This document shows positions 1 to 48,021 of a DNA stretch of 48,021 nt, one piece after another. The notes under the pieces are model-generated. The model was not told where the DNA came from. It worked only from the letters and a program-made list of their open reading frames with translations, and did not search any database. Source of the stretch: Actinomycetes bacterium (GTDB taxonomy: Bacteria > Actinomycetota > Thermoleophilia > Solirubrobacterales > Solirubrobacteraceae); NCBI GenBank assembly GCA_021820105.1, contig JAKAED010000011.1, positions 1-48,021 of the forward strand. The letters are read 5' to 3'. The position numbers were made by a program, and so were the translations under genes. Positions within the stretch are counted from its first letter, which is position 1, and every line of letters begins with the position of its first letter.

Positions 1-874
1 CTCCCGCCATCTTGTTGGCCTTGTCGTGCTCGACACTCAGCCAGCCGCTGAACCCGTGGGCCTTGAGCGCGCGCATGAGTGCCTCGAAGTCGACCAGCCC
101 GTCAGCGCGGCCCATCTCATAGAACCATCGGGCGGTGGTCTTCCCGTTCACCTCCGCATCGGGGAATCGGCGCCAGTCCTCGTTGGTGTCCACGTTCAGC
201 GTGTCTTTGAAGTGCAGACAGCTGACACGGTCGTGAAAGGCCTCGTAGAGCTCGACCGGGTCATCGCCCACGATCGTGTGCTGTGCCGTATCCAGGAAGA
301 AGTGGACGTAACGTGGGTCGGAGTTGCCGTAGAAGACGTCAAGGTGGTGGCGGGTCCTGATGCCGCCATAGAACTCATGGTGCGCGCCCAGTTTGACCCC
401 GTGCGCCGCCGTGATCTCGCCCACCCGGCTCCACAGCTCGGCGGCGCGCTTGATCGCGTCGTCGCTGATGCCGGCGGGGTCGAAGTTGCGTGTGCCCGGC
501 ATCACGATGATGTGGTCGAGCTCCAACTCTGACCAGCGCTCCATCGTGGTCCTGAAGTCCTCGAGGATGCGCGGGTGGGTCTCCGGCACCTCCGGCGCGT
601 ACCAGGATGGATCCATGTTGACTCCGTGGAAGATGTTGACGATTCGCGCGAGTCCCTGCTCCTGGAGGAACTCCTGAAAGTTCGTCAGTGATCCGTACTG
701 CTCGAGGATCTGCCAGAACCGGAAGTCAAAGGTGTCAATCGCCTCAAAGCCAACCGCCACGACCTGGCGGGCAAAGTCGCGCATCGCGCGCCGTGAGTGG
801 AAGTGGTCGATCGGGCCGGACGGACTGTCGGTCCGCCAGTGATCCATGTAGGTCCAGCGAATCGTTTCAGGCAT
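1..874 (-). CDS. Sugar phosphate isomerase/epimerase (IolE-like TIM barrel), 3' end cut by window edge
   Basis: An open frame runs from an ATG at 874 to the left edge without a stop, giving 291 visible codons. It begins MPETIRWTYMDHW. It reads as an AP-endonuclease-2 TIM barrel of the IolE/inosose-dehydratase-like sugar isomerase group. The likely metal and catalytic motifs appear in the usual order: GAHHEFYGG, HFFLDTAQH, CLHFKD and, near the edge, LSVEHD. The C-terminus lies outside the window. It is divergent from the gene at 920 with only 45 bp between them, and a promoter-like element sits so close to the ATG that the mRNA may be leaderless. Its place beside a glycoside catabolic locus suggests it isomerises, epimerises or dehydrates a released sugar or cyclitol. 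The substrate cannot be read from sequence. Confidence 0.85.
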   Translation of the reverse strand, partial: MPETIRWTYMDHWRTDSPSGPIDHFHSRRAMRDFARQVVAVGFEAIDTFDFRFWQILEQYGSLTNFQEFLQEQGLARIVNIFHGVNMDPSWYAPEVPETHPRILEDFRTTMERWSELELDHIIVMPGTRNFDPAGISDDAIKRAAELWSRVGEITAAHGVKLGAHHEFYGGIRTRHHLDVFYGNSDPRYVHFFLDTAQHTIVGDDPVELYEAFHDRVSCLHFKDTLNVDTNEDWRRFPDAEVNGKTTARWFYEMGRADGLVDFEALMRALKAHGFSGWLSVEHDKANKMAG

Positions 875-877
875 ATC

Positions 878-910
878 GTATATCCTATCTAATCAATCGT
901 ACCCCGGCAA
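878..910 (-). promoter_or_regulatory. Promoter-like element with TAGGAT -10 for the leftward isomerase; possible operator
   Basis: On the minus strand TTGCCG (905-910) is followed after 17 nt by TAGGAT (882-887), which is a good actinobacterial sigma-A spacing. The ATG lies only 7 nt downstream of the -10, so a transcript starting there would be essentially leaderless. The AGGA inside the same hexamer could instead act as a Shine-Dalgarno at 8-nt spacing, so the two readings compete. The -35 abuts the GGAGGG ribosome site (911-916) of the divergent gene. The stretch 878-894 resembles A/T-rich sites at 7356-7369 and 18218-18234. Confidence 0.45.
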
Positions 911-919
911 GGAGGGAAG

Positions 920-1696
920 ATGTATCAGCTTGCGCCCAACGTGGACGTCCTGTTCGCTGAAGCTGGAGCCACGCCCGCTGCGCGGGTGCGCGCTGCGGCC
1001 GCCGCGGGCTTTGACGCAGTCGAGATCTGGACGACGCTTGACAAGGACATCGACCAACTCGCCGATGCGCTCGCTGAGACGGGGGTGACGCTCACCGCGC
1101 TGCTTGCTGAACCGCGCACCAATTTCAGCTGGCCGGGTACCGACCTCGATCCGTATTACGAGGGTCTTGAGCGTGGAATCACCAACGCGCAGCGCCTTGG
1201 CTGTGAGCGGATCGTGCTCGGCTCTGGCCTTGGCTTTCCGGGGATGAAGCGAGCCCAGAATCTGGAGAGGCTGGTGGACGTGTTCTCCGCCACGGTGGCG
1301 CGGTTCGGTGGCTCTGGGGTACGCCTGCTGCTCGAGCCGGTGAACACCCGCATCGATCATCCGGGAGCACTGGCCGATCGGACCGCTGACGCGGTGGCGG
1401 TTGCACGCACCATCGACTCGCCCCACTTCGGGATCCTCTATGACCTCTACCACTCAATCGTGGAAGGGGAGGATCCGGCGAGTGAGCTGCTGGCCGCGGG
1501 CGATCTCGTCGGCTACGTCCACATCGCGGACGTTCCGGGGCGAGGCCAGCCGGGCAGCGGCGCGGTTGACTGGTCCGCTCAGCTCGCAGTCCTCCGCGCC
1601 GCCGGCTATACCGGCCCAATCGGGCTCGAGTACTTCCCGACCGTGCCGACCCTTGAGTCGGTGGCCCACATCCGGGCGGTCGCGCGCGACGTCTAG
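920..1696 (+). CDS. Hydroxypyruvate isomerase-like sugar isomerase
   Basis: This 258-residue AP-endonuclease-2 TIM-barrel protein matches the usual length and motif pattern of the hydroxypyruvate/2-oxo-tetronate isomerase (Hyi/OtnI) family. Visible are LLLEPVNTR with the metal-ligand candidate E139, LYDLYH with D175 and H178, [14 protein letters not shown] with H201, and GLEY with E237. GGAGGG sits just upstream of the ATG and supports this start. The expected reaction is aldose/ketose or 2-oxo acid interconversion in the cytoplasm. It is divergent from the isomerase at the left edge and convergent with xylose isomerase; its stop at 1694-1696 overlaps the end of xylA by 4 bp. The family is clear, the exact substrate is not. 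Confidence 0.85.
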
Positions 1697-2880
1697 CGCG
1701 CGCCGAGCAGATGCTCGGTCACGAGTTGCTGGAGCCGCACAAATCCGTAACCGTGGGCCCCGAAGTGAGCCCCTGCGTCGAAACTCTCCCACGAGCTTGC
1801 GTCGGCCAGAAGCTGTTCATGGCCCTCACCAGCTGAGAGTGTCGGCTCGCGCAGCTCGTCAACCTGGGCGTCGGACAACGCTCGCTGCACCTCGGGGTCA
1901 GCACGGAACGCGGCCGCGCGCTCCTTGAGCAGCAGATAGTTGCGCATGTTCGCGGCGGCCGAATCCCACACACCGGTCTCGTCCTCGGTGCGGGACGGCT
2001 TGTAGTCAAAGTGCCGCGGCCCCTCATACGCCCGGCCACCGCCCGCGCCGCCAAACTCCAGCAGATCCACCAGCGCAAAGGCCTGGTAGAGGTCAGCGTG
2101 GCCGAACACAAGATCCTGGTCGTACTTGATCCCGCGCTGCCCGTTGAGATCGATGTGGAAGAGCTTGCCGGCCTCCAGCGCCTGTTGGATCGCCGCAACG
2201 AAGTTCAGGCCGGTCATCTGCTCGTGTCCGAACTCCGGGTTGACGCCGAACAGCTCCGGCCGCTCCAGCGTCTGAATGAACGCCAGCGCGTGCCCCACGG
2301 TCGGCAACAGGATGTCGCCGCGCGGCTCGTTCGGTTTCGGCTCAATCGCGAACCGCATGCCGTAGCCCCTGTCGGTCACGTACTCCGCGAGCAGGTTCAC
2401 GGCCTCGCGGTAGCGTTCAATCGCCGCCCGGATGTCCTTGGCGTGGTCATACTCAGCCCCCTCGCGCCCGCCCCACATCACCAGCGTCTCCGCTCCCAGC
2501 TCCGCGGCTAGATCGATCTGCCTGATCACCTTGCGCAGCGCGAACCGCCTGACCGAGCGGTCATTGGAGGTGAAGCCTCCATCTTTGAAGACCGGCTGAG
2601 AGAAGAGGTTGGTGGTGACCATCGGTACGACCAGCCCGGTATCGGCCAGGGCCTGCTTGAGGCGATCGATCTGCTCGCGCCGCTCGCTCTCAGCGGCGCC
2701 GAACGCGAACAGATCGTCGTCATGAAATGTCAGGCCGTAGGCGCCAAGCTCCGCGAGCTTCTCAACCACGTGCACCACGTCCAGCGTCGGACGTGTTGGA
2801 CCGCCGAAGGGATCTGAACCCGTGTAGCCGACCGTCCACAGACCGAACGAGAACCTGTCCTGCGGTGTTGGTGTCAGCAT
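1693..2880 (-). CDS. xylA: Xylose isomerase
   Basis: The 395-residue protein is a full-length class I (actinobacterial) xylose/glucose isomerase. The catalytic His53-Asp56 pair lies in TFHDDD, Glu180 and Lys182 in EPKPNEPR, Glu216 and His219 in NPEFGHEQM, Asp244 in HIDLNGQ, Asp254 and Asp256 in YDQD, and Asp292 in HFDYKP. The numbering agrees with the classical Streptomyces enzyme to within a residue up to the metal-2 aspartates. AGGAGG precedes the ATG. It is the last gene of the leftward operon, 18 bp after the Gfo/Idh/MocA gene. No xylulokinase or xylose regulator is present, so I infer that it isomerises an aldose released by the glycoside-cleaving enzymes of this operon rather than serving a standard xylose pathway. 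That role is inference; the enzyme identity is strong. Confidence 0.93.
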
Positions 2881-2898
2881 CGCTGAACCTCCTGCGGC

Positions 2899-4014
2899 TC
2901 AGCCGCGATAGATGATCTGCTCGCGCCTGCCTGAGGCGTCCGAGCGAACAATGGCATCTGCAACCTCGCTGGCGCGGTACCCGTCCTCAAAGGTCGCACC
3001 ATATGGCCCAATCGGCCTATCGTTCACGATCGCGTCCAGCACGTGGTGGAGTTCGTGGACGAAGGTGTGCTCCCAGCCGATCACGTGTCCGTCTGGCCAC
3101 CAGAACGACCAGAACGGATCGTCCGCTTCTGTGACCAGCCGGCGAGTGAAGCCAGAGGTGCCAGTGGAGATCTGCAGTTCGTTGAGGCGCTCGAGGTTGA
3201 AGGCGAGCGATCCGCGACTTCCGTTGATCTCCCAGGTGAGCGCGTTCTTCCGGCCGGCCGCAAAGCGGGAGGCCTCGATCGTTCCAATCGCGCCACCTTC
3301 AAATCCGACCGTTGCTTCAAACGCATCGTCAACCGTCACCGGTTGATCCCCGCGCGCGTTCACGAAGGTGCGCAGGCGACCCGTGACCTCGCTGATCTCC
3401 CCAACCAGGTAACGCGCCTGATCGATCACATGGGTACCCAGATCTCCTAGCGCGCCCGAGCCTGCCTGGGCAGCGTCCGTGCGCCAGCTGGGAGGAGCGC
3501 TCGGATCAACCAGCCAATCCTGCAGGTAACTGCCGCGGAAGTGATGAATCTCGCCCAGCTCGCCTGCCTCGATCATTTGCCGCGCCAGGCGCACCGCCGG
3601 TACAAACCGATAGTTGAAAGCACACAGGTGCTTCACACCCGTGCCCGCCACCGCCTGCCAGAGCGCGTGCGCCTCATCCGCATTGCGCGCCAACGGCTTC
3701 TCGCAGATCACATGCTTACCGGCCTTGGCGGCTGCGATCGTCGGTTCGGAGTGCAGGCTGTTGGGACCCAGGTTGTCAAACAGCTGGATCTCGGGGTCAT
3801 CCACGATCGCCCGCCAGTCCGTTTCTGCCCGCTCGAAACCAAACCGCTGCGCCGCCTCCGTGACCGCCTCCCGGTTACGGCCACCGATCGCCACCAGCCG
3901 CACATCTGCGGGAGGTGGCCAGGTCATATACGCCAGCTTGCGCAGCCCGTTGGTATGCGCCCTGCCCATGAAGGCGTAGCCCAACATCCCGACGCCGATC
4001 GTCGGGCGGCTCAT
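2899..4014 (-). CDS. Gfo/Idh/MocA family NAD(P)-dependent oxidoreductase (candidate glycoside 3-dehydrogenase)
   Basis: This 371-residue protein has an N-terminal Rossmann fold with the dinucleotide motif [12 protein letters not shown] (9-20), the family signature CEKPLA with Lys106, and the catalytic-domain motif GDLGTHVID (190-198). Length and order are typical of Gfo/Idh/MocA dehydrogenases acting on sugars or cyclitols. The ATG overlaps the stop of the upstream isomerase as ATGA (4011-4014), so the two genes are translationally coupled. In the characterised puerarin system DgpA is an oxidoreductase of this family that makes the 3-oxo-glycoside substrate of the C-deglycosidase. The co-operonic DgpB/DgpC-like genes here suggest the same role. 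An inositol dehydrogenase is the main alternative. Confidence 0.88.
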
Positions 4015-5015
4015 CGCTCGCCCCCTGAGAAGGCGGCGTCAAACGCGCGACCGGAGGCTGCGAAGTTGATCTGCCGGGTGTAGCGAAGCGCGTCCTGCGC
4101 GCCCCATTCGCGGTCCATACCCGCGTCCTCCCACTCGACTGACAGCGGTCCGTCGTAGCCGATCCGGTTCAGGGTGCGGATCAGGGCTTCAAAGTCCACG
4201 TCGCCGTGGCCGGGGGAGACAAAGTCCCACCCGCGCTCATCCGCGCCAAAGTCAAGGTGCGATCCGAGAATCGAGCGGCGCCCGTCGAGCCGCCGCTTGG
4301 AGTCCTTGATGTGCACGTGGAAGATGCGGTCGGCAAACTCAGTCACGAACGGCGCTGGATCCAGGAACTGCGGGATGAAGTGGCTCGGGTCGAAGTTGAT
4401 TCCAAAGCTCTTCCGGCGTCCGATCGCAGCAAGTGCCTTACGAGTGGTCACAAAGTCATACGCGATCTCCGTGGGGTGGACCTCCAGCGCAAAGCGCACC
4501 CCCTCGGCCTCAAACACGTCGAGAATCGGGCCGAAGCGCTCGGCGAACTCCTCGTAGCCCCGCTCGACGGCACTGAAATCGTTGGGTGGAAAGGAGTACA
4601 GCTGCGCCCAGATCGGGGAGCCCGTGAAGCCTGTGACCACGCCGACGCCCAGCGCTCCGGCGGCCCGGGCGGTGTCCTTGAGACGGTCAGCCGCGCGCTG
4701 CCGTACACCCTCGGGATCGCCATCTCCCCACACCTCCGCCGGCAGCACGCTCCTGTGGCGAGCGTCGATCGGATCGCATACCGCCTGGCCGACCAGATGC
4801 GCGCCAATCGCGTGACAGCTCAGGCCGGCGCTCTCCAGAAGCCGGCGTCGCTGCGTGGCGTAATCCGAGTCGCTCAGCGCCTTGACAACGTCGAAGTGAT
4901 CGCCCCAGCAGGCCAACTCGAGCCCATCAAAGCCCCAGCCGCCTGCCTTCCTCACAAGCTCGTCCAGCGGCAGATCTGCCCACTGACCCGTGAACAGTGT
5001 GATCGGTCGCGCCAT
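4011..5015 (-). CDS. Sugar phosphate isomerase/epimerase
   Basis: This is a 334-residue AP-endonuclease-2 TIM-barrel protein. Metal and catalytic candidates are E178 and H180 in ALEVHPTE, D209 and H212 in NFDPSHF, H233, H235 and K237 in HVHIKD, and E294 in LSVEWED. Its barrel motifs match sugar isomerase/epimerases usually found next to Gfo/Idh/MocA dehydrogenases. It overlaps the downstream dehydrogenase by 4 bp and follows the alpha-subunit-like gene after 24 bp. In the context of 3-oxo-glycoside chemistry it may isomerise or epimerise the oxidised sugar, or cleave a 3-oxo-glycoside. Nothing in the sequence settles which. Confidence 0.85.
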
Positions 5016-5039
5016 CGGTCTCTCCCTTCTGCTCGCGCC

Positions 5040-6062
5040 TCAGCCCTTTTGAGCTGAGGCGCGGTCGTTGATGAGTCCGGCCATCAGGTCCTGCTGACCC
5101 CTGACCATGTCCCAGCCGCTCACGGCGTCCGTGTAGGCATGGCCCTCCCATTCGCTGGAGATCGAGCCGTTGTACCCGGCCTCCAACAGCACGTCGATGA
5201 TCGCCCCGTGATCGATTGACGGCTCGTTGCCCTGCTCGTCAAGGCCATAGAACTTGGCATGTACGTGGACGGTGCGGTCCATGATCTCCGCCCAGCGTCG
5301 CGGGTCCATCCGTCCGTGCATGGTGAGGATCATGTGGAGCTTCCCCATGTCTGCCGGTGAGGCGCCGAGTTTCGGGGCCTCCTGGGCAAAGGCGGCGAAC
5401 TTCTCCGGCATCGTGGTATCGCTGTTCCAGACCTCTGAGGCGAACTCCGTCAGCTCGGCGGGCATCCCCGACTCTCTGTGCGCCTGCAGCAGACTGGGGG
5501 GGATGCTGTGCATGGAGGAGCTGAAGTCCGGCACCCATCCGAGCCACGGGCTGTCGATCTTCTCAAAGATCTCACGCAGCTCCATGATGCCGGGACTGTC
5601 CACTGAATCGGGGCTGTGCAGCTCGACCCCGAACTTCATCTGGTGCCGCTCGCACACCTCGGCAAGCCTCCGCACAAAGGACTCCGTGCTGATGATCGCG
5701 GACTTGGCGATCGGGAACCCAAGGCGTTTGGCGGTGGCGATCTGGGCCTCCAGGTACTCAATGCCCTCCGGCTCGTCCATCCAGCGGTCACGATCGCGCG
5801 CAAGGTCAAGGTTGCAGCTCATCGCCGTCGCGATGAAGCCGTTGTCCTCGATCAGGCTGCGCACGTGCTTGACCGTCGGCTCGTCGAGGTGCGGCCATCC
5901 CCGGAGGCTCTGAAAGCCGACCATCTCGATGCCCGGACCCAGATCGAGTTCGGCGGCCTTTTTGACCATGCCCTCCAACGAGTAATCAGGCTCCCGCATC
6001 TCCAGGGTCAGGCTGAAGAGCGTGAGTCCCAGCTGGGGTAGGTTCGGTGCGGTGTAGGTCAT
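5040..6062 (-). CDS. C-glycoside deglycosidase alpha subunit-like protein (DgpC/CarC type), copy 1
   Basis: This 340-residue TIM-barrel protein carries E147 and H149 in GVELHSP, D179 in VPDFSSS, H266-x-H268-x-K270-F in HVHAKFYG, and E304 in ISSEWEGH. The same motif set (E-x-H, D, HxHAKF, SSE[WY]EG) recurs in the protein at 12481-13386. Both are coupled to a small DUF6379-like partner, as in the DgpB-DgpC and CarB-CarC complexes that split 3-oxo-C-glycosides with a divalent metal. Its ATG overlaps the stop of the beta gene (ATGA, 6059-6062), which fits obligatory co-assembly. The call rests on motifs plus gene pairing. A plain xylose-isomerase-like epimerase is the alternative. Cleavage of a C- rather than an O-glycosidic bond is inferred. 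Confidence 0.78.
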   Translation of the reverse strand: MTYTAPNLPQLGLTLFSLTLEMREPDYSLEGMVKKAAELDLGPGIEMVGFQSLRGWPHLDEPTVKHVRSLIEDNGFIATAMSCNLDLARDRDRWMDEPEGIEYLEAQIATAKRLGFPIAKSAIISTESFVRRLAEVCERHQMKFGVELHSPDSVDSPGIMELREIFEKIDSPWLGWVPDFSSSMHSIPPSLLQAHRESGMPAELTEFASEVWNSDTTMPEKFAAFAQEAPKLGASPADMGKLHMILTMHGRMDPRRWAEIMDRTVHVHAKFYGLDEQGNEPSIDHGAIIDVLLEAGYNGSISSEWEGHAYTDAVSGWDMVRGQQDLMAGLINDRASAQKG

Positions 6063-6484
6063 CGCTTTGCTCCGCTCTCCTGGTTGCAGATGAGGGTCTT
6101 GTCGGTGACGCTGGAGGCCAATAGCGGCGTGCGAGCGTCGGGTGGCCCGACGATGATGTAGGGGATGCTGAGACCAAGCCCGACCTGCACCCTGTGCTCC
6201 TCACCGGGTTCGCCGTCGCGCGGGATCTCGATCGTCACGGGATCAGTGATGTACCACCATGCGTCGGTCTGTGCCGGAAGCTCGCTGAATGCGTAGCTGC
6301 GGTCCGCGTAGCCGATCCCCAACTGTTCGCTCGACACCGGTTCGCCGTCGATCGCGATGTCCAGCACGGCGAGCGAGCTCAGCGGCAGCGAGCGGTACCA
6401 ATGGGAGCGGATCTGCAGCCTGAGCTTTCCATCCACGGCGGTCAGGCCGTCAGGCCTCACCACATCCTTGTCCAAAGGACCCAT
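6059..6484 (-). CDS. C-glycoside deglycosidase beta subunit-like protein (DUF6379; DgpB/CarB type), copy 1
   Basis: This 141-residue soluble protein has no signal peptide. It reads as the small beta subunit of C-deglycosidases: LQIRSHWYRSLPLS, then AIDGEPV, then SELPAQTDAWWYITDP and a C-terminal LGLSIPYI. The pattern R-x-x-x-Y-R...LS...DG...SEL...W...P is shared with the protein at 12080-12484. In characterised DgpBC/CarBC enzymes this subunit packs on the TIM-barrel alpha subunit and is needed for activity. Here it lies directly upstream of the alpha gene with a 4-bp ATGA overlap, and a TCTCTCC/GGAGAG-type ribosome site precedes the ATG. It has no known catalytic residues of its own. I recognise the family from memory; a profile search against DUF6379 would be decisive. 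Confidence 0.78.
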   Translation of the reverse strand: MGPLDKDVVRPDGLTAVDGKLRLQIRSHWYRSLPLSSLAVLDIAIDGEPVSSEQLGIGYADRSYAFSELPAQTDAWWYITDPVTIEIPRDGEPGEEHRVQVGLGLSIPYIIVGPPDARTPLLASSVTDKTLICNQESGAKR

Positions 6485-6496
6485 GTTTCTCTCCTG

Positions 6497-7318
6497 TCAG
6501 TATTCGAACGTCTCAGCGAACGTTCGGTAGGGGACCGGGGGACGGGGATTCAGTTCCTGCGCCCGGGTTGGGCTGTAGCGCTCAGCAAGCGAGCTTGCGG
6601 GAGCATCCGGCTTCGGCATGAACTTCGGACGCCCGTCCTCCCCGAAGTACATGAGATCGTTGTCAAATGAGGCCGCATCGAGTGAGGCAAAATCGATCCA
6701 GTTGCGGCTGTGGGTCGCGCGGGCAATCTCAAAGCAGCGGAAGTGCCAGATCTTCCAGTCGCCGTCCTGCTTGAGGAAATCCAGTCCGTACGCGCACCAC
6801 ACCCAGTGCGCCCACACCTTCTTGCCCATGACCTCGTGCGGTTCAAAGAAGAAGTCGGGCACGTTGCCGGCCACCTCCGGATCCGTGAGGCCCGACTCCA
6901 GCCCGTTCATGATCCACACGCCCTTGGCGGTCTGACCGTCCTGCGCGACCTCGATCACCGGCGTGGTCGTGTAGTGCAGAAGCAGCTTGCCGGCGGGTGC
7001 GGGGCGCCCGCGGTGGTACTCGGTAACGCTCTCCCATGTCGTATAGACGCCGAGGTTGCTGTATTGCGCATGGATGCCGGGAGTTCCCGGCTTCACCCAC
7101 AGATCGATGATCTCCTCGTCCCTAAATGCGTTGTGGAGGTACATGTAGGTGGAGAAGACGTTCTCCACGGCTCCTCGTGCCTCGGCACGAGCGGCACGCT
7201 GATTGGCCTGTGTCAAAGCGGCCTCCAGCGCGCTCAGCCGTTCCTCCAAGTTCGCGGTTGAGACGGGTCGATCTTCCAGCGTCTCAGGCGACGCCGATCC
7301 GTCGTGGGGCTCAGCCAT
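6497..7318 (-). CDS. SnoaL/NTF2-like domain protein, first gene of leftward operon
   Basis: This 273-residue cytoplasmic protein has a low-complexity N-terminus followed by a short helix rich in Leu, Glu and Ala (about 22-48, probably coiled coil), then one SnoaL/NTF2-type alpha+beta cone (about 50-210) with aromatic-rich strands such as WVWCAYGLDFLKQDG and KIWHFRCFEI. A proline-rich tail follows. The fold is used by ketosteroid isomerases, polyketide cyclases and dehydratases. GAGAGGAG precedes the ATG. It lies 12 bp before the beta-subunit gene, so it is in the same operon. Acting on the aglycone (often a phenolic or polyketide) or on the oxidised sugar are both plausible; neither can be shown from sequence. 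Confidence 0.8.
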   Translation of the reverse strand: MAEPHDGSASPETLEDRPVSTANLEERLSALEAALTQANQRAARAEARGAVENVFSTYMYLHNAFRDEEIIDLWVKPGTPGIHAQYSNLGVYTTWESVTEYHRGRPAPAGKLLLHYTTTPVIEVAQDGQTAKGVWIMNGLESGLTDPEVAGNVPDFFFEPHEVMGKKVWAHWVWCAYGLDFLKQDGDWKIWHFRCFEIARATHSRNWIDFASLDAASFDNDLMYFGEDGRPKFMPKPDAPASSLAERYSPTRAQELNPRPPVPYRTFAETFEY

Positions 7319-7449
7319 GTGGTGACTCTCCTCTCGAGCAATGATATACGCGTGAGAATATAGGATATCGGTAATGCGCTAGCGGATCGACTCTGGCGTG
7401 TGGATCGCGTCGGTTCTGTTACGGGATTGCTTTTCCTTGAGGAAATCGC
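7319..7449. promoter_or_regulatory. Upstream region of the leftward operon with A/T-rich GAATATAGGATATC site
   Basis: The 131 bp upstream of the SnoaL-like ATG (7318) hold the ribosome site GAGAGGAG and an A/T-rich island (7341-7369) that stands out in this GC-rich DNA. The island includes ATAT-AGG-ATAT symmetry at 7356-7369. Minus-strand -10 candidates TATATT and TATCAT occur in it, but I cannot pick a convincing -35. The site resembles those at 878-894 and 18218-18234, so it may be an operator for a shared regulator. Confidence 0.4.
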
Positions 7450-7494
7450 TTGACAGGGGCGGGGGCTCTGGATAATTTCCTGAACCGAGGTTCA
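7450..7494 (+). promoter_or_regulatory. Promoter with palindromic operator upstream of the sugar ABC transporter operon
   Basis: A consensus -35 TTGACA (7450-7455) is followed by GATAAT (7471-7476, 15-nt spacing) or TAATTT (7473-7478, 17-nt spacing). Directly downstream, over the expected start point, lies TGAACC-GA-GGTTCA (7481-7494), an inverted repeat with 6-bp arms. The placement is typical for a repressor operator; LacI-family sugar repressors often use this kind of sequence, but no LacI gene is in the window. Transcription from here would give a leader of about 230 nt before the binding-protein gene. Confidence 0.6.
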
Positions 7495-7495
7495 G

Positions 7496-7684
7496 ATTCG
7501 GACTGGCACGCGCCCGGTTCGAATCCGTAGGAGACATAGGTGGGTTGCCGGAGTCGGCAACCCGGTTCCGCTCGCGTACGGCGGGCGTTGGTTAAGGCTC
7601 GCGTGTGCGCGAGTCCGAAATTCGATGTCAAGTCTTCTCAGCTCTGTGAGCTGAGGTGCAGGTCAGAGGCCTCCGGTCACCGGA
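7496..7684 (+). ncRNA. Candidate structured leader RNA (five hairpins), no family recognised
   Basis: Five hairpins lie in a row in the untranslated leader. SL1 has arms 7496-7506 and 7514-7524 (11 bp including two G-U, 7-nt loop). SL2 has arms 7542-7550 and 7555-7563 (9 bp perfect, GAGT loop). SL3 has arms 7598-7603 and 7608-7613 (6 bp, TGTG loop). SL4 has arms 7637-7644 and 7648-7655 (8 bp perfect, TGT loop). SL5 has arms 7672-7676 and 7680-7684 (5 bp, TCA loop). The octamer CCCGGTTC occurs twice (7513-7520 and 7561-7568), so the 5' arm of SL1 could pair with either copy and switch structures. The ribosome site GAGAGGAG (about 7696-7703) lies just after SL5. A cis-acting riboregulator is inferred. 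Confidence 0.5.
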
Positions 7685-7711
7685 ACGCCAAATCAGAGAG
7701 GAGCAAGTGCA

Positions 7712-9004
7712 TTGTCTATGACGAGTTGGGTGCGTCCGGGACGTACTCTCGCGGTTGCGGCCGTAGCGTCTGCGTCCCTGGTGGTGGGGGTTGGCGCCAG
7801 CGCGGCGAAGAGCAAGAGTTCGAGCAACGTCCACGGCTCGATCACCGTCGACGCCCTGGCGTCATCGGGGAACAACCTGACGCCGCTGCAGATGGAGGCG
7901 AACGCCTTCATGCGCCGCTACAAGGGACTAACGGTCAAGGTTGAGGGAATTCCAGACCAGAACTACAACGCGGTGCTGCGCACCCAGTTGCAGGGTGGCG
8001 GTGGTCCTGACGTGTACCTGGGTTCCGCCGGAACTGGAGACAATGCGGCGATCCTGACATTTGCCAAGGCTCACCTGGCCGCAGATCTCTCATCGCAGCC
8101 GTGGGCCACCAAGATCGCACCGAACGCTTCCGGTTACTACATCGGCAAGAAGCTATATGGGTTGCCGATGGACTTCACCCCCTACGGTTACATCTACAAC
8201 GTGGCCGACTTCAAGAAGTGGGGCGTGAAGCCGCCGACGAACCTCTCGCAGGCTCTCAAGGTCTGCGCTGCGGCCAAGGCCCATGGTGGTATAGGTTTCG
8301 CCATCGCAGGGGCGGTTCCGGCCAACACCGGCGTCTACGCAATGGAGTTCGCGCAGGCCGACGTGTACGCCAAGCAGCCCAACTGGGACACGCTTCGACG
8401 TCACGGCAAGGTCAAGTTCGCCACGAGCAAGGGCTGGGCGCAGGCGCTCAATGACTTCGTGAAGATGAACAGCGCGGGCTGCTTTGAGCCCGGTGCCTCC
8501 GGGGCCGGGTTTGATCAGCTGACTCAGTTGTTGGGCTCACAGCAGGCTGGTGCTGTTGCTTCGCCCACCTTCTCGATCCCGACGGTCGAGTCCGCGGCTC
8601 ACCTGACGCTGAACGTGTTTGGCGGCTTTGGTAGCGCTGGCGAAGGTGGCGCTCTGGGCAACTTCAGCAATGCGATCGCGATGAACCCGCACGCAAAGAA
8701 CGCCCCGCTCGCCGAAAAGTTCCTCGCCTTCCTCGCGAGCGGTGAGGGGCAGCACATCTACGCGGCGGCCGATGGTGACCCCAGCTTCAACCAGATCAAG
8801 AAGGGCACGATTCCGGCCAAGCTCGGAATCTCCGGCATCGCCAAGACGCTGAAGCAGCAGACGCTGGCGGGCTCGATCAGCTGGCCGCCCGCTGACTGGC
8901 CGAATCAGGCGGTCTACGCTGCGCTCGGCACGGGAGTGCAGGGCCTGATGACCGGCCAGACGACGGTCTCGGCGGTCCTGAAGTCGATGGATGCGGCCTG
9001 GTAG
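7712..9004 (+). CDS. Sugar ABC transporter substrate-binding protein (CUT1 family)
   Basis: This 430-residue extracellular solute-binding protein has a basic N-terminus, a hydrophobic segment (about 11-30) and an Ala-Ser-Ala cleavage region, then a type 1 binding-protein body: the GPDVYLG motif, LPMDFTPYGYIYN, and the C-terminal PLAEKFLAFLASGEGQ seen in sugar-binding members. The start is TTG at 7712, chosen because GAGAGGAG lies 8 nt upstream; ATG at 7718 is an alternative. There is no lipobox cysteine, unlike most Gram-positive binding proteins, so membrane anchoring is unclear. It is the first gene of a rightward operon with both permeases and the ATPase. The ligand is probably a glycoside or oligosaccharide, inferred from the downstream deglycosidase-like pair. 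Confidence 0.9.
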   Translation: MSMTSWVRPGRTLAVAAVASASLVVGVGASAAKSKSSSNVHGSITVDALASSGNNLTPLQMEANAFMRRYKGLTVKVEGIPDQNYNAVLRTQLQGGGGPDVYLGSAGTGDNAAILTFAKAHLAADLSSQPWATKIAPNASGYYIGKKLYGLPMDFTPYGYIYNVADFKKWGVKPPTNLSQALKVCAAAKAHGGIGFAIAGAVPANTGVYAMEFAQADVYAKQPNWDTLRRHGKVKFATSKGWAQALNDFVKMNSAGCFEPGASGAGFDQLTQLLGSQQAGAVASPTFSIPTVESAAHLTLNVFGGFGSAGEGGALGNFSNAIAMNPHAKNAPLAEKFLAFLASGEGQHIYAAADGDPSFNQIKKGTIPAKLGISGIAKTLKQQTLAGSISWPPADWPNQAVYAALGTGVQGLMTGQTTVSAVLKSMDAAW

Positions 9005-9052
9005 CAGGACATTGGGTCCGCTGGGTGACGAACTCTCACGAGCCGCAGGAAA

Positions 9053-10021
9053 ATGGCGATAGTGGCAGGTGAGTCATCGGCGGGCGCTGTGCAGGAGCGC
9101 CGGCCCCCTGAGGGGGGTCGGCGCGACCGCCTGCGGCTTCGTCGTGGCGACGGACCGCGACGCGTGCCGTGGGTCTGGATTCTCCCCGGCCTGGTCGTGG
9201 CGGTTGCCATCCAGTTCTATCCGGTGCTGAGCGGGTCCTACTACGCATTCACGAGCTGGTCCGGGATCGGGCCGTCGCACTGGGTCGGACTGAAGAACTT
9301 CTCGGCGATCTTCAGCAACTCACAGGCGCTGGGGCCGCTGGTACACACGCTGGAGCTCGGCTTCGCGTTTGTGATCATCGCCAATGTGCTTGGTCTGGCG
9401 CTGGCGGTGGGGCTCGGCAACGCACTCAGGACCAGGAACTTCCTGCGAGCCCTGTTCTTCGCGCCGGTGGTGCTGACACCGCTGGCAACCTCCTACATCT
9501 GGGCCTACATCTTCCAGTACACAGGTCCGCTGAACAACGTTCTGAGCGCGCTTGGGCTCGGTTCGCTGCAGCAGGCGTGGCTGGGTTCGCCGACCTGGGC
9601 TCTCTGGACCATCCTCGTGGTCCTCGTCTGGCAGAACGCGGGCCTTTCCATGGTCATCTACCTGGCTGGTCTGCAGGCAATTCCGTCGGAGCTTGATGAG
9701 GCGGCGGCCGTCGACGGAGCGTCTGCCGCCTACCGCTTCAGGCGGGTGACGCTGCCGATGCTGATGCCGGCGATCCTCATCAACCTCACGCTGACGATGA
9801 TCTACGCGCTGCGTGTGTTCGACCAGATTCTGGCGCTCACCAACGGTGGACCGTTTGGTGCCTCGGACACCCTCGCCACGGCTGTCTGGAAACAGACCTT
9901 CGTCAACGACAACTACGGGTACGGGGCGGCGCTCGCGCTGCTGCTGACGGTCATGGTGCTCCTGATCGCCGCAGCTCAGTGGGGGCTGGTCGGCTGGTTC
10001 AACAGGCGAGCGTCGGCATGA
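9053..10021 (+). CDS. Sugar ABC transporter permease (MalF/UgpA-like)
   Basis: This 322-residue inner-membrane permease has a basic cytoplasmic N-terminus (1-38) followed by six predicted transmembrane segments. The EAA loop that docks with the ATPase is at about 216-235 (EAAAVDGASAAYRFRRVTLP). CUT1 permeases of the MalF/UgpA type have this architecture. Its stop overlaps the start of the second permease (ATGA, 10018-10021). It forms the import channel together with that protein. The N-terminal basic extension of about 38 residues is longer than the minimum for the family. Confidence 0.92.
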   Translation: MAIVAGESSAGAVQERRPPEGGRRDRLRLRRGDGPRRVPWVWILPGLVVAVAIQFYPVLSGSYYAFTSWSGIGPSHWVGLKNFSAIFSNSQALGPLVHTLELGFAFVIIANVLGLALAVGLGNALRTRNFLRALFFAPVVLTPLATSYIWAYIFQYTGPLNNVLSALGLGSLQQAWLGSPTWALWTILVVLVWQNAGLSMVIYLAGLQAIPSELDEAAAVDGASAAYRFRRVTLPMLMPAILINLTLTMIYALRVFDQILALTNGGPFGASDTLATAVWKQTFVNDNYGYGAALALLLTVMVLLIAAAQWGLVGWFNRRASA

Positions 10022-10860
10022 GCTACTACCGCTACACACCTCGGACTCTCCTGCGAGAGCTGGTCATGGTCCTGATCGGCCTGGCCTGGATGGTTCCGAT
10101 CTTCCTGCTGCTGAACGTCTCGATCAAGCCAGGAGGGTTCGAGGTCTACGGCTCGCCGTTTGCCGTCACCTCGAAGCCGACACTCTCCAACTACTCCACC
10201 GCCTGGCAGGGATCGGCGGTCGGGAGCCTCGGTCACGGCTTTGTCAACAGCGCGATCATCACCTCCATCAGCGTTGCACTGCTGATCGCGATCGGCTCGT
10301 TGACCGCCTATACGATCGCGCGCCGCGGCGGGCGTGCGAGCCGCCTGCTGACCGGCCTGTTCACCTTCGGGCTGGCCCTTCCTGTGCAGCTAGGCACCAT
10401 CCCGCTGTTTGCGGAGATGCGCAAGCTCGGTTTGGTAGGCACCTACAGCGGCATGGTCATCATCTACGTCGGCCTGTTGATGCCGCTCACGATCTTCCTG
10501 TACATGGGCTTCCTGCGATCGCTGCCACTGGACTATGAGCAGGCGGCCCGGGTCGACGGCGCCTCCCCGTTGCGGATCTTCTTTCGAGTGGTGTTCCCGT
10601 TGCTGCGGCCCGCCACCGGCACTGTCGCCATCCTCTGCGGCCTGATCATCTGGAATGACTTCTTCACGCCACTGATCTTCCTGGGGGGCAACAGCCACGC
10701 GACGCTGCCGGTGGTCATCTACGGCTTCGTGGCCGGCCTCGGCACGGAGTGGAACATCATCTTCGCGGCCGTGGCGATCAGTGTCGCGCCGCTCGTCATT
10801 TTCTTCATCTTCGCCCAACGCCAGCTGATCCGCGGCTACTCGGGCGGCATCAAGGCATAA
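10018..10860 (+). CDS. Sugar ABC transporter permease (MalG/UgpE-like)
   Basis: This 280-residue permease starts at MSYYRYTPRTLL; the ATG at 10018 overlaps the previous stop in an ATGA junction, which decides this start over an upstream in-frame one at 9979. It has six predicted transmembrane segments, and the EAA loop EQAARVDGASPLRIFFRVVF lies in the C-terminal half. A short N-terminal cytoplasmic stretch and the residues FAQRQLIRGYSGGIKA at the end are typical MalG/UgpE/GanQ features. It pairs with the 9053-10021 permease and the following ATPase. Confidence 0.92.
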   Translation: MSYYRYTPRTLLRELVMVLIGLAWMVPIFLLLNVSIKPGGFEVYGSPFAVTSKPTLSNYSTAWQGSAVGSLGHGFVNSAIITSISVALLIAIGSLTAYTIARRGGRASRLLTGLFTFGLALPVQLGTIPLFAEMRKLGLVGTYSGMVIIYVGLLMPLTIFLYMGFLRSLPLDYEQAARVDGASPLRIFFRVVFPLLRPATGTVAILCGLIIWNDFFTPLIFLGGNSHATLPVVIYGFVAGLGTEWNIIFAAVAISVAPLVIFFIFAQRQLIRGYSGGIKA

Positions 10861-10875
10861 GGAGAAGAGCATCAG

Positions 10876-12072
10876 ATGGCTTCGGTCACCTACAGGGCTG
10901 TTGACAAGATCTATGGAGATGGGCTCCATGCCGTCCGGCAGTTGAGCCTCGACATCCCTGATGGCGCCTTCACCGTGCTGGTCGGACCATCCGGGTGCGG
11001 TAAGACCACGGCGCTGCGCATGTGCGCGGGCCTCGAGGAGATCAGTGGGGGTGAACTGCTCGTCGGCGGTGAGGTGATCAACCGGCTCGATCCCGGCAAG
11101 CGTGACGTCGCCATGGTCTTTCAGAACTACGCGCTCTACCCGCACATGAGTGTGTTTGAGAACATCGCCTTCCCGCTGCGGGCGACTCATGTTCCCGCGG
11201 CGGAGATCAAGACCAGGGTCGAGCGGGTGATTGAGTTGCTCGACCTCCGCGAGCATGCCAAGCGCAAACCGGGGAATCTCTCGGGCGGACAGCGCCAGCG
11301 GGTGGCGATGGGCCGGGCCATCGTGCGTCAGCCAAAGGTGTTCCTGATGGACGAACCGCTCTCAAACCTCGATGCGAAGCTGCGCGTCCAGATGCGGGCC
11401 GAGATCTCACAGCTCCAGCACGAGCTGGGTGTCACCACGCTCTACGTCACGCACGACCAGACAGAGGCGATGACCATGGGCTCGCAGATGGCCGTGATGC
11501 GCAAGGGTGTGTTGCAGCAGGCGGGTGCGCCACAGGACATCTACAACGACCCGGCCAACCTGTTCGTCGCCGAGTTCGTCGGCTCGCCGGCAATGACCCT
11601 CTTCGCCGGCCACACCGAGCTTGACAACGGCAGGACCGTGCTGGTGCTTGGCCAGCAGCGCCTGGAGCTGGCTGAGGGAGCACTCGCCCGGCACCCGGCC
11701 GTTGGCCGCAACAACGGGCGTCGCGTCGTCGTCGGAATCCGTCCCGAGCACATGCAGCCACCTGGGGCCGCGGACTCAGGTCGGGCGAGACTCCGCGGCA
11801 AGGTCACGCTCGTGGAGCCACTGGGGCCACAGCAACTGGTTCACGTCGATGTCGAGGCTGAGCCTGTGGTCAGTGATGCGGTGTTGGAGATCGCCGGCGA
11901 CGGTGACGCGGAGGCGGGGCGAGCCAACCGCCGCGGTACGGCGGCGGTGCGCGCCGTTGCCGCCTTTGACAGTCGGGTGAACGTGCAGGCGGGCAGCGAG
12001 ATTGAGCTGGCGATCCCGACCGAGGAACTGCATTTCTTTGATCCGGATACCGGTATGGCATTGAGAGGGTGA
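10876..12072 (+). CDS. Sugar ABC transporter ATP-binding protein (MsmK/UgpC/MalK type)
   Basis: This 398-residue ATPase has all nucleotide-binding motifs: Walker A GPSGCGKT (37-44), Q-loop Gln83 in VFQNYALYPH, signature LSGGQ (135-139), Walker B VFLMDE (155-160) and switch His193 in VTHDQTEAM. The C-terminal third (about 240-398) is the OB/TOBE regulatory domain of CUT1 ATPases and ends with the usual HFFDPDTGMAL. It follows the second permease after 15 bp, and AAGGAGAAG provides the ribosome site. Such ATPases are often shared, but here it sits in the operon with its permeases and just 7 bp before a deglycosidase-like beta subunit. Confidence 0.95.
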   Translation: MASVTYRAVDKIYGDGLHAVRQLSLDIPDGAFTVLVGPSGCGKTTALRMCAGLEEISGGELLVGGEVINRLDPGKRDVAMVFQNYALYPHMSVFENIAFPLRATHVPAAEIKTRVERVIELLDLREHAKRKPGNLSGGQRQRVAMGRAIVRQPKVFLMDEPLSNLDAKLRVQMRAEISQLQHELGVTTLYVTHDQTEAMTMGSQMAVMRKGVLQQAGAPQDIYNDPANLFVAEFVGSPAMTLFAGHTELDNGRTVLVLGQQRLELAEGALARHPAVGRNNGRRVVVGIRPEHMQPPGAADSGRARLRGKVTLVEPLGPQQLVHVDVEAEPVVSDAVLEIAGDGDAEAGRANRRGTAAVRAVAAFDSRVNVQAGSEIELAIPTEELHFFDPDTGMALRG

Positions 12073-12079
12073 ACCGAAG

Positions 12080-12484
12080 GTGTTTGAGGAACCGATCATT
12101 CAGAGCCGCGGCTTTGTCAACGTGGGTGAGCCTGGCGCTCGCACGGGCTTTCAGCTGCAGATGCGGACGCCGTACTACCGGGGGGTCTGGCTGTCACTGG
12201 TGGAGGGCGCCGAGGTGACCGTTGACGGAGAGCGCCACACGCGCGACGAGATCAGTTGGACGATCCAGGGGCAGACCTGCGCGAACAGCGAGCTCGGTGA
12301 TCAGCACGACCGTCGTTGGCCCTATGAGGAGCCGGCCATCCTCACGGTCACTCGGCCGGGGGGTTTGGAGCCGGGCCGTCACGCGCTTGAGGTCGCGGTC
12401 AACTACCGGATGTCATACATCCCGATTGAGATGCAACCAACCACATCAATTGCCCGCCGCAGCCTGACCATGGTGCAGTCATGA
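12080..12484 (+). CDS. C-glycoside deglycosidase beta subunit-like protein (DUF6379; DgpB/CarB type), copy 2
   Basis: This 134-residue protein is homologous by eye to the 6059-6484 protein. Shared landmarks are QLQMRTPYYRGVWLS, VTVDGE, SELGDQHDRRWPYEEP and a C-terminal NYRMSYIPI; overall it is clearly divergent from copy 1. The GTG start at 12080 lies about 11 nt after AGAGGG, 7 bp behind the ATPase stop. Its stop overlaps the start of the alpha gene (ATGA, 12481-12484), repeating the coupling seen in copy 1. It is predicted to be the small structural partner of the 301-residue TIM-barrel protein. The family is recognised by pattern and context, not by search. Confidence 0.75.
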   Translation: MFEEPIIQSRGFVNVGEPGARTGFQLQMRTPYYRGVWLSLVEGAEVTVDGERHTRDEISWTIQGQTCANSELGDQHDRRWPYEEPAILTVTRPGGLEPGRHALEVAVNYRMSYIPIEMQPTTSIARRSLTMVQS

Positions 12485-13386
12485 CAGATCAGATCAAGCT
12501 TGGCGTCACGCTCTACAGCTACGGCGCCGACTACATGACAACCATGAGCCTCGAGGACTGTCTGGCCGACGTGGCGGACATGGGCGCCACCGGCGTGGAG
12601 ATCCTCTCCGAGACCCACATCGTGGGCTATCCGGCGCCATCGCGTGAGTGGCGGCAGCATTGGCATCGGCTGCTCGATCGCTACGGCCTGGAGGCCACCT
12701 GTTACAGCTGCTGGGTCGACTCACGCCGCTATCCGGGCAGAACGCTCACGGTTGAGGAGTCGGCGGCGCAGCTGCGTTGCGACCTGGAGCTTGCGGCCGA
12801 TCTCGGCTTCACGATCATCCGCCCGAAGCTTGGTGTCGTGACCTGGGATCTGGTCCCCGACCCGGTATGGCGGGAGGCCGTTGAGCGAGTGCTTCCCGAC
12901 GCGGCGCGGCTGGGAGTCACAATCGCGCCCGAGATTCACTGGCCCACACCGATCAGATCGCAGGTGGTGGACGCGTATCTGGATCTGATCCAGGCCACAG
13001 GCACCGATCACTTCGGCTTCGTGATCGATACCGGCGTCTTTCAGGATCGTGAGCGTGAGGATCGTCCCGGGCTGACCGAGGATCGGTTGGGGGGGAACAT
13101 CGAGCTGGGCGAAGCGCCCCCGCCACCCCCGCAGCTCATGGGCGTCGATGCGCGCGACATGTTGCCGATCATGGAGCACGTTGTTCACATCCATGCGAAG
13201 TTCTGGGAGATGAATGACGACGCAACGGATCCCCACATCCCTTGGGAGCCGATCATCGATGTGCTGGTGCAGTCCGGATTCAAGGGCTACCTCTCCAGCG
13301 AGTACGAGGGGGAGCGCCGCCTGTACCTGGCATCGGAACTGCTGCGACGCCAGCATCTGATGCTGCGCCGCCTGCTGGCGCGGTGA
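12481..13386 (+). CDS. C-glycoside deglycosidase alpha subunit-like protein (DgpC/CarC type), copy 2
   Basis: This 301-residue TIM-barrel protein has the same active-site series as the copy at 5040-6062: E151 and H153 in IAPEIHWP, D183 in FVIDTGVF, H236-x-H238-x-K240-F in HIHAKFWE, and E274 in LSSEYEGE. A proline run lies at about 213-217, in a loop not seen in copy 1. It is shorter by 39 residues and diverged, so a different glycoside substrate or stereochemistry is likely. It is translationally coupled to its beta partner and encoded at the end of the ABC transporter operon, which ties uptake directly to cleavage. Alternative: a generic sugar isomerase. Confidence 0.76.
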   Translation: MTDQIKLGVTLYSYGADYMTTMSLEDCLADVADMGATGVEILSETHIVGYPAPSREWRQHWHRLLDRYGLEATCYSCWVDSRRYPGRTLTVEESAAQLRCDLELAADLGFTIIRPKLGVVTWDLVPDPVWREAVERVLPDAARLGVTIAPEIHWPTPIRSQVVDAYLDLIQATGTDHFGFVIDTGVFQDREREDRPGLTEDRLGGNIELGEAPPPPPQLMGVDARDMLPIMEHVVHIHAKFWEMNDDATDPHIPWEPIIDVLVQSGFKGYLSSEYEGERRLYLASELLRRQHLMLRRLLAR

Positions 13387-13423
13387 GTCGCTTGAGCGCG
13401 GTGCGCCGGCACGTGGTGGCACG

Positions 13424-14686
13424 CTGAGCGGGGCGCTGCTGGATCTTGGTCTGCTGCGTCGCCGCCGTGAGCTCCGGCTGCTGCTGATCGGCCGTACTGT
13501 CTCACGGTTCGGCAGCATGATCACGGCGGTGGTGCTGCCTGTGCAGCTCTACCACCTGACCCGCTCGACGGTCATGGTTGGGCTGATCGGAGTTGCTGAG
13601 TTCATCCCGATGTTCTCGCTTGCCTTGGTCGGCGGCGCGCTCTCCGACGCCTTTGACCGTCGCTGGCTCGTCCGGCTGGCTGAGGCCGGTGCGGCGCTCG
13701 TCAGCCTTCTGTTGGTGGCCAATGCGTCGCTGCACAGGCCACTGGTCTGGGTCCTCTACGTTTGCGCTGCGCTCGCAGCCGCCGCAGGCGCGATTCTCGG
13801 GCCCCCGCTGGGAGCCCTGCTGCCCCGCCTCGTTGAGCCGGACGAGCTGACCGCCGCCTTTGCGATCGACTCCGGACTGGGCAATCTGGCGTCCGTTGCG
13901 GGACCCGCGCTGGGAGGGGTCCTGATCGCGGCGTTTGGCGCGATGAGTGCGTACACCGTTGATGTCGCCACCTACCTCTTCTCGCTCGCGGCGCTCACGC
14001 TCATGAGCAGCGTGCCGCCGCCGGCAGACGGTGAGCGCCCTTCGCTGCGGAGCATCGCCGCGGGCCTGCGGTACGCGGGCTCCCGGCGCGAGCTCGTTGG
14101 CAGCTATGTCGTTGATCTGGTGGCGATGATCTTCGGGATGCCCAACGCGCTCTTCCCGGCCTTTGCGCGGCGCATCGGAGGTGGTGCCGTGGTGGGTCTG
14201 CTGTACGCGGCTCCGAGTGCGGGCGCGGTACTTGCCGCTCTGGTCAGCGGTTGGGCCGGTCGCTACTCGAGACACGGCCTCGCGATCGTGCTTGCGGCCT
14301 GCGGTTGGGGGCTTGCGATCGCCGCCTTTGGGCTCACCCGGTCGCTCTGGTTGGCCCTGGGGCTTCTGGCCCTGGCCGGTGGCGCCGACTCGATCTCGGC
14401 GCTGTTTCGAGCGATCCTCTGGAACGGAACGATCCCGGATGAACTGCGCGGCCGTCTCCAGGGGGTGGCGCTGCTCTCCTACACCTCTGGCCCGGTGCTC
14501 GGGAACGCGGAAGCTGGGCTGGCGGCCGGTGCAATCGGAGTGACGGGCTCAATCGTCGCCGGTGGTCTCCTATGTGTGGTCGGCGCCGCCTTCACAGCCC
14601 TTGCACTTCCTGAGTTCTGGCACTACCGCGGACCGGACCTCGCCCTGAAACCGGGCATGACCGAGCCTGAGGCCGCCACGCTCTGA
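13424..14686 (+). CDS. MFS transporter, start unclear (conserved N-terminus precedes first ATG)
   Basis: The protein is a 12-TM major facilitator of the enterobactin-exporter/macrolide-efflux-like type. The first ATG in frame (13517) would give 389 residues but cuts into the first helix. The frame continues upstream with DLGLLRRRRELRLLLIGRT and VSRFGS, which is the normal N-terminus for the family. No ATG, GTG or TTG occurs in this frame between the preceding stop (about 13358) and 13517. A CTG at 13424 would begin LSGALLDLGLL and fits homologous starts. Either a rare CTG start is used, or a sequence error or frameshift hides the true start. It lies 37 bp after the alpha subunit gene and could export an aglycone or drug. 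Substrate unknown. Confidence 0.75.
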   Translation: MSGALLDLGLLRRRRELRLLLIGRTVSRFGSMITAVVLPVQLYHLTRSTVMVGLIGVAEFIPMFSLALVGGALSDAFDRRWLVRLAEAGAALVSLLLVANASLHRPLVWVLYVCAALAAAAGAILGPPLGALLPRLVEPDELTAAFAIDSGLGNLASVAGPALGGVLIAAFGAMSAYTVDVATYLFSLAALTLMSSVPPPADGERPSLRSIAAGLRYAGSRRELVGSYVVDLVAMIFGMPNALFPAFARRIGGGAVVGLLYAAPSAGAVLAALVSGWAGRYSRHGLAIVLAACGWGLAIAAFGLTRSLWLALGLLALAGGADSISALFRAILWNGTIPDELRGRLQGVALLSYTSGPVLGNAEAGLAAGAIGVTGSIVAGGLLCVVGAAFTALALPEFWHYRGPDLALKPGMTEPEAATL

Positions 14687-14702
14687 ACCCGCCCAGCGGG
14701 CC
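14687..14702. terminator. Weak hairpin between convergent MFS and SnoaL-like genes
   Basis: CCCGC-CCA-GCGGG (14688-14700) forms a 5-bp stem immediately after the MFS stop and just before the end of the convergent SnoaL-like gene. There is no T-run, so termination strength is doubtful. Confidence 0.25.
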
Positions 14703-14708
14703 CTGCTC

Positions 14709-15080
14709 TCAGAACATCGGATGGTCGTGCGCCGGATCTGCGGGCACCGTCTGCAGGACGTCCCAGTGCTCAACGATCCGTCCACCGTCAAAGCGGTAGA
14801 TGTCGGCCACGGCGGCATCGGGCATGCCGGGTCTGATGGCGCGCACGTGCACCATCGCCAGATCACCATCAACCAGGATGCGCTGGATTTCAAAGCGGGC
14901 GTCCGGGGAGTCGTCGAACTTGGGAGTCAGCGCCGCTATCGCTGCCTCCCGGCCATCCAGGATGTTCGGGTTGTGCTGTCGGTAGGTCTCGCCCACCAGG
15001 AGGTCGAACGCCGCTCGGACGCGCTTGCGGGTGTAGAAGAGCTCGCAGAATTGTTCAAACGCCTCTCTGTGATCTGCCAC
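14709..15080 (-). CDS. SnoaL-like polyketide cyclase/ester cyclase family protein
   Basis: This small NTF2-fold protein has the SnoaL-like ester-cyclase pattern YRQHNPN...DGREA...VHVRA...ADIYRFDGGRIVEHWDV. The GTG at 15080 is the preferred start (123 residues) because AGGAG lies 6 nt upstream of it; the ATG at 15104 (131 residues) has no ribosome site. The conserved DIYRF and EHWDV strands form the cone pocket. It is divergent from an MFS exporter gene by about 50 bp. It may act on the aglycone or another small metabolite, but no substrate can be read from the sequence. Confidence 0.82.
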   Translation of the reverse strand: MADHREAFEQFCELFYTRKRVRAAFDLLVGETYRQHNPNILDGREAAIAALTPKFDDSPDARFEIQRILVDGDLAMVHVRAIRPGMPDAAVADIYRFDGGRIVEHWDVLQTVPADPAHDHPMF

Positions 15081-15128
15081 GTGCCGCTCCTGTGATGTGA
15101 GCATGAAAGAATCGCGTCGATTGCGCCC

Positions 15129-16304
15129 TTGTCCGACACTGCTCTAGAGAGCTCGCCCGTCGAGCGCAGCAACGCCCGGATCGTAGCCGCCCTCGCAGCG
15201 CTGGCCGCGTCTGCCTCCTGCTTCTTCACCTGTGAGAACCTGCCCGTCGGGCTGCTTCCCGGCATCGCCGGCAGCATGCGTACGTCGCTGGCGGGCTCTG
15301 GTCTGCTCGTCACCTTCTACGCCCTCACGGTCGTGGTCGGGACGGTGCCGCTTGTGCGCTTGACGCGACACATGCCCCGGCGGTTCCTGCTCGCCGGAGT
15401 CGCAGCCGCGCTCGCGCTGGGTTGCGTTGGCTCCGCGCTGGCGCAGAGCTTCGCCGAGTTGCTGGCGGCACGAATCTTCACCGCCGGCGCGCAGGCGATC
15501 TTCTGGGCCACCGGGCCGGTGGAGGCGGCCAGCCTGGTCTCGCCGCAGCGGCGCGGGCGCGCTCTGTCAGCCGTTTTCATCGGCAGCGCTGCCGGGCAGG
15601 TCCTCGGCCTGCCAGCCGGTACCGCCATTGGTCACGCGGCTGGTTGGCGGGTCTCGTTCGTCGCGCTTGCGGCAGCCGCGGTGATCCTCCTGGTCGCGAT
15701 CCTCTGGGCGCTCCCGACGCGAGCCCCACATCCGCCGCACGCGGACGCCGAGGGCACACAGGACCGCATTCGATACCGGGTCCTGATCTTGTCCACGGGG
15801 TTGGCGGTTGCCGCCAACTTCGCGATGTTCACCTTCGTCGCCGCCTTTCTCGTCAAGGTGAGCGGTGTGAGACAGAGTTCGGTGGCACTCGTGCTGCTCG
15901 CCGCCGGCGCCGTCTCGACGCTTGGTCTCGGCAGCGCCGGCTGGCTCTACGTGCGCCACCGCCGAGCCACGATCCCGGCTGCCATCGGCTTCATGCTGCT
16001 CTCTCTGACCGCCCTTTTCCTGGCCGCCAAGGTGACGCTCGTGGCGGTCCCGCTCATTGTGTTCGCATGGCTGGGCCAGGGCATCTTCACCGTCGCCGGC
16101 ATGACGGCGGTGATCGAGCTCAAGCCATCCAACGGCAGCGCCTGGTACTCCACGGCGTACAACGTCGGCATCGCCGCCGGCCCGCTGGCCGGCGGTCTCG
16201 CCCTGCGCCTGTGGGGACTCAGAGCCACACCGCTGGCGGGCGTCACGATCGGGCTGGTCGCGCTGACGCTGATGGTGGGCACGGAACTCCGTCTGCGCGA
16301 CTGA
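15129..16304 (+). CDS. MFS transporter (DHA1 drug/sugar efflux type)
   Basis: This 391-residue protein has 12 predicted transmembrane helices, the loop motif RLTRHMPRRFLL after helix 2 and EAASLVSPQRRGRALS after helix 4, typical of DHA1 members such as AraJ/Cmx-like exporters. The start is a TTG at 15129 with no strong ribosome site, so it is not certain. It is divergent from the SnoaL-like gene and convergent with the GntR regulator gene 6 bp away. A role in export of aromatic or sugar-derived products of the neighbouring locus is possible but only inferred. Confidence 0.85.
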   Translation: MSDTALESSPVERSNARIVAALAALAASASCFFTCENLPVGLLPGIAGSMRTSLAGSGLLVTFYALTVVVGTVPLVRLTRHMPRRFLLAGVAAALALGCVGSALAQSFAELLAARIFTAGAQAIFWATGPVEAASLVSPQRRGRALSAVFIGSAAGQVLGLPAGTAIGHAAGWRVSFVALAAAAVILLVAILWALPTRAPHPPHADAEGTQDRIRYRVLILSTGLAVAANFAMFTFVAAFLVKVSGVRQSSVALVLLAAGAVSTLGLGSAGWLYVRHRRATIPAAIGFMLLSLTALFLAAKVTLVAVPLIVFAWLGQGIFTVAGMTAVIELKPSNGSAWYSTAYNVGIAAGPLAGGLALRLWGLRATPLAGVTIGLVALTLMVGTELRLRD

Positions 16305-16310
16305 GACCGG

Positions 16311-16997
16311 TCAGCCGTCGGGCAGGAGCACACCGCGCAGCACGGTGAGCGCTCGCTCGCGGTGCTCGTCGAGCTCGCGTACGAGCCGCTCTGGATCGCG
16401 CGTGCGGAGCGCGTCGAGGATCCTGTCATGGGCGCTCACCGCGGCCGTGCGCTCCTCGGTGAGGTTGTAGTAGAGCGCGCGGTAGGCCTCGGTCGAATCC
16501 CACAGCAGCCGGATCAGGCGCAGCGTGTGCGGCTGGTCCGAGGCGTCGAGGATGGCAAGGTGAAAGCGCCGGTTGGCTTCCAGCTCGGCCAGGACGTCGG
16601 CGCTCTCAACGGCATCGGCAAAGTCCGCTGCGGCCAGCCGCACCCGTTCAAGTCCCGCGGGATCGAGGTTGGTGAGCGCCCGGCGTGCAGCACGGCTCTC
16701 AAGCACCGTCCGCAGACCGTAGATCTCCTCCAGGTCACTGATCTTCAGGGACGTCACGAAGTAGCCGCGGCGTGGGAGGTAGGTGACCTGGCCCTCCTGC
16801 TCGAGGATGCGCAGAGCCTCGCGCACGGGGGCGATGCTGATGCCGAGCTGCTGCGCAAACTCGTCCTGTCCGACCCGCGCCCCCGGTCGCAGGTCGCCTG
16901 CGACGATCGCTCGTCGCAGGCCCTCCAGGGCATGCTGCGCGGTGGTGTGGGGTCCGCCCGCCGTTCTGCTCGGCTGGCTCGCGCTGCCGGTGCTCAA
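16311..16997 (-). CDS. GntR-family transcriptional regulator, FCD subfamily
   Basis: This 228-residue regulator has an N-terminal winged helix (about 18-85) with QDEFAQQLGISIAPVREALR as recognition region and YLPRRGYFVT as wing. A helical FCD domain (about 88-215) follows, with metal/effector ligands suggested by FH (H146), SAHDRIL (H190) and DEHRERA (H212). The TTG start follows GAGGGA. It is encoded 10 bp after the end of the glutaryl-CoA dehydrogenase gene on the same strand, so it is probably the local regulator. FCD regulators respond to organic acids, which suits glutarate catabolism. The palindromic TATC-TAG-GATA at 18221-18231 between the divergent catabolic genes is the best candidate operator. 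Confidence 0.92.
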   Translation of the reverse strand: MSTGSASQPSRTAGGPHTTAQHALEGLRRAIVAGDLRPGARVGQDEFAQQLGISIAPVREALRILEQEGQVTYLPRRGYFVTSLKISDLEEIYGLRTVLESRAARRALTNLDPAGLERVRLAAADFADAVESADVLAELEANRRFHLAILDASDQPHTLRLIRLLWDSTEAYRALYYNLTEERTAAVSAHDRILDALRTRDPERLVRELDEHRERALTVLRGVLLPDG

Positions 16998-17007
16998 CTC
17001 GCGTCCC

Positions 17008-18189
17008 TCAACGGAACGCCTGATGCCCGGTCAGGGCGCCGCCAACCACCAGGGCATGAACGTCCGCGGTGCCCTCGTAGGTGACCACTGACTCAAGGTT
17101 GTTCATGTGCCGGATCACGGGGTATTCCAGGGTGATCCCGTTGGCGCCCAGTACCTGGCGCGCGCTGCGAGCCACCTTCAGCGCAGCGTTGACGTTCGCG
17201 AGCTTGCCCATGCTCACCTGTTCCGGGGTCAGCACGCCAGCATCCTTGAGCCGACCCAGGTGCAGTGCCAGCAGCAGCCCTCGGTTCACCTCGGTCGCCA
17301 TCTCGGCCAGCTTGACCTGTTGCAGCTGGGTGGCGGCGATTGGCCGCCCAAATGCGATCCGCTCCTGGCTGTAGGCGAGCGCCGACTCAAAGCAGGCCCG
17401 CGCAGCGCCGATGGCGCCCCAGAGGATGCCGTAACGTGCCTCATTGAGGCATGAGAGCGGGCCTCGCAGGGACGTCGCCTCCGGCAGTAACGCGTCAGCG
17501 GGGAGCCGGACGTCATCGAGTAGGAGCTCCGAGGTGACCGACGCCCGCAGAGAGAGCTTCTTATGGATCTCCTGGGTGCTGAAACCGGGTGTCTCGCGCG
17601 GCACCAGGAAGCCACGGATGCCCTCATCCGTGCGCGCCCACACGACGGCCACATCCGCCACGCCTCCGTTGGTGATCCACATCTTCTGACCGTGCAGGAT
17701 CCAGTCGCTGCCGTCCCGCCGCGCACGCGTCCGCATCGAGCCGGGATCGGAGCCGGCGTCCGGCTCGGTCAGGCCAAAACAGCCAATCGCCTCTCCGGCC
17801 GCCAGCTGCGGCAACCAATGCTGCTTCTGCTCCTCAGAGCCCCAGCGATGGATCGCGAACATGGCCAGCGAGCCCTGCACGGAGACCAGGCTGCGGACGC
17901 CGCTGTCGCCGGCCTCCAGCTCGAGACACGTCAGGCCGTAGGCGGTGGCGCTCGCTCCCGCGCAGCCATAGCCATCCAGGTGCATGCCCAGGACGCCCAG
18001 AGCGCCAAGCTCGCTGGCGAGTTCAAGCGGAATCGTTCCCTCCTCGAACCAGTCCCCGACGGTCGGAACCACCCGGTCGTTGACGAACGCGCGGACGACA
18101 TCGCGGATCTCGCGCTCCTCGTCGGAGAGCAGCGAATCGATGTTGAGGAAGTCGTGCGGGCGTATCGCCGCGCTCTGGGTGCCACTCAT
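17008..18189 (-). CDS. gcdH: Glutaryl-CoA dehydrogenase (acyl-CoA dehydrogenase family)
   Basis: This 393-residue flavoprotein starts at the ATG at 18189, which has CCAGGAG upstream; an upstream in-frame extension to 18483 runs through the divergent gene and is rejected. Diagnostic glutaryl-CoA dehydrogenase segments are YGCAGASATAYGL, GVRSLVSVQGS (Arg99 matches the substrate-carboxylate arginine), CFGLTEPDAGSDP, WITNGGVADVAVVWAR and VTYEGTADVHAL with catalytic Glu372. The reaction is oxidative decarboxylation of glutaryl-CoA to crotonyl-CoA, feeding electrons to ETF. It is divergent from a CoA-transferase gene by 52 bp and next to a GntR-FCD regulator. Motif agreement is strong; a related short-chain dehydrogenase is unlikely. 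Confidence 0.92.
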   Translation of the reverse strand: MSGTQSAAIRPHDFLNIDSLLSDEEREIRDVVRAFVNDRVVPTVGDWFEEGTIPLELASELGALGVLGMHLDGYGCAGASATAYGLTCLELEAGDSGVRSLVSVQGSLAMFAIHRWGSEEQKQHWLPQLAAGEAIGCFGLTEPDAGSDPGSMRTRARRDGSDWILHGQKMWITNGGVADVAVVWARTDEGIRGFLVPRETPGFSTQEIHKKLSLRASVTSELLLDDVRLPADALLPEATSLRGPLSCLNEARYGILWGAIGAARACFESALAYSQERIAFGRPIAATQLQQVKLAEMATEVNRGLLLALHLGRLKDAGVLTPEQVSMGKLANVNAALKVARSARQVLGANGITLEYPVIRHMNNLESVVTYEGTADVHALVVGGALTGHQAFR

Positions 18190-18241
18190 CGCGACTACTC
18201 CTGGATCATAGATTTTCGAATATCTAGGATAATCTTGGCAG
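18190..18241. promoter_or_regulatory. Divergent promoter region with palindromic A/T-rich operator candidate
   Basis: The 52-bp gap between gcdH and the CoA-transferase contains GAATATCTAGGATAATC (18218-18234) with the symmetric core TATC-TAG-GATA. TAGGAT (18225-18230) can serve as a rightward -10, with the CoA-transferase ATG at 18242 only 11 nt further on and no ribosome site, so that transcript would be nearly leaderless. On the minus strand TATGAT plus TTATCC at 16-nt spacing could drive gcdH. Similar sequences occur at 878-894 and 7356-7369. Confidence 0.5.
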
Positions 18242-19426
18242 ATGCGACAGCGACCTGACAACCCAGGCAACGATCCAACCGAGAACCCAACTGCCGGCTC
18301 GACCGACCATCCGGCCGCGCTTCCGGGCCTGCGGATCCTCGACTTCTCCAGGGTGCTGGCGGGCCCGTTCGCCACCATGGTGCTGGCTGACCTCGGCGCC
18401 GAGGTGACAAAGGTCGAGCGCCCGGGCTCGGGCGACGACACCCGCGCATGGGGCCCACCCTGGGACGCTGACGGTCGTTCCACCTACTTCGATGCCGTCA
18501 ACCGCAACAAGCGGTCGGTCGTGCTCGACCTGCAGCAGCCGGCGGGAATCGCTCAGGCGATTGCACTGGCGGGCGAGGCGGACGTACTGGTTGAGAACTT
18601 CCGGCCCGGCCTGCTGGACGAACTGGGGCTGGGCTACGAGGCACTGCGGGACGCCAACCCGGGTCTGATCTACTGCTCAATCACGGGTTTCGGTTCGAGC
18701 GCCAAGGGCCGTGAGCTACCCGGCTACGACCTCCTGGTGCAGGCGGTCGGCGGTCTGATGAGCATCACCGGTGAACCGGCCGGTCAGCCACAGAAGGTGG
18801 GCGTGGCGCTCATTGACGTGCTGGCTGGGCTCTTCGCAAGCGTCGGGATTCTGGCGGCGCTCAACCACCGCCACGCCACCGGTCAGGGGCAGCTGATCCG
18901 TGTGGATCTGCTCTCGTCGCTACTCGCTGCGCTGGTCAATCAGGCATCGAGCTACACAGTCGGGGGCGTGGTCCCGCAGCGGATGGGCAATGAGCATCCG
19001 AGCATCGCCCCGTACGCGGTATTTCCGACGGGGGTGGGGGAGCTCGTGCTGGCCGTCGGCAACGACCGCCAGTTCGCCTCGCTCTGCAGAGTCTTGGAGG
19101 CGCCGCAGCTCGCGGATGACGCACGCTTCTGCACAAATCCGGCTCGCGTGAGCAACCGCGCGGCGCTGCGGGCCGAGCTGGAGAGCCTGCTGGTCACCCG
19201 GTCGGCGGCGGAGTGGGCGTCACTTCTGCTTGACGCGCGTGTACCCGCCGGGGTGGTGAATGACATCGCCTCAGCCTTCGAACTCGCGGAGTCGCTGGGC
19301 CTCCACCCGACAGTTGATTTACCCGTTACAGGAGAATCCAGCATACGCCTGGCGCGGAACCCGATTTGGCTGTCCGCAACACCACCCACATATCGCACGG
19401 CGCCACCCCTTCTCCCGTTCGACTGA
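18242..19426 (+). CDS. CaiB/BaiF (class III) CoA-transferase, probable succinyl-CoA:glutarate CoA-transferase
   Basis: This 394-residue class III CoA-transferase has LRILDFSRVLAGPFATMVLA at its start, ENFRPGLLDELGLGYEAL, and LPGYDLLVQA with catalytic Asp163, which forms the acyl-anhydride. The first 28 residues are a polar extension. Divergent pairing with glutaryl-CoA dehydrogenase is the classical gcdG-gcdH arrangement, so the likely reaction is CoA transfer from succinyl-CoA to glutarate. The family alone does not fix the substrate. No ribosome site is visible before the ATG, which fits a near-leaderless mRNA. Confidence 0.88.
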   Translation: MRQRPDNPGNDPTENPTAGSTDHPAALPGLRILDFSRVLAGPFATMVLADLGAEVTKVERPGSGDDTRAWGPPWDADGRSTYFDAVNRNKRSVVLDLQQPAGIAQAIALAGEADVLVENFRPGLLDELGLGYEALRDANPGLIYCSITGFGSSAKGRELPGYDLLVQAVGGLMSITGEPAGQPQKVGVALIDVLAGLFASVGILAALNHRHATGQGQLIRVDLLSSLLAALVNQASSYTVGGVVPQRMGNEHPSIAPYAVFPTGVGELVLAVGNDRQFASLCRVLEAPQLADDARFCTNPARVSNRAALRAELESLLVTRSAAEWASLLLDARVPAGVVNDIASAFELAESLGLHPTVDLPVTGESSIRLARNPIWLSATPPTYRTAPPLLPFD

Positions 19427-19624
19427 GCGGGTGACTGCACATCAATCTCAACATGCCTTAAGTGCAGGCGTCAGCGGCATGCTTCCTTGACGCACGTTAC
19501 TTTCGCTAACGCACGGCGGCCCAGGCGCCGAAGCACTTGTAGCCGGTCCGTACCCGTACGGAGCAATGCCGAAACCGCACTCGCGGCACCCGCGGGTGAA
19601 GGACACTCAGGAGCAGCTCAGGAA

Positions 19625-20347
19625 ATGTCAAAGCGCGCGCGTCTCATGATGATGCTGGTTGCGGTTCTATGCGGGACGCTGATTCCCGGGGTGGCGCTGG
19701 CGGCGCATCGGCGCCTCCCCAGACCTCTGGGCGTGCCAGGGAGTTGGCGGCTTGTCTTCCGTGCGGAGTTCAACGGCAGGCATCTCAGTCAGAGGATCTG
19801 GAACACTCACAACGGCTGGACCAACCAGAACGGTGTCACGAGCTACACGAGCAACCTGGCCGTCAGGCACGGCGACCTGATCATGACGCTCGCCTCGCCC
19901 ACCTCGGGCGCTGAGCTCGGGACCAATCACTTTGCGCTGCGTGTCGGCGAGTATGCAGAGGCGCGGATCCGCTTCGCCGGCCAGGGCCAGACGATCTACA
20001 ACTGGCCGGCTTGGTGGGTTTCAGGACCCAGTTGGCCAAACGGTGGTGAGAGTGACATCGCGGAGGGGCTGGGCCAGCTCACAATCAACTATCACTCACC
20101 TGCCGGCACCTACAACACCGGCACCGTGCCCGGGACCTGGGCTGATCACTTCCACACCTTTGGGGTCCTCCACGGGCGTCTTTATGATCGGGTGTACTGG
20201 GACGGGAAGCTCGTCCGTACATATCCCACGCACGATGACGGCGCGCCGCAGATGCTGCTGCTCACCATGGGTGCTGCCAACACGCTCAGAACAGGGCCCA
20301 CCGGAGCGATGGTGGTTGATTACGTCCGAGCTTGGGCACACGGGTGA
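19625..20347 (+). CDS. Secreted GH16-family beta-glucanase-like protein, copy 1
   Basis: This 240-residue protein starts at MSKRARLMMMLVAV with AGGAGCAGCTCAGGAA upstream; an upstream in-frame start at 19487 is not supported. It has a signal peptide (1-26, cleavage near VALAA). The mature part is a GH16 jelly roll: WRLVFRAEFNG, then ARIRFAGQ, PAWW, and the catalytic GGESDIAEG with E142, D144 and E147 in the family order E-x-D-x-x-E. The C-terminus has VDYVRAWA, the usual last strand. Probable hydrolysis of beta-1,3/1,4-glucan or galactan outside the cell. It is followed 78 bp later by a paralogue in the same direction. Confidence 0.85.
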   Translation: MSKRARLMMMLVAVLCGTLIPGVALAAHRRLPRPLGVPGSWRLVFRAEFNGRHLSQRIWNTHNGWTNQNGVTSYTSNLAVRHGDLIMTLASPTSGAELGTNHFALRVGEYAEARIRFAGQGQTIYNWPAWWVSGPSWPNGGESDIAEGLGQLTINYHSPAGTYNTGTVPGTWADHFHTFGVLHGRLYDRVYWDGKLVRTYPTHDDGAPQMLLLTMGAANTLRTGPTGAMVVDYVRAWAHG

Positions 20348-20425
20348 CTGGCAATCGGGAGCTTCGCCGGGGGAGCACGTTGAGCGCACCGGTTTGGCGG
20401 GTAGTTCCGCGGTGGTCCACGTGCC

Positions 20426-21202
20426 ATGCCGGTACCGCTGCTCATGCTCAAGAATCGCCACCGTGCAAGACGAATCGTGGCCGCCGTCATCATGTTGGGC
20501 GCTGGGGCGGCGGCGGCGCTGGTCATCATCTTCGTCCCGGTCAGGCCACCGGTCAGGCCGCGGCTTCACCGCCCTGCGTTCACGCGTGGGTGGCGGCTTG
20601 TCTTTGACAGCGAGTTCAACGGTTCGTCGCTCAACCGTGGTGTCTGGAACGCCCACAACGGCTGGGACAATCAGAACGGTGTGACCGATCAGCGCGCGAA
20701 CGTCACGCTCAGCCATGGCCATGCGTTGTTGATGCTGTCTTCGCCGACGGTTGGCGCGGAGATCTCGACCAGGCACTTTGGGCTCAGCGTCGGCGAGTAC
20801 GCGCAGGCACGGATCAAGTTCGCGGGCAGCGGCTCGACGATCTACAACTGGCCCGCTTGGTGGACCTCCGGCCCGAACTGGCCGCAGGGCGGGGAGAACG
20901 ACATTGCCGAGGGCTTCGGCAACCTGACCGTCAACTATCACTCGCCGATGGTGACCGAGTTGACCGGACCCGTCCCCGGCAACTGGGGTGGTGCCTTCCA
21001 CACGTACGGCCTGTACCGTGGACGCAACTTCGCGCAGGTGTTCTGGGATGGTCGGCTCGTGCGAACCTACCGAACCGCTGATGACGGCCAGCCGCAGACG
21101 CTGCTATTCACGGTGGGCGCCGGGAACTCGCTCAGAATCGGTCGCGCGGGCGCGCTGGTCGTTGATTACGTGCGCGTCTGGGCACCCCGGGCACATCCTT
21201 AG
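20426..21202 (+). CDS. Secreted or membrane-anchored GH16-family protein, copy 2
   Basis: This protein of 258 residues (252 if the ATG at 20444 is used) is a paralogue of the 19625 gene. It has a basic N-terminus, one hydrophobic helix (about 17-38) that could be a signal anchor, and a proline-rich linker, then the GH16 fold: WRLVFDSEFNG, PAWWTSGPNWP, and GGENDIAEG with E157, D159 and E162. It ends with VDYVRVWAPRAHP. Conserved blocks such as NAHNGWDNQNGV, TIYNWPAWW and VNYHSP mirror copy 1, so this is a tandem duplication. Position 2 of the catalytic motif is Ser in copy 1 and Asn here. Confidence 0.83.
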   Translation: MPVPLLMLKNRHRARRIVAAVIMLGAGAAAALVIIFVPVRPPVRPRLHRPAFTRGWRLVFDSEFNGSSLNRGVWNAHNGWDNQNGVTDQRANVTLSHGHALLMLSSPTVGAEISTRHFGLSVGEYAQARIKFAGSGSTIYNWPAWWTSGPNWPQGGENDIAEGFGNLTVNYHSPMVTELTGPVPGNWGGAFHTYGLYRGRNFAQVFWDGRLVRTYRTADDGQPQTLLFTVGAGNSLRIGRAGALVVDYVRVWAPRAHP

Positions 21203-21246
21203 ACACCGTGACGCTGATCAGCGCGCGAGCGTGCCACCATTAGAAC

Positions 21247-21804
21247 ATGAGCAAGCTCTCCACGCTGAAGCTGTACCTGCAGAAGCAGCCCCACCACGAT
21301 CAGCCCACCGACGTCTACGCCCACAGGGTCACACTGCTCGACGGCGGTGAACTGGACCTGGCGGACTGGCGGGGACGGCCCACCCTATTTGTGAACACCG
21401 CCAGCAAGTGTGGCTTCACGCCGCAATATGAGGGTCTCCAGAAGCTCTACGAGCGCTACCACGACCGCGGCCTGAACATCCTCGGCTCACCGTCTGGTGA
21501 CTTCGCCGACCAGGAGTTTGAGAACGCCAATGAGATCGGCGAGTTCTGCCAGCGCAACTACGGCGTCGAGTTCCCACTGACCGAGCGCACGTCGGTGCGT
21601 GAGCAGCCCGACCCGCTGTGGGCTGACCTCATCAGCCAGCCTAATTCAGCGGCGCCGAAGTGGAACTTCACCAAATATCTGGTCGGCCCGGACGGCCATC
21701 TGATCGCCCACTGGGGGCCCATGATCAAGCCTGACGGCGAGAAGATCACGGCAGCGATCGAGGCGGCCCTGGCCGATGCTGTTGAGCGGGACCCGGCTGC
21801 GTAG
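21247..21804 (+). CDS. Glutathione peroxidase family protein (thiol peroxidase)
   Basis: This 185-residue cytoplasmic protein has the peroxidase motif NTASKCGFTPQYEGL with peroxidatic Cys55, Gln89 in FADQEF and Trp139-Asn140 in WNFTKYLVGPDG, completing the GPx catalytic tetrad. Cys101 in EFCQRNYGVEFP could be a resolving cysteine, which would make it a thioredoxin-dependent, non-selenium enzyme. The usual CNQF segment is replaced by SGDF, as in some actinobacterial members. It reduces hydroperoxides. It stands between the GH16 and LysE genes with no obvious operon partner. Confidence 0.92.
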   Translation: MSKLSTLKLYLQKQPHHDQPTDVYAHRVTLLDGGELDLADWRGRPTLFVNTASKCGFTPQYEGLQKLYERYHDRGLNILGSPSGDFADQEFENANEIGEFCQRNYGVEFPLTERTSVREQPDPLWADLISQPNSAAPKWNFTKYLVGPDGHLIAHWGPMIKPDGEKITAAIEAALADAVERDPAA

Positions 21805-21860
21805 CCGACGGCTCGCTGCGAGGTCTGGAATCCGCCTGCGATCCGGGGGATACTGAAGCG

Positions 21861-22487
21861 GTGCCCAACAACCTGCTTGTGTATGTGGGAGTCGTCGTGG
21901 CGATTGCGCTGCTGCCCGGACCGGACACCGCGGTGGTCACCAAAAACGCGTTGGTCCACGGCCGTGAGGCAGCGCTGGGAAGCGCGTTTGGGGTGAACGT
22001 CGGCCTATCCGTCTGGACGCTGGCCACGGCGCTTGGCGTTGCGGCGATCCTGCGCAGTTCCGCCACCGTCTATGACGCGCTCAAGCTGATCGGTGCGCTG
22101 TATCTGGTATGGATCGGTGCGCGAACGCTCTGGGAGTCGCGGCGAGCTCGTGGCGTGAGCGCCGAACAGTCAGCCGCCGGGCGTGCGATCAGCGGGCGTG
22201 GTGGCTTTCGGCAGGGGGTCATCAGCAACCTCGCCAACCCCAAGGTGGGGATCTTCTTCACGAGTCTGCTGCCGCCATTTGTCTCGGCGCACGGCTCGGC
22301 CCTGGTGCAGATGCTGCTGTTGGGCGGCATCTTCATCGCCTTCAACCTGGTCTGGATGTGCAGCTATGCACTCGCTGCCGTACGACTCGCACACGTATTG
22401 AGCCGGGCCAGGGTCAAGGCCGCCATCGACCGGGTGTCAGGGCTCGTGCTGGTTGGCGTGGGCATCCGGCTGGCACTGGAGCGCTGA
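21861..22487 (+). CDS. LysE/RhtB family amino-acid exporter
   Basis: This 208-residue membrane protein has about six predicted helices and the LysE-type features LPGPDTAVVTKNALVHGR near the N-terminus, GALYLVWIGARTLW, and FRQGVISNLANPKVGIFF, where the NxxNPK motif is diagnostic. The start is GTG at 21861. It probably exports amino acids, homoserine lactone or related compounds. It is convergent with the esterase gene, separated by 7 bp. Confidence 0.9.
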   Translation: MPNNLLVYVGVVVAIALLPGPDTAVVTKNALVHGREAALGSAFGVNVGLSVWTLATALGVAAILRSSATVYDALKLIGALYLVWIGARTLWESRRARGVSAEQSAAGRAISGRGGFRQGVISNLANPKVGIFFTSLLPPFVSAHGSALVQMLLLGGIFIAFNLVWMCSYALAAVRLAHVLSRARVKAAIDRVSGLVLVGVGIRLALER

Positions 22488-22494
22488 CCGACCG

Positions 22495-23298
22495 TCACAG
22501 CGCGCCCTGCAGGAAGCCCGCCGTGGCAGCAAGCACGGCGGGCGTCTGAAAGCCAGGATCCTCGTGGTTTGCGCCAGCGATCAGCAGCAGCTGTGAGTCG
22601 CCGCCGGCGGCCAGCACCGCCTCATGCAGCGCCACACTCTGGGCCGCATCGATCAGTCCGTCGGCATCGCCATGGATCAGCAGCACGGGCGACCGTGCGG
22701 CGGCCGCGTGGGTCAGCGGGCTCGCCGCCCGCGCCAATTCCGGTGCATCCTCAAGCGACTCGACGCCCAGCAGGGCGGCCTCCACGTTAGGGATCTCCCG
22801 ATCGGCCAGGAACGATGGTTTAGCCAGCGCCGCGGCCGCGCGCTGTCTGGCTATGGCGGGCAGGTCGGTCGGCGGAAACCAGGCGCAGACGGCGTCCGCC
22901 CGTTGCGCGTCCTCACCCGTCAGCGCCAGCATCAGCGCGATCCAGCCACCGGCGGAAGCGCCCCAGGCCCCGATTCGATCGGTGCGGCATCCGAACTCGC
23001 TCCCGTGCGCGCGCAGCCAGGTCAGGGCCATCCGGCCATCCTCCAGTTGCGCGGGATAGGTGGCCGTATCAGTGAAGCGATAGCTCACGCTCGCAACGGC
23101 CAAGCCCTGCGCAGCGACCAGCTTCAGTCGCGCTTCAAGGTTGTCCTTGCGCGAGCCGCGCGCCCACCCGCCACCATGGAAGTAGGCGACACACGGCACC
23201 TCGACATCGCTCGCGGGTCGGTGAATGTCCAGACAAAGGTTCGATTCACCGGCCACCACGTATTCAAGGTCGTTGAAGCTGCGTACGCCGGCGTTCAC
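22495..23298 (-). CDS. Alpha/beta-hydrolase (HSL-type esterase)
   Basis: This 267-residue hydrolase shows the oxyanion motif YFHGGGWARGS, the nucleophile elbow GASAGG with the catalytic Ser, HGDADGLID with the Asp, and GANHEDPGF with the His. The order and spacing match hormone-sensitive-lipase-type carboxylesterases; there is no signal peptide. Its ATG overlaps the stop of the upstream LLM oxidoreductase gene by 4 bp (23295-23298), so the two are co-translated. Substrate unknown; the tight linkage suggests both act on the same ester-containing compound. Confidence 0.9.
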   Translation of the reverse strand: MNAGVRSFNDLEYVVAGESNLCLDIHRPASDVEVPCVAYFHGGGWARGSRKDNLEARLKLVAAQGLAVASVSYRFTDTATYPAQLEDGRMALTWLRAHGSEFGCRTDRIGAWGASAGGWIALMLALTGEDAQRADAVCAWFPPTDLPAIARQRAAAALAKPSFLADREIPNVEAALLGVESLEDAPELARAASPLTHAAAARSPVLLIHGDADGLIDAAQSVALHEAVLAAGGDSQLLLIAGANHEDPGFQTPAVLAATAGFLQGAL

Positions 23299-24329
23299 GG
23301 TGTCACCTCGCCGACGTGCCTACTGAACGCAGGCATCACCTCATTGGCGAACAGGGTGGCGGTCCGGGACGCCTCCTCAAACGTGATCCCGCCAAAGGCC
23401 ACATCCACGGTCATGTAGTTGATCGCGCCCTTCTGCTCCTGGGCTGCCACGAACTGACGGGCGCTCTCAGGAGTGCCTGCAAAGGCCCCTCCCTGCTCAT
23501 GCCATTCCCTGAAGCTGGTGGCCGTGTACACGGGTGGTACCGGTACGCCTCTGGCGTTCCAGAGGTGGTCAAAGGACTCTCGGAAGCGCGTAAATGCACG
23601 CTCGGCGACTCTGAACGCCTCAACCTCCGTATCCGCCAGGACCATATGCCGGTTCACGCCCAGGTGCGGGAGCTCGGTCTCGTGGCGGCCGAGCTCTCGC
23701 CAGCGCTCCCTGTAGCCGTCGGTTGTGACGCGGGTGCGCTCAGCGCCGACCAGCGACATGACGTTGATCGACCGCTCCGCGCACCAGCCGGCACGGTCGG
23801 GGCGTGACGCGCCGAACCAGAACGGGGGATGCGGGTGTTGGAGCGGCCTGGCGGTGAGCGGCAGCTCCTCAACCTGGTGAAAGTCGCCGTTGTAGCTGAA
23901 CGTCTGCTTGGCGGCGAACAGTTGCGTGATCAGGTCAAACGCCTCCGTGAAGCGCTCCGGGGTGCTCGCCCCGTCGATCCCAAAGAAGGACGCCTCAATC
24001 GGTGAGGCGCCGCGCCCGATGCCCGGTTCGAGACGGCCGCCGCTCAGGTGGTCAAGCAGGCACCACTCCTCCACCAGACGCACCGGGTGGTAGAGCGGCA
24101 GCACGTTGATGAGCGCCCCAAAGCGGATTCTGCTCGTCCGCTGCGCCACGGCAGCCAGGAAGACGTTGGGGGAACCGACGATCCCCAGGGGGCTGCCGTG
24201 ATGTTCGGCAAGGTGGTAGGCGTGGAAGCCAAGGGTGTCGTAGAGCTCGATCAGTTGGAGACGCTGTTCGAGCTGCTCGGCAGGCGCGAGCCCTGAGTCG
24301 TCGATGTGGTCGAAGATCCCGAACTCCAT
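23295..24329 (-). CDS. LLM class flavin-dependent oxidoreductase (luciferase-like)
   Basis: This 344-residue luciferase-like monooxygenase starts MEFGIFDHIDDSG and has the bacterial-luciferase TIM barrel pattern: YHLAEHHGSPLGI, RFGALINVLPLYHPVRLVEE and GRLEPGIGRGASPIEASFFG. These belong to the FMNH2- or F420-dependent group with alkanal-monooxygenase-like sequence. It is the first gene of a two-gene operon with an esterase and is divergent from an amidase gene by 77 bp. It probably oxygenates a small organic molecule; the cofactor cannot be fixed by eye. Confidence 0.9.
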   Translation of the reverse strand: MEFGIFDHIDDSGLAPAEQLEQRLQLIELYDTLGFHAYHLAEHHGSPLGIVGSPNVFLAAVAQRTSRIRFGALINVLPLYHPVRLVEEWCLLDHLSGGRLEPGIGRGASPIEASFFGIDGASTPERFTEAFDLITQLFAAKQTFSYNGDFHQVEELPLTARPLQHPHPPFWFGASRPDRAGWCAERSINVMSLVGAERTRVTTDGYRERWRELGRHETELPHLGVNRHMVLADTEVEAFRVAERAFTRFRESFDHLWNARGVPVPPVYTATSFREWHEQGGAFAGTPESARQFVAAQEQKGAINYMTVDVAFGGITFEEASRTATLFANEVMPAFSRHVGEVTP

Positions 24330-24406
24330 TTCGAAGCGCGACTATAGATCCCGCGGATCGCGTCCACGTCAGTGGTGTGGCGGCTTCCGGCACACTGTGG
24401 TCATCC

Positions 24407-25837
24407 ATGAGCGAGCTCTCCGACCTGGGTGTGCTGGAGGCGGCTGCGGCGCTCCGCTCGCGGCGGGTCTCGTCGCTTGAGCTCGTACACGCCCTGCAGG
24501 AGCAGATCGACCAGGTCAACGGCGGGCCACCAAGCGCCTATGGATCGCAGGATGTGATCAACGCCTGGGTGCGGCTCTACCCCGAGCTTGCGGAGACTCA
24601 GGCCTATGCCGCGGACAGACGGCTGGCGGCAGAGGGGGCGGAGGCGCCGTTGCTCTGCGGTGTGCCGATCGGGCTGAAGGACCTGTATGCCGTGTCTGGA
24701 TTGCCACTCACCGCATCAAGCTCGGTGCTTGAGGACAACGTTCCCACCGCGGACTGTGTCGTATGGGAGCGGCTCTCAGCTGCTGGCATGGTGCTGGTGG
24801 GGCACACCCACACACATGAGTTCGCCTGCGGCGGGACGACCGGCCAGGTCGGCAATCCGTGGCGGTTGGAGTGCACCGCGAGCGGTTCAAGCGGGGGCTC
24901 CGCGGCCGCGGTGGCGGCGCGAATGGTTCCGGTTGCCACCGGGACGGACACGGCCGGCTCAATCCGGGCGCCCGCCTCGATCTGCGGGATCAGTGGCATC
25001 AAACCAACCACCGGGCGGATCCCGCTGGACGGAGTGATCCCGCTCGGGTTCACCTTTGACACGCTGGGTCCGCTGGCGCGCAGCGTCGCTGACTGCAGCG
25101 CAGTGCTGGCTGCCATGGCCGGCGGCAGGTCGGCGACAGTTGCGCATGCGATGCCGGCGGGGTCATTGGGTGAGCTGCCGCTGCGGGCGCGCGGCGGCCC
25201 ACGGCCGCTGGCCGGTTGCACAGTCGCCGTGACCGACCGCTTCGCTGCCCTGGAGTTGGATGCTGACGTCCAGCGTGGGTATGAGCGTGCACAGCAGGCC
25301 GTTGAGGCGCTGGGCGCGAGGCTGGTTGAGCTGCCGGCGCCGATGCCGGCCTTCACGCTGGAGTCGCCGGAGTTTGCGCTGGTGCTCGTTGAGATGTGGT
25401 CATACCACCAGGCGCTGGCCGATCGGTTCGAGCGGTACCGTCCACAGCTGCAGCGGACGCTGGAGGTAGCGCGTGAGGTGATGTCGGCCTCTGAGTATGC
25501 GAGCCTGCAGCTGCGACGCGGCCAGTACGCGCTGGTCTGGGAGCGATGGTTTGACGAGCACCGGGTCGATCTGATCCTCGAACCGGCCACCCGTACCGTC
25601 GCCTACCCCCGAGGCGACGGGTACGACTACACCGACCACAACCCGCTGGCCGACCTCACACTCGGCTGGAACGTGACCGGTCATCCTGGCGTGGCGCTGC
25701 CGTCCGGACTTGGGCCGCGCAGCGGCCTGCCCACCGGCATCCAGCTGATCGCGCGGCGGGGCCGGGAGGAGGACGCGGTCCAGGTGGGGATCGACCTGCA
25801 GGCGCATGAGCTGCCGCCGCTGCGCTGGCCCGGCTGA
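24407..25837 (+). CDS. Amidase (amidase-signature family)
   Basis: This 476-residue protein, starting at MSELSDLGVLEAA, is an amidase-signature hydrolase with the Ser-cisSer-Lys triad: Lys91 in GLKDLY, the cis-Ser within TASGSSGGSAAA (S161) and the nucleophile Ser185 in TDTAGSIRAPA. The C-terminus has the typical VTGHPGVALPSG and LPTGIQLIARRG. An upstream in-frame ATG at 24377 has no support. It hydrolyses carboxamides or aryl amides. Its C-terminus runs directly into a hairpin repeat array starting about 25 bp after the stop. Confidence 0.93.
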   Translation: MSELSDLGVLEAAAALRSRRVSSLELVHALQEQIDQVNGGPPSAYGSQDVINAWVRLYPELAETQAYAADRRLAAEGAEAPLLCGVPIGLKDLYAVSGLPLTASSSVLEDNVPTADCVVWERLSAAGMVLVGHTHTHEFACGGTTGQVGNPWRLECTASGSSGGSAAAVAARMVPVATGTDTAGSIRAPASICGISGIKPTTGRIPLDGVIPLGFTFDTLGPLARSVADCSAVLAAMAGGRSATVAHAMPAGSLGELPLRARGGPRPLAGCTVAVTDRFAALELDADVQRGYERAQQAVEALGARLVELPAPMPAFTLESPEFALVLVEMWSYHQALADRFERYRPQLQRTLEVAREVMSASEYASLQLRRGQYALVWERWFDEHRVDLILEPATRTVAYPRGDGYDYTDHNPLADLTLGWNVTGHPGVALPSGLGPRSGLPTGIQLIARRGREEDAVQVGIDLQAHELPPLRWPG

Positions 25838-25860
25838 ACCGCCCAGGCCTTACCGCTCCG

Positions 25861-26322
25861 CCTTACCGCCCCGGCACGCCAAACCTCTGCGCGATCGGCC
25901 GTTGTGGCGTTTCCGGGCGGCTGTACCGCCCCGGCACGCCAAACCTCTGCGCGGACATCCGCTGTGGCGTTTCCGGGCGGCTCTACCGCCCCGGCACGAC
26001 AAACCTCGGCCGCAGCGGGAGTTGTGGCGGCTCCGGGCGGCTGTACCGCCCCGAAACGCCAAACCTCTGCGCGATGGGTCGTTGTGGCGTTTCCGGGCGG
26101 CTGTACCGCCCCTCGCCCCGGCACGACCGCCCCGGCACGACAAACCTCTGCGCGATGGGTCGTTGTGGCGTTTCCGGGCGGCTGTACCGCCCCTCGCCCC
26201 GGCACGACCGCCCCGGCACGCCAAACCTCCGCGTGGACATCCGTTGTGGCGTTTCCGGGCGGCTGTACCGCCCCGGCAAGCCAAACCTTGGCCTCAGCGG
26301 GAGTTGTGGCGGCTCGGGGCGG
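25861..26322. repeat. Array of seven 60/81-bp tandem repeats, each an imperfect hairpin
   Basis: Seven head-to-tail units follow the amidase gene: 25861-25920, 25921-25980, 25981-26040, 26041-26100, 26101-26181, 26182-26262 and 26263-26322. Five are 60 bp; units 5 and 6 are 81 bp with the same 21-bp insertion. Each has a left arm near CCGCCCCGGCACGCCA and a right arm near TGGCGTTTCCGGGCGG, which pair. In unit 4 the 16-nt arms differ at one base. The loop segment comes in three types in the order A-B-C-A-A-B-C, so a three-unit block has been duplicated. Degenerate half-units flank the array. All lengths are multiples of three, which keeps reading frames open on both strands by geometry alone. 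No IS or CRISPR features are seen. Confidence 0.9.
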
Positions 26323-26358
26323 CCGACACAGCCCGGCACCCGGCCACCAATCCCAAAA

Positions 26359-26447
26359 CGGAGAGGAGGGGATTCGAACCCCTGATGGAGATTTCTCCCC
26401 ATACTCGCTTAGCAGGCGAGTGCCTTCAGCCACTCGGCCACCTCTCC
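26359..26447 (-). tRNA. tRNA-Ser(GCU)
   Basis: On the minus strand the acceptor arms GGAGAGG and CCTCTCC pair perfectly. The D arm contains GGCCGAGTGGCTGAAGGC. The anticodon arm is CTCGC-CTGCTAA-GCGAG with anticodon GCT. There is a long class II variable arm (GGGGAGAAATCTCC), and the T arm is AGGGG-TTCGAAT-CCCCT. The discriminator is G, as in serine tRNAs. CCA is not encoded. It reads AGC/AGU codons. Confidence 0.98.
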
Positions 26448-26451
26448 GAGA

Positions 26452-26476
26452 GCCCGCTTCCCGGGCACGTGCGGGC
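26452..26476 (-). terminator. Hairpin between Ldh-type gene and tRNA-Ser
   Basis: GCCCGC (26452-26457) pairs with GCGGGC (26471-26476) around a 13-nt loop that itself contains CCCGGG. It lies after the stop of the dehydrogenase (26498) and just before the tRNA 5' end. No T-run follows, so it may terminate weakly or act in processing. Confidence 0.35.
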
Positions 26477-26497
26477 AGTGTAGAGAGGTCGGGCCGC

Positions 26498-27445
26498 CTA
26501 CGCCATTGGCTCGGGCACGGAGATGTCAAAGCCCTCAGCCACATCCAGGAGCGCCGCCCAGATCTCCGACGGCAGCGGCACCCCGTCACGCGAGCGCTCC
26601 GCGTAACAGGCCGCACCCCGCGCACCTGGTATCGGCACCGCATCGTCGCCCATGGACGGCCGTGCTGTGACAGCGTCGATCGTCTCATCAACGATCGCCC
26701 TGAAGTCATCCACCGGCAGGAAGGCCGAGACATCGACCACGACCAGGGTTGCGTTCTGCCGGTCATCGTTGGCGCCGGCTCCGAACTGTGACAGCAGCGG
26801 ATTCCCGGAGATGCCACTTGTCAGGAGCTCAAGCGCCAGTGACATGCCCGCACCAGCGGCATGCGTGATCTTGCCGAGGGCGAGTGATGCGGTTGCCATG
26901 TCCAGCAGGAAGTCCGGGTGTCGCTGTGCGGGCAATGCGATGGAGAACGGGGTTGTTACCGAACCGGCGCTCTGTGCTTCGCCGTTTGACGTTGATGTCG
27001 TGTTCGCGGCGCCGGCGACGATGCCGATGGCCGCCATGCCCTCGGCCGACGCCATGCTCGTGTAGTAGCCGATTGCGCCGGTGTGCACGGTGCCGCGAAC
27101 TGCCGCCCACACAACCCCGGTCTGCCGGGCCACCGGCATCGCCTCGCGCATCGCGACCGTCAGCGCCAGCGGGCCGGGAGCTCGGTCCGCGTCCACCAGC
27201 AGCGTTGAGTGTCGGATCCGTTGGACGTCGATCGACGGATGCGCGTTGGCCTGCTCGTGCTCGAACATCTCCAGGTAGCGCGGCAGGCCCACCACGCCGT
27301 GGGCGTCGATTCCACGCAGATTGGCCCAGATGAACGCATCTGTGATGGTCCGCGCGTGGTTGGGCGTCAATCCGGCCGCAACGAGGATGTCGGTGGCAAG
27401 CGCGCGCAGATCCTGCGCTGCCACCCGGACCGATTGTGCTGGCAC
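26498..27445 (-). CDS. Malate/L-lactate dehydrogenase-type (Ldh_2) NAD(P)-dependent oxidoreductase
   Basis: This 315-residue member of the type-2 malate/lactate (sulfolactate, ureidoglycolate) dehydrogenase family has NLRGIDAHGVVGLPRYLE near the N-terminus, VRGTVHTGAIGYY with the family His, and NTTSTSNGEAQSAGS followed by LLDMATASLALGKI. The GTG start at 27445 has AGGAGG 6 nt upstream. It reduces or oxidises a 2-hydroxy acid in the cytoplasm. The amidohydrolase gene upstream on the same strand is separated by 175 bp that include a hairpin, so co-transcription is uncertain. Confidence 0.88.
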   Translation of the reverse strand: MPAQSVRVAAQDLRALATDILVAAGLTPNHARTITDAFIWANLRGIDAHGVVGLPRYLEMFEHEQANAHPSIDVQRIRHSTLLVDADRAPGPLALTVAMREAMPVARQTGVVWAAVRGTVHTGAIGYYTSMASAEGMAAIGIVAGAANTTSTSNGEAQSAGSVTTPFSIALPAQRHPDFLLDMATASLALGKITHAAGAGMSLALELLTSGISGNPLLSQFGAGANDDRQNATLVVVDVSAFLPVDDFRAIVDETIDAVTARPSMGDDAVPIPGARGAACYAERSRDGVPLPSEIWAALLDVAEGFDISVPEPMA

Positions 27446-27575
27446 TTACAACCTCCTGGCTGGCGCGTTTACCCCAGGCCGCTAACCGCCCGAAGGAAAC
27501 GTAGATGATGGCTCTGCCCCGCCCACGAGCCCTCCGCGAGCGTCCCGCGGACATGCTCGCAGCTGCGCCGGACCG

Positions 27576-27604
27576 CTGAGGCACACAGGCTGGAGGAGCC
27601 TCAG
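27576..27604 (-). terminator. Hairpin after the amidohydrolase gene
   Basis: CTGAGGC (27576-27582) pairs with GCCTCAG (27598-27604), a perfect 7-bp stem with a 15-nt loop, beginning 17 nt past the amidohydrolase stop. No clear U-tract follows. It probably ends or attenuates the amidohydrolase transcript. Confidence 0.4.
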
Positions 27605-27620
27605 ACTTGCAGGCCGAGCT

Positions 27621-28487
27621 TCAGATCGCCGGACGCTCAGTCCAGCCCAGGACGCGACACAGACTCTGGCCCATGATCTCGTTGAGTTGCGCCTCGGCAA
27701 GCCCCATATGAACCGTGAACTGCTCAACGGTGTCCCTCCAGGTCAGCCCGAGTCCCATCAGGCGCGTGATGTCGGCCCCCCAATGACAGCGCTCGGGTCC
27801 CATCTCCGTGATCAGTTGACGCACGTGGCGGAAGAGGTTGAAGTTGGGGAACGGGTGCGTCGAGTGGGCCGGCAGGGCTGAGAGCTTGACGGAGATGTTC
27901 GGATGGGCTTTCAGTGCCGCCGTCTCCCGAACCCAAGGAGCTATTGCTTCGTCAACGCACCCAACAGGCACTCCCATGTGGTCGATGATCAGGCGCAGGC
28001 CAGGATGCCTGGAGGCGATCTGTCCCAGGCGGGCCTTCGACCCGGGGGCGTAAATCATCACGCTGATGCCGAGCTCCTCCGCCAGCGGCCAAATCCAATC
28101 GGATGTGCCGTCAACGATCCAGTCGCGGTCGATCGGTCGATGGAAGGTCAGCCGGAGTCCCCGGACGGCGTCGATGGTCGCCAGCTCCCGTAGCTGAGCA
28201 GCACCCTCCTGGGGCCGGTCCTGGGGTACGCGCGCCATGATCGCGAAGCGCTCCGGGTGTGCGTCAGCGGCCTCCAGCGCATAATCCAGCCGAGCGCCCT
28301 CCCACGACGGCGGTACGACTACGGCACGATGGATTCCAGCGGCATCCATCAGCTCGATGCAGTCCTGGTAGTGGAAAGGTGCCTCGCGGTGACCAGTGCG
28401 ACGAATCTGCTCGCGCGCGCCGCTGACCCATGGCCGGTCCGGGGTCTCCGCCTGCCAGATGTGCACCTGTGAATCTACGATGAGCAC
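27621..28487 (-). CDS. Amidohydrolase family protein (2-pyrone-4,6-dicarboxylate lactonase-like)
   Basis: This 288-residue TIM-barrel metal-dependent hydrolase starts at a GTG and has the metal motif DSQVHIW, then VPPSWEGARLDYALE, RGLRLTFHR, LIIDHMG, and a late CHWGADITR that supplies the conserved Asp. This pattern fits the PDC-hydrolase/L-fuconolactonase branch of the amidohydrolases that open lactones. It is divergent from the L-2-hydroxyglutarate oxidase gene by 56 bp. The sequence places the family but not the lactone. Confidence 0.88.
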   Translation of the reverse strand: MLIVDSQVHIWQAETPDRPWVSGAREQIRRTGHREAPFHYQDCIELMDAAGIHRAVVVPPSWEGARLDYALEAADAHPERFAIMARVPQDRPQEGAAQLRELATIDAVRGLRLTFHRPIDRDWIVDGTSDWIWPLAEELGISVMIYAPGSKARLGQIASRHPGLRLIIDHMGVPVGCVDEAIAPWVRETAALKAHPNISVKLSALPAHSTHPFPNFNLFRHVRQLITEMGPERCHWGADITRLMGLGLTWRDTVEQFTVHMGLAEAQLNEIMGQSLCRVLGWTERPAI

Positions 28488-28543
28488 GAGTGAGCACCAG
28501 CCTTCGTCCTGAGCCGGATTCGATCGGACCGCGGGGATCGTAG

Positions 28544-29749
28544 ATGTCGTCCAGGATCGGAGTGATCGGGGCGGGGATCATCGGACTGGCCGTTGCCAGG
28601 CGTATCGCTGAGGTGGACGCATCTGCTGACGTGACCGTGCTCGACAAGGAGCGGGAGATCGGTGTCCACCAGACCGGCCACAACAGTGGCGTGGTCCACG
28701 CTGGCGTCTATTACGCTCCGGGCTCTTTGAAGGCGGACCTCTGCAGGCGTGGGCGCGAACTGCTGAAGGCCTACTGCGGAGAGCGGGCGATCCAGTATGA
28801 GGAGTGCGGGAAGCTGATCATCGCCCGCAATCTCGGGGAGCTCGCGCGGCTCGATGAGCTCGAGCGCCGCGCGACCGCCAGTGCGGTACCGGGGCTTCGG
28901 CGACTCGCACCGGAGCAGATCGCCCTGATCGAACCCCATGCCAGGGGCGTCGCGGCGCTGCATTCGCCACACACGGCGATTGTCGACTTCAGGGAGGTGG
29001 CGCGCTCCTACGCGGCTGACGTTCAGGCACGAGGTGGCAGCCTCACGCTGGGATATGAGGTTGGGGCGATCACCCGCTCGGCCGGTGAGGTGCGGGTGCG
29101 CGACCGGAGCGGCGAGGAGCTTGTCTTTGACTATCTGGTGGTCTGCGGCGGGCTGCAGTCCGACCGCCTTGCGCAGCTGGCGGGGGAGGGGCCTGAGCCG
29201 CGGATCGTGCCCTTTCGTGGCGAGTACTACCGGCTGATTCCCACACGCGAACGGCTCGTGAGAGGTCTGATCTATCCAGTCCCCGACCCTGCCCACACGT
29301 TCTTGGGCGTCCACTTCACGCGGCGGGTCGGGGGCGGTGTCGACGTTGGGCCCAACGCCGTGCTGGCGCTCAGCCGCGAGGGCTACCATCGCACCGATTT
29401 CTCGGCAGGAGACGTGCTTGAGACGCTCGGATACGAGGGATTCCGGCGTCTGGCCCGGCGGCACTGGCGCAGCGGTGCGAGTGAGATCATCGGTTCCGTG
29501 TCCAAGCGCGCATTTGCCGCGCGGGCTCGCGCGTTTCTGCCCGAGTTGACAGTCTCCGACCTGATGCCGGCACCCGCTGGTGTCCGTGCGCAGGCCTTGG
29601 ACCCTGACGGATCGCTCGTTGATGACTTCCGTGTCACGCGAGCGCCCGGTCTTGTGCTGGTGCGAAACGCACCCTCTCCTGCCGCGACGTCATCGCTGGC
29701 GATCGCGGAGTACGTCGTTGACCAGCTACGTCCGGCGCGGTCAGTGTGA
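28544..29749 (+). CDS. lhgO: L-2-hydroxyglutarate oxidase
   Basis: This 401-residue FAD enzyme of the DAO family has GVIGAGIIGLAVARRIAE (FAD Rossmann), the LhgO-specific HQTGHNSGVVHAGVYY, FRGEYYRL, HFTRRVGGGVDVGPNAV and the C-terminal NAPSPAATSSLAIA. It oxidises L-2-hydroxyglutarate to 2-oxoglutarate and passes electrons to the quinone pool at the membrane. It could work with the glutarate genes of 16311-19426 if a glutarate hydroxylase exists elsewhere; none is in the window. Its stop overlaps the convergent hydroxylase-like gene by 9 bp. Confidence 0.93.
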   Translation: MSSRIGVIGAGIIGLAVARRIAEVDASADVTVLDKEREIGVHQTGHNSGVVHAGVYYAPGSLKADLCRRGRELLKAYCGERAIQYEECGKLIIARNLGELARLDELERRATASAVPGLRRLAPEQIALIEPHARGVAALHSPHTAIVDFREVARSYAADVQARGGSLTLGYEVGAITRSAGEVRVRDRSGEELVFDYLVVCGGLQSDRLAQLAGEGPEPRIVPFRGEYYRLIPTRERLVRGLIYPVPDPAHTFLGVHFTRRVGGGVDVGPNAVLALSREGYHRTDFSAGDVLETLGYEGFRRLARRHWRSGASEIIGSVSKRAFAARARAFLPELTVSDLMPAPAGVRAQALDPDGSLVDDFRVTRAPGLVLVRNAPSPAATSSLAIAEYVVDQLRPARSV

Positions 29750-30394
29750 AACCGGGCGCTTGCGCGCCGGGGTGCCAAACACGTAGTCCCAGAACGGAGC
29801 GCTGACGCCGTAAGCGGCATCGGGATCCTGGAAGTGATGGCGCATATGCAGCTCGCGCATGACCTTCCCAAGCCGAGTGGTGGCTCGGCGGTGGTGCACG
29901 TGGTAGTGCAGCATGTCGTAGGCGAGGTAACCGCCGAGGAAACCAGCACTCAGCGGCAGGAAGCCAGGGCTACCGAAGATCAACGCAAAAGCGAGCACAA
30001 ACAACGCTGCCAGCGGAACGCTCAGCGAAGGTGGCATGACCAGCCGCAGCGGGTCATTCGGGTGGTCGTGATGGACGCCGTGGATGATCCAGTGCAGGCG
30101 GGCTCCGATGCCGTGATCAGGAGCAAAGTGGAAGACGATGCGGTGAAGCCAGTATTCCGTCAGGGTCCAGATCAGGTAGCCGCCGGCAATCCACCCGATT
30201 GCCCAGACGCCCACGTGGTGGATGAACCCAAGCACCAGAAGCGCGATGATCGCCGGCACGAACACGATCAGCGGCACGGTCCAGTGGACCCGTGAGAGTT
30301 TGTCCAGCCACTTGGTGTCGAACATCGTTGGCGATGCTCGGAGAACCTCACTGCGGCTGAGGCCGGCGAGTTCCTCTGGATGCGGTGCTGGCAT
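29741..30394 (-). CDS. Fatty acid hydroxylase/sterol desaturase family membrane protein
   Basis: This 217-residue membrane protein has about four hydrophobic segments and a full set of His clusters for a di-iron site: HRIVFHF, HWIIHGVHHDHP, HYHVHH and HMRHHFQ. The size and arrangement resemble the catalytic domain of fatty acid 2-hydroxylase rather than a sterol enzyme. It would hydroxylate acyl chains of membrane lipids. It overlaps lhgO at the 3' ends (convergent) and is divergent from the small zinc-ribbon gene. Confidence 0.88.
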   Translation of the reverse strand: MPAPHPEELAGLSRSEVLRASPTMFDTKWLDKLSRVHWTVPLIVFVPAIIALLVLGFIHHVGVWAIGWIAGGYLIWTLTEYWLHRIVFHFAPDHGIGARLHWIIHGVHHDHPNDPLRLVMPPSLSVPLAALFVLAFALIFGSPGFLPLSAGFLGGYLAYDMLHYHVHHRRATTRLGKVMRELHMRHHFQDPDAAYGVSAPFWDYVFGTPARKRPVSH

Positions 30395-30416
30395 GGGTCC
30401 TTAGGATACCCGAAGG

Positions 30417-30716
30417 ATGCCGCGCGATCGCTCCGGGAAAAGCCCTGAACCACATTGGTGGGAAGTCCGCAGGGCGCAGAATCACAAGCCCGCTACTTAC
30501 CGCTGTCCGCTCTGCGGGGAGTTGCTGCCGGCACTGAGCGAACACATGCTTCTGTTTCCGGAGGGGAATCACGGCAAGCGGCGTCATGCGCACACGGCCT
30601 GTGTGCTGCGCGCCAGGGAGCAGGGGCGCCTGCCGGACCGTGACGAGTGGGAGCGATCGCAACCGGGGTGGCAGCCTCGGCCGCGCTTCTGGCACCGGCT
30701 CACGAGAATGCGCTGA
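30417..30716 (+). CDS. Small zinc-ribbon-like hypothetical protein
   Basis: This 99-residue basic protein has one probable zinc site: YRCPLCGELL, followed by SEHML and HTAC (Cys-x2-Cys...His...Cys). The C-terminus is rich in Trp, Arg and Pro. I do not recognise the family. The ATG at 30417 is the first in frame. It lies 22 bp from the divergent hydroxylase gene and ends 21 bp before the convergent channel gene. Nucleic-acid binding would fit the composition but is not shown. Confidence 0.65.
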   Translation: MPRDRSGKSPEPHWWEVRRAQNHKPATYRCPLCGELLPALSEHMLLFPEGNHGKRRHAHTACVLRAREQGRLPDRDEWERSQPGWQPRPRFWHRLTRMR

Positions 30717-30737
30717 GCTTCAGGGCAAAGCTAGACG

Positions 30738-31925
30738 TCAGCTTGAGGCTGAGAGTCGGCCACTGAGACCAGGTGACGAGGACTTGCTCACCGCGATCAG
30801 GCCCTTCGCCAAGCGCTCGGCGATCAACGCGTGTGCGTCACAGATCTTCCCGAGGTGCAGCAGTGAATCGGTCTCCGCCGCCACGTTGCCGTCGCCCAGT
30901 CTCAAGACCAGTGGCACACCCGGCCGGACATCATTCGCCGCCAGTCCGATTGAGACGTTGGCCAGATCGTCGGAGGTGACCGCAGCCACCAGGGCGCACG
31001 TCCTGAGGCCAAGCAGCTCAAGCATCTCGCGATCGTCGCCACGACCGACTGCAACCGGGATCCCCGCGCGTCGCGCGAGCCGAACGCATGGCGCGTTTGC
31101 ATCCTTCTCCAGCGCCGCGACCGGAATGCCGCGCTTGCGCAGCTCCTGCGCGAGGCGGAAACCGATCTGCCCGAACCCAACCAATAGGACGTGTTTGCGA
31201 GCCGGAACGTGCAGCGGTCCGAACAGCGTGGTCAGGCGGGGCCTGCTGAGGCGCCTGACCATCGCGGCGGTGAAGACCGCGACCATGATCACCGAGGTGA
31301 CGGTCATGACGGTAGAGATGAGCTTGAACCAGTCGGGCGCCAGGCTTGATCCAGGGGCGTCGGCGACTGTCGCAATCGCGCGCGTGCTGAAGTACAGCGC
31401 GTCCACGAAGTTGTAGTGCAGCGCGATGATCGTGATCACGATCTGCAACACGAGCGTCGCCAGCAACAACGTCCCCGCCCAGGTCATCAGCCGCAGAGCA
31501 TCATCCACCAGGCGCAGGCCTGAGCTCCAGGACGAGTTCTGGCGTGCACCCACCTCCTCACAGAGGTCGGCCAGCTCGCGCGCGACGAGATCAGATGTCG
31601 CGATGACATTCACAAACGGCACGATCTCGTGCAACTGGTGGACGATCGTCCGGTCAAACAGGCTCGCCCACAGTGGTAGATCGGGTCGCACCTGAGCCGC
31701 CAGCAGCGTGAGCCGCAGGGCCAGCGCATCGTCGTGGCTCAGCACCACGACCGCCGTCCATTCGGGCTCGGCAAGTCTCGCCGCCACCGCACTGTCAGCA
31801 CCGCCGTACTCAACCGCGCCACGCGCGCCGAGCTGAGTCAGCCTGCGGGCCAGGGCCTCACCGAGGTCGCCGGCGTCGCCGAGGATCAGCACCTGCGCCG
31901 TCACCGGTGAGCTGCTGGTGGCCAT
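30738..31925 (-). CDS. Ion channel-like protein: RCK - 2TM/pore - RCK, with non-canonical filter
   Basis: This 395-residue protein starts at MATSSSPVTAQVLILG (ATG at 31925; an upstream extension to 32123 runs into the PfkB gene and is rejected). It has an N-terminal TrkA-N-like Rossmann domain (about 9-125), two transmembrane helices (about 146-170 and 200-224) with a pore loop between them, and a second TrkA-N domain beginning KHVLLVGFGQIGFRLAQEL (244-262). The pore loop reads FSTRAIATVADAPGSS instead of the usual TVGYGD of potassium channels. It is therefore a channel or channel-like sensor of uncertain ion selectivity. An ADA-G-type filter is reminiscent of the plant CASTOR/POLLUX channels, a comparison I make from memory. 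Confidence 0.82.
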   Translation of the reverse strand: MATSSSPVTAQVLILGDAGDLGEALARRLTQLGARGAVEYGGADSAVAARLAEPEWTAVVVLSHDDALALRLTLLAAQVRPDLPLWASLFDRTIVHQLHEIVPFVNVIATSDLVARELADLCEEVGARQNSSWSSGLRLVDDALRLMTWAGTLLLATLVLQIVITIIALHYNFVDALYFSTRAIATVADAPGSSLAPDWFKLISTVMTVTSVIMVAVFTAAMVRRLSRPRLTTLFGPLHVPARKHVLLVGFGQIGFRLAQELRKRGIPVAALEKDANAPCVRLARRAGIPVAVGRGDDREMLELLGLRTCALVAAVTSDDLANVSIGLAANDVRPGVPLVLRLGDGNVAAETDSLLHLGKICDAHALIAERLAKGLIAVSKSSSPGLSGRLSASS

Positions 31926-32030
31926 GCCGCGTGATCTTACGGCACCCGGGCCACCACGAGATCGGTTTTGACGGCGTTTTACAGGGGCTGATGCTGCTAC
32001 GTTCAGCCAGCCTATGCAATCGGAGAAACC

Positions 32031-35681
<3,651 letters not shown>

Positions 35682-35718
35682 CCTGGCTGTGCCCGTACGC
35701 GTGCGCCGGCGATCTCCT

Positions 35719-37089
35719 TCAGGCGGTCGTCGGGACCGCGGATGACACCTCCTGATAGGCACCCAATGACGGGATATCGGATGGGTAGACCTCGTGTCCG
35801 TGCTCGGCGATGTCGCCGATCTCCATGTTCTCCGTGGACATCCGCAGCGGGATGAAGATTCCCACGAGCTTCAGCAGGATGAACGTGACAACCGCCGACC
35901 AGACGATCACCCAGGCACCGGCGAAGAACTGCCACTTCAGCAGGGTCGCGCTTCCGTGGATCAGGCCCTTTGAGTAGGTGATGCCGTCAAACGGACCCAT
36001 GTTCGGGTCGGCGAAGATGCCGGTCAGCAGGCCGCCCGCCAACCCGGCGAACCCGTGTGTGTAGATGACACCGAGCGTGTCATCCACATGTCGGAACGGC
36101 CGCATCGCGCTCAGGTAGTTCATCGCGAAGTAGACGATGATGCATGCGATCACTCCGATTGCGATCGCGCCCCAGCCGTTGACAAAGCCGGCTGCCGGCG
36201 TGATGGCGACGAGTCCGGTGATCACGCCGTTGACTCCGCCGAGCAGCGACGGTTTGCGACCCGTCAGGTAGTCAAGGACGACCCACGCGCAGAACGCAAC
36301 GGCGGTGGTCAGGTTCGTGTTCAGGATCGCGGCCGCGGCCGACTGGTTGGCCGCGTAGGGATCGCCGCCGTTGAAGCCGTTCCAGCCGAGCCACAGAAGC
36401 CCGGCGCCAACCGCCACCATGGCCACGTTGTTGGGCGCGTCTATCTCCCGGTCTCGCTGCAGTCGTGGTCCGATCACCGCCGCTGCGACAAAGCCCGATA
36501 CACCCGCAGAGAGATGGATCACGTAGCCGCCGGAGTAGTCCAGGGCGCCGTGTAGGCCGAAGTAGCCGCCACCCCAGATGAGGAAGGCGTCAACCGCGTA
36601 GACGAACGTGATCCACAGGATCACAAACGGGATCCACGCCTTGAAGTTCACGCGTCCCAGCACCGACCCGAGCGACAGGATCGGCGTGATTGCCGCAAAC
36701 ACGAGCTGGAAGTACACCAGCGCGGACTGCGGGAAGGCCAGTGAGAGCGCGTTTCCATAGCCACCGGGAACCACGCCCTGCATGGTCAGATCCTTGCTGC
36801 TGAGTGCCGGTCCCGGGGTTCCGATGAAGCCGTGCAGGAAGCCGTCCTTGGCGGGGTGGGCGCCACCGTTGAACAGCGGGTGGCCGAAGCCGAGCTTGAA
36901 CGCGTAGAGGACCCAGATGACGATCACGACGGCGAACGTCGCGAAGGTAAGCATCATGCTGTTGATCGACCAGCGCTTCTGCATGACGCCGCCGTAGAGC
37001 ACCACCAGCCCCGGCACGCTCATCAGACCGACGAACGTGGCCGCGGTCATCTGCCAGGCGGTGCTACCCGTGTCTAGCCAATGAGGCAC
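35719..37089 (-). CDS. amt: Ammonium transporter (Amt family)
   Basis: This 456-residue protein has 11 predicted transmembrane helices and Amt landmarks: MSVPGLVVLYGGVMQ near the N-terminus, DYSGGYVIHLSAGVSGFVAA (with the first pore His), NGVITGLVAITPAAGFV, and DDTLGVIYTHGFAGLAGGL (with the second pore His). The start is GTG at 37089 with AAGGAG 5 nt upstream. It conducts ammonium or ammonia into the cell. No glnK gene is adjacent; a PucR-type regulator follows instead. Two inverted repeats lie in the leader. Confidence 0.96.
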   Translation of the reverse strand: MPHWLDTGSTAWQMTAATFVGLMSVPGLVVLYGGVMQKRWSINSMMLTFATFAVVIVIWVLYAFKLGFGHPLFNGGAHPAKDGFLHGFIGTPGPALSSKDLTMQGVVPGGYGNALSLAFPQSALVYFQLVFAAITPILSLGSVLGRVNFKAWIPFVILWITFVYAVDAFLIWGGGYFGLHGALDYSGGYVIHLSAGVSGFVAAAVIGPRLQRDREIDAPNNVAMVAVGAGLLWLGWNGFNGGDPYAANQSAAAAILNTNLTTAVAFCAWVVLDYLTGRKPSLLGGVNGVITGLVAITPAAGFVNGWGAIAIGVIACIIVYFAMNYLSAMRPFRHVDDTLGVIYTHGFAGLAGGLLTGIFADPNMGPFDGITYSKGLIHGSATLLKWQFFAGAWVIVWSAVVTFILLKLVGIFIPLRMSTENMEIGDIAEHGHEVYPSDIPSLGAYQEVSSAVPTTA

Positions 37090-37115
37090 ACGTATCTCCT
37101 TGTTGTCGAGGGCAC

Positions 37116-37155
37116 CGAGCCGCTATGGCTCGACGGCTTGACCCCTTGGTCAAGC
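37116..37155 (-). promoter_or_regulatory. Two inverted repeats upstream of amt
   Basis: GCTTGACC-CCTT-GGTCAAGC (37136-37155) is a perfect 8-bp inverted repeat with a 4-bp spacer. CGAGCC-GCTAT-GGCTCG (37116-37132) is a 6-bp one nearer the gene. They lie 27-66 bp upstream of the GTG. The first looks like an operator for a dimeric regulator; the second could form an RNA hairpin near the ribosome site. Which nitrogen regulator would bind is unknown. Confidence 0.45.
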
Positions 37156-37277
37156 TGACACGAGGAGGTTCTCCAATCGCAGGCTCGGCTCACATGGCCG
37201 GGAGTCCAGCCTTACCCATGGCGCCCTAGACATTTGGATAAGTGCCGGCGGCCAAGGGCCGCAGCGCGCCGCCGCCG

Positions 37278-37616
37278 TCAGGAACGGGCGGTGTCGTACG
37301 GAAGCTGCGTGGCCTGGCAGGCCTCCCGCAGCCGCACGGCAAAGTCGTGTGCGAGCCCGCCAAGGTGCGGCGGCCGAGCACAGAGTCGCCGCGCCCTTGC
37401 GCCACACGCGTGCAACTGCTCACCGCCCATCACCATCGCGTAGGTGAAGCCAAGGCAGCCCTTCCCGTTCCTGGGCTCGCCGGAGGTCAGAGAGAAGAGC
37501 GTCACCGCGACCACCATCGCTGTCAACAGGCCGCCGACTCCCACCACCCAGCGCTCGCGTGCGCTGCGCCGGCGCGGCTGCAACAGCCGCTGTTGGTGTC
37601 CCGGTGCGTAGACCAT
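37278..37616 (-). CDS. Small membrane-anchored protein of unknown function
   Basis: This 112-residue protein has a basic cytoplasmic N-terminus (1-24), one transmembrane helix (about 25-45) and a secreted C-terminal domain with four cysteines: GKGCLGFTYAMVMGG, HACGARARRLC and REACQATQLP. The cysteine pattern suggests two disulfides outside the membrane. I do not recognise the family. It lies 35 bp downstream of the lipoprotein gene on the same strand, so the two may work together at the cell surface. Confidence 0.6.
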   Translation of the reverse strand: MVYAPGHQQRLLQPRRRSARERWVVGVGGLLTAMVVAVTLFSLTSGEPRNGKGCLGFTYAMVMGGEQLHACGARARRLCARPPHLGGLAHDFAVRLREACQATQLPYDTARS

Positions 37617-37651
37617 CGCTCGGGCCAGTCTAGTGTCGTGTCAAGGGGCGC

Positions 37652-38350
37652 CTAGAGGCCCGTGCCGACCCAGACCACAGGCTGGGGCGGTACGACAGGC
37701 CGGCCAACTGACAGCTGGATCGCCGTGTGCTCAGTCAGCGGGATGCGCGCCGGATCCCCGTGCCACGGCCGTCCGTCGACGGCGACGGTGACGGGGCCAC
37801 GTGCGCCCGCCACCCGATTTGAACTGAGCGGTTGGTTCCAGATCGCAAACAGGTCACCTAGCGTGAAGCGCCGCAGAACCGGCGACTCCACCTCAATCAG
37901 ACCGTCGGCTGCGCGTGTGTGCAGCCAGTAAACGCAGGTGCTGGGTGAGTAGGAGATGCCGTGCCTGCCGAGGCTCGGCACCATATCAACCATGCCGATG
38001 CCGCCCGGCAGAGCCCGCGACCGCCCCCGCACGTAGACCTGCAGGTGGGCGTAGCTGGTGTAGGCGAGCTGTGTGACCTGCTGGCACTGTATGCGGTGCA
38101 CGATCGCGCCGAGCCTGGTGGTTGTAGCCGCGGCCAGGAAGGGCCCCGTCTCGATCGGGAGGTGGTCCGGTCCGATGTACGGAGACGAGGTGGGAGCGGC
38201 CACGGTGGTTGTTGGGATCTCAGCCGTGGCCGTGAACGTCAACGGTGTTGTGAGCGCCGTGGTCACGGGGTGGGCAGTGCGCGAGGAACCGCAACTGGAC
38301 AGCAGCAGGGCCGCGCTCACTATGAGCACGGCCCTGAAGGAAACTCGCAC
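37652..38350 (-). CDS. Lipoprotein of unknown function
   Basis: The most likely start is a GTG at 38350, giving a protein of about 232 residues that begins VRVSFRAVLIVSAALLLSSC. This is a lipoprotein signal with lipobox LLSSC; an upstream GTG at 38407 overlaps the previous gene. The mature part has a Thr/Pro/Ala-rich linker, then a compact domain with HLQVYVRGRSRALPGGIGM, CVYWLHTRAADGLIEVESP and VAVDGRPWHGDPARIPL. I do not recognise this domain by name; it looks like a conserved extracytoplasmic beta-rich module. It follows the Bax-inhibitor-like gene directly and precedes the four-Cys membrane protein. Confidence 0.7.
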   Translation of the reverse strand: MRVSFRAVLIVSAALLLSSCGSSRTAHPVTTALTTPLTFTATAEIPTTTVAAPTSSPYIGPDHLPIETGPFLAAATTTRLGAIVHRIQCQQVTQLAYTSYAHLQVYVRGRSRALPGGIGMVDMVPSLGRHGISYSPSTCVYWLHTRAADGLIEVESPVLRRFTLGDLFAIWNQPLSSNRVAGARGPVTVAVDGRPWHGDPARIPLTEHTAIQLSVGRPVVPPQPVVWVGTGL

Positions 38351-38384
38351 CTTGTTCTGGTGCACTGCCTTTGACGGGTTTGCG

Positions 38385-39056
38385 TCAGCGGCGGGACCCG
38401 CCGCCACCGAAGAGGCTCAGCAGCAGCAGGAAGACGTTGAAGATGTCCAGGAAGATGCCGGCCGCAATCGGGACCGCGCTCTGGTACTGGCCACTGTGCG
38501 CGAGGCGCTGGAAGTCAAAGGCGGTGAAGCCGCCGAAGACCAGCAGCATTGCGACGCAGTAGATGATGTTCGAGCCAGGTATCGCCACGAACAACGCGAC
38601 CAGACCGAAGACGAAGACGATGCCGAAAGCGATCAGCAGCGGCTTCATGTAAGCCGACAGATCACGCCGTGTCGAGTAGCCGAACGTACCGAGTGCGCCG
38701 ACGAAGAGGGCTGTTGAGCCCGCGGCCTCGTAGACGACACCGGGATCACTCTTGGCGTAGTAGACGACGATCGGGGAGATGGCCATCCCGAGCAGCAGCG
38801 CGAGTCCGAACAGCAGGCCCATTGCCAGTTGTTCGTGGCCGCGTGCGGCTGCCGCCTGTAGGCCGAAGATGCACGCGAACGCGCCGATGAAGAAGATGAA
38901 ACCGCTTGTCTGTGCGTCTCTTGCAACGTAGGCGCCAAGCGCCGCGAAGCCCAGGGCGACCGCTACGAGCCCCATCACATGGCCGAACACCGCGCGTGCG
39001 CGGTCTCCGGTGAGTGCGGCTCCTTGGCCGAACCCGAGCTGTTCGTAAGTGGGCAT
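38385..39056 (-). CDS. Bax inhibitor-1/YccA-like (TMBIM) membrane protein
   Basis: This 223-residue integral membrane protein has seven predicted helices and follows the bacterial TMBIM pattern, including FGYSTRRDLSAYMKPLL between helices 4 and 5 and FGGFTAFDFQRLAHSGQY in the sixth-helix region, where FDxQ is typical. It ends in a Gly/Arg-rich tail. TMBIM proteins act as pH-sensitive calcium-leak channels or protease modulators. TTGAGGAGC-type sequence lies before the ATG. Confidence 0.88.
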   Translation of the reverse strand: MPTYEQLGFGQGAALTGDRARAVFGHVMGLVAVALGFAALGAYVARDAQTSGFIFFIGAFACIFGLQAAAARGHEQLAMGLLFGLALLLGMAISPIVVYYAKSDPGVVYEAAGSTALFVGALGTFGYSTRRDLSAYMKPLLIAFGIVFVFGLVALFVAIPGSNIIYCVAMLLVFGGFTAFDFQRLAHSGQYQSAVPIAAGIFLDIFNVFLLLLSLFGGGGSRR

Positions 39057-39254
39057 TCAGTTGCTCCTCAGAGGGTCTCTCAGAATCTGTTTTCCTCCCC
39101 GCACCGACCAAAACCGGATCAGGGAGGTCCAATTAAGGCACTTCTGCACTGGAAAGTTAGACCATAGGGTGGCGTGCACACCGAAGAACACGATAAGCCG
39201 AAGCACCGGCGCAGGGGACCCGTTCCCGGTGCCGGCCGTCGCGTGTCGCAGGTG
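39057..39254. other. Non-coding interval upstream of the Bax inhibitor-like gene
   Basis: No convincing gene is seen here. The stretch is locally A/T-richer near 39090-39170 and may hold the promoter of the leftward Bax-inhibitor-like gene. GCACCGG (39203-39209) and CCGGTGC (39226-39232) can form a 7-bp hairpin with a 16-nt loop, which may terminate the possible small gene at 39255-39449. Confidence 0.4.
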
Positions 39255-39449
39255 CTACGCCGCGCGGTGAAACTTGGCGCCCTCTAATAGCTTCGGATCA
39301 CGGTCCATTGCCTCGACCAAGCCTGCGGCGATGGATCGAACGTCCAATCCCAGGAACTGCGCAAGCTCCCGGATGCGCTCACGGCCCGCAAGGCCGTCAA
39401 CGGCGGTTTCAGGCCTGGGCGGCACCGGCATCGGCGTGTTCTCTTGCAT
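39255..39449 (-). CDS. Possible small hypothetical protein
   Basis: This frame of 64 residues begins MQENTPMPVPPRPETAVDGL and ends in a helical stretch, GLDVRSIAAGLVEAMDRDPK. A weak GAAG ribosome site lies before the ATG at 39449, and an ATG at 39464 is an alternative. Its Pro-rich start and regular helix look protein-like, but no family is recognised. It would fill an otherwise empty gap of about 500 bp between the TMBIM and racemase genes. Confidence 0.4.
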   Translation of the reverse strand: MQENTPMPVPPRPETAVDGLAGRERIRELAQFLGLDVRSIAAGLVEAMDRDPKLLEGAKFHRAA

Positions 39450-39556
39450 GTGATCTTCACGCATGGGCTGGTCAGAAGTTACGCGGTTTTGGTGTCGTGG
39501 ACGATGATGTCCGACTATGCCCGCGCGCAAACCCGCAATTTCCGCCTAACCCACCG

Positions 39557-40672
39557 ATGACATCTGCAAGACCAGACGGTCCGCTCAGCGGGACTCGCAT
39601 CCTGGAGGTCGGCGGGATCGGCCCAAACCCGTTTGCCGGGATGCTGCTGGCGGACATGGGGGCTGACGTGATCAGGCTGGATCGCGCGGCCGGAGCCGGT
39701 TTTGGCCAGCTTGGTCCGACGGATCCGAGCCTGCGCGGACGGCCGACGGTGAGCGTGGACCTCAAGGCGGAAACGGGCAAGAAGCTGGCCTTCTCCCTGG
39801 CGGAGCGTGCCGATGCGTTGATCGAGGGCTTCAGGCCCGGTGTGATGGAGCGGCTTGGCCTCGGCCCGGAGCAGCTCCTGGCGCGCAACCCGCGGCTCGT
39901 GTACGGACGCGTCACCGGCTATGGGCAGGAAGGTCCGATGGCGGCGCTTCCGGGCCACGATCTGAACTACGTTGCGATGAGCGGCGTGCTGGGCGCCTCG
40001 CAGCGCATCGGGGAGAAGCCGATGTTCGCAATCAACACGGTTGCTGATTACGGTGGTGGCGCGATGCTGCTCGCATTCGGTGTGGTGTGCGCACTGCTTG
40101 AGGCGCGCGTCTCCGGCCAGGGGCAGGTGGTTGACGCCGCGATGGTTGATGGTTCGGCGCTGCTGATGACGATGGTGCACGCGCTTGGTGCGGCCGGCGC
40201 CTGGCAGGGACCGCCTGGAACCAATGTCCTTGACAGCGGTGCTCACTTTTACGAGGTGTACGCCACCGCGGACGGGGGGCACGTCGCCGTGGCCGCGATC
40301 GAGCCCCGTTTCTACGCTCGCCTGCTGGAGTTGCTCGGGCTCCCCGAGGCTGAGTTCCCACAGTGGGAGCGCGACCGTTGGCCGGAGCTCAAGACAAGAC
40401 TCACAGAGGTCTTCTCGGCCCAGTCAACTCGATACTGGGAGCAGCTGCTCGAGTTGGATGAGGCCTGCGCGACCGTTGTCAGAGGCGTATTTGAGGCGCC
40501 GCAGCACCCGCATCTGCTGGCTCGCGGCACGTTCGTGGAACTGGCCGGCGTACTGCAGCCGGCGGCGGCTCCACGCTTCAGCCGCACGCCGGCCGTTGCG
40601 CGCCCCGCCGAAACCGAACCGGAACCGTCGGCGGCATTGGCGCGCTGGGGCATCGGGCCCCAGGACGACTAG
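39557..40672 (+). CDS. Alpha-methylacyl-CoA racemase (CaiB/BaiF family)
   Basis: This 371-residue protein starts at MTSARPDGPLSGTRILE (ATG at 39557); an in-frame extension to 39308 lacks coding character. It has VGGIGPNPFAGMLLADMGAD, LPGHDLNYVAMSGVLG with catalytic His134 and TVADYGGGAMLLAFG with catalytic Asp164. The 30-residue spacing between them equals that of the mycobacterial racemase pair. It epimerises 2-methyl branched acyl-CoAs, supporting degradation of branched lipids. It is convergent with the desaturase gene, with a 4-bp overlap of the two stops. Confidence 0.9.
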   Translation: MTSARPDGPLSGTRILEVGGIGPNPFAGMLLADMGADVIRLDRAAGAGFGQLGPTDPSLRGRPTVSVDLKAETGKKLAFSLAERADALIEGFRPGVMERLGLGPEQLLARNPRLVYGRVTGYGQEGPMAALPGHDLNYVAMSGVLGASQRIGEKPMFAINTVADYGGGAMLLAFGVVCALLEARVSGQGQVVDAAMVDGSALLMTMVHALGAAGAWQGPPGTNVLDSGAHFYEVYATADGGHVAVAAIEPRFYARLLELLGLPEAEFPQWERDRWPELKTRLTEVFSAQSTRYWEQLLELDEACATVVRGVFEAPQHPHLLARGTFVELAGVLQPAAAPRFSRTPAVARPAETEPEPSAALARWGIGPQDD

Positions 40673-41706
40673 ATCCGAGCGTCCACGGGAGCCGCGGTGG
40701 CGGCGGCCCGGCTCATGCACCTGCGGGCCTGCGCAAAGGTCACGAGCTTCCCGCTCTGTTCATCCCAGAGCTTGAGGCGAACGGCCCGCACACCGTCCGA
40801 GATGCCGATCGTCGGCACCTCCGAAAAGACAGGGTGTGATTCGTGCGCGCGCTGCAGGTGGTAGTTAGGGATCTTCGCGTTCAGGTGGTGCACATGGTGC
40901 AGGCCGATGTTCGCCGTGAAGAACTGAAGGACCCTTGGAAGCTTCAGATATGTGCTTCCGCGCAGCGCCGCCTCGGAATAGCTCCAGTTCTCGCCCCGCT
41001 GCCAGTAGGCGTCCTCGAACTGATGCTGGACGTAGAAGAGGAAGATGCCGGCCGAACCGGCGAGCATCGCGCCCGGAGCCCACACCACGAGGAAATCCTG
41101 CCATCCGATGAGCCAGCAGAGCAGTCCGATGATCACCGCCAGCACGGCATCGGTCGCCAGGACGCTCTTGCGGATCCTGGGTCGAGCGCCGCGCGGAACC
41201 ACGCGCGGGACGATGATCATCGCGAAGATCGGGCCAAGGCCGAACATGATCAGCGGATTGCGGAACAGACGGTAGCCAAGGCGTACCGCCCAGGGCTTCG
41301 AGTGATACTCGTCAACGGTCATGGTCTCGACGTCGCCGATACCGCGACGATCCAGGTCGCCTGAGGTCGCGTGGTGGACCGCGTGCTCATGGCGCCACTG
41401 CAAGAACGGTGTCAGCACGAACAGCCCCAGCAGCGTGCCGACGCGGGCGTTGGCACGTTTGGTCGGAAGCAGCGAGCCGTGGCAGCAGTCGTGGAAGACG
41501 ACGAACGTACGCACCAGAAAACCCGCGATGGGAAAGACCAGCGCGACCGTCAGGATGACCGATACGCCCAGGGTTAGGTAGCTGATGACGCTGAGCGCCA
41601 GGTACGGCAGCAGCGAGGTGGCGACCTGCATCAGGCCACTTCGCATCTCCGGTCGCTCATACGGTGCAAGGACGTCCTTCCATGACGTCTCGGTTACTGT
41701 TGCCAA
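40669..41706 (-). CDS. Membrane fatty acid desaturase (acyl-lipid, DesA-like)
   Basis: This 345-residue protein has several hydrophobic segments and the three His boxes of membrane di-iron desaturases: HDCCH (72-76), HEHAVHH (106-112) and HHVHH near GLHHVHHLNAKIPNY. The central spacing and QHQFEDAYW match the omega-6/delta-12 acyl-lipid group. It introduces a double bond into membrane lipid acyl chains. The ATG is at 41706. No electron-donor gene is adjacent. Confidence 0.93.
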   Translation of the reverse strand: MATVTETSWKDVLAPYERPEMRSGLMQVATSLLPYLALSVISYLTLGVSVILTVALVFPIAGFLVRTFVVFHDCCHGSLLPTKRANARVGTLLGLFVLTPFLQWRHEHAVHHATSGDLDRRGIGDVETMTVDEYHSKPWAVRLGYRLFRNPLIMFGLGPIFAMIIVPRVVPRGARPRIRKSVLATDAVLAVIIGLLCWLIGWQDFLVVWAPGAMLAGSAGIFLFYVQHQFEDAYWQRGENWSYSEAALRGSTYLKLPRVLQFFTANIGLHHVHHLNAKIPNYHLQRAHESHPVFSEVPTIGISDGVRAVRLKLWDEQSGKLVTFAQARRCMSRAAATAAPVDARI

Positions 41707-41854
41707 CGCTCTTCCCTCCGGTCACTCGTGCTCGCCGCGCGCGGGCTGCTTACCGTTGCGCGGCAATAGCGAGAGCACGTACTCAAAATCGTTCTAGCCC
41801 GGGTAAGTTCCCGAGTCGGGGGCAGGCTACCAGCGCCGACGGCGGTCAGGCCGA

Positions 41855-41872
41855 CTGTTGAAAAAAACTTAT
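41855..41872 (-). terminator. U-rich tract at the end of gluQ
   Basis: Reading the minus strand, the gluQ stop TAA is followed at once by a run of seven T after a G, then CAAC. It is the longest T-run in this part of the window and may end transcription. No strong stem is present before it. Confidence 0.35.
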
Positions 41873-42783
41873 GGCTGCAGGGCTTCATCGACCTTGAACT
41901 CCATCCGTGGGATCGACTCCGGGTCGAACTCGTTCAGCAGCTCTGAAGCGGTGTTGACGTGCGCCCGCTCGGCGGCCAGCCCGAGGCTGTGTGCGAGCAG
42001 CGCGAGCGTAGCGCTTGCTGGCTCGTCACGGTCGGCCAGGGTGGCGCCGCCGTCACGTTTGGCCAACCGCTCGCCTGAGGGACCGAGCACCAGCGGCACG
42101 TGCGTGTAGCCGGGTGTCGGCAAACCCAGGAGTCGTTGCAGCAGGATCTGGCGCGGGGTGGAGGCGACCAGATCCGCGCCCCTCACGACCTCCCCGATCC
42201 CCTGGGCGGCGTCGTCGACGACCACAGCCAACTGGTACGCGTGAACGCCGTCGGCGCGGACCACCACGAAGTCATCCACGACTTGGCCGAAGCGCCCCAG
42301 CAGACGATCCTCGAACGTGATCTGCTCAGCCTGCGCGCGCACCCTCACGGCGAACCGGTCGCCCTGCTCGATCCGTCTGGCCGCCACGGCTGCCGGGAGC
42401 CGGCCGCAGGTGCCCGGATAGGCGCCCTCCGGCAGCTCACTATGCGGCGCTGATGCGGCCTCGCGAACCTCCGCACGCGTGCAGAAGCATGGATACAGGC
42501 GGCCCATTTCATGCAGCTGCGCCACCGCCTCCGCATACAGCGCCGTCCGCTCGGACTGGCGCACGGGCGGCGCATCCCAGTTGATCCCGAGCATTCGCAG
42601 GTCGGCAAGCTGCTGCTCCTCAAACTCGCGCCGCGAGCGCTGAGGGTCCAGGTCCTCAATCCTCACGAGGAAGCGGGCGCCCTGAGCCCGCGCCATCAGC
42701 CACGCCACCAGCGCCGTGCGCAGGCCGCTGAGATGCAGTGGCCCGGTTGGCGAGGGGGCGAAGCGTCCGTCGGCGCTCATCAC
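41869..42783 (-). CDS. gluQ: Glutamyl-Q tRNA(Asp) synthetase
   Basis: This 304-residue GluRS paralogue lacks the anticodon-binding domain. It has FAPSPTGPLHLSGLRTAL (class I HIGH region), RIEDLDPQRSR, zinc ligands C99, C101, Y122 and C126 (YPCFCTR, YPGTC), VVRADGVHAYQLAVVVDDA and the KMSKS variant ERLAKRDG (238-245). The length is typical for GluQ-RS, which glutamylates queuosine in tRNA(Asp). The first codon may be GTG at 42783 or ATG at 42780. It lies 166 bp after sdhB. Confidence 0.92.
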   Translation of the reverse strand: MMSADGRFAPSPTGPLHLSGLRTALVAWLMARAQGARFLVRIEDLDPQRSRREFEEQQLADLRMLGINWDAPPVRQSERTALYAEAVAQLHEMGRLYPCFCTRAEVREAASAPHSELPEGAYPGTCGRLPAAVAARRIEQGDRFAVRVRAQAEQITFEDRLLGRFGQVVDDFVVVRADGVHAYQLAVVVDDAAQGIGEVVRGADLVASTPRQILLQRLLGLPTPGYTHVPLVLGPSGERLAKRDGGATLADRDEPASATLALLAHSLGLAAERAHVNTASELLNEFDPESIPRMEFKVDEALQP

Positions 42784-42920
42784 GAGGCGTCACCAGCTCG
42801 AATTTGGCAATCCAGGGCGCAGGATGAACACCGTATCGCCAAAGTTGCCGCCGGACGCCTCCTGGCCGCGGCGACTGGGGCATGACGGTCCATGGGACGA
42901 GGCTCCGAATGGCGAGGCTA

Positions 42921-42944
42921 GGGGCGGCCCCGCTGGGCCGCCCC
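42921..42944 (-). terminator. Strong GC hairpin after sdhB
   Basis: GGGGCGGCCC (42921-42930) and GGGCCGCCCC (42935-42944) form a perfect 10-bp stem with a CGCT loop, 5 nt past the sdhB stop. There is no U-tract, as in many actinobacterial terminators. It probably ends the sdh operon transcript before gluQ. Confidence 0.65.
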
Positions 42945-42949
42945 ACCCT

Positions 42950-43771
42950 TTACAGCTCCGGCGTCGCCGAGCGCGCCGGCGGCTTGCTCCGGCCCTTGTT
43001 GGGCGTGCGGCCGAGGATCTTCAGGATCGGGTCGTGACGCTGATCGACGACACGCTCCTTCATCGGGATGATCGCGTTGTCCGTGATGTGGATGTTCTCC
43101 GGGCAGACCTCGGTGCAGCACTTGGTGATGTTGCAGAGGCCGATCCCGCCCTCATCGGCGATCTGGTCCAGCCGGTCGACTCCATCCAGCGGGTGCATGT
43201 CAAGGCTGGCGATGCGCATCATGAAGCGCGGCCCGTAGTAGCGGTTGTGCATTCGGTGGTCACGCAGGATGTGGCAAACGTCCTGGCACATGAAGCACTC
43301 AATGCACTTGCGGAACTCGCTGATGCGATCGGTCTCGGACTGGTCGATCAGGAAGTCGCCATTGAGCACATCCACGCCCTCGCGCAGGTTCTCGCGTGGG
43401 GTGAACGGCGTGATCTGCTCGTTGACCCGATAGTTCCAGGAGACGTCGGTTACCAAGTCGCGGATCAGTGGGAAGGCGCGCATCGGCTCGACCGTGATCG
43501 GCTCGTCCGCCGGCAGGTGATCGAGCCTGGTCTTGCACATCAGCCGCGGCTTGCCGTTGATCTCGGCGCTGCATGAGCCGCATTTGGCGGCCTTGCAGTT
43601 CCACCGGACCGCCAGGTCAGGCGCCTGGCTGCGCTGGATCTCGAGCACGGCGTCGAGCACGACCATGCCGGGCTCGGTTTCGAGCTCGTAATCAACCAGC
43701 TGGCCGCTTGTCAGATCGCCGCGCCAGATCTGGAGCTTGCGGGTTCCACCCGCTGTCAGCGTCTCGCTCAT
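42950..43771 (-). CDS. sdhB: Succinate dehydrogenase/fumarate reductase iron-sulfur subunit
   Basis: This 273-residue protein has a [2Fe-2S] ferredoxin domain with C59, C64, C67 and C79, then C156-x2-C159-x2-C162-x3-C166 and C213-x4-C218-C219-x3-C223 for the [4Fe-4S] and [3Fe-4S] clusters. It transfers electrons from the flavoprotein to the membrane anchor and quinone. It is the third gene of the sdh operon, overlapping the flavoprotein stop by 4 bp (43768-43771). A strong hairpin follows. Confidence 0.96.
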   Translation of the reverse strand: MSETLTAGGTRKLQIWRGDLTSGQLVDYELETEPGMVVLDAVLEIQRSQAPDLAVRWNCKAAKCGSCSAEINGKPRLMCKTRLDHLPADEPITVEPMRAFPLIRDLVTDVSWNYRVNEQITPFTPRENLREGVDVLNGDFLIDQSETDRISEFRKCIECFMCQDVCHILRDHRMHNRYYGPRFMMRIASLDMHPLDGVDRLDQIADEGGIGLCNITKCCTEVCPENIHITDNAIIPMKERVVDQRHDPILKILGRTPNKGRSKPPARSATPEL

Positions 43772-45510
43772 GCTGCCTTCTCAGCCTCCTTGCGGGCCTC
43801 GACCAGCTCCACCAGCTCATCGCGTGTCAGGACGGGCGTCGGTGTGAGGGTCATGTCGTGCTCGCTTTCGCGATGAATGACGATGTTGTGCGCGCCCCAG
43901 TAGTCACTGTAGGCGGTGTGATCCAGACGGCTGTGGCCGCCCCGGCTCTCCTCTCGCATCAGCGCCGCGCGAGCGACCATCAGGGAGACGTTGAGCATGT
44001 TCTTGACCTCGCGGCAGAGTTGCCACCCTGGGTTGTAGTCCAGTCGGTCCGACGGGGCCTTGAGGTTCTCCACGCGGCCCTGCAGGCTCTCGAGCCTGTC
44101 GATCGCCTGCGTCAGGCCCTCCTTGTCGCGGAAGATGCCAACGCCGTCACCCATGATCGTCTGCAGCTCACGGTGCATCAGGAACGGGTTCTCAGCGTTG
44201 TCTCCGTCGCTTCTGCTGAGGAAGTGGGCCACCTCCGCCTGCGCGGCTGAGATCTCCTCCTGTGGGAGCGAGACGCTGCCGACCTGCGCCGCCGCCTCGG
44301 CCGCGCCGAAGCCGGCCCTCCGGCCGAATACCAGCAGGTCACCAAGCGAGTTTCCGCCCAGCCGGTTGGCGCCGTTCATGCCGCCGCTCGCCTCGCCGGT
44401 GGAGAACAGGCCGGGGACCCGAGTCGCTCCGGTGTCGGCGTCGACCTTGATGCCACCCATGAAGTAGTGGCAGGTCGGGCCGACCTGCATGGGCTCCTTG
44501 GTGATGTCAACGCCCGCCAGCTCAAGGAACTGGTCGTACATGCTCGGCAGCTTGCGCTTGACGTAGTCCGAGTCCAGATGGCTGACGTCCAGGAAGGCGC
44601 CGCCGTGGGGCGTGCCACGACCCTCCTTGACCTCGGTGTAGATCGACCGGGCAACCACGTCACGGGTGGAGAGCTCCATGCGCTTGGGGTCGTACTTCTC
44701 CATGAAGCGCTCACCCAGGGCGTTGCGGAGGATGCCTCCCTCACCGCGGACCGCCTCGGTCACAAGCAGTCCCGCAACACCGGGCGGGTAGACCATGCCG
44801 GTGGGATGGAACTGGACAAACTCCATGTCCACCATCTCGGCGCCTGCCTCATAGGCCAGCGAGTAGCCGTCGCCCGTGCAGTCCTGGGAGTTGGAGGTGA
44901 TGCGGTAGATGCGGCCGCTGCCGCCTGTCGCCAGCACCAGTGCCTTGGCGCTGAAGGTTATCTGCTCGCCGGTGGCACGGCGGTAGCCGAAGCAGCCAAC
45001 GACGCGATCACCGTCCTTGATCAGCTTGGTGATGGTCGTCTCCATGAAGACGTCCACGTCGGAGTGAACGGTCTTGTCCTGGAGTGTGCGGATCATCTCA
45101 AGCCCGGTGCGGTCACCGATGTGAACCAGGCGCTTGTAGGTGTGGCCGCCAAACGCGCGCTGTGACATGCGGCGGTCAGGCGTGCGGTCAAAGATCGCGC
45201 CCCAGTGCTCCAGCTCGCGCGCGCGGTCCGGTGCCTCCTTGGCGTGCAGCTCCGCCATCCGCCAGTTGTTGAGGTACTTGCCCCCGAACATCGTGTCCTG
45301 GAAGTGGGTGGTCCAGCCGTCCTCGGGCGCCACGTTGCCGAGCGCGGCGGCCAGGCCGCCCTCAGCCATCACCGTGTGCGCCTTCCCCAGCAGCGATTTG
45401 CAGACCAGGCCGGTCCGGGCCCCCGCCTCGGCGGCGGCGATCGCGGCGCGCAGCCCGGACCCGCCGGAACCAAGCACTAGGACGTCATAGTCGTGGTGTT
45501 CGATCGCCAT
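43768..45510 (-). CDS. sdhA: Succinate dehydrogenase/fumarate reductase flavoprotein subunit
   Basis: This 580-residue protein starts at MAIEHHDYDVLVLGSGGSG (ATG at 45510; an upstream in-frame start at 45606 runs through the membrane-anchor gene). It has the FAD Rossmann motif GSGGSGLRAAIAAAEAG, the histidine-flavinylation region KAHTVMAEGGLAAALG, VQFHPTGMVYPPG, and the active-site THDVV-like STRDVVARSIYTEV. It oxidises succinate to fumarate. The ATG overlaps the upstream stop (TGATG), indicating translational coupling to the anchor subunit. Confidence 0.97.
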   Translation of the reverse strand: MAIEHHDYDVLVLGSGGSGLRAAIAAAEAGARTGLVCKSLLGKAHTVMAEGGLAAALGNVAPEDGWTTHFQDTMFGGKYLNNWRMAELHAKEAPDRARELEHWGAIFDRTPDRRMSQRAFGGHTYKRLVHIGDRTGLEMIRTLQDKTVHSDVDVFMETTITKLIKDGDRVVGCFGYRRATGEQITFSAKALVLATGGSGRIYRITSNSQDCTGDGYSLAYEAGAEMVDMEFVQFHPTGMVYPPGVAGLLVTEAVRGEGGILRNALGERFMEKYDPKRMELSTRDVVARSIYTEVKEGRGTPHGGAFLDVSHLDSDYVKRKLPSMYDQFLELAGVDITKEPMQVGPTCHYFMGGIKVDADTGATRVPGLFSTGEASGGMNGANRLGGNSLGDLLVFGRRAGFGAAEAAAQVGSVSLPQEEISAAQAEVAHFLSRSDGDNAENPFLMHRELQTIMGDGVGIFRDKEGLTQAIDRLESLQGRVENLKAPSDRLDYNPGWQLCREVKNMLNVSLMVARAALMREESRGGHSRLDHTAYSDYWGAHNIVIHRESEHDMTLTPTPVLTRDELVELVEARKEAEKAA

Positions 45511-46280
45511 CAGAACACGTGGTGAGGGTCGGTGAACGCGCCGGATGAGACCAGCCAGATGTAGATGTCCGTCCCCCAGACGGTGAACATGCTGATCCAG
45601 GCCCACTGCATGTGGCGACCGTTCAGGATCGAAACCCGCTGCCAGGCCCGGTGGCGGGTGCGGTTGGTGTCAGAGCAGGAGAAGCAGTTGAGCTTGCCGC
45701 CGATGATGTGGCGCCAGGAGTTGCAGCCGAACGTGAAAGCGGAAAGACACAGGACGTTGATCAGCATGATCGCGTTGCCGAGGCCGAACCCGAACGACCC
45801 GTGGTAGAAGAGGCCGCGGATGGCGTCGTACCACAGAAAGCCGATCACGATCGTGGCGAAGTAGAAGAAGATGCGGTGCGAGTTGTTGAGCACCAGCGGG
45901 AACTTTGTCTCGCCCGTGTACTTGCGTCGTGCCGCGCCGGCGACTGCGCAGGAGGGCGGCGCCAGGAAGAAGGACCGGTAGTAGGACTTGCGGTAGTAGT
46001 AACAGCTGCTGCGCAGGCCGAGCGGCGCCCAGAGCACCAGGAAGGCCCACGGCAGCGCGGTGTTGAAGCCGAAGAACTTGGGCAGGTCGGGTGAGAACAT
46101 CGGCGACTCCAGATAGGCGCCGCCGGCCGTGATCGTGTAGTGCTTGTTGAGGATCACGTGGATGATCGTGTAGACGCCAAAGAGCGTCAGGGAGGTGACG
46201 ACGAACACTGGCTGGATCCACCACCGGTCGCGTCGCATGGTTGCGCCGAGCCGGCGCGGGGGAGAGGCAACGGTTGTCAT
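45510..46280 (-). CDS. Succinate dehydrogenase membrane anchor-like protein (single large subunit)
   Basis: This 256-residue membrane protein has about five predicted helices, beginning after RRDRWWIQPVFVVTSLTLFG. It contains YLESPMFSPDLPKFFG, a Cys-rich loop FGCNSWRHIIGGKLNCFSC, several His (NNSHRIFFY, GRHMQW) that could ligate heme, and a C-terminal ISMFTVWGTDIYIWL. It directly precedes sdhA with a 1-bp overlap, so it is the anchor. There is no separate SdhD. This single-subunit layout resembles the actinobacterial type. Heme number and quinone are unknown. Confidence 0.85.
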   Translation of the reverse strand: MTTVASPPRRLGATMRRDRWWIQPVFVVTSLTLFGVYTIIHVILNKHYTITAGGAYLESPMFSPDLPKFFGFNTALPWAFLVLWAPLGLRSSCYYYRKSYYRSFFLAPPSCAVAGAARRKYTGETKFPLVLNNSHRIFFYFATIVIGFLWYDAIRGLFYHGSFGFGLGNAIMLINVLCLSAFTFGCNSWRHIIGGKLNCFSCSDTNRTRHRAWQRVSILNGRHMQWAWISMFTVWGTDIYIWLVSSGAFTDPHHVF

Positions 46281-46414
46281 AAGAGGAGAGCTCTCTCAGG
46301 GGGTATGTAGGGCAAGACTGAGTCCATTATCGGCATTTAATCCGGCGATTGACTTCTCGCCGGACAGGGAGCGATACGACGCAACGGGGCTTGGCAGGGC
46401 CCTAGGCTTAAGTG
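46281..46414. promoter_or_regulatory. Divergent region between the sdh operon and FAD oxidoreductase, with inverted repeat
   Basis: TCCGGCGA (46341-46348) and TCGCCGGA (46357-46364) form an 8-bp inverted repeat around TTGACTTC. The repeat contains a plausible rightward -35 TTGACT (46349-46354). A palindromic GAGAGAGCTCTC lies next to the sdh start. Promoters for both directions must lie here; their exact positions are unclear. Confidence 0.4.
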
Positions 46415-47575
46415 ATGGCGGCGCAGCAGGTCAGCGGCGAACAGTTCCGGGTCGTGATCGCCGGTGGGGGATTGGCGGCGCTGGAGGCAGCATTGGCTCT
46501 GCATGACTTAGCCGGCGAGCGCGCGGCCATCACGCTCGTGGCGCCGAACCCTCAGTTTCGGTATCGGCCGCAGCTGATGAGAGAACCGTTCACGGCCGCC
46601 GCCACAACCGCCTACAGCATGGCTGAGATCGCCGCCTGTGCCGGCGTGCACCTGCTCAGGGACAGCTTCAAGTGGGTCGATCCGGTCGACCGGGTGCTGC
46701 ACACACGGGATGGCGCGAAGCTGTCCTATGACGCGCTGCTGCTGGCGCTGGGCGCCCGCAGCCACGCACGCTTCCGGGGCGTGCTCACGCTCGATGAGAA
46801 CCGGATCGCGGAGCAACTCACGCCGCTGGTTGAAGCGATCGACCACGGGACCGTGCAGCGCGTTGCCTTTGTTGTGCCCTCGCTGCCGATCTGGTCACTG
46901 TCGGCCTACGAGCTGGCGCTGATGACGGTGAACCACGCCGCCGCGCGTGGGCGGGAGGTGGCTGTGCTGCTGATCACGCCTGAGGACTCGCCCCTGGCGG
47001 CCCTGGGAGTGAGCGCGAGCGCGGAGCTCGGGCAGCTGTTCACGGAGGCGGGAATCACCACCGTCACCTCTGCCAACTGCCAGATCCGGGAGCCGGGACG
47101 GATCGACCTCTACCCGCTGCGCAGCTCGATCCTGGTCGACCAGATAATCGCGCTTCCGGAGCTGTACGCACCGTCGCTGCCCGGCGTCCCCACCAGCGCG
47201 GAGCGCGGCTTCGTGACGGTCGACGCGCATGGCGCCGTGCATGGACTTGACCGCGTGTATGCCGCCGGTGACATCACCGACACGCCGGTCAAGCACGGCG
47301 GACTCGCTGCGGAGCAGGCCAACGTGGCGGCGCAGGCCATCGCGGCGTTGGCAGGCGCACCGGTCAAGCCGCGAGCCCTGCGTCCGGCGCTTCACGTGAT
47401 GCTGCAGGGCGCCGCCAGGCCGTTGTTCATCCGCTCGCAGATGCTGGGAGAGCACGGCACCGATCTGGAGCTGAGCAGCGATCCGCTGTGGGAGCCGCAG
47501 CGGCTTCAGAGCGAGTATCTGGGCCCGCTGTTGGTTGAGCTCGACGCCGCTCGTAGAGCTGGTGAGGGCGGCTGA
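46415..47575 (+). CDS. FAD-dependent pyridine nucleotide-disulfide oxidoreductase (NDH-2/SQR-like)
   Basis: This 386-residue protein (ATG at 46415; GTG one codon earlier) has VVIAGGGLAALEAALALHD (FAD), SYDALLLALGARSHA, a central NAD(P)-like domain (about 150-240), and DRVYAAGDITDTPVKHGGLAAEQ, the C-terminal FAD motif. The overall plan matches the sulfide:quinone/type II NADH dehydrogenase group. No redox-active CxxC is seen. It is divergent from the sdh operon and could supply quinone-linked electrons, but the donor is not determined. Confidence 0.85.
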   Translation: MAAQQVSGEQFRVVIAGGGLAALEAALALHDLAGERAAITLVAPNPQFRYRPQLMREPFTAAATTAYSMAEIAACAGVHLLRDSFKWVDPVDRVLHTRDGAKLSYDALLLALGARSHARFRGVLTLDENRIAEQLTPLVEAIDHGTVQRVAFVVPSLPIWSLSAYELALMTVNHAAARGREVAVLLITPEDSPLAALGVSASAELGQLFTEAGITTVTSANCQIREPGRIDLYPLRSSILVDQIIALPELYAPSLPGVPTSAERGFVTVDAHGAVHGLDRVYAAGDITDTPVKHGGLAAEQANVAAQAIAALAGAPVKPRALRPALHVMLQGAARPLFIRSQMLGEHGTDLELSSDPLWEPQRLQSEYLGPLLVELDAARRAGEGG

Positions 47576-48021
47576 TCACGCTCTTGCGGCGGCCTCGGCG
47601 CCACCCCTGGTGCTGGAGCGGTCGCCGGCGAACATGGTCCGGTTGCGCCCGGCGGATTTGGCCGCGTACAGAGCCGTGTCCGCGCGGCTGAGCAGCTCGG
47701 CCGGAGAGTCACCGGGGATCCTCACCGCCACTCCCGCCGAGCATGTCTGTGCGGCGGGCATCCGTGAACGCAGACGCTCGACCAGCGCGCTGACGGCATC
47801 CCGCTCGTCCCCGGTGATGAGCAGCGCGAACTCCTCCCCGCCCAGGCGGGCAAGGAAGTCCTCGGCGCGGATCTCCGCGCTCCAGGCCGACGCCGCCTCC
47901 TGCAGCAGCAGATCGCCGGCGGGATGCCCATGGGTGTCGTTGAAGGTCTTGAAGTGATCGATGTCGATCATCAGCAGCGACAAAGGCCTGGTCTCGCGGT
48001 TCGACTGCACGATCGCCGCCC
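47576..48021 (-). CDS. GGDEF-domain protein (diguanylate cyclase), 5' end cut by window edge
   Basis: The frame is open to the right edge; 148 codons are visible. It includes RPLSLLMIDIDHFKTFNDTHGHPAGD (shown in parts: MIDIDHFKTFND and HGHPAGD), then RLGGEEFALL, the GGEEF active-site variant, and SRADTALYAAKSAGRN at the end, all typical of an active GGDEF domain that makes cyclic di-GMP. A GTG at 48010 is probably internal. Sensor domains would lie outside the window. It is convergent with the FAD oxidoreductase and adjoins its stop. Confidence 0.93.
   Translation of the reverse strand, partial: AAIVQSNRETRPLSLLMIDIDHFKTFNDTHGHPAGDLLLQEAASAWSAEIRAEDFLARLGGEEFALLITGDERDAVSALVERLRSRMPAAQTCSAGVAVRIPGDSPAELLSRADTALYAAKSAGRNRTMFAGDRSSTRGGAEAAARA

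Follow-up and report, generated by a model that had tools for sequence, protein, structure and literature searches.

The two-part C-glycoside deglycosidases (CGDs) characterized so far come from Firmicutes of the gut, Actinomycetes of the soil and Deinococcus. The systems closest to the one described here are (i) AgCGD1 and AgCGD2 of Arthrobacter globiformis NBRC 12137, members of the CarBC family (PDB 7dnm/7dnn), (ii) the C-glucosyl deglycosidase of Microbacterium testaceum (8qrz, 8un2), (iii) DfgA-DfgB and EuCGD (7bvs, 7dre, 7exb), of gut Firmicute origin and heterooctameric (PMC8563793), and (iv) DgpABC of strain PUE (puerarin), which unites an oxidoreductase with a CGD. A 2-hydroxy-3-keto-glucal hydratase has been solved separately (8ro4).

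We analyzed a window, i.e. the whole stretch of 48,021 nucleotides, from an actinobacterial genome of the class Thermoleophilia. It contains a locus that, with a probability of about 0.87, would serve glycoside catabolism by a non-hydrolytic route, the substrates most likely being aromatic plant compounds. Direct support comes from homology, catalytic residues, gene pairing, natural gene fusions and recurrent gene content.

Organization of the locus

The unit spans positions 920-13386 (13 genes) and is wider than the 2899-13386 of the original prediction, although the four subunit ORFs lie exactly where that prediction had placed them. Its announced ATGA overlaps are present in both pairs of genes: beta1 (6059-6484, minus strand; 141 aa) overlaps alpha1 (5040-6062, minus strand; 340 aa) at 6059-6062, and beta2 (12080-12484, plus strand; 134 aa) overlaps alpha2 (12481-13386, plus strand; 301 aa) at 12481-12484. 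A further ATGA overlap connects sis2 (4011-5015) with gfo (2899-4014), both on the minus strand.

The single sugar ABC transporter that had been described between the pairs is indeed found there (7712-12072, plus strand). It consists of a solute-binding protein recognized by Pfam (7712-9004; PF13416/PF01547), permease 1 (9053-10021), permease 2 (9979-10860, with a possible later start near 10009) and an ATPase (10876-12072), the last three being named from their ORF sequences and from their recurrence in CGD loci. The left part of the unit contains sisA (920-1696, plus strand), coding for a hydroxypyruvate-isomerase-like TIM barrel (PF01261, E 8e-40; TIGR03234, 138 bits with a cut-off of 353), and xylA (1693-2880, minus strand), the end gene of the left operon, whose product, a xylose/glucose isomerase, exceeds the curated cut-off of TIGR02631 (653 versus 447 bits). 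A gene for a SnoaL_4/NTF2-fold protein (6497-7318, minus strand; PF13577, E 3e-17) completes the set.

The two predicted CGD pairs

Both small proteins match PF19906 (CGDB, C-glycoside deglycosidase beta subunit) with 50.6 bits (beta1, E 2e-13) and 127.3 bits (beta2, E 3e-37), above the cut-off of 27.6. Their matching PDB chains (8qvc_B for beta1, E 1.1e-14; the N-terminal part of 8qrz for beta2, E 2e-26) are labeled DUF6379, the domain expected from the original prediction. The strongest PDB relatives of both barrels are CGD alpha subunits, namely 7dnm (AgCGD2) for alpha1 (E 1.9e-65; PF01261, E 9.7e-12) and 8qrz for alpha2 (E 1.7e-86), followed by DfgA (7bvs, E 2.1e-62). The earlier description of a small protein paired twice with a CGD-like TIM barrel is thereby borne out, and alignments revealed its motifs R-x-x-x-Y-R, LS, DG and SEL in both beta subunits, and E-x-H, D, HxHAKF and SSE[WY]EG in both barrels.

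All five metal ligands of AgCGD2 (E147, D179, H269, K271 and E305), as well as the base His149 and its partner Glu307, are conserved in alpha1 and alpha2; the same seven positions are conserved in 8/8 alphas of the genome. In a tree of 170 sequences, alpha1 falls into a clade of 12 members without a solved structure, and the group that joins it to AgCGD2 comprises 115 sequences. Alpha2 belongs to a clade of 19 members together with the DfgA type (support 0.988), within which the separation of alpha2 and 8qrz from DfgA is weakly supported (0.326).

Pairing is also evident elsewhere. A same-strand alpha gene lies within 1.5 kb of 125 of the 126 beta genes situated away from locus ends, and natural beta-alpha fusions occur in 36 single stop-to-stop frames among 208 with an alpha match, as well as in 8qrz. 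These comparisons support the presence of two CGD alpha/beta pairs, each from its own subfamily, in divergent operons, and each pair would be expected to form an alpha-beta complex. The proposal of two cleavage enzymes thus holds as far as subfamilies and operons are concerned, while their different specificity is an extrapolation from subfamily membership.

Recurrence of the gene content in CGD loci

The locus was compared with 84 CGD loci, of which 77 originated from a collection scan (best 80 of 164 kept) and seven from a separate search. Since the alignment of all eight alphas of the genome was too divergent, the scan was run with the four AgCGD2-like ones, and the sample therefore favors loci with relatives of alpha1; some of the loci overlap (e.g. 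L013/L016-L019, L023/L045, L047/L048, L058/L072 and L034/L087).

Homologues (E<=1e-8) of sisA, a frequent partner in such loci, were found in 40/84 of them, of sis2 in 24/84, of permease 1 in 44/84 and of the ATPase in 19/84; permease 2 likewise has homologues in 44/84. An XylA-like match (27%) was present in just one of the 84, which places XylA outside the recurrent CGD module. The gene content matches that of Arthrobacter CGD loci: Arthrobacter sp. StoSoilB13 (L112) contains genes of the same kinds, i.e. beta2-alpha2, beta-alpha pairs, binding protein, permeases, sisA, snoaL, gfo and sis2, and its snoaL-adjacent alpha is 95% identical to AgCGD2.

A SnoaL-fold protein beside CGD genes

The original prediction did not mention the SnoaL-fold gene. 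Homologues of it accompany CGD genes in two phyla, Actinomycetota and Pseudomonadota, the latter with the laboratory species Novosphingobium aromaticivorans among its examples. Only two of 396 genomes of the phylum encode the protein, and both bear CGDB. The 35 genomes that hold 36 of the 77 scanned loci were used both to look for SnoaL and to count CGDB copies; SnoaL was present in 13/35 and absent in 22/35; genome G266 likewise has CGDB without SnoaL. Of the five close SnoaL matches in a plasmid set, one (PP1Y) is not accompanied by a CGD gene within 8 kb, the best CGD match on that plasmid being approx. 38 kb distant. We conclude from these distributions that the protein is tied to CGD loci as a conserved putative helper. 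Text searches of the literature retrieved no paper linking a SnoaL/NTF2-fold protein to C-glycosides.

The fragments of L080 (168 aa) and L058 (144 aa) were left out of the alignment of the protein, and a set of 13 rows was selected. An assembly error may account for the stop in the L080 frame, since the title of that contig gives a coverage of about 2.

LdpA is a lignin-dimer gamma-formaldehyde lyase, for which dehydration to a quinone methide has been proposed. In a Foldseek search of the PDB with the predicted structure (built from 13 sequences; pLDDT 76.8, the remaining four models reaching 59.5-65.9), the first seven rows were LdpA (E 2.6e-11 to 2.4e-10; 23-26% identity; TM-score 0.48-0.53 by query). 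A speculative and, taken as a whole, unlikely proposal is that the SnoaL protein is an undescribed dedicated component of the CGD pathway which, like LdpA, may use the ortho or para hydroxyl of an aryl-C-glycoside to expel the C1 ring oxygen. Opening of the sugar via a quinone methide might then interconvert anomers or ring forms so as to supply the beta-pyranoside accepted by the oxidase and the CGD, or the protein might provide another way of breaking the bond between aryl group and sugar.

Proposed pathway and alternative explanations

The CGD pairs, the hydratase homologue and the oxidoreductase related to levoglucosan 3-dehydrogenase together suggest uptake, C3 oxidation, beta-elimination and hydration; here we infer each reaction step, the substrate and the direction of transport. 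The ABC transporter would import a glycoside, whose C3 hydroxyl would be oxidized by the Gfo/Idh protein or by another cellular 3-oxidase. In either CGD pair, the small beta subunit would grip the aglycone and close a metal-dependent barrel, whose His would abstract the C2 proton; beta-elimination would expel the aglycone and yield 2-hydroxy-3-keto-glucal. This could be hydrated to 3-keto-glucose by Sis2, then reduced to glucose, either by the Gfo protein or by a reductase encoded elsewhere. XylA might isomerize the glucose to fructose; were the substrate a xyloside, it would instead turn xylose into xylulose.

The oxidoreductase (PF22725/PF02894/PF01408) probably performs glycoside C3 oxidation and/or 3-keto-sugar reduction. 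The original prediction cited DgpA as a Gfo/Idh/MocA oxidoreductase; that family is correct for the protein of the window, but levoglucosan 3-dehydrogenase (6a3f, E 6.9e-91) is far closer than DgpA (7xr9, E 1e-20). Neither a second Gfo gene or separate 3-keto-glucose reductase nor an FAD 3-oxidase of the CarA/PurA type was seen among the 13 genes of the locus. Residues 8-328 of Sis2 (2zds, E 5.4e-134) align with the 2-hydroxy-3-keto-glucal hydratase 8ro4 (E 1.1e-38), and, with regard to the isomerization step of the original prediction, this barrel is a putative hydratase and not obviously an isomerase. Literature searches on the PDB codes and the hydratase found nothing relevant. Of the complete uptake, oxidation, cleavage and isomerization locus first envisaged, the importer, the oxidoreductase and two CGD pairs are present, whereas, for the pathway to be complete, the lone Gfo protein would have to catalyze the C3 oxidation as well as the closing reduction, unless a further gene takes part.

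The substrates had been predicted as plant C-glycosides or related compounds. PuCGE cleaves both 3-keto O- and C-glucosides according to PMC10628242; "C-glycoside" therefore names the family and does not assign a substrate, C- and O-glycosides not being distinguishable from sequence. That the pairs act mainly on aryl or alkyl O-glycosides through the same 3-oxidation and elimination, with C-glycoside cleavage absent or a side activity, is a real but minority possibility. It would fit the greater abundance of O-glycosides in plants (stated in the same paper) and the resemblance of the Gfo protein to an enzyme acting on a substrate with a C-O bond at the anomeric carbon. On the other hand, beta1 (Tyr30) and beta2 (Tyr33) retain, in the same alignment column, Tyr39beta of PuCGE, whose Phe mutant is reported in that text to have lost C-glycoside activity while O-glycoside activity decreased only 2.4-fold; the residue is Tyr in 7/7 betas of the genome. 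PuCGE alpha Tyr303 was also considered as a C-glycoside marker and discarded as having no diagnostic value, because it is not kept in AgCGD2, DfgA, 8qvc, 8qrz and 9m3a.

Degradation of levoglucosan or another anhydrosugar by an Lgd-type pathway, with the pairs as 3-keto-anhydrosugar eliminases, is distinctly improbable. Such a pathway follows the same logic (PMC7676230), and among NCBIfam models levoglucosan dehydrogenase (NF052479) fits the Gfo protein best, but the score of 350.7 bits lies under the cut-off of 650. Moreover, the lyase architecture differs: LgdB1, of family PF01261 (PMC10066097), is a 30-kDa protein active as a single purified protein (PMC7676230), in contrast to a CGDA/CGDB pair. 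A levoglucosan locus was rejected on these grounds.

It is still less probable that a binning or assembly artefact brought in the locus from another organism. CGDB was detected in none of 60 relatives, the genome is a 264-contig assembly, and the single genes beside CGD pairs on contigs C51 and C203 lack a close congener match (best 47% and, in a same-order genome, 44%), so that these copies, like the one on C120, are tied to the genome by base composition only, a criterion that a congener would satisfy as well. In the window, however, native-looking genes flank the locus on both sides: xylA, a single match in its own genome, has 83-87% identical homologues in four of 22 same-genus genomes searched, and 19 of 26 tested genes from 15.1 kb rightwards keep their order in the closed congener G011, which lacks CGD genes at the matching place. 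In tetranucleotide profile, the CGD stretches resemble the native part (0.92-0.97, versus 0.93 between native halves) but differ from three other genomes with CGD genes (0.53-0.73), although a congener fits as well (0.93). Mis-binning of the window was rejected on gene order, xylA identity and these profiles.

Finally, it is hardly credible that the barrels are plain sugar isomerases or epimerases with an unrelated small neighbor, despite PF01261 being common to isomerases, since the beta subunits belong to PF19906, natural beta-alpha fusions exist, and for the AlphaFold2 model of alpha2 (pLDDT 84.8) the top 16 Foldseek rows in the PDB library were exclusively CGD chains, all listed CGD chains (E 2e-18 to 2e-35) ranking above non-CGD ones (4ovx, E 1e-12).

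Comparison with known systems

Non-hydrolytic glycoside catabolism with two-part CGDs, as proposed here, would extend these enzymes to a lineage of the Thermoleophilia in which the relatives sampled have no CGDB. The single assembly encodes seven betas and eight alphas, which fall into several subfamilies, although seven CGDB copies are no record (the 35 CGD genomes hold 1 to 13, and one has more than seven); the paralogues offer a natural panel for asking why some lyases cleave C- and others O-glycosides.

The CGD-associated SnoaL protein, a conserved LdpA-like candidate helper in two phyla, resembles LdpA (PDB 8abt-8abw) in predicted fold, and the gene neighbors of the two differ. In one locus here, the lyase and the separately solved 3-keto-glucal hydratase both have homologues, Sis2 being the counterpart of the hydratase by homology alone.

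DgpABC shares the beta/alpha architecture and the combination of oxidoreductase and CGD, but DgpC is only 21% identical to alpha1 and 27% to alpha2, and the oxidoreductase of the window is not DgpA-like. Alpha2 and beta2 are homologous to DfgA-DfgB and EuCGD (E 2e-62 and 5e-24; about 38% identity), with the metal His retained. Alpha2 (48% identity) and beta2 are homologous to the respective two parts of the M. testaceum enzyme; that enzyme, however, is one fused chain in which Gln replaces the metal-ligand His kept by alpha2.

Among solved enzymes, alpha1 is nearest to AgCGD2 (36.5% over 323 aa), yet lies outside its clade, in a well supported one without a solved or, as far as seen, assayed member. 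The A. globiformis locus (L073, cut by its end) holds the AgCGD2 gene itself along with a fused beta-alpha gene, a binding protein, two permeases and a sisA homologue; at E<=1e-20, A. globiformis gave no match to SnoaL. Loci whose alpha shares 80-95% identity with AgCGD2 (L080, L098 and L112) continue as alpha-snoaL-beta-gfo-sis2. Compared with A. globiformis, the locus of the window belongs to another class, has XylA added, and keeps both of its pairs unfused.

Organization of the locus

The sequence evidence lends good support to the presence of a genuine C-glycoside deglycosidase (CGD) locus, with family membership, catalytic residues, subunit pairing, gene content and absence from relatives all established at this level. 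Two pairs, each consisting of a small beta subunit and a TIM-barrel alpha subunit, had been predicted in the window, and both were found where expected, beta and alpha overlapping by ATGA in each case; the same overlap is also present at a third junction (sis2/gfo). The reverse strand carries, in order of transcription, genes for (i) a SnoaL_4 protein (7318–6497), (ii) beta1 (6484–6059), (iii) alpha1 (6062–5040), (iv) the barrel sis2 (5015–4011), (v) a Gfo/Idh/MocA oxidoreductase (gfo, 4014–2899) and (vi) XylA (2880–1693). The forward strand carries genes for a solute-binding protein (7712–9004), two permeases and an ATPase (ending at 12072), followed by beta2 (12080–12484) and alpha2 (12481–13386); this transporter would provide import. 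The gene spacing suggests that each strand forms one operon (left and right, respectively). A hydroxypyruvate-isomerase-like barrel gene (sisA, 920–1696, forward strand) is convergent with xylA.

A second SnoaL-type protein, a small one with a SnoaL_2 domain (131 aa, 14709–15104), is encoded close to the right-hand boundary of this region and had no match in the stretch read from the closed congener genome G011 (E ≤ 1e-15). The sole tRNA gene of the window, tRNA-Ser (gct) at 26358–26448, lies away from the edge of the region.

Subunits and active site

As had been proposed, both small proteins matched the beta-subunit family CGDB (PF19906; DUF6379 in PDB records), with 50.6 bits for beta1 and 127.3 bits for beta2 (Pfam cut-off 27.6), and PF01261 was detected in all five barrels; none of the four CGD subunits gave an NCBIfam match at E ≤ 0.001. 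The solved structure closest to alpha1 is the Arthrobacter globiformis enzyme AgCGD2 (7dnm, E 1.9e-65), followed by 8qvc, 9m3a and 7bvr, and that closest to alpha2 is 8qrz (E 1.7e-86), followed by DfgA (2.1e-62). According to the Foldseek titles, 8qrz/8un2 is the CGD of Microbacterium testaceum and 8qvc/8umc that of Deinococcus aerius. Since residues 3–133 of the single 435-residue chain of 8qrz align with beta2 and residues 143–430 with alpha2, this protein is a natural fusion of both subunits. Both domains also shared one stop-to-stop frame in 36 of the 208 frames with an alpha match in the fetched loci, a count that includes overlapping loci (L023 and L045 represent one gene). A same-strand alpha was present within 1.5 kb of 125 of 126 betas (those near locus ends were left out), a rate biased upward because the loci were picked by alpha or beta. 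An alpha/beta complex would be expected for both window pairs.

All seven AgCGD2 positions whose roles are described in the available text of PMC8563793 are kept in the eight alphas of the genome. Among 170 aligned alphas, E147, D179 and K271 are conserved in 170, E305 in 167, H149 in 166, E307 in 164 and H269 in 148. Gln replaces the metal ligand His269 in 22 of the 170, including 8qrz, and metal use in these proteins may differ. In the beta subunit of PuCGE, a Tyr-to-Phe exchange is described as lowering C-glycoside activity about 12,000-fold and O-glycoside activity only 2.4-fold (PMC10628242, available text). The equivalent residues are Tyr30 of beta1 and Tyr33 of beta2, and this alignment column is invariant in all seven betas of the genome.

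Remaining pathway genes

The sis2 product is homologous to 8ro4, named 2-hydroxy-3-keto-glucal hydratase (E 1.1e-38), and to 2zds (SCO6571; E 5e-134). The latter is annotated as a 'putative DNA-binding protein' despite its strong homology to the hydratase-homologous sis2. The Gfo protein matched 4h3v (E 2e-91) and 6a3f (E 7e-91), but DgpA at just 1e-20; we take 6a3f to be levoglucosan dehydrogenase, an identity with which the best NCBIfam model for the Gfo protein accords. The gene set fits a route of oxidation, elimination, hydration and reduction that the substrate would follow, in line with PMC7676230 and PMC10628242.

XylA scored above its NCBIfam equivalog cut-off; it is the sole match to itself in its genome and is 83–87% identical in four congeners. 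In three of these, whose surroundings were read, xylA does not adjoin such genes (weak Gfo and ATPase similarity only). Here it closes the left operon, apparently as a native gene, and its role in the locus is putative.

CGD copies and their origin

The genome contains seven PF19906 matches (two in the window, three on contig C203 and one each on C120 and C51), all with an adjoining alpha, which places five pairs outside the window (loci L008–L011). In the L008 pair, closest to the D. aerius CGD (50%), alpha precedes beta. An extra alpha is present on C51 (L011, 7988–8899), for which no beta partner was seen. The alpha paralogues are 21–39% identical to alpha1, and the closest pair within the genome reaches 71% (L009, L011), so most copies are not recent. 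Across 35 CGD genomes the number of PF19906 copies ranges from 1 to 13.

Loss of the region from relatives is a less likely explanation than its gain in this genome, because CGDB was absent from all 60 relatives searched, 27 of them of the same genus. In the phylum draw, 3 of 396 genomes, including this one, carried PF19906 above the cut-off. From 15.1 kb rightwards, 19 of the 26 window genes tested keep their order in 55 kb of G011; between 0.9 and 15.1 kb, 15 genes were tested and none does so. At its far end, too, the window is native, with sdhA 85–90% identical in six congeners. Tetranucleotide correlation with the native part was 0.92–0.97 for the CGD stretches and contigs, 0.93 for G011 and 0.53–0.73 for loci from three further genomes with CGD genes; the native halves gave 0.93 with each other.

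About 2.4 kb from the CGD pair of L010 lies a gene for a GMC oxidoreductase (561 aa, 3447–5132) with a weak pyranose-oxidase match; its product is a candidate 3-oxidase of glycosides, FAD-dependent and of the CarA/PurA type. Two stretches between the CGD pairs on C203 (L008, 8652–11713; L009, 546–5341) contain genes for molybdenum hydroxylase subunits, the best model for the FAD subunit being 4-hydroxybenzoyl-CoA reductase (below cut-off), together with genes resembling those for 3-hydroxyacyl-CoA dehydrogenase and beta-keto acid cleavage enzymes. These may constitute an island for aglycone degradation.

The SnoaL-fold protein

The SnoaL_4 protein was found in 2 of the 396 phylum genomes (E ≤ 1e-20), both of which also have CGDB, and was absent from all 391 genomes that lacked a CGDB match (E ≤ 0.001); the two draws were taken as identical on the basis of their genome handles. 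It is present in 13 of 35 CGD genomes (57–69% identity), with its gene within 4 kb of a CGD gene in 12 and about 8 kb away in the thirteenth. Among 72,556 plasmid records there were six matches. Five of these, of at least 57% (four in Novosphingobium, one in Arthrobacter), all fall among the 20 plasmids with an alpha1 match, and in four the SnoaL gene is within 0.5 kb of a CGD gene. On plasmid pNL2 of N. aromaticivorans, the SnoaL gene (SARO_RS18725) is oriented divergently from a barrel gene (SARO_RS18730) and a DUF6379 gene (SARO_RS18735). Where present, the SnoaL protein usually shows stronger conservation than either alpha or beta.

In eight loci (L058, L080, L084, L088, L091, L097, L098 and L112), the SnoaL gene lies between an alpha with 80–95% identity to AgCGD2 and the beta that follows. 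The A. globiformis genome yielded no SnoaL match and AgCGD2 works as alpha plus beta (PMC8563793, available text); the protein is therefore not required for the AgCGD2 reaction. The copies in two Arthrobacter-group CGD operons look broken (L080, internal stop; L058, split frame), although the stop in L080 may be an error, since coverage of its contig is low.

The predicted structure (pLDDT 76.8) was closest to LdpA, which accounts for all of the first seven Foldseek matches (23–26% identity, TM-score 0.48–0.53). For LdpA, dehydration to a quinone methide with loss of formaldehyde has been proposed (PMC12997858, available text). We found no paper joining SnoaL and C-glycoside in the library searched, and the main text of five CGD papers mentions neither SnoaL nor nuclear transport factor. 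The role of the protein in the locus is putative. Four tandem distant SnoaL-fold relatives (26–34% identity) occur on a plasmid of Streptomyces sp. NBC_01450 (L116), with no CGD match within the 16.6 kb read.

Relationship to known CGD systems

In a FastTree phylogeny of 170 alphas, PDB chains included, alpha2, DfgA and 8qrz fall into one clade of 19 members (support 0.988); the grouping of alpha2 with 8qrz to the exclusion of DfgA received just 0.326. The alpha1 clade (12 members, support 0.997) contains no PDB chain and comprises loci of Gaiellaceae, Geodermatophilus, Blastococcus, Goekera, Microbispora, Actinomadura and Actinoallomurus. AgCGD2 falls in a separate 8-member clade (support 1.0), and the smallest group uniting it with alpha1 has 115 sequences (support 0.893).

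Among the best 80 of 164 alpha matches, the closest named locus is that of Gaiellaceae bacterium KatS3mg012 (L019), of a family belonging to Thermoleophilia, with identities of 63% (alpha1), 50% (beta1), 68% (SnoaL), 57% (alpha2) and 58% (beta2); a transporter is also present. The genome of this bacterium appears to correspond to G232, which is listed as belonging to the class of the window's host, so the host is probably a member of Thermoleophilia. The locus carrying the AgCGD2 gene itself (L073; 148/148 residues, cut by the locus end) has a fused CGD, a transporter and sisA, and that of Arthrobacter sp. StoSoilB13 (L112) shares the gene set, including the order alpha-snoaL-beta-gfo-sis2. 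The window locus therefore adds a new member to a kind of CGD system that is already known.
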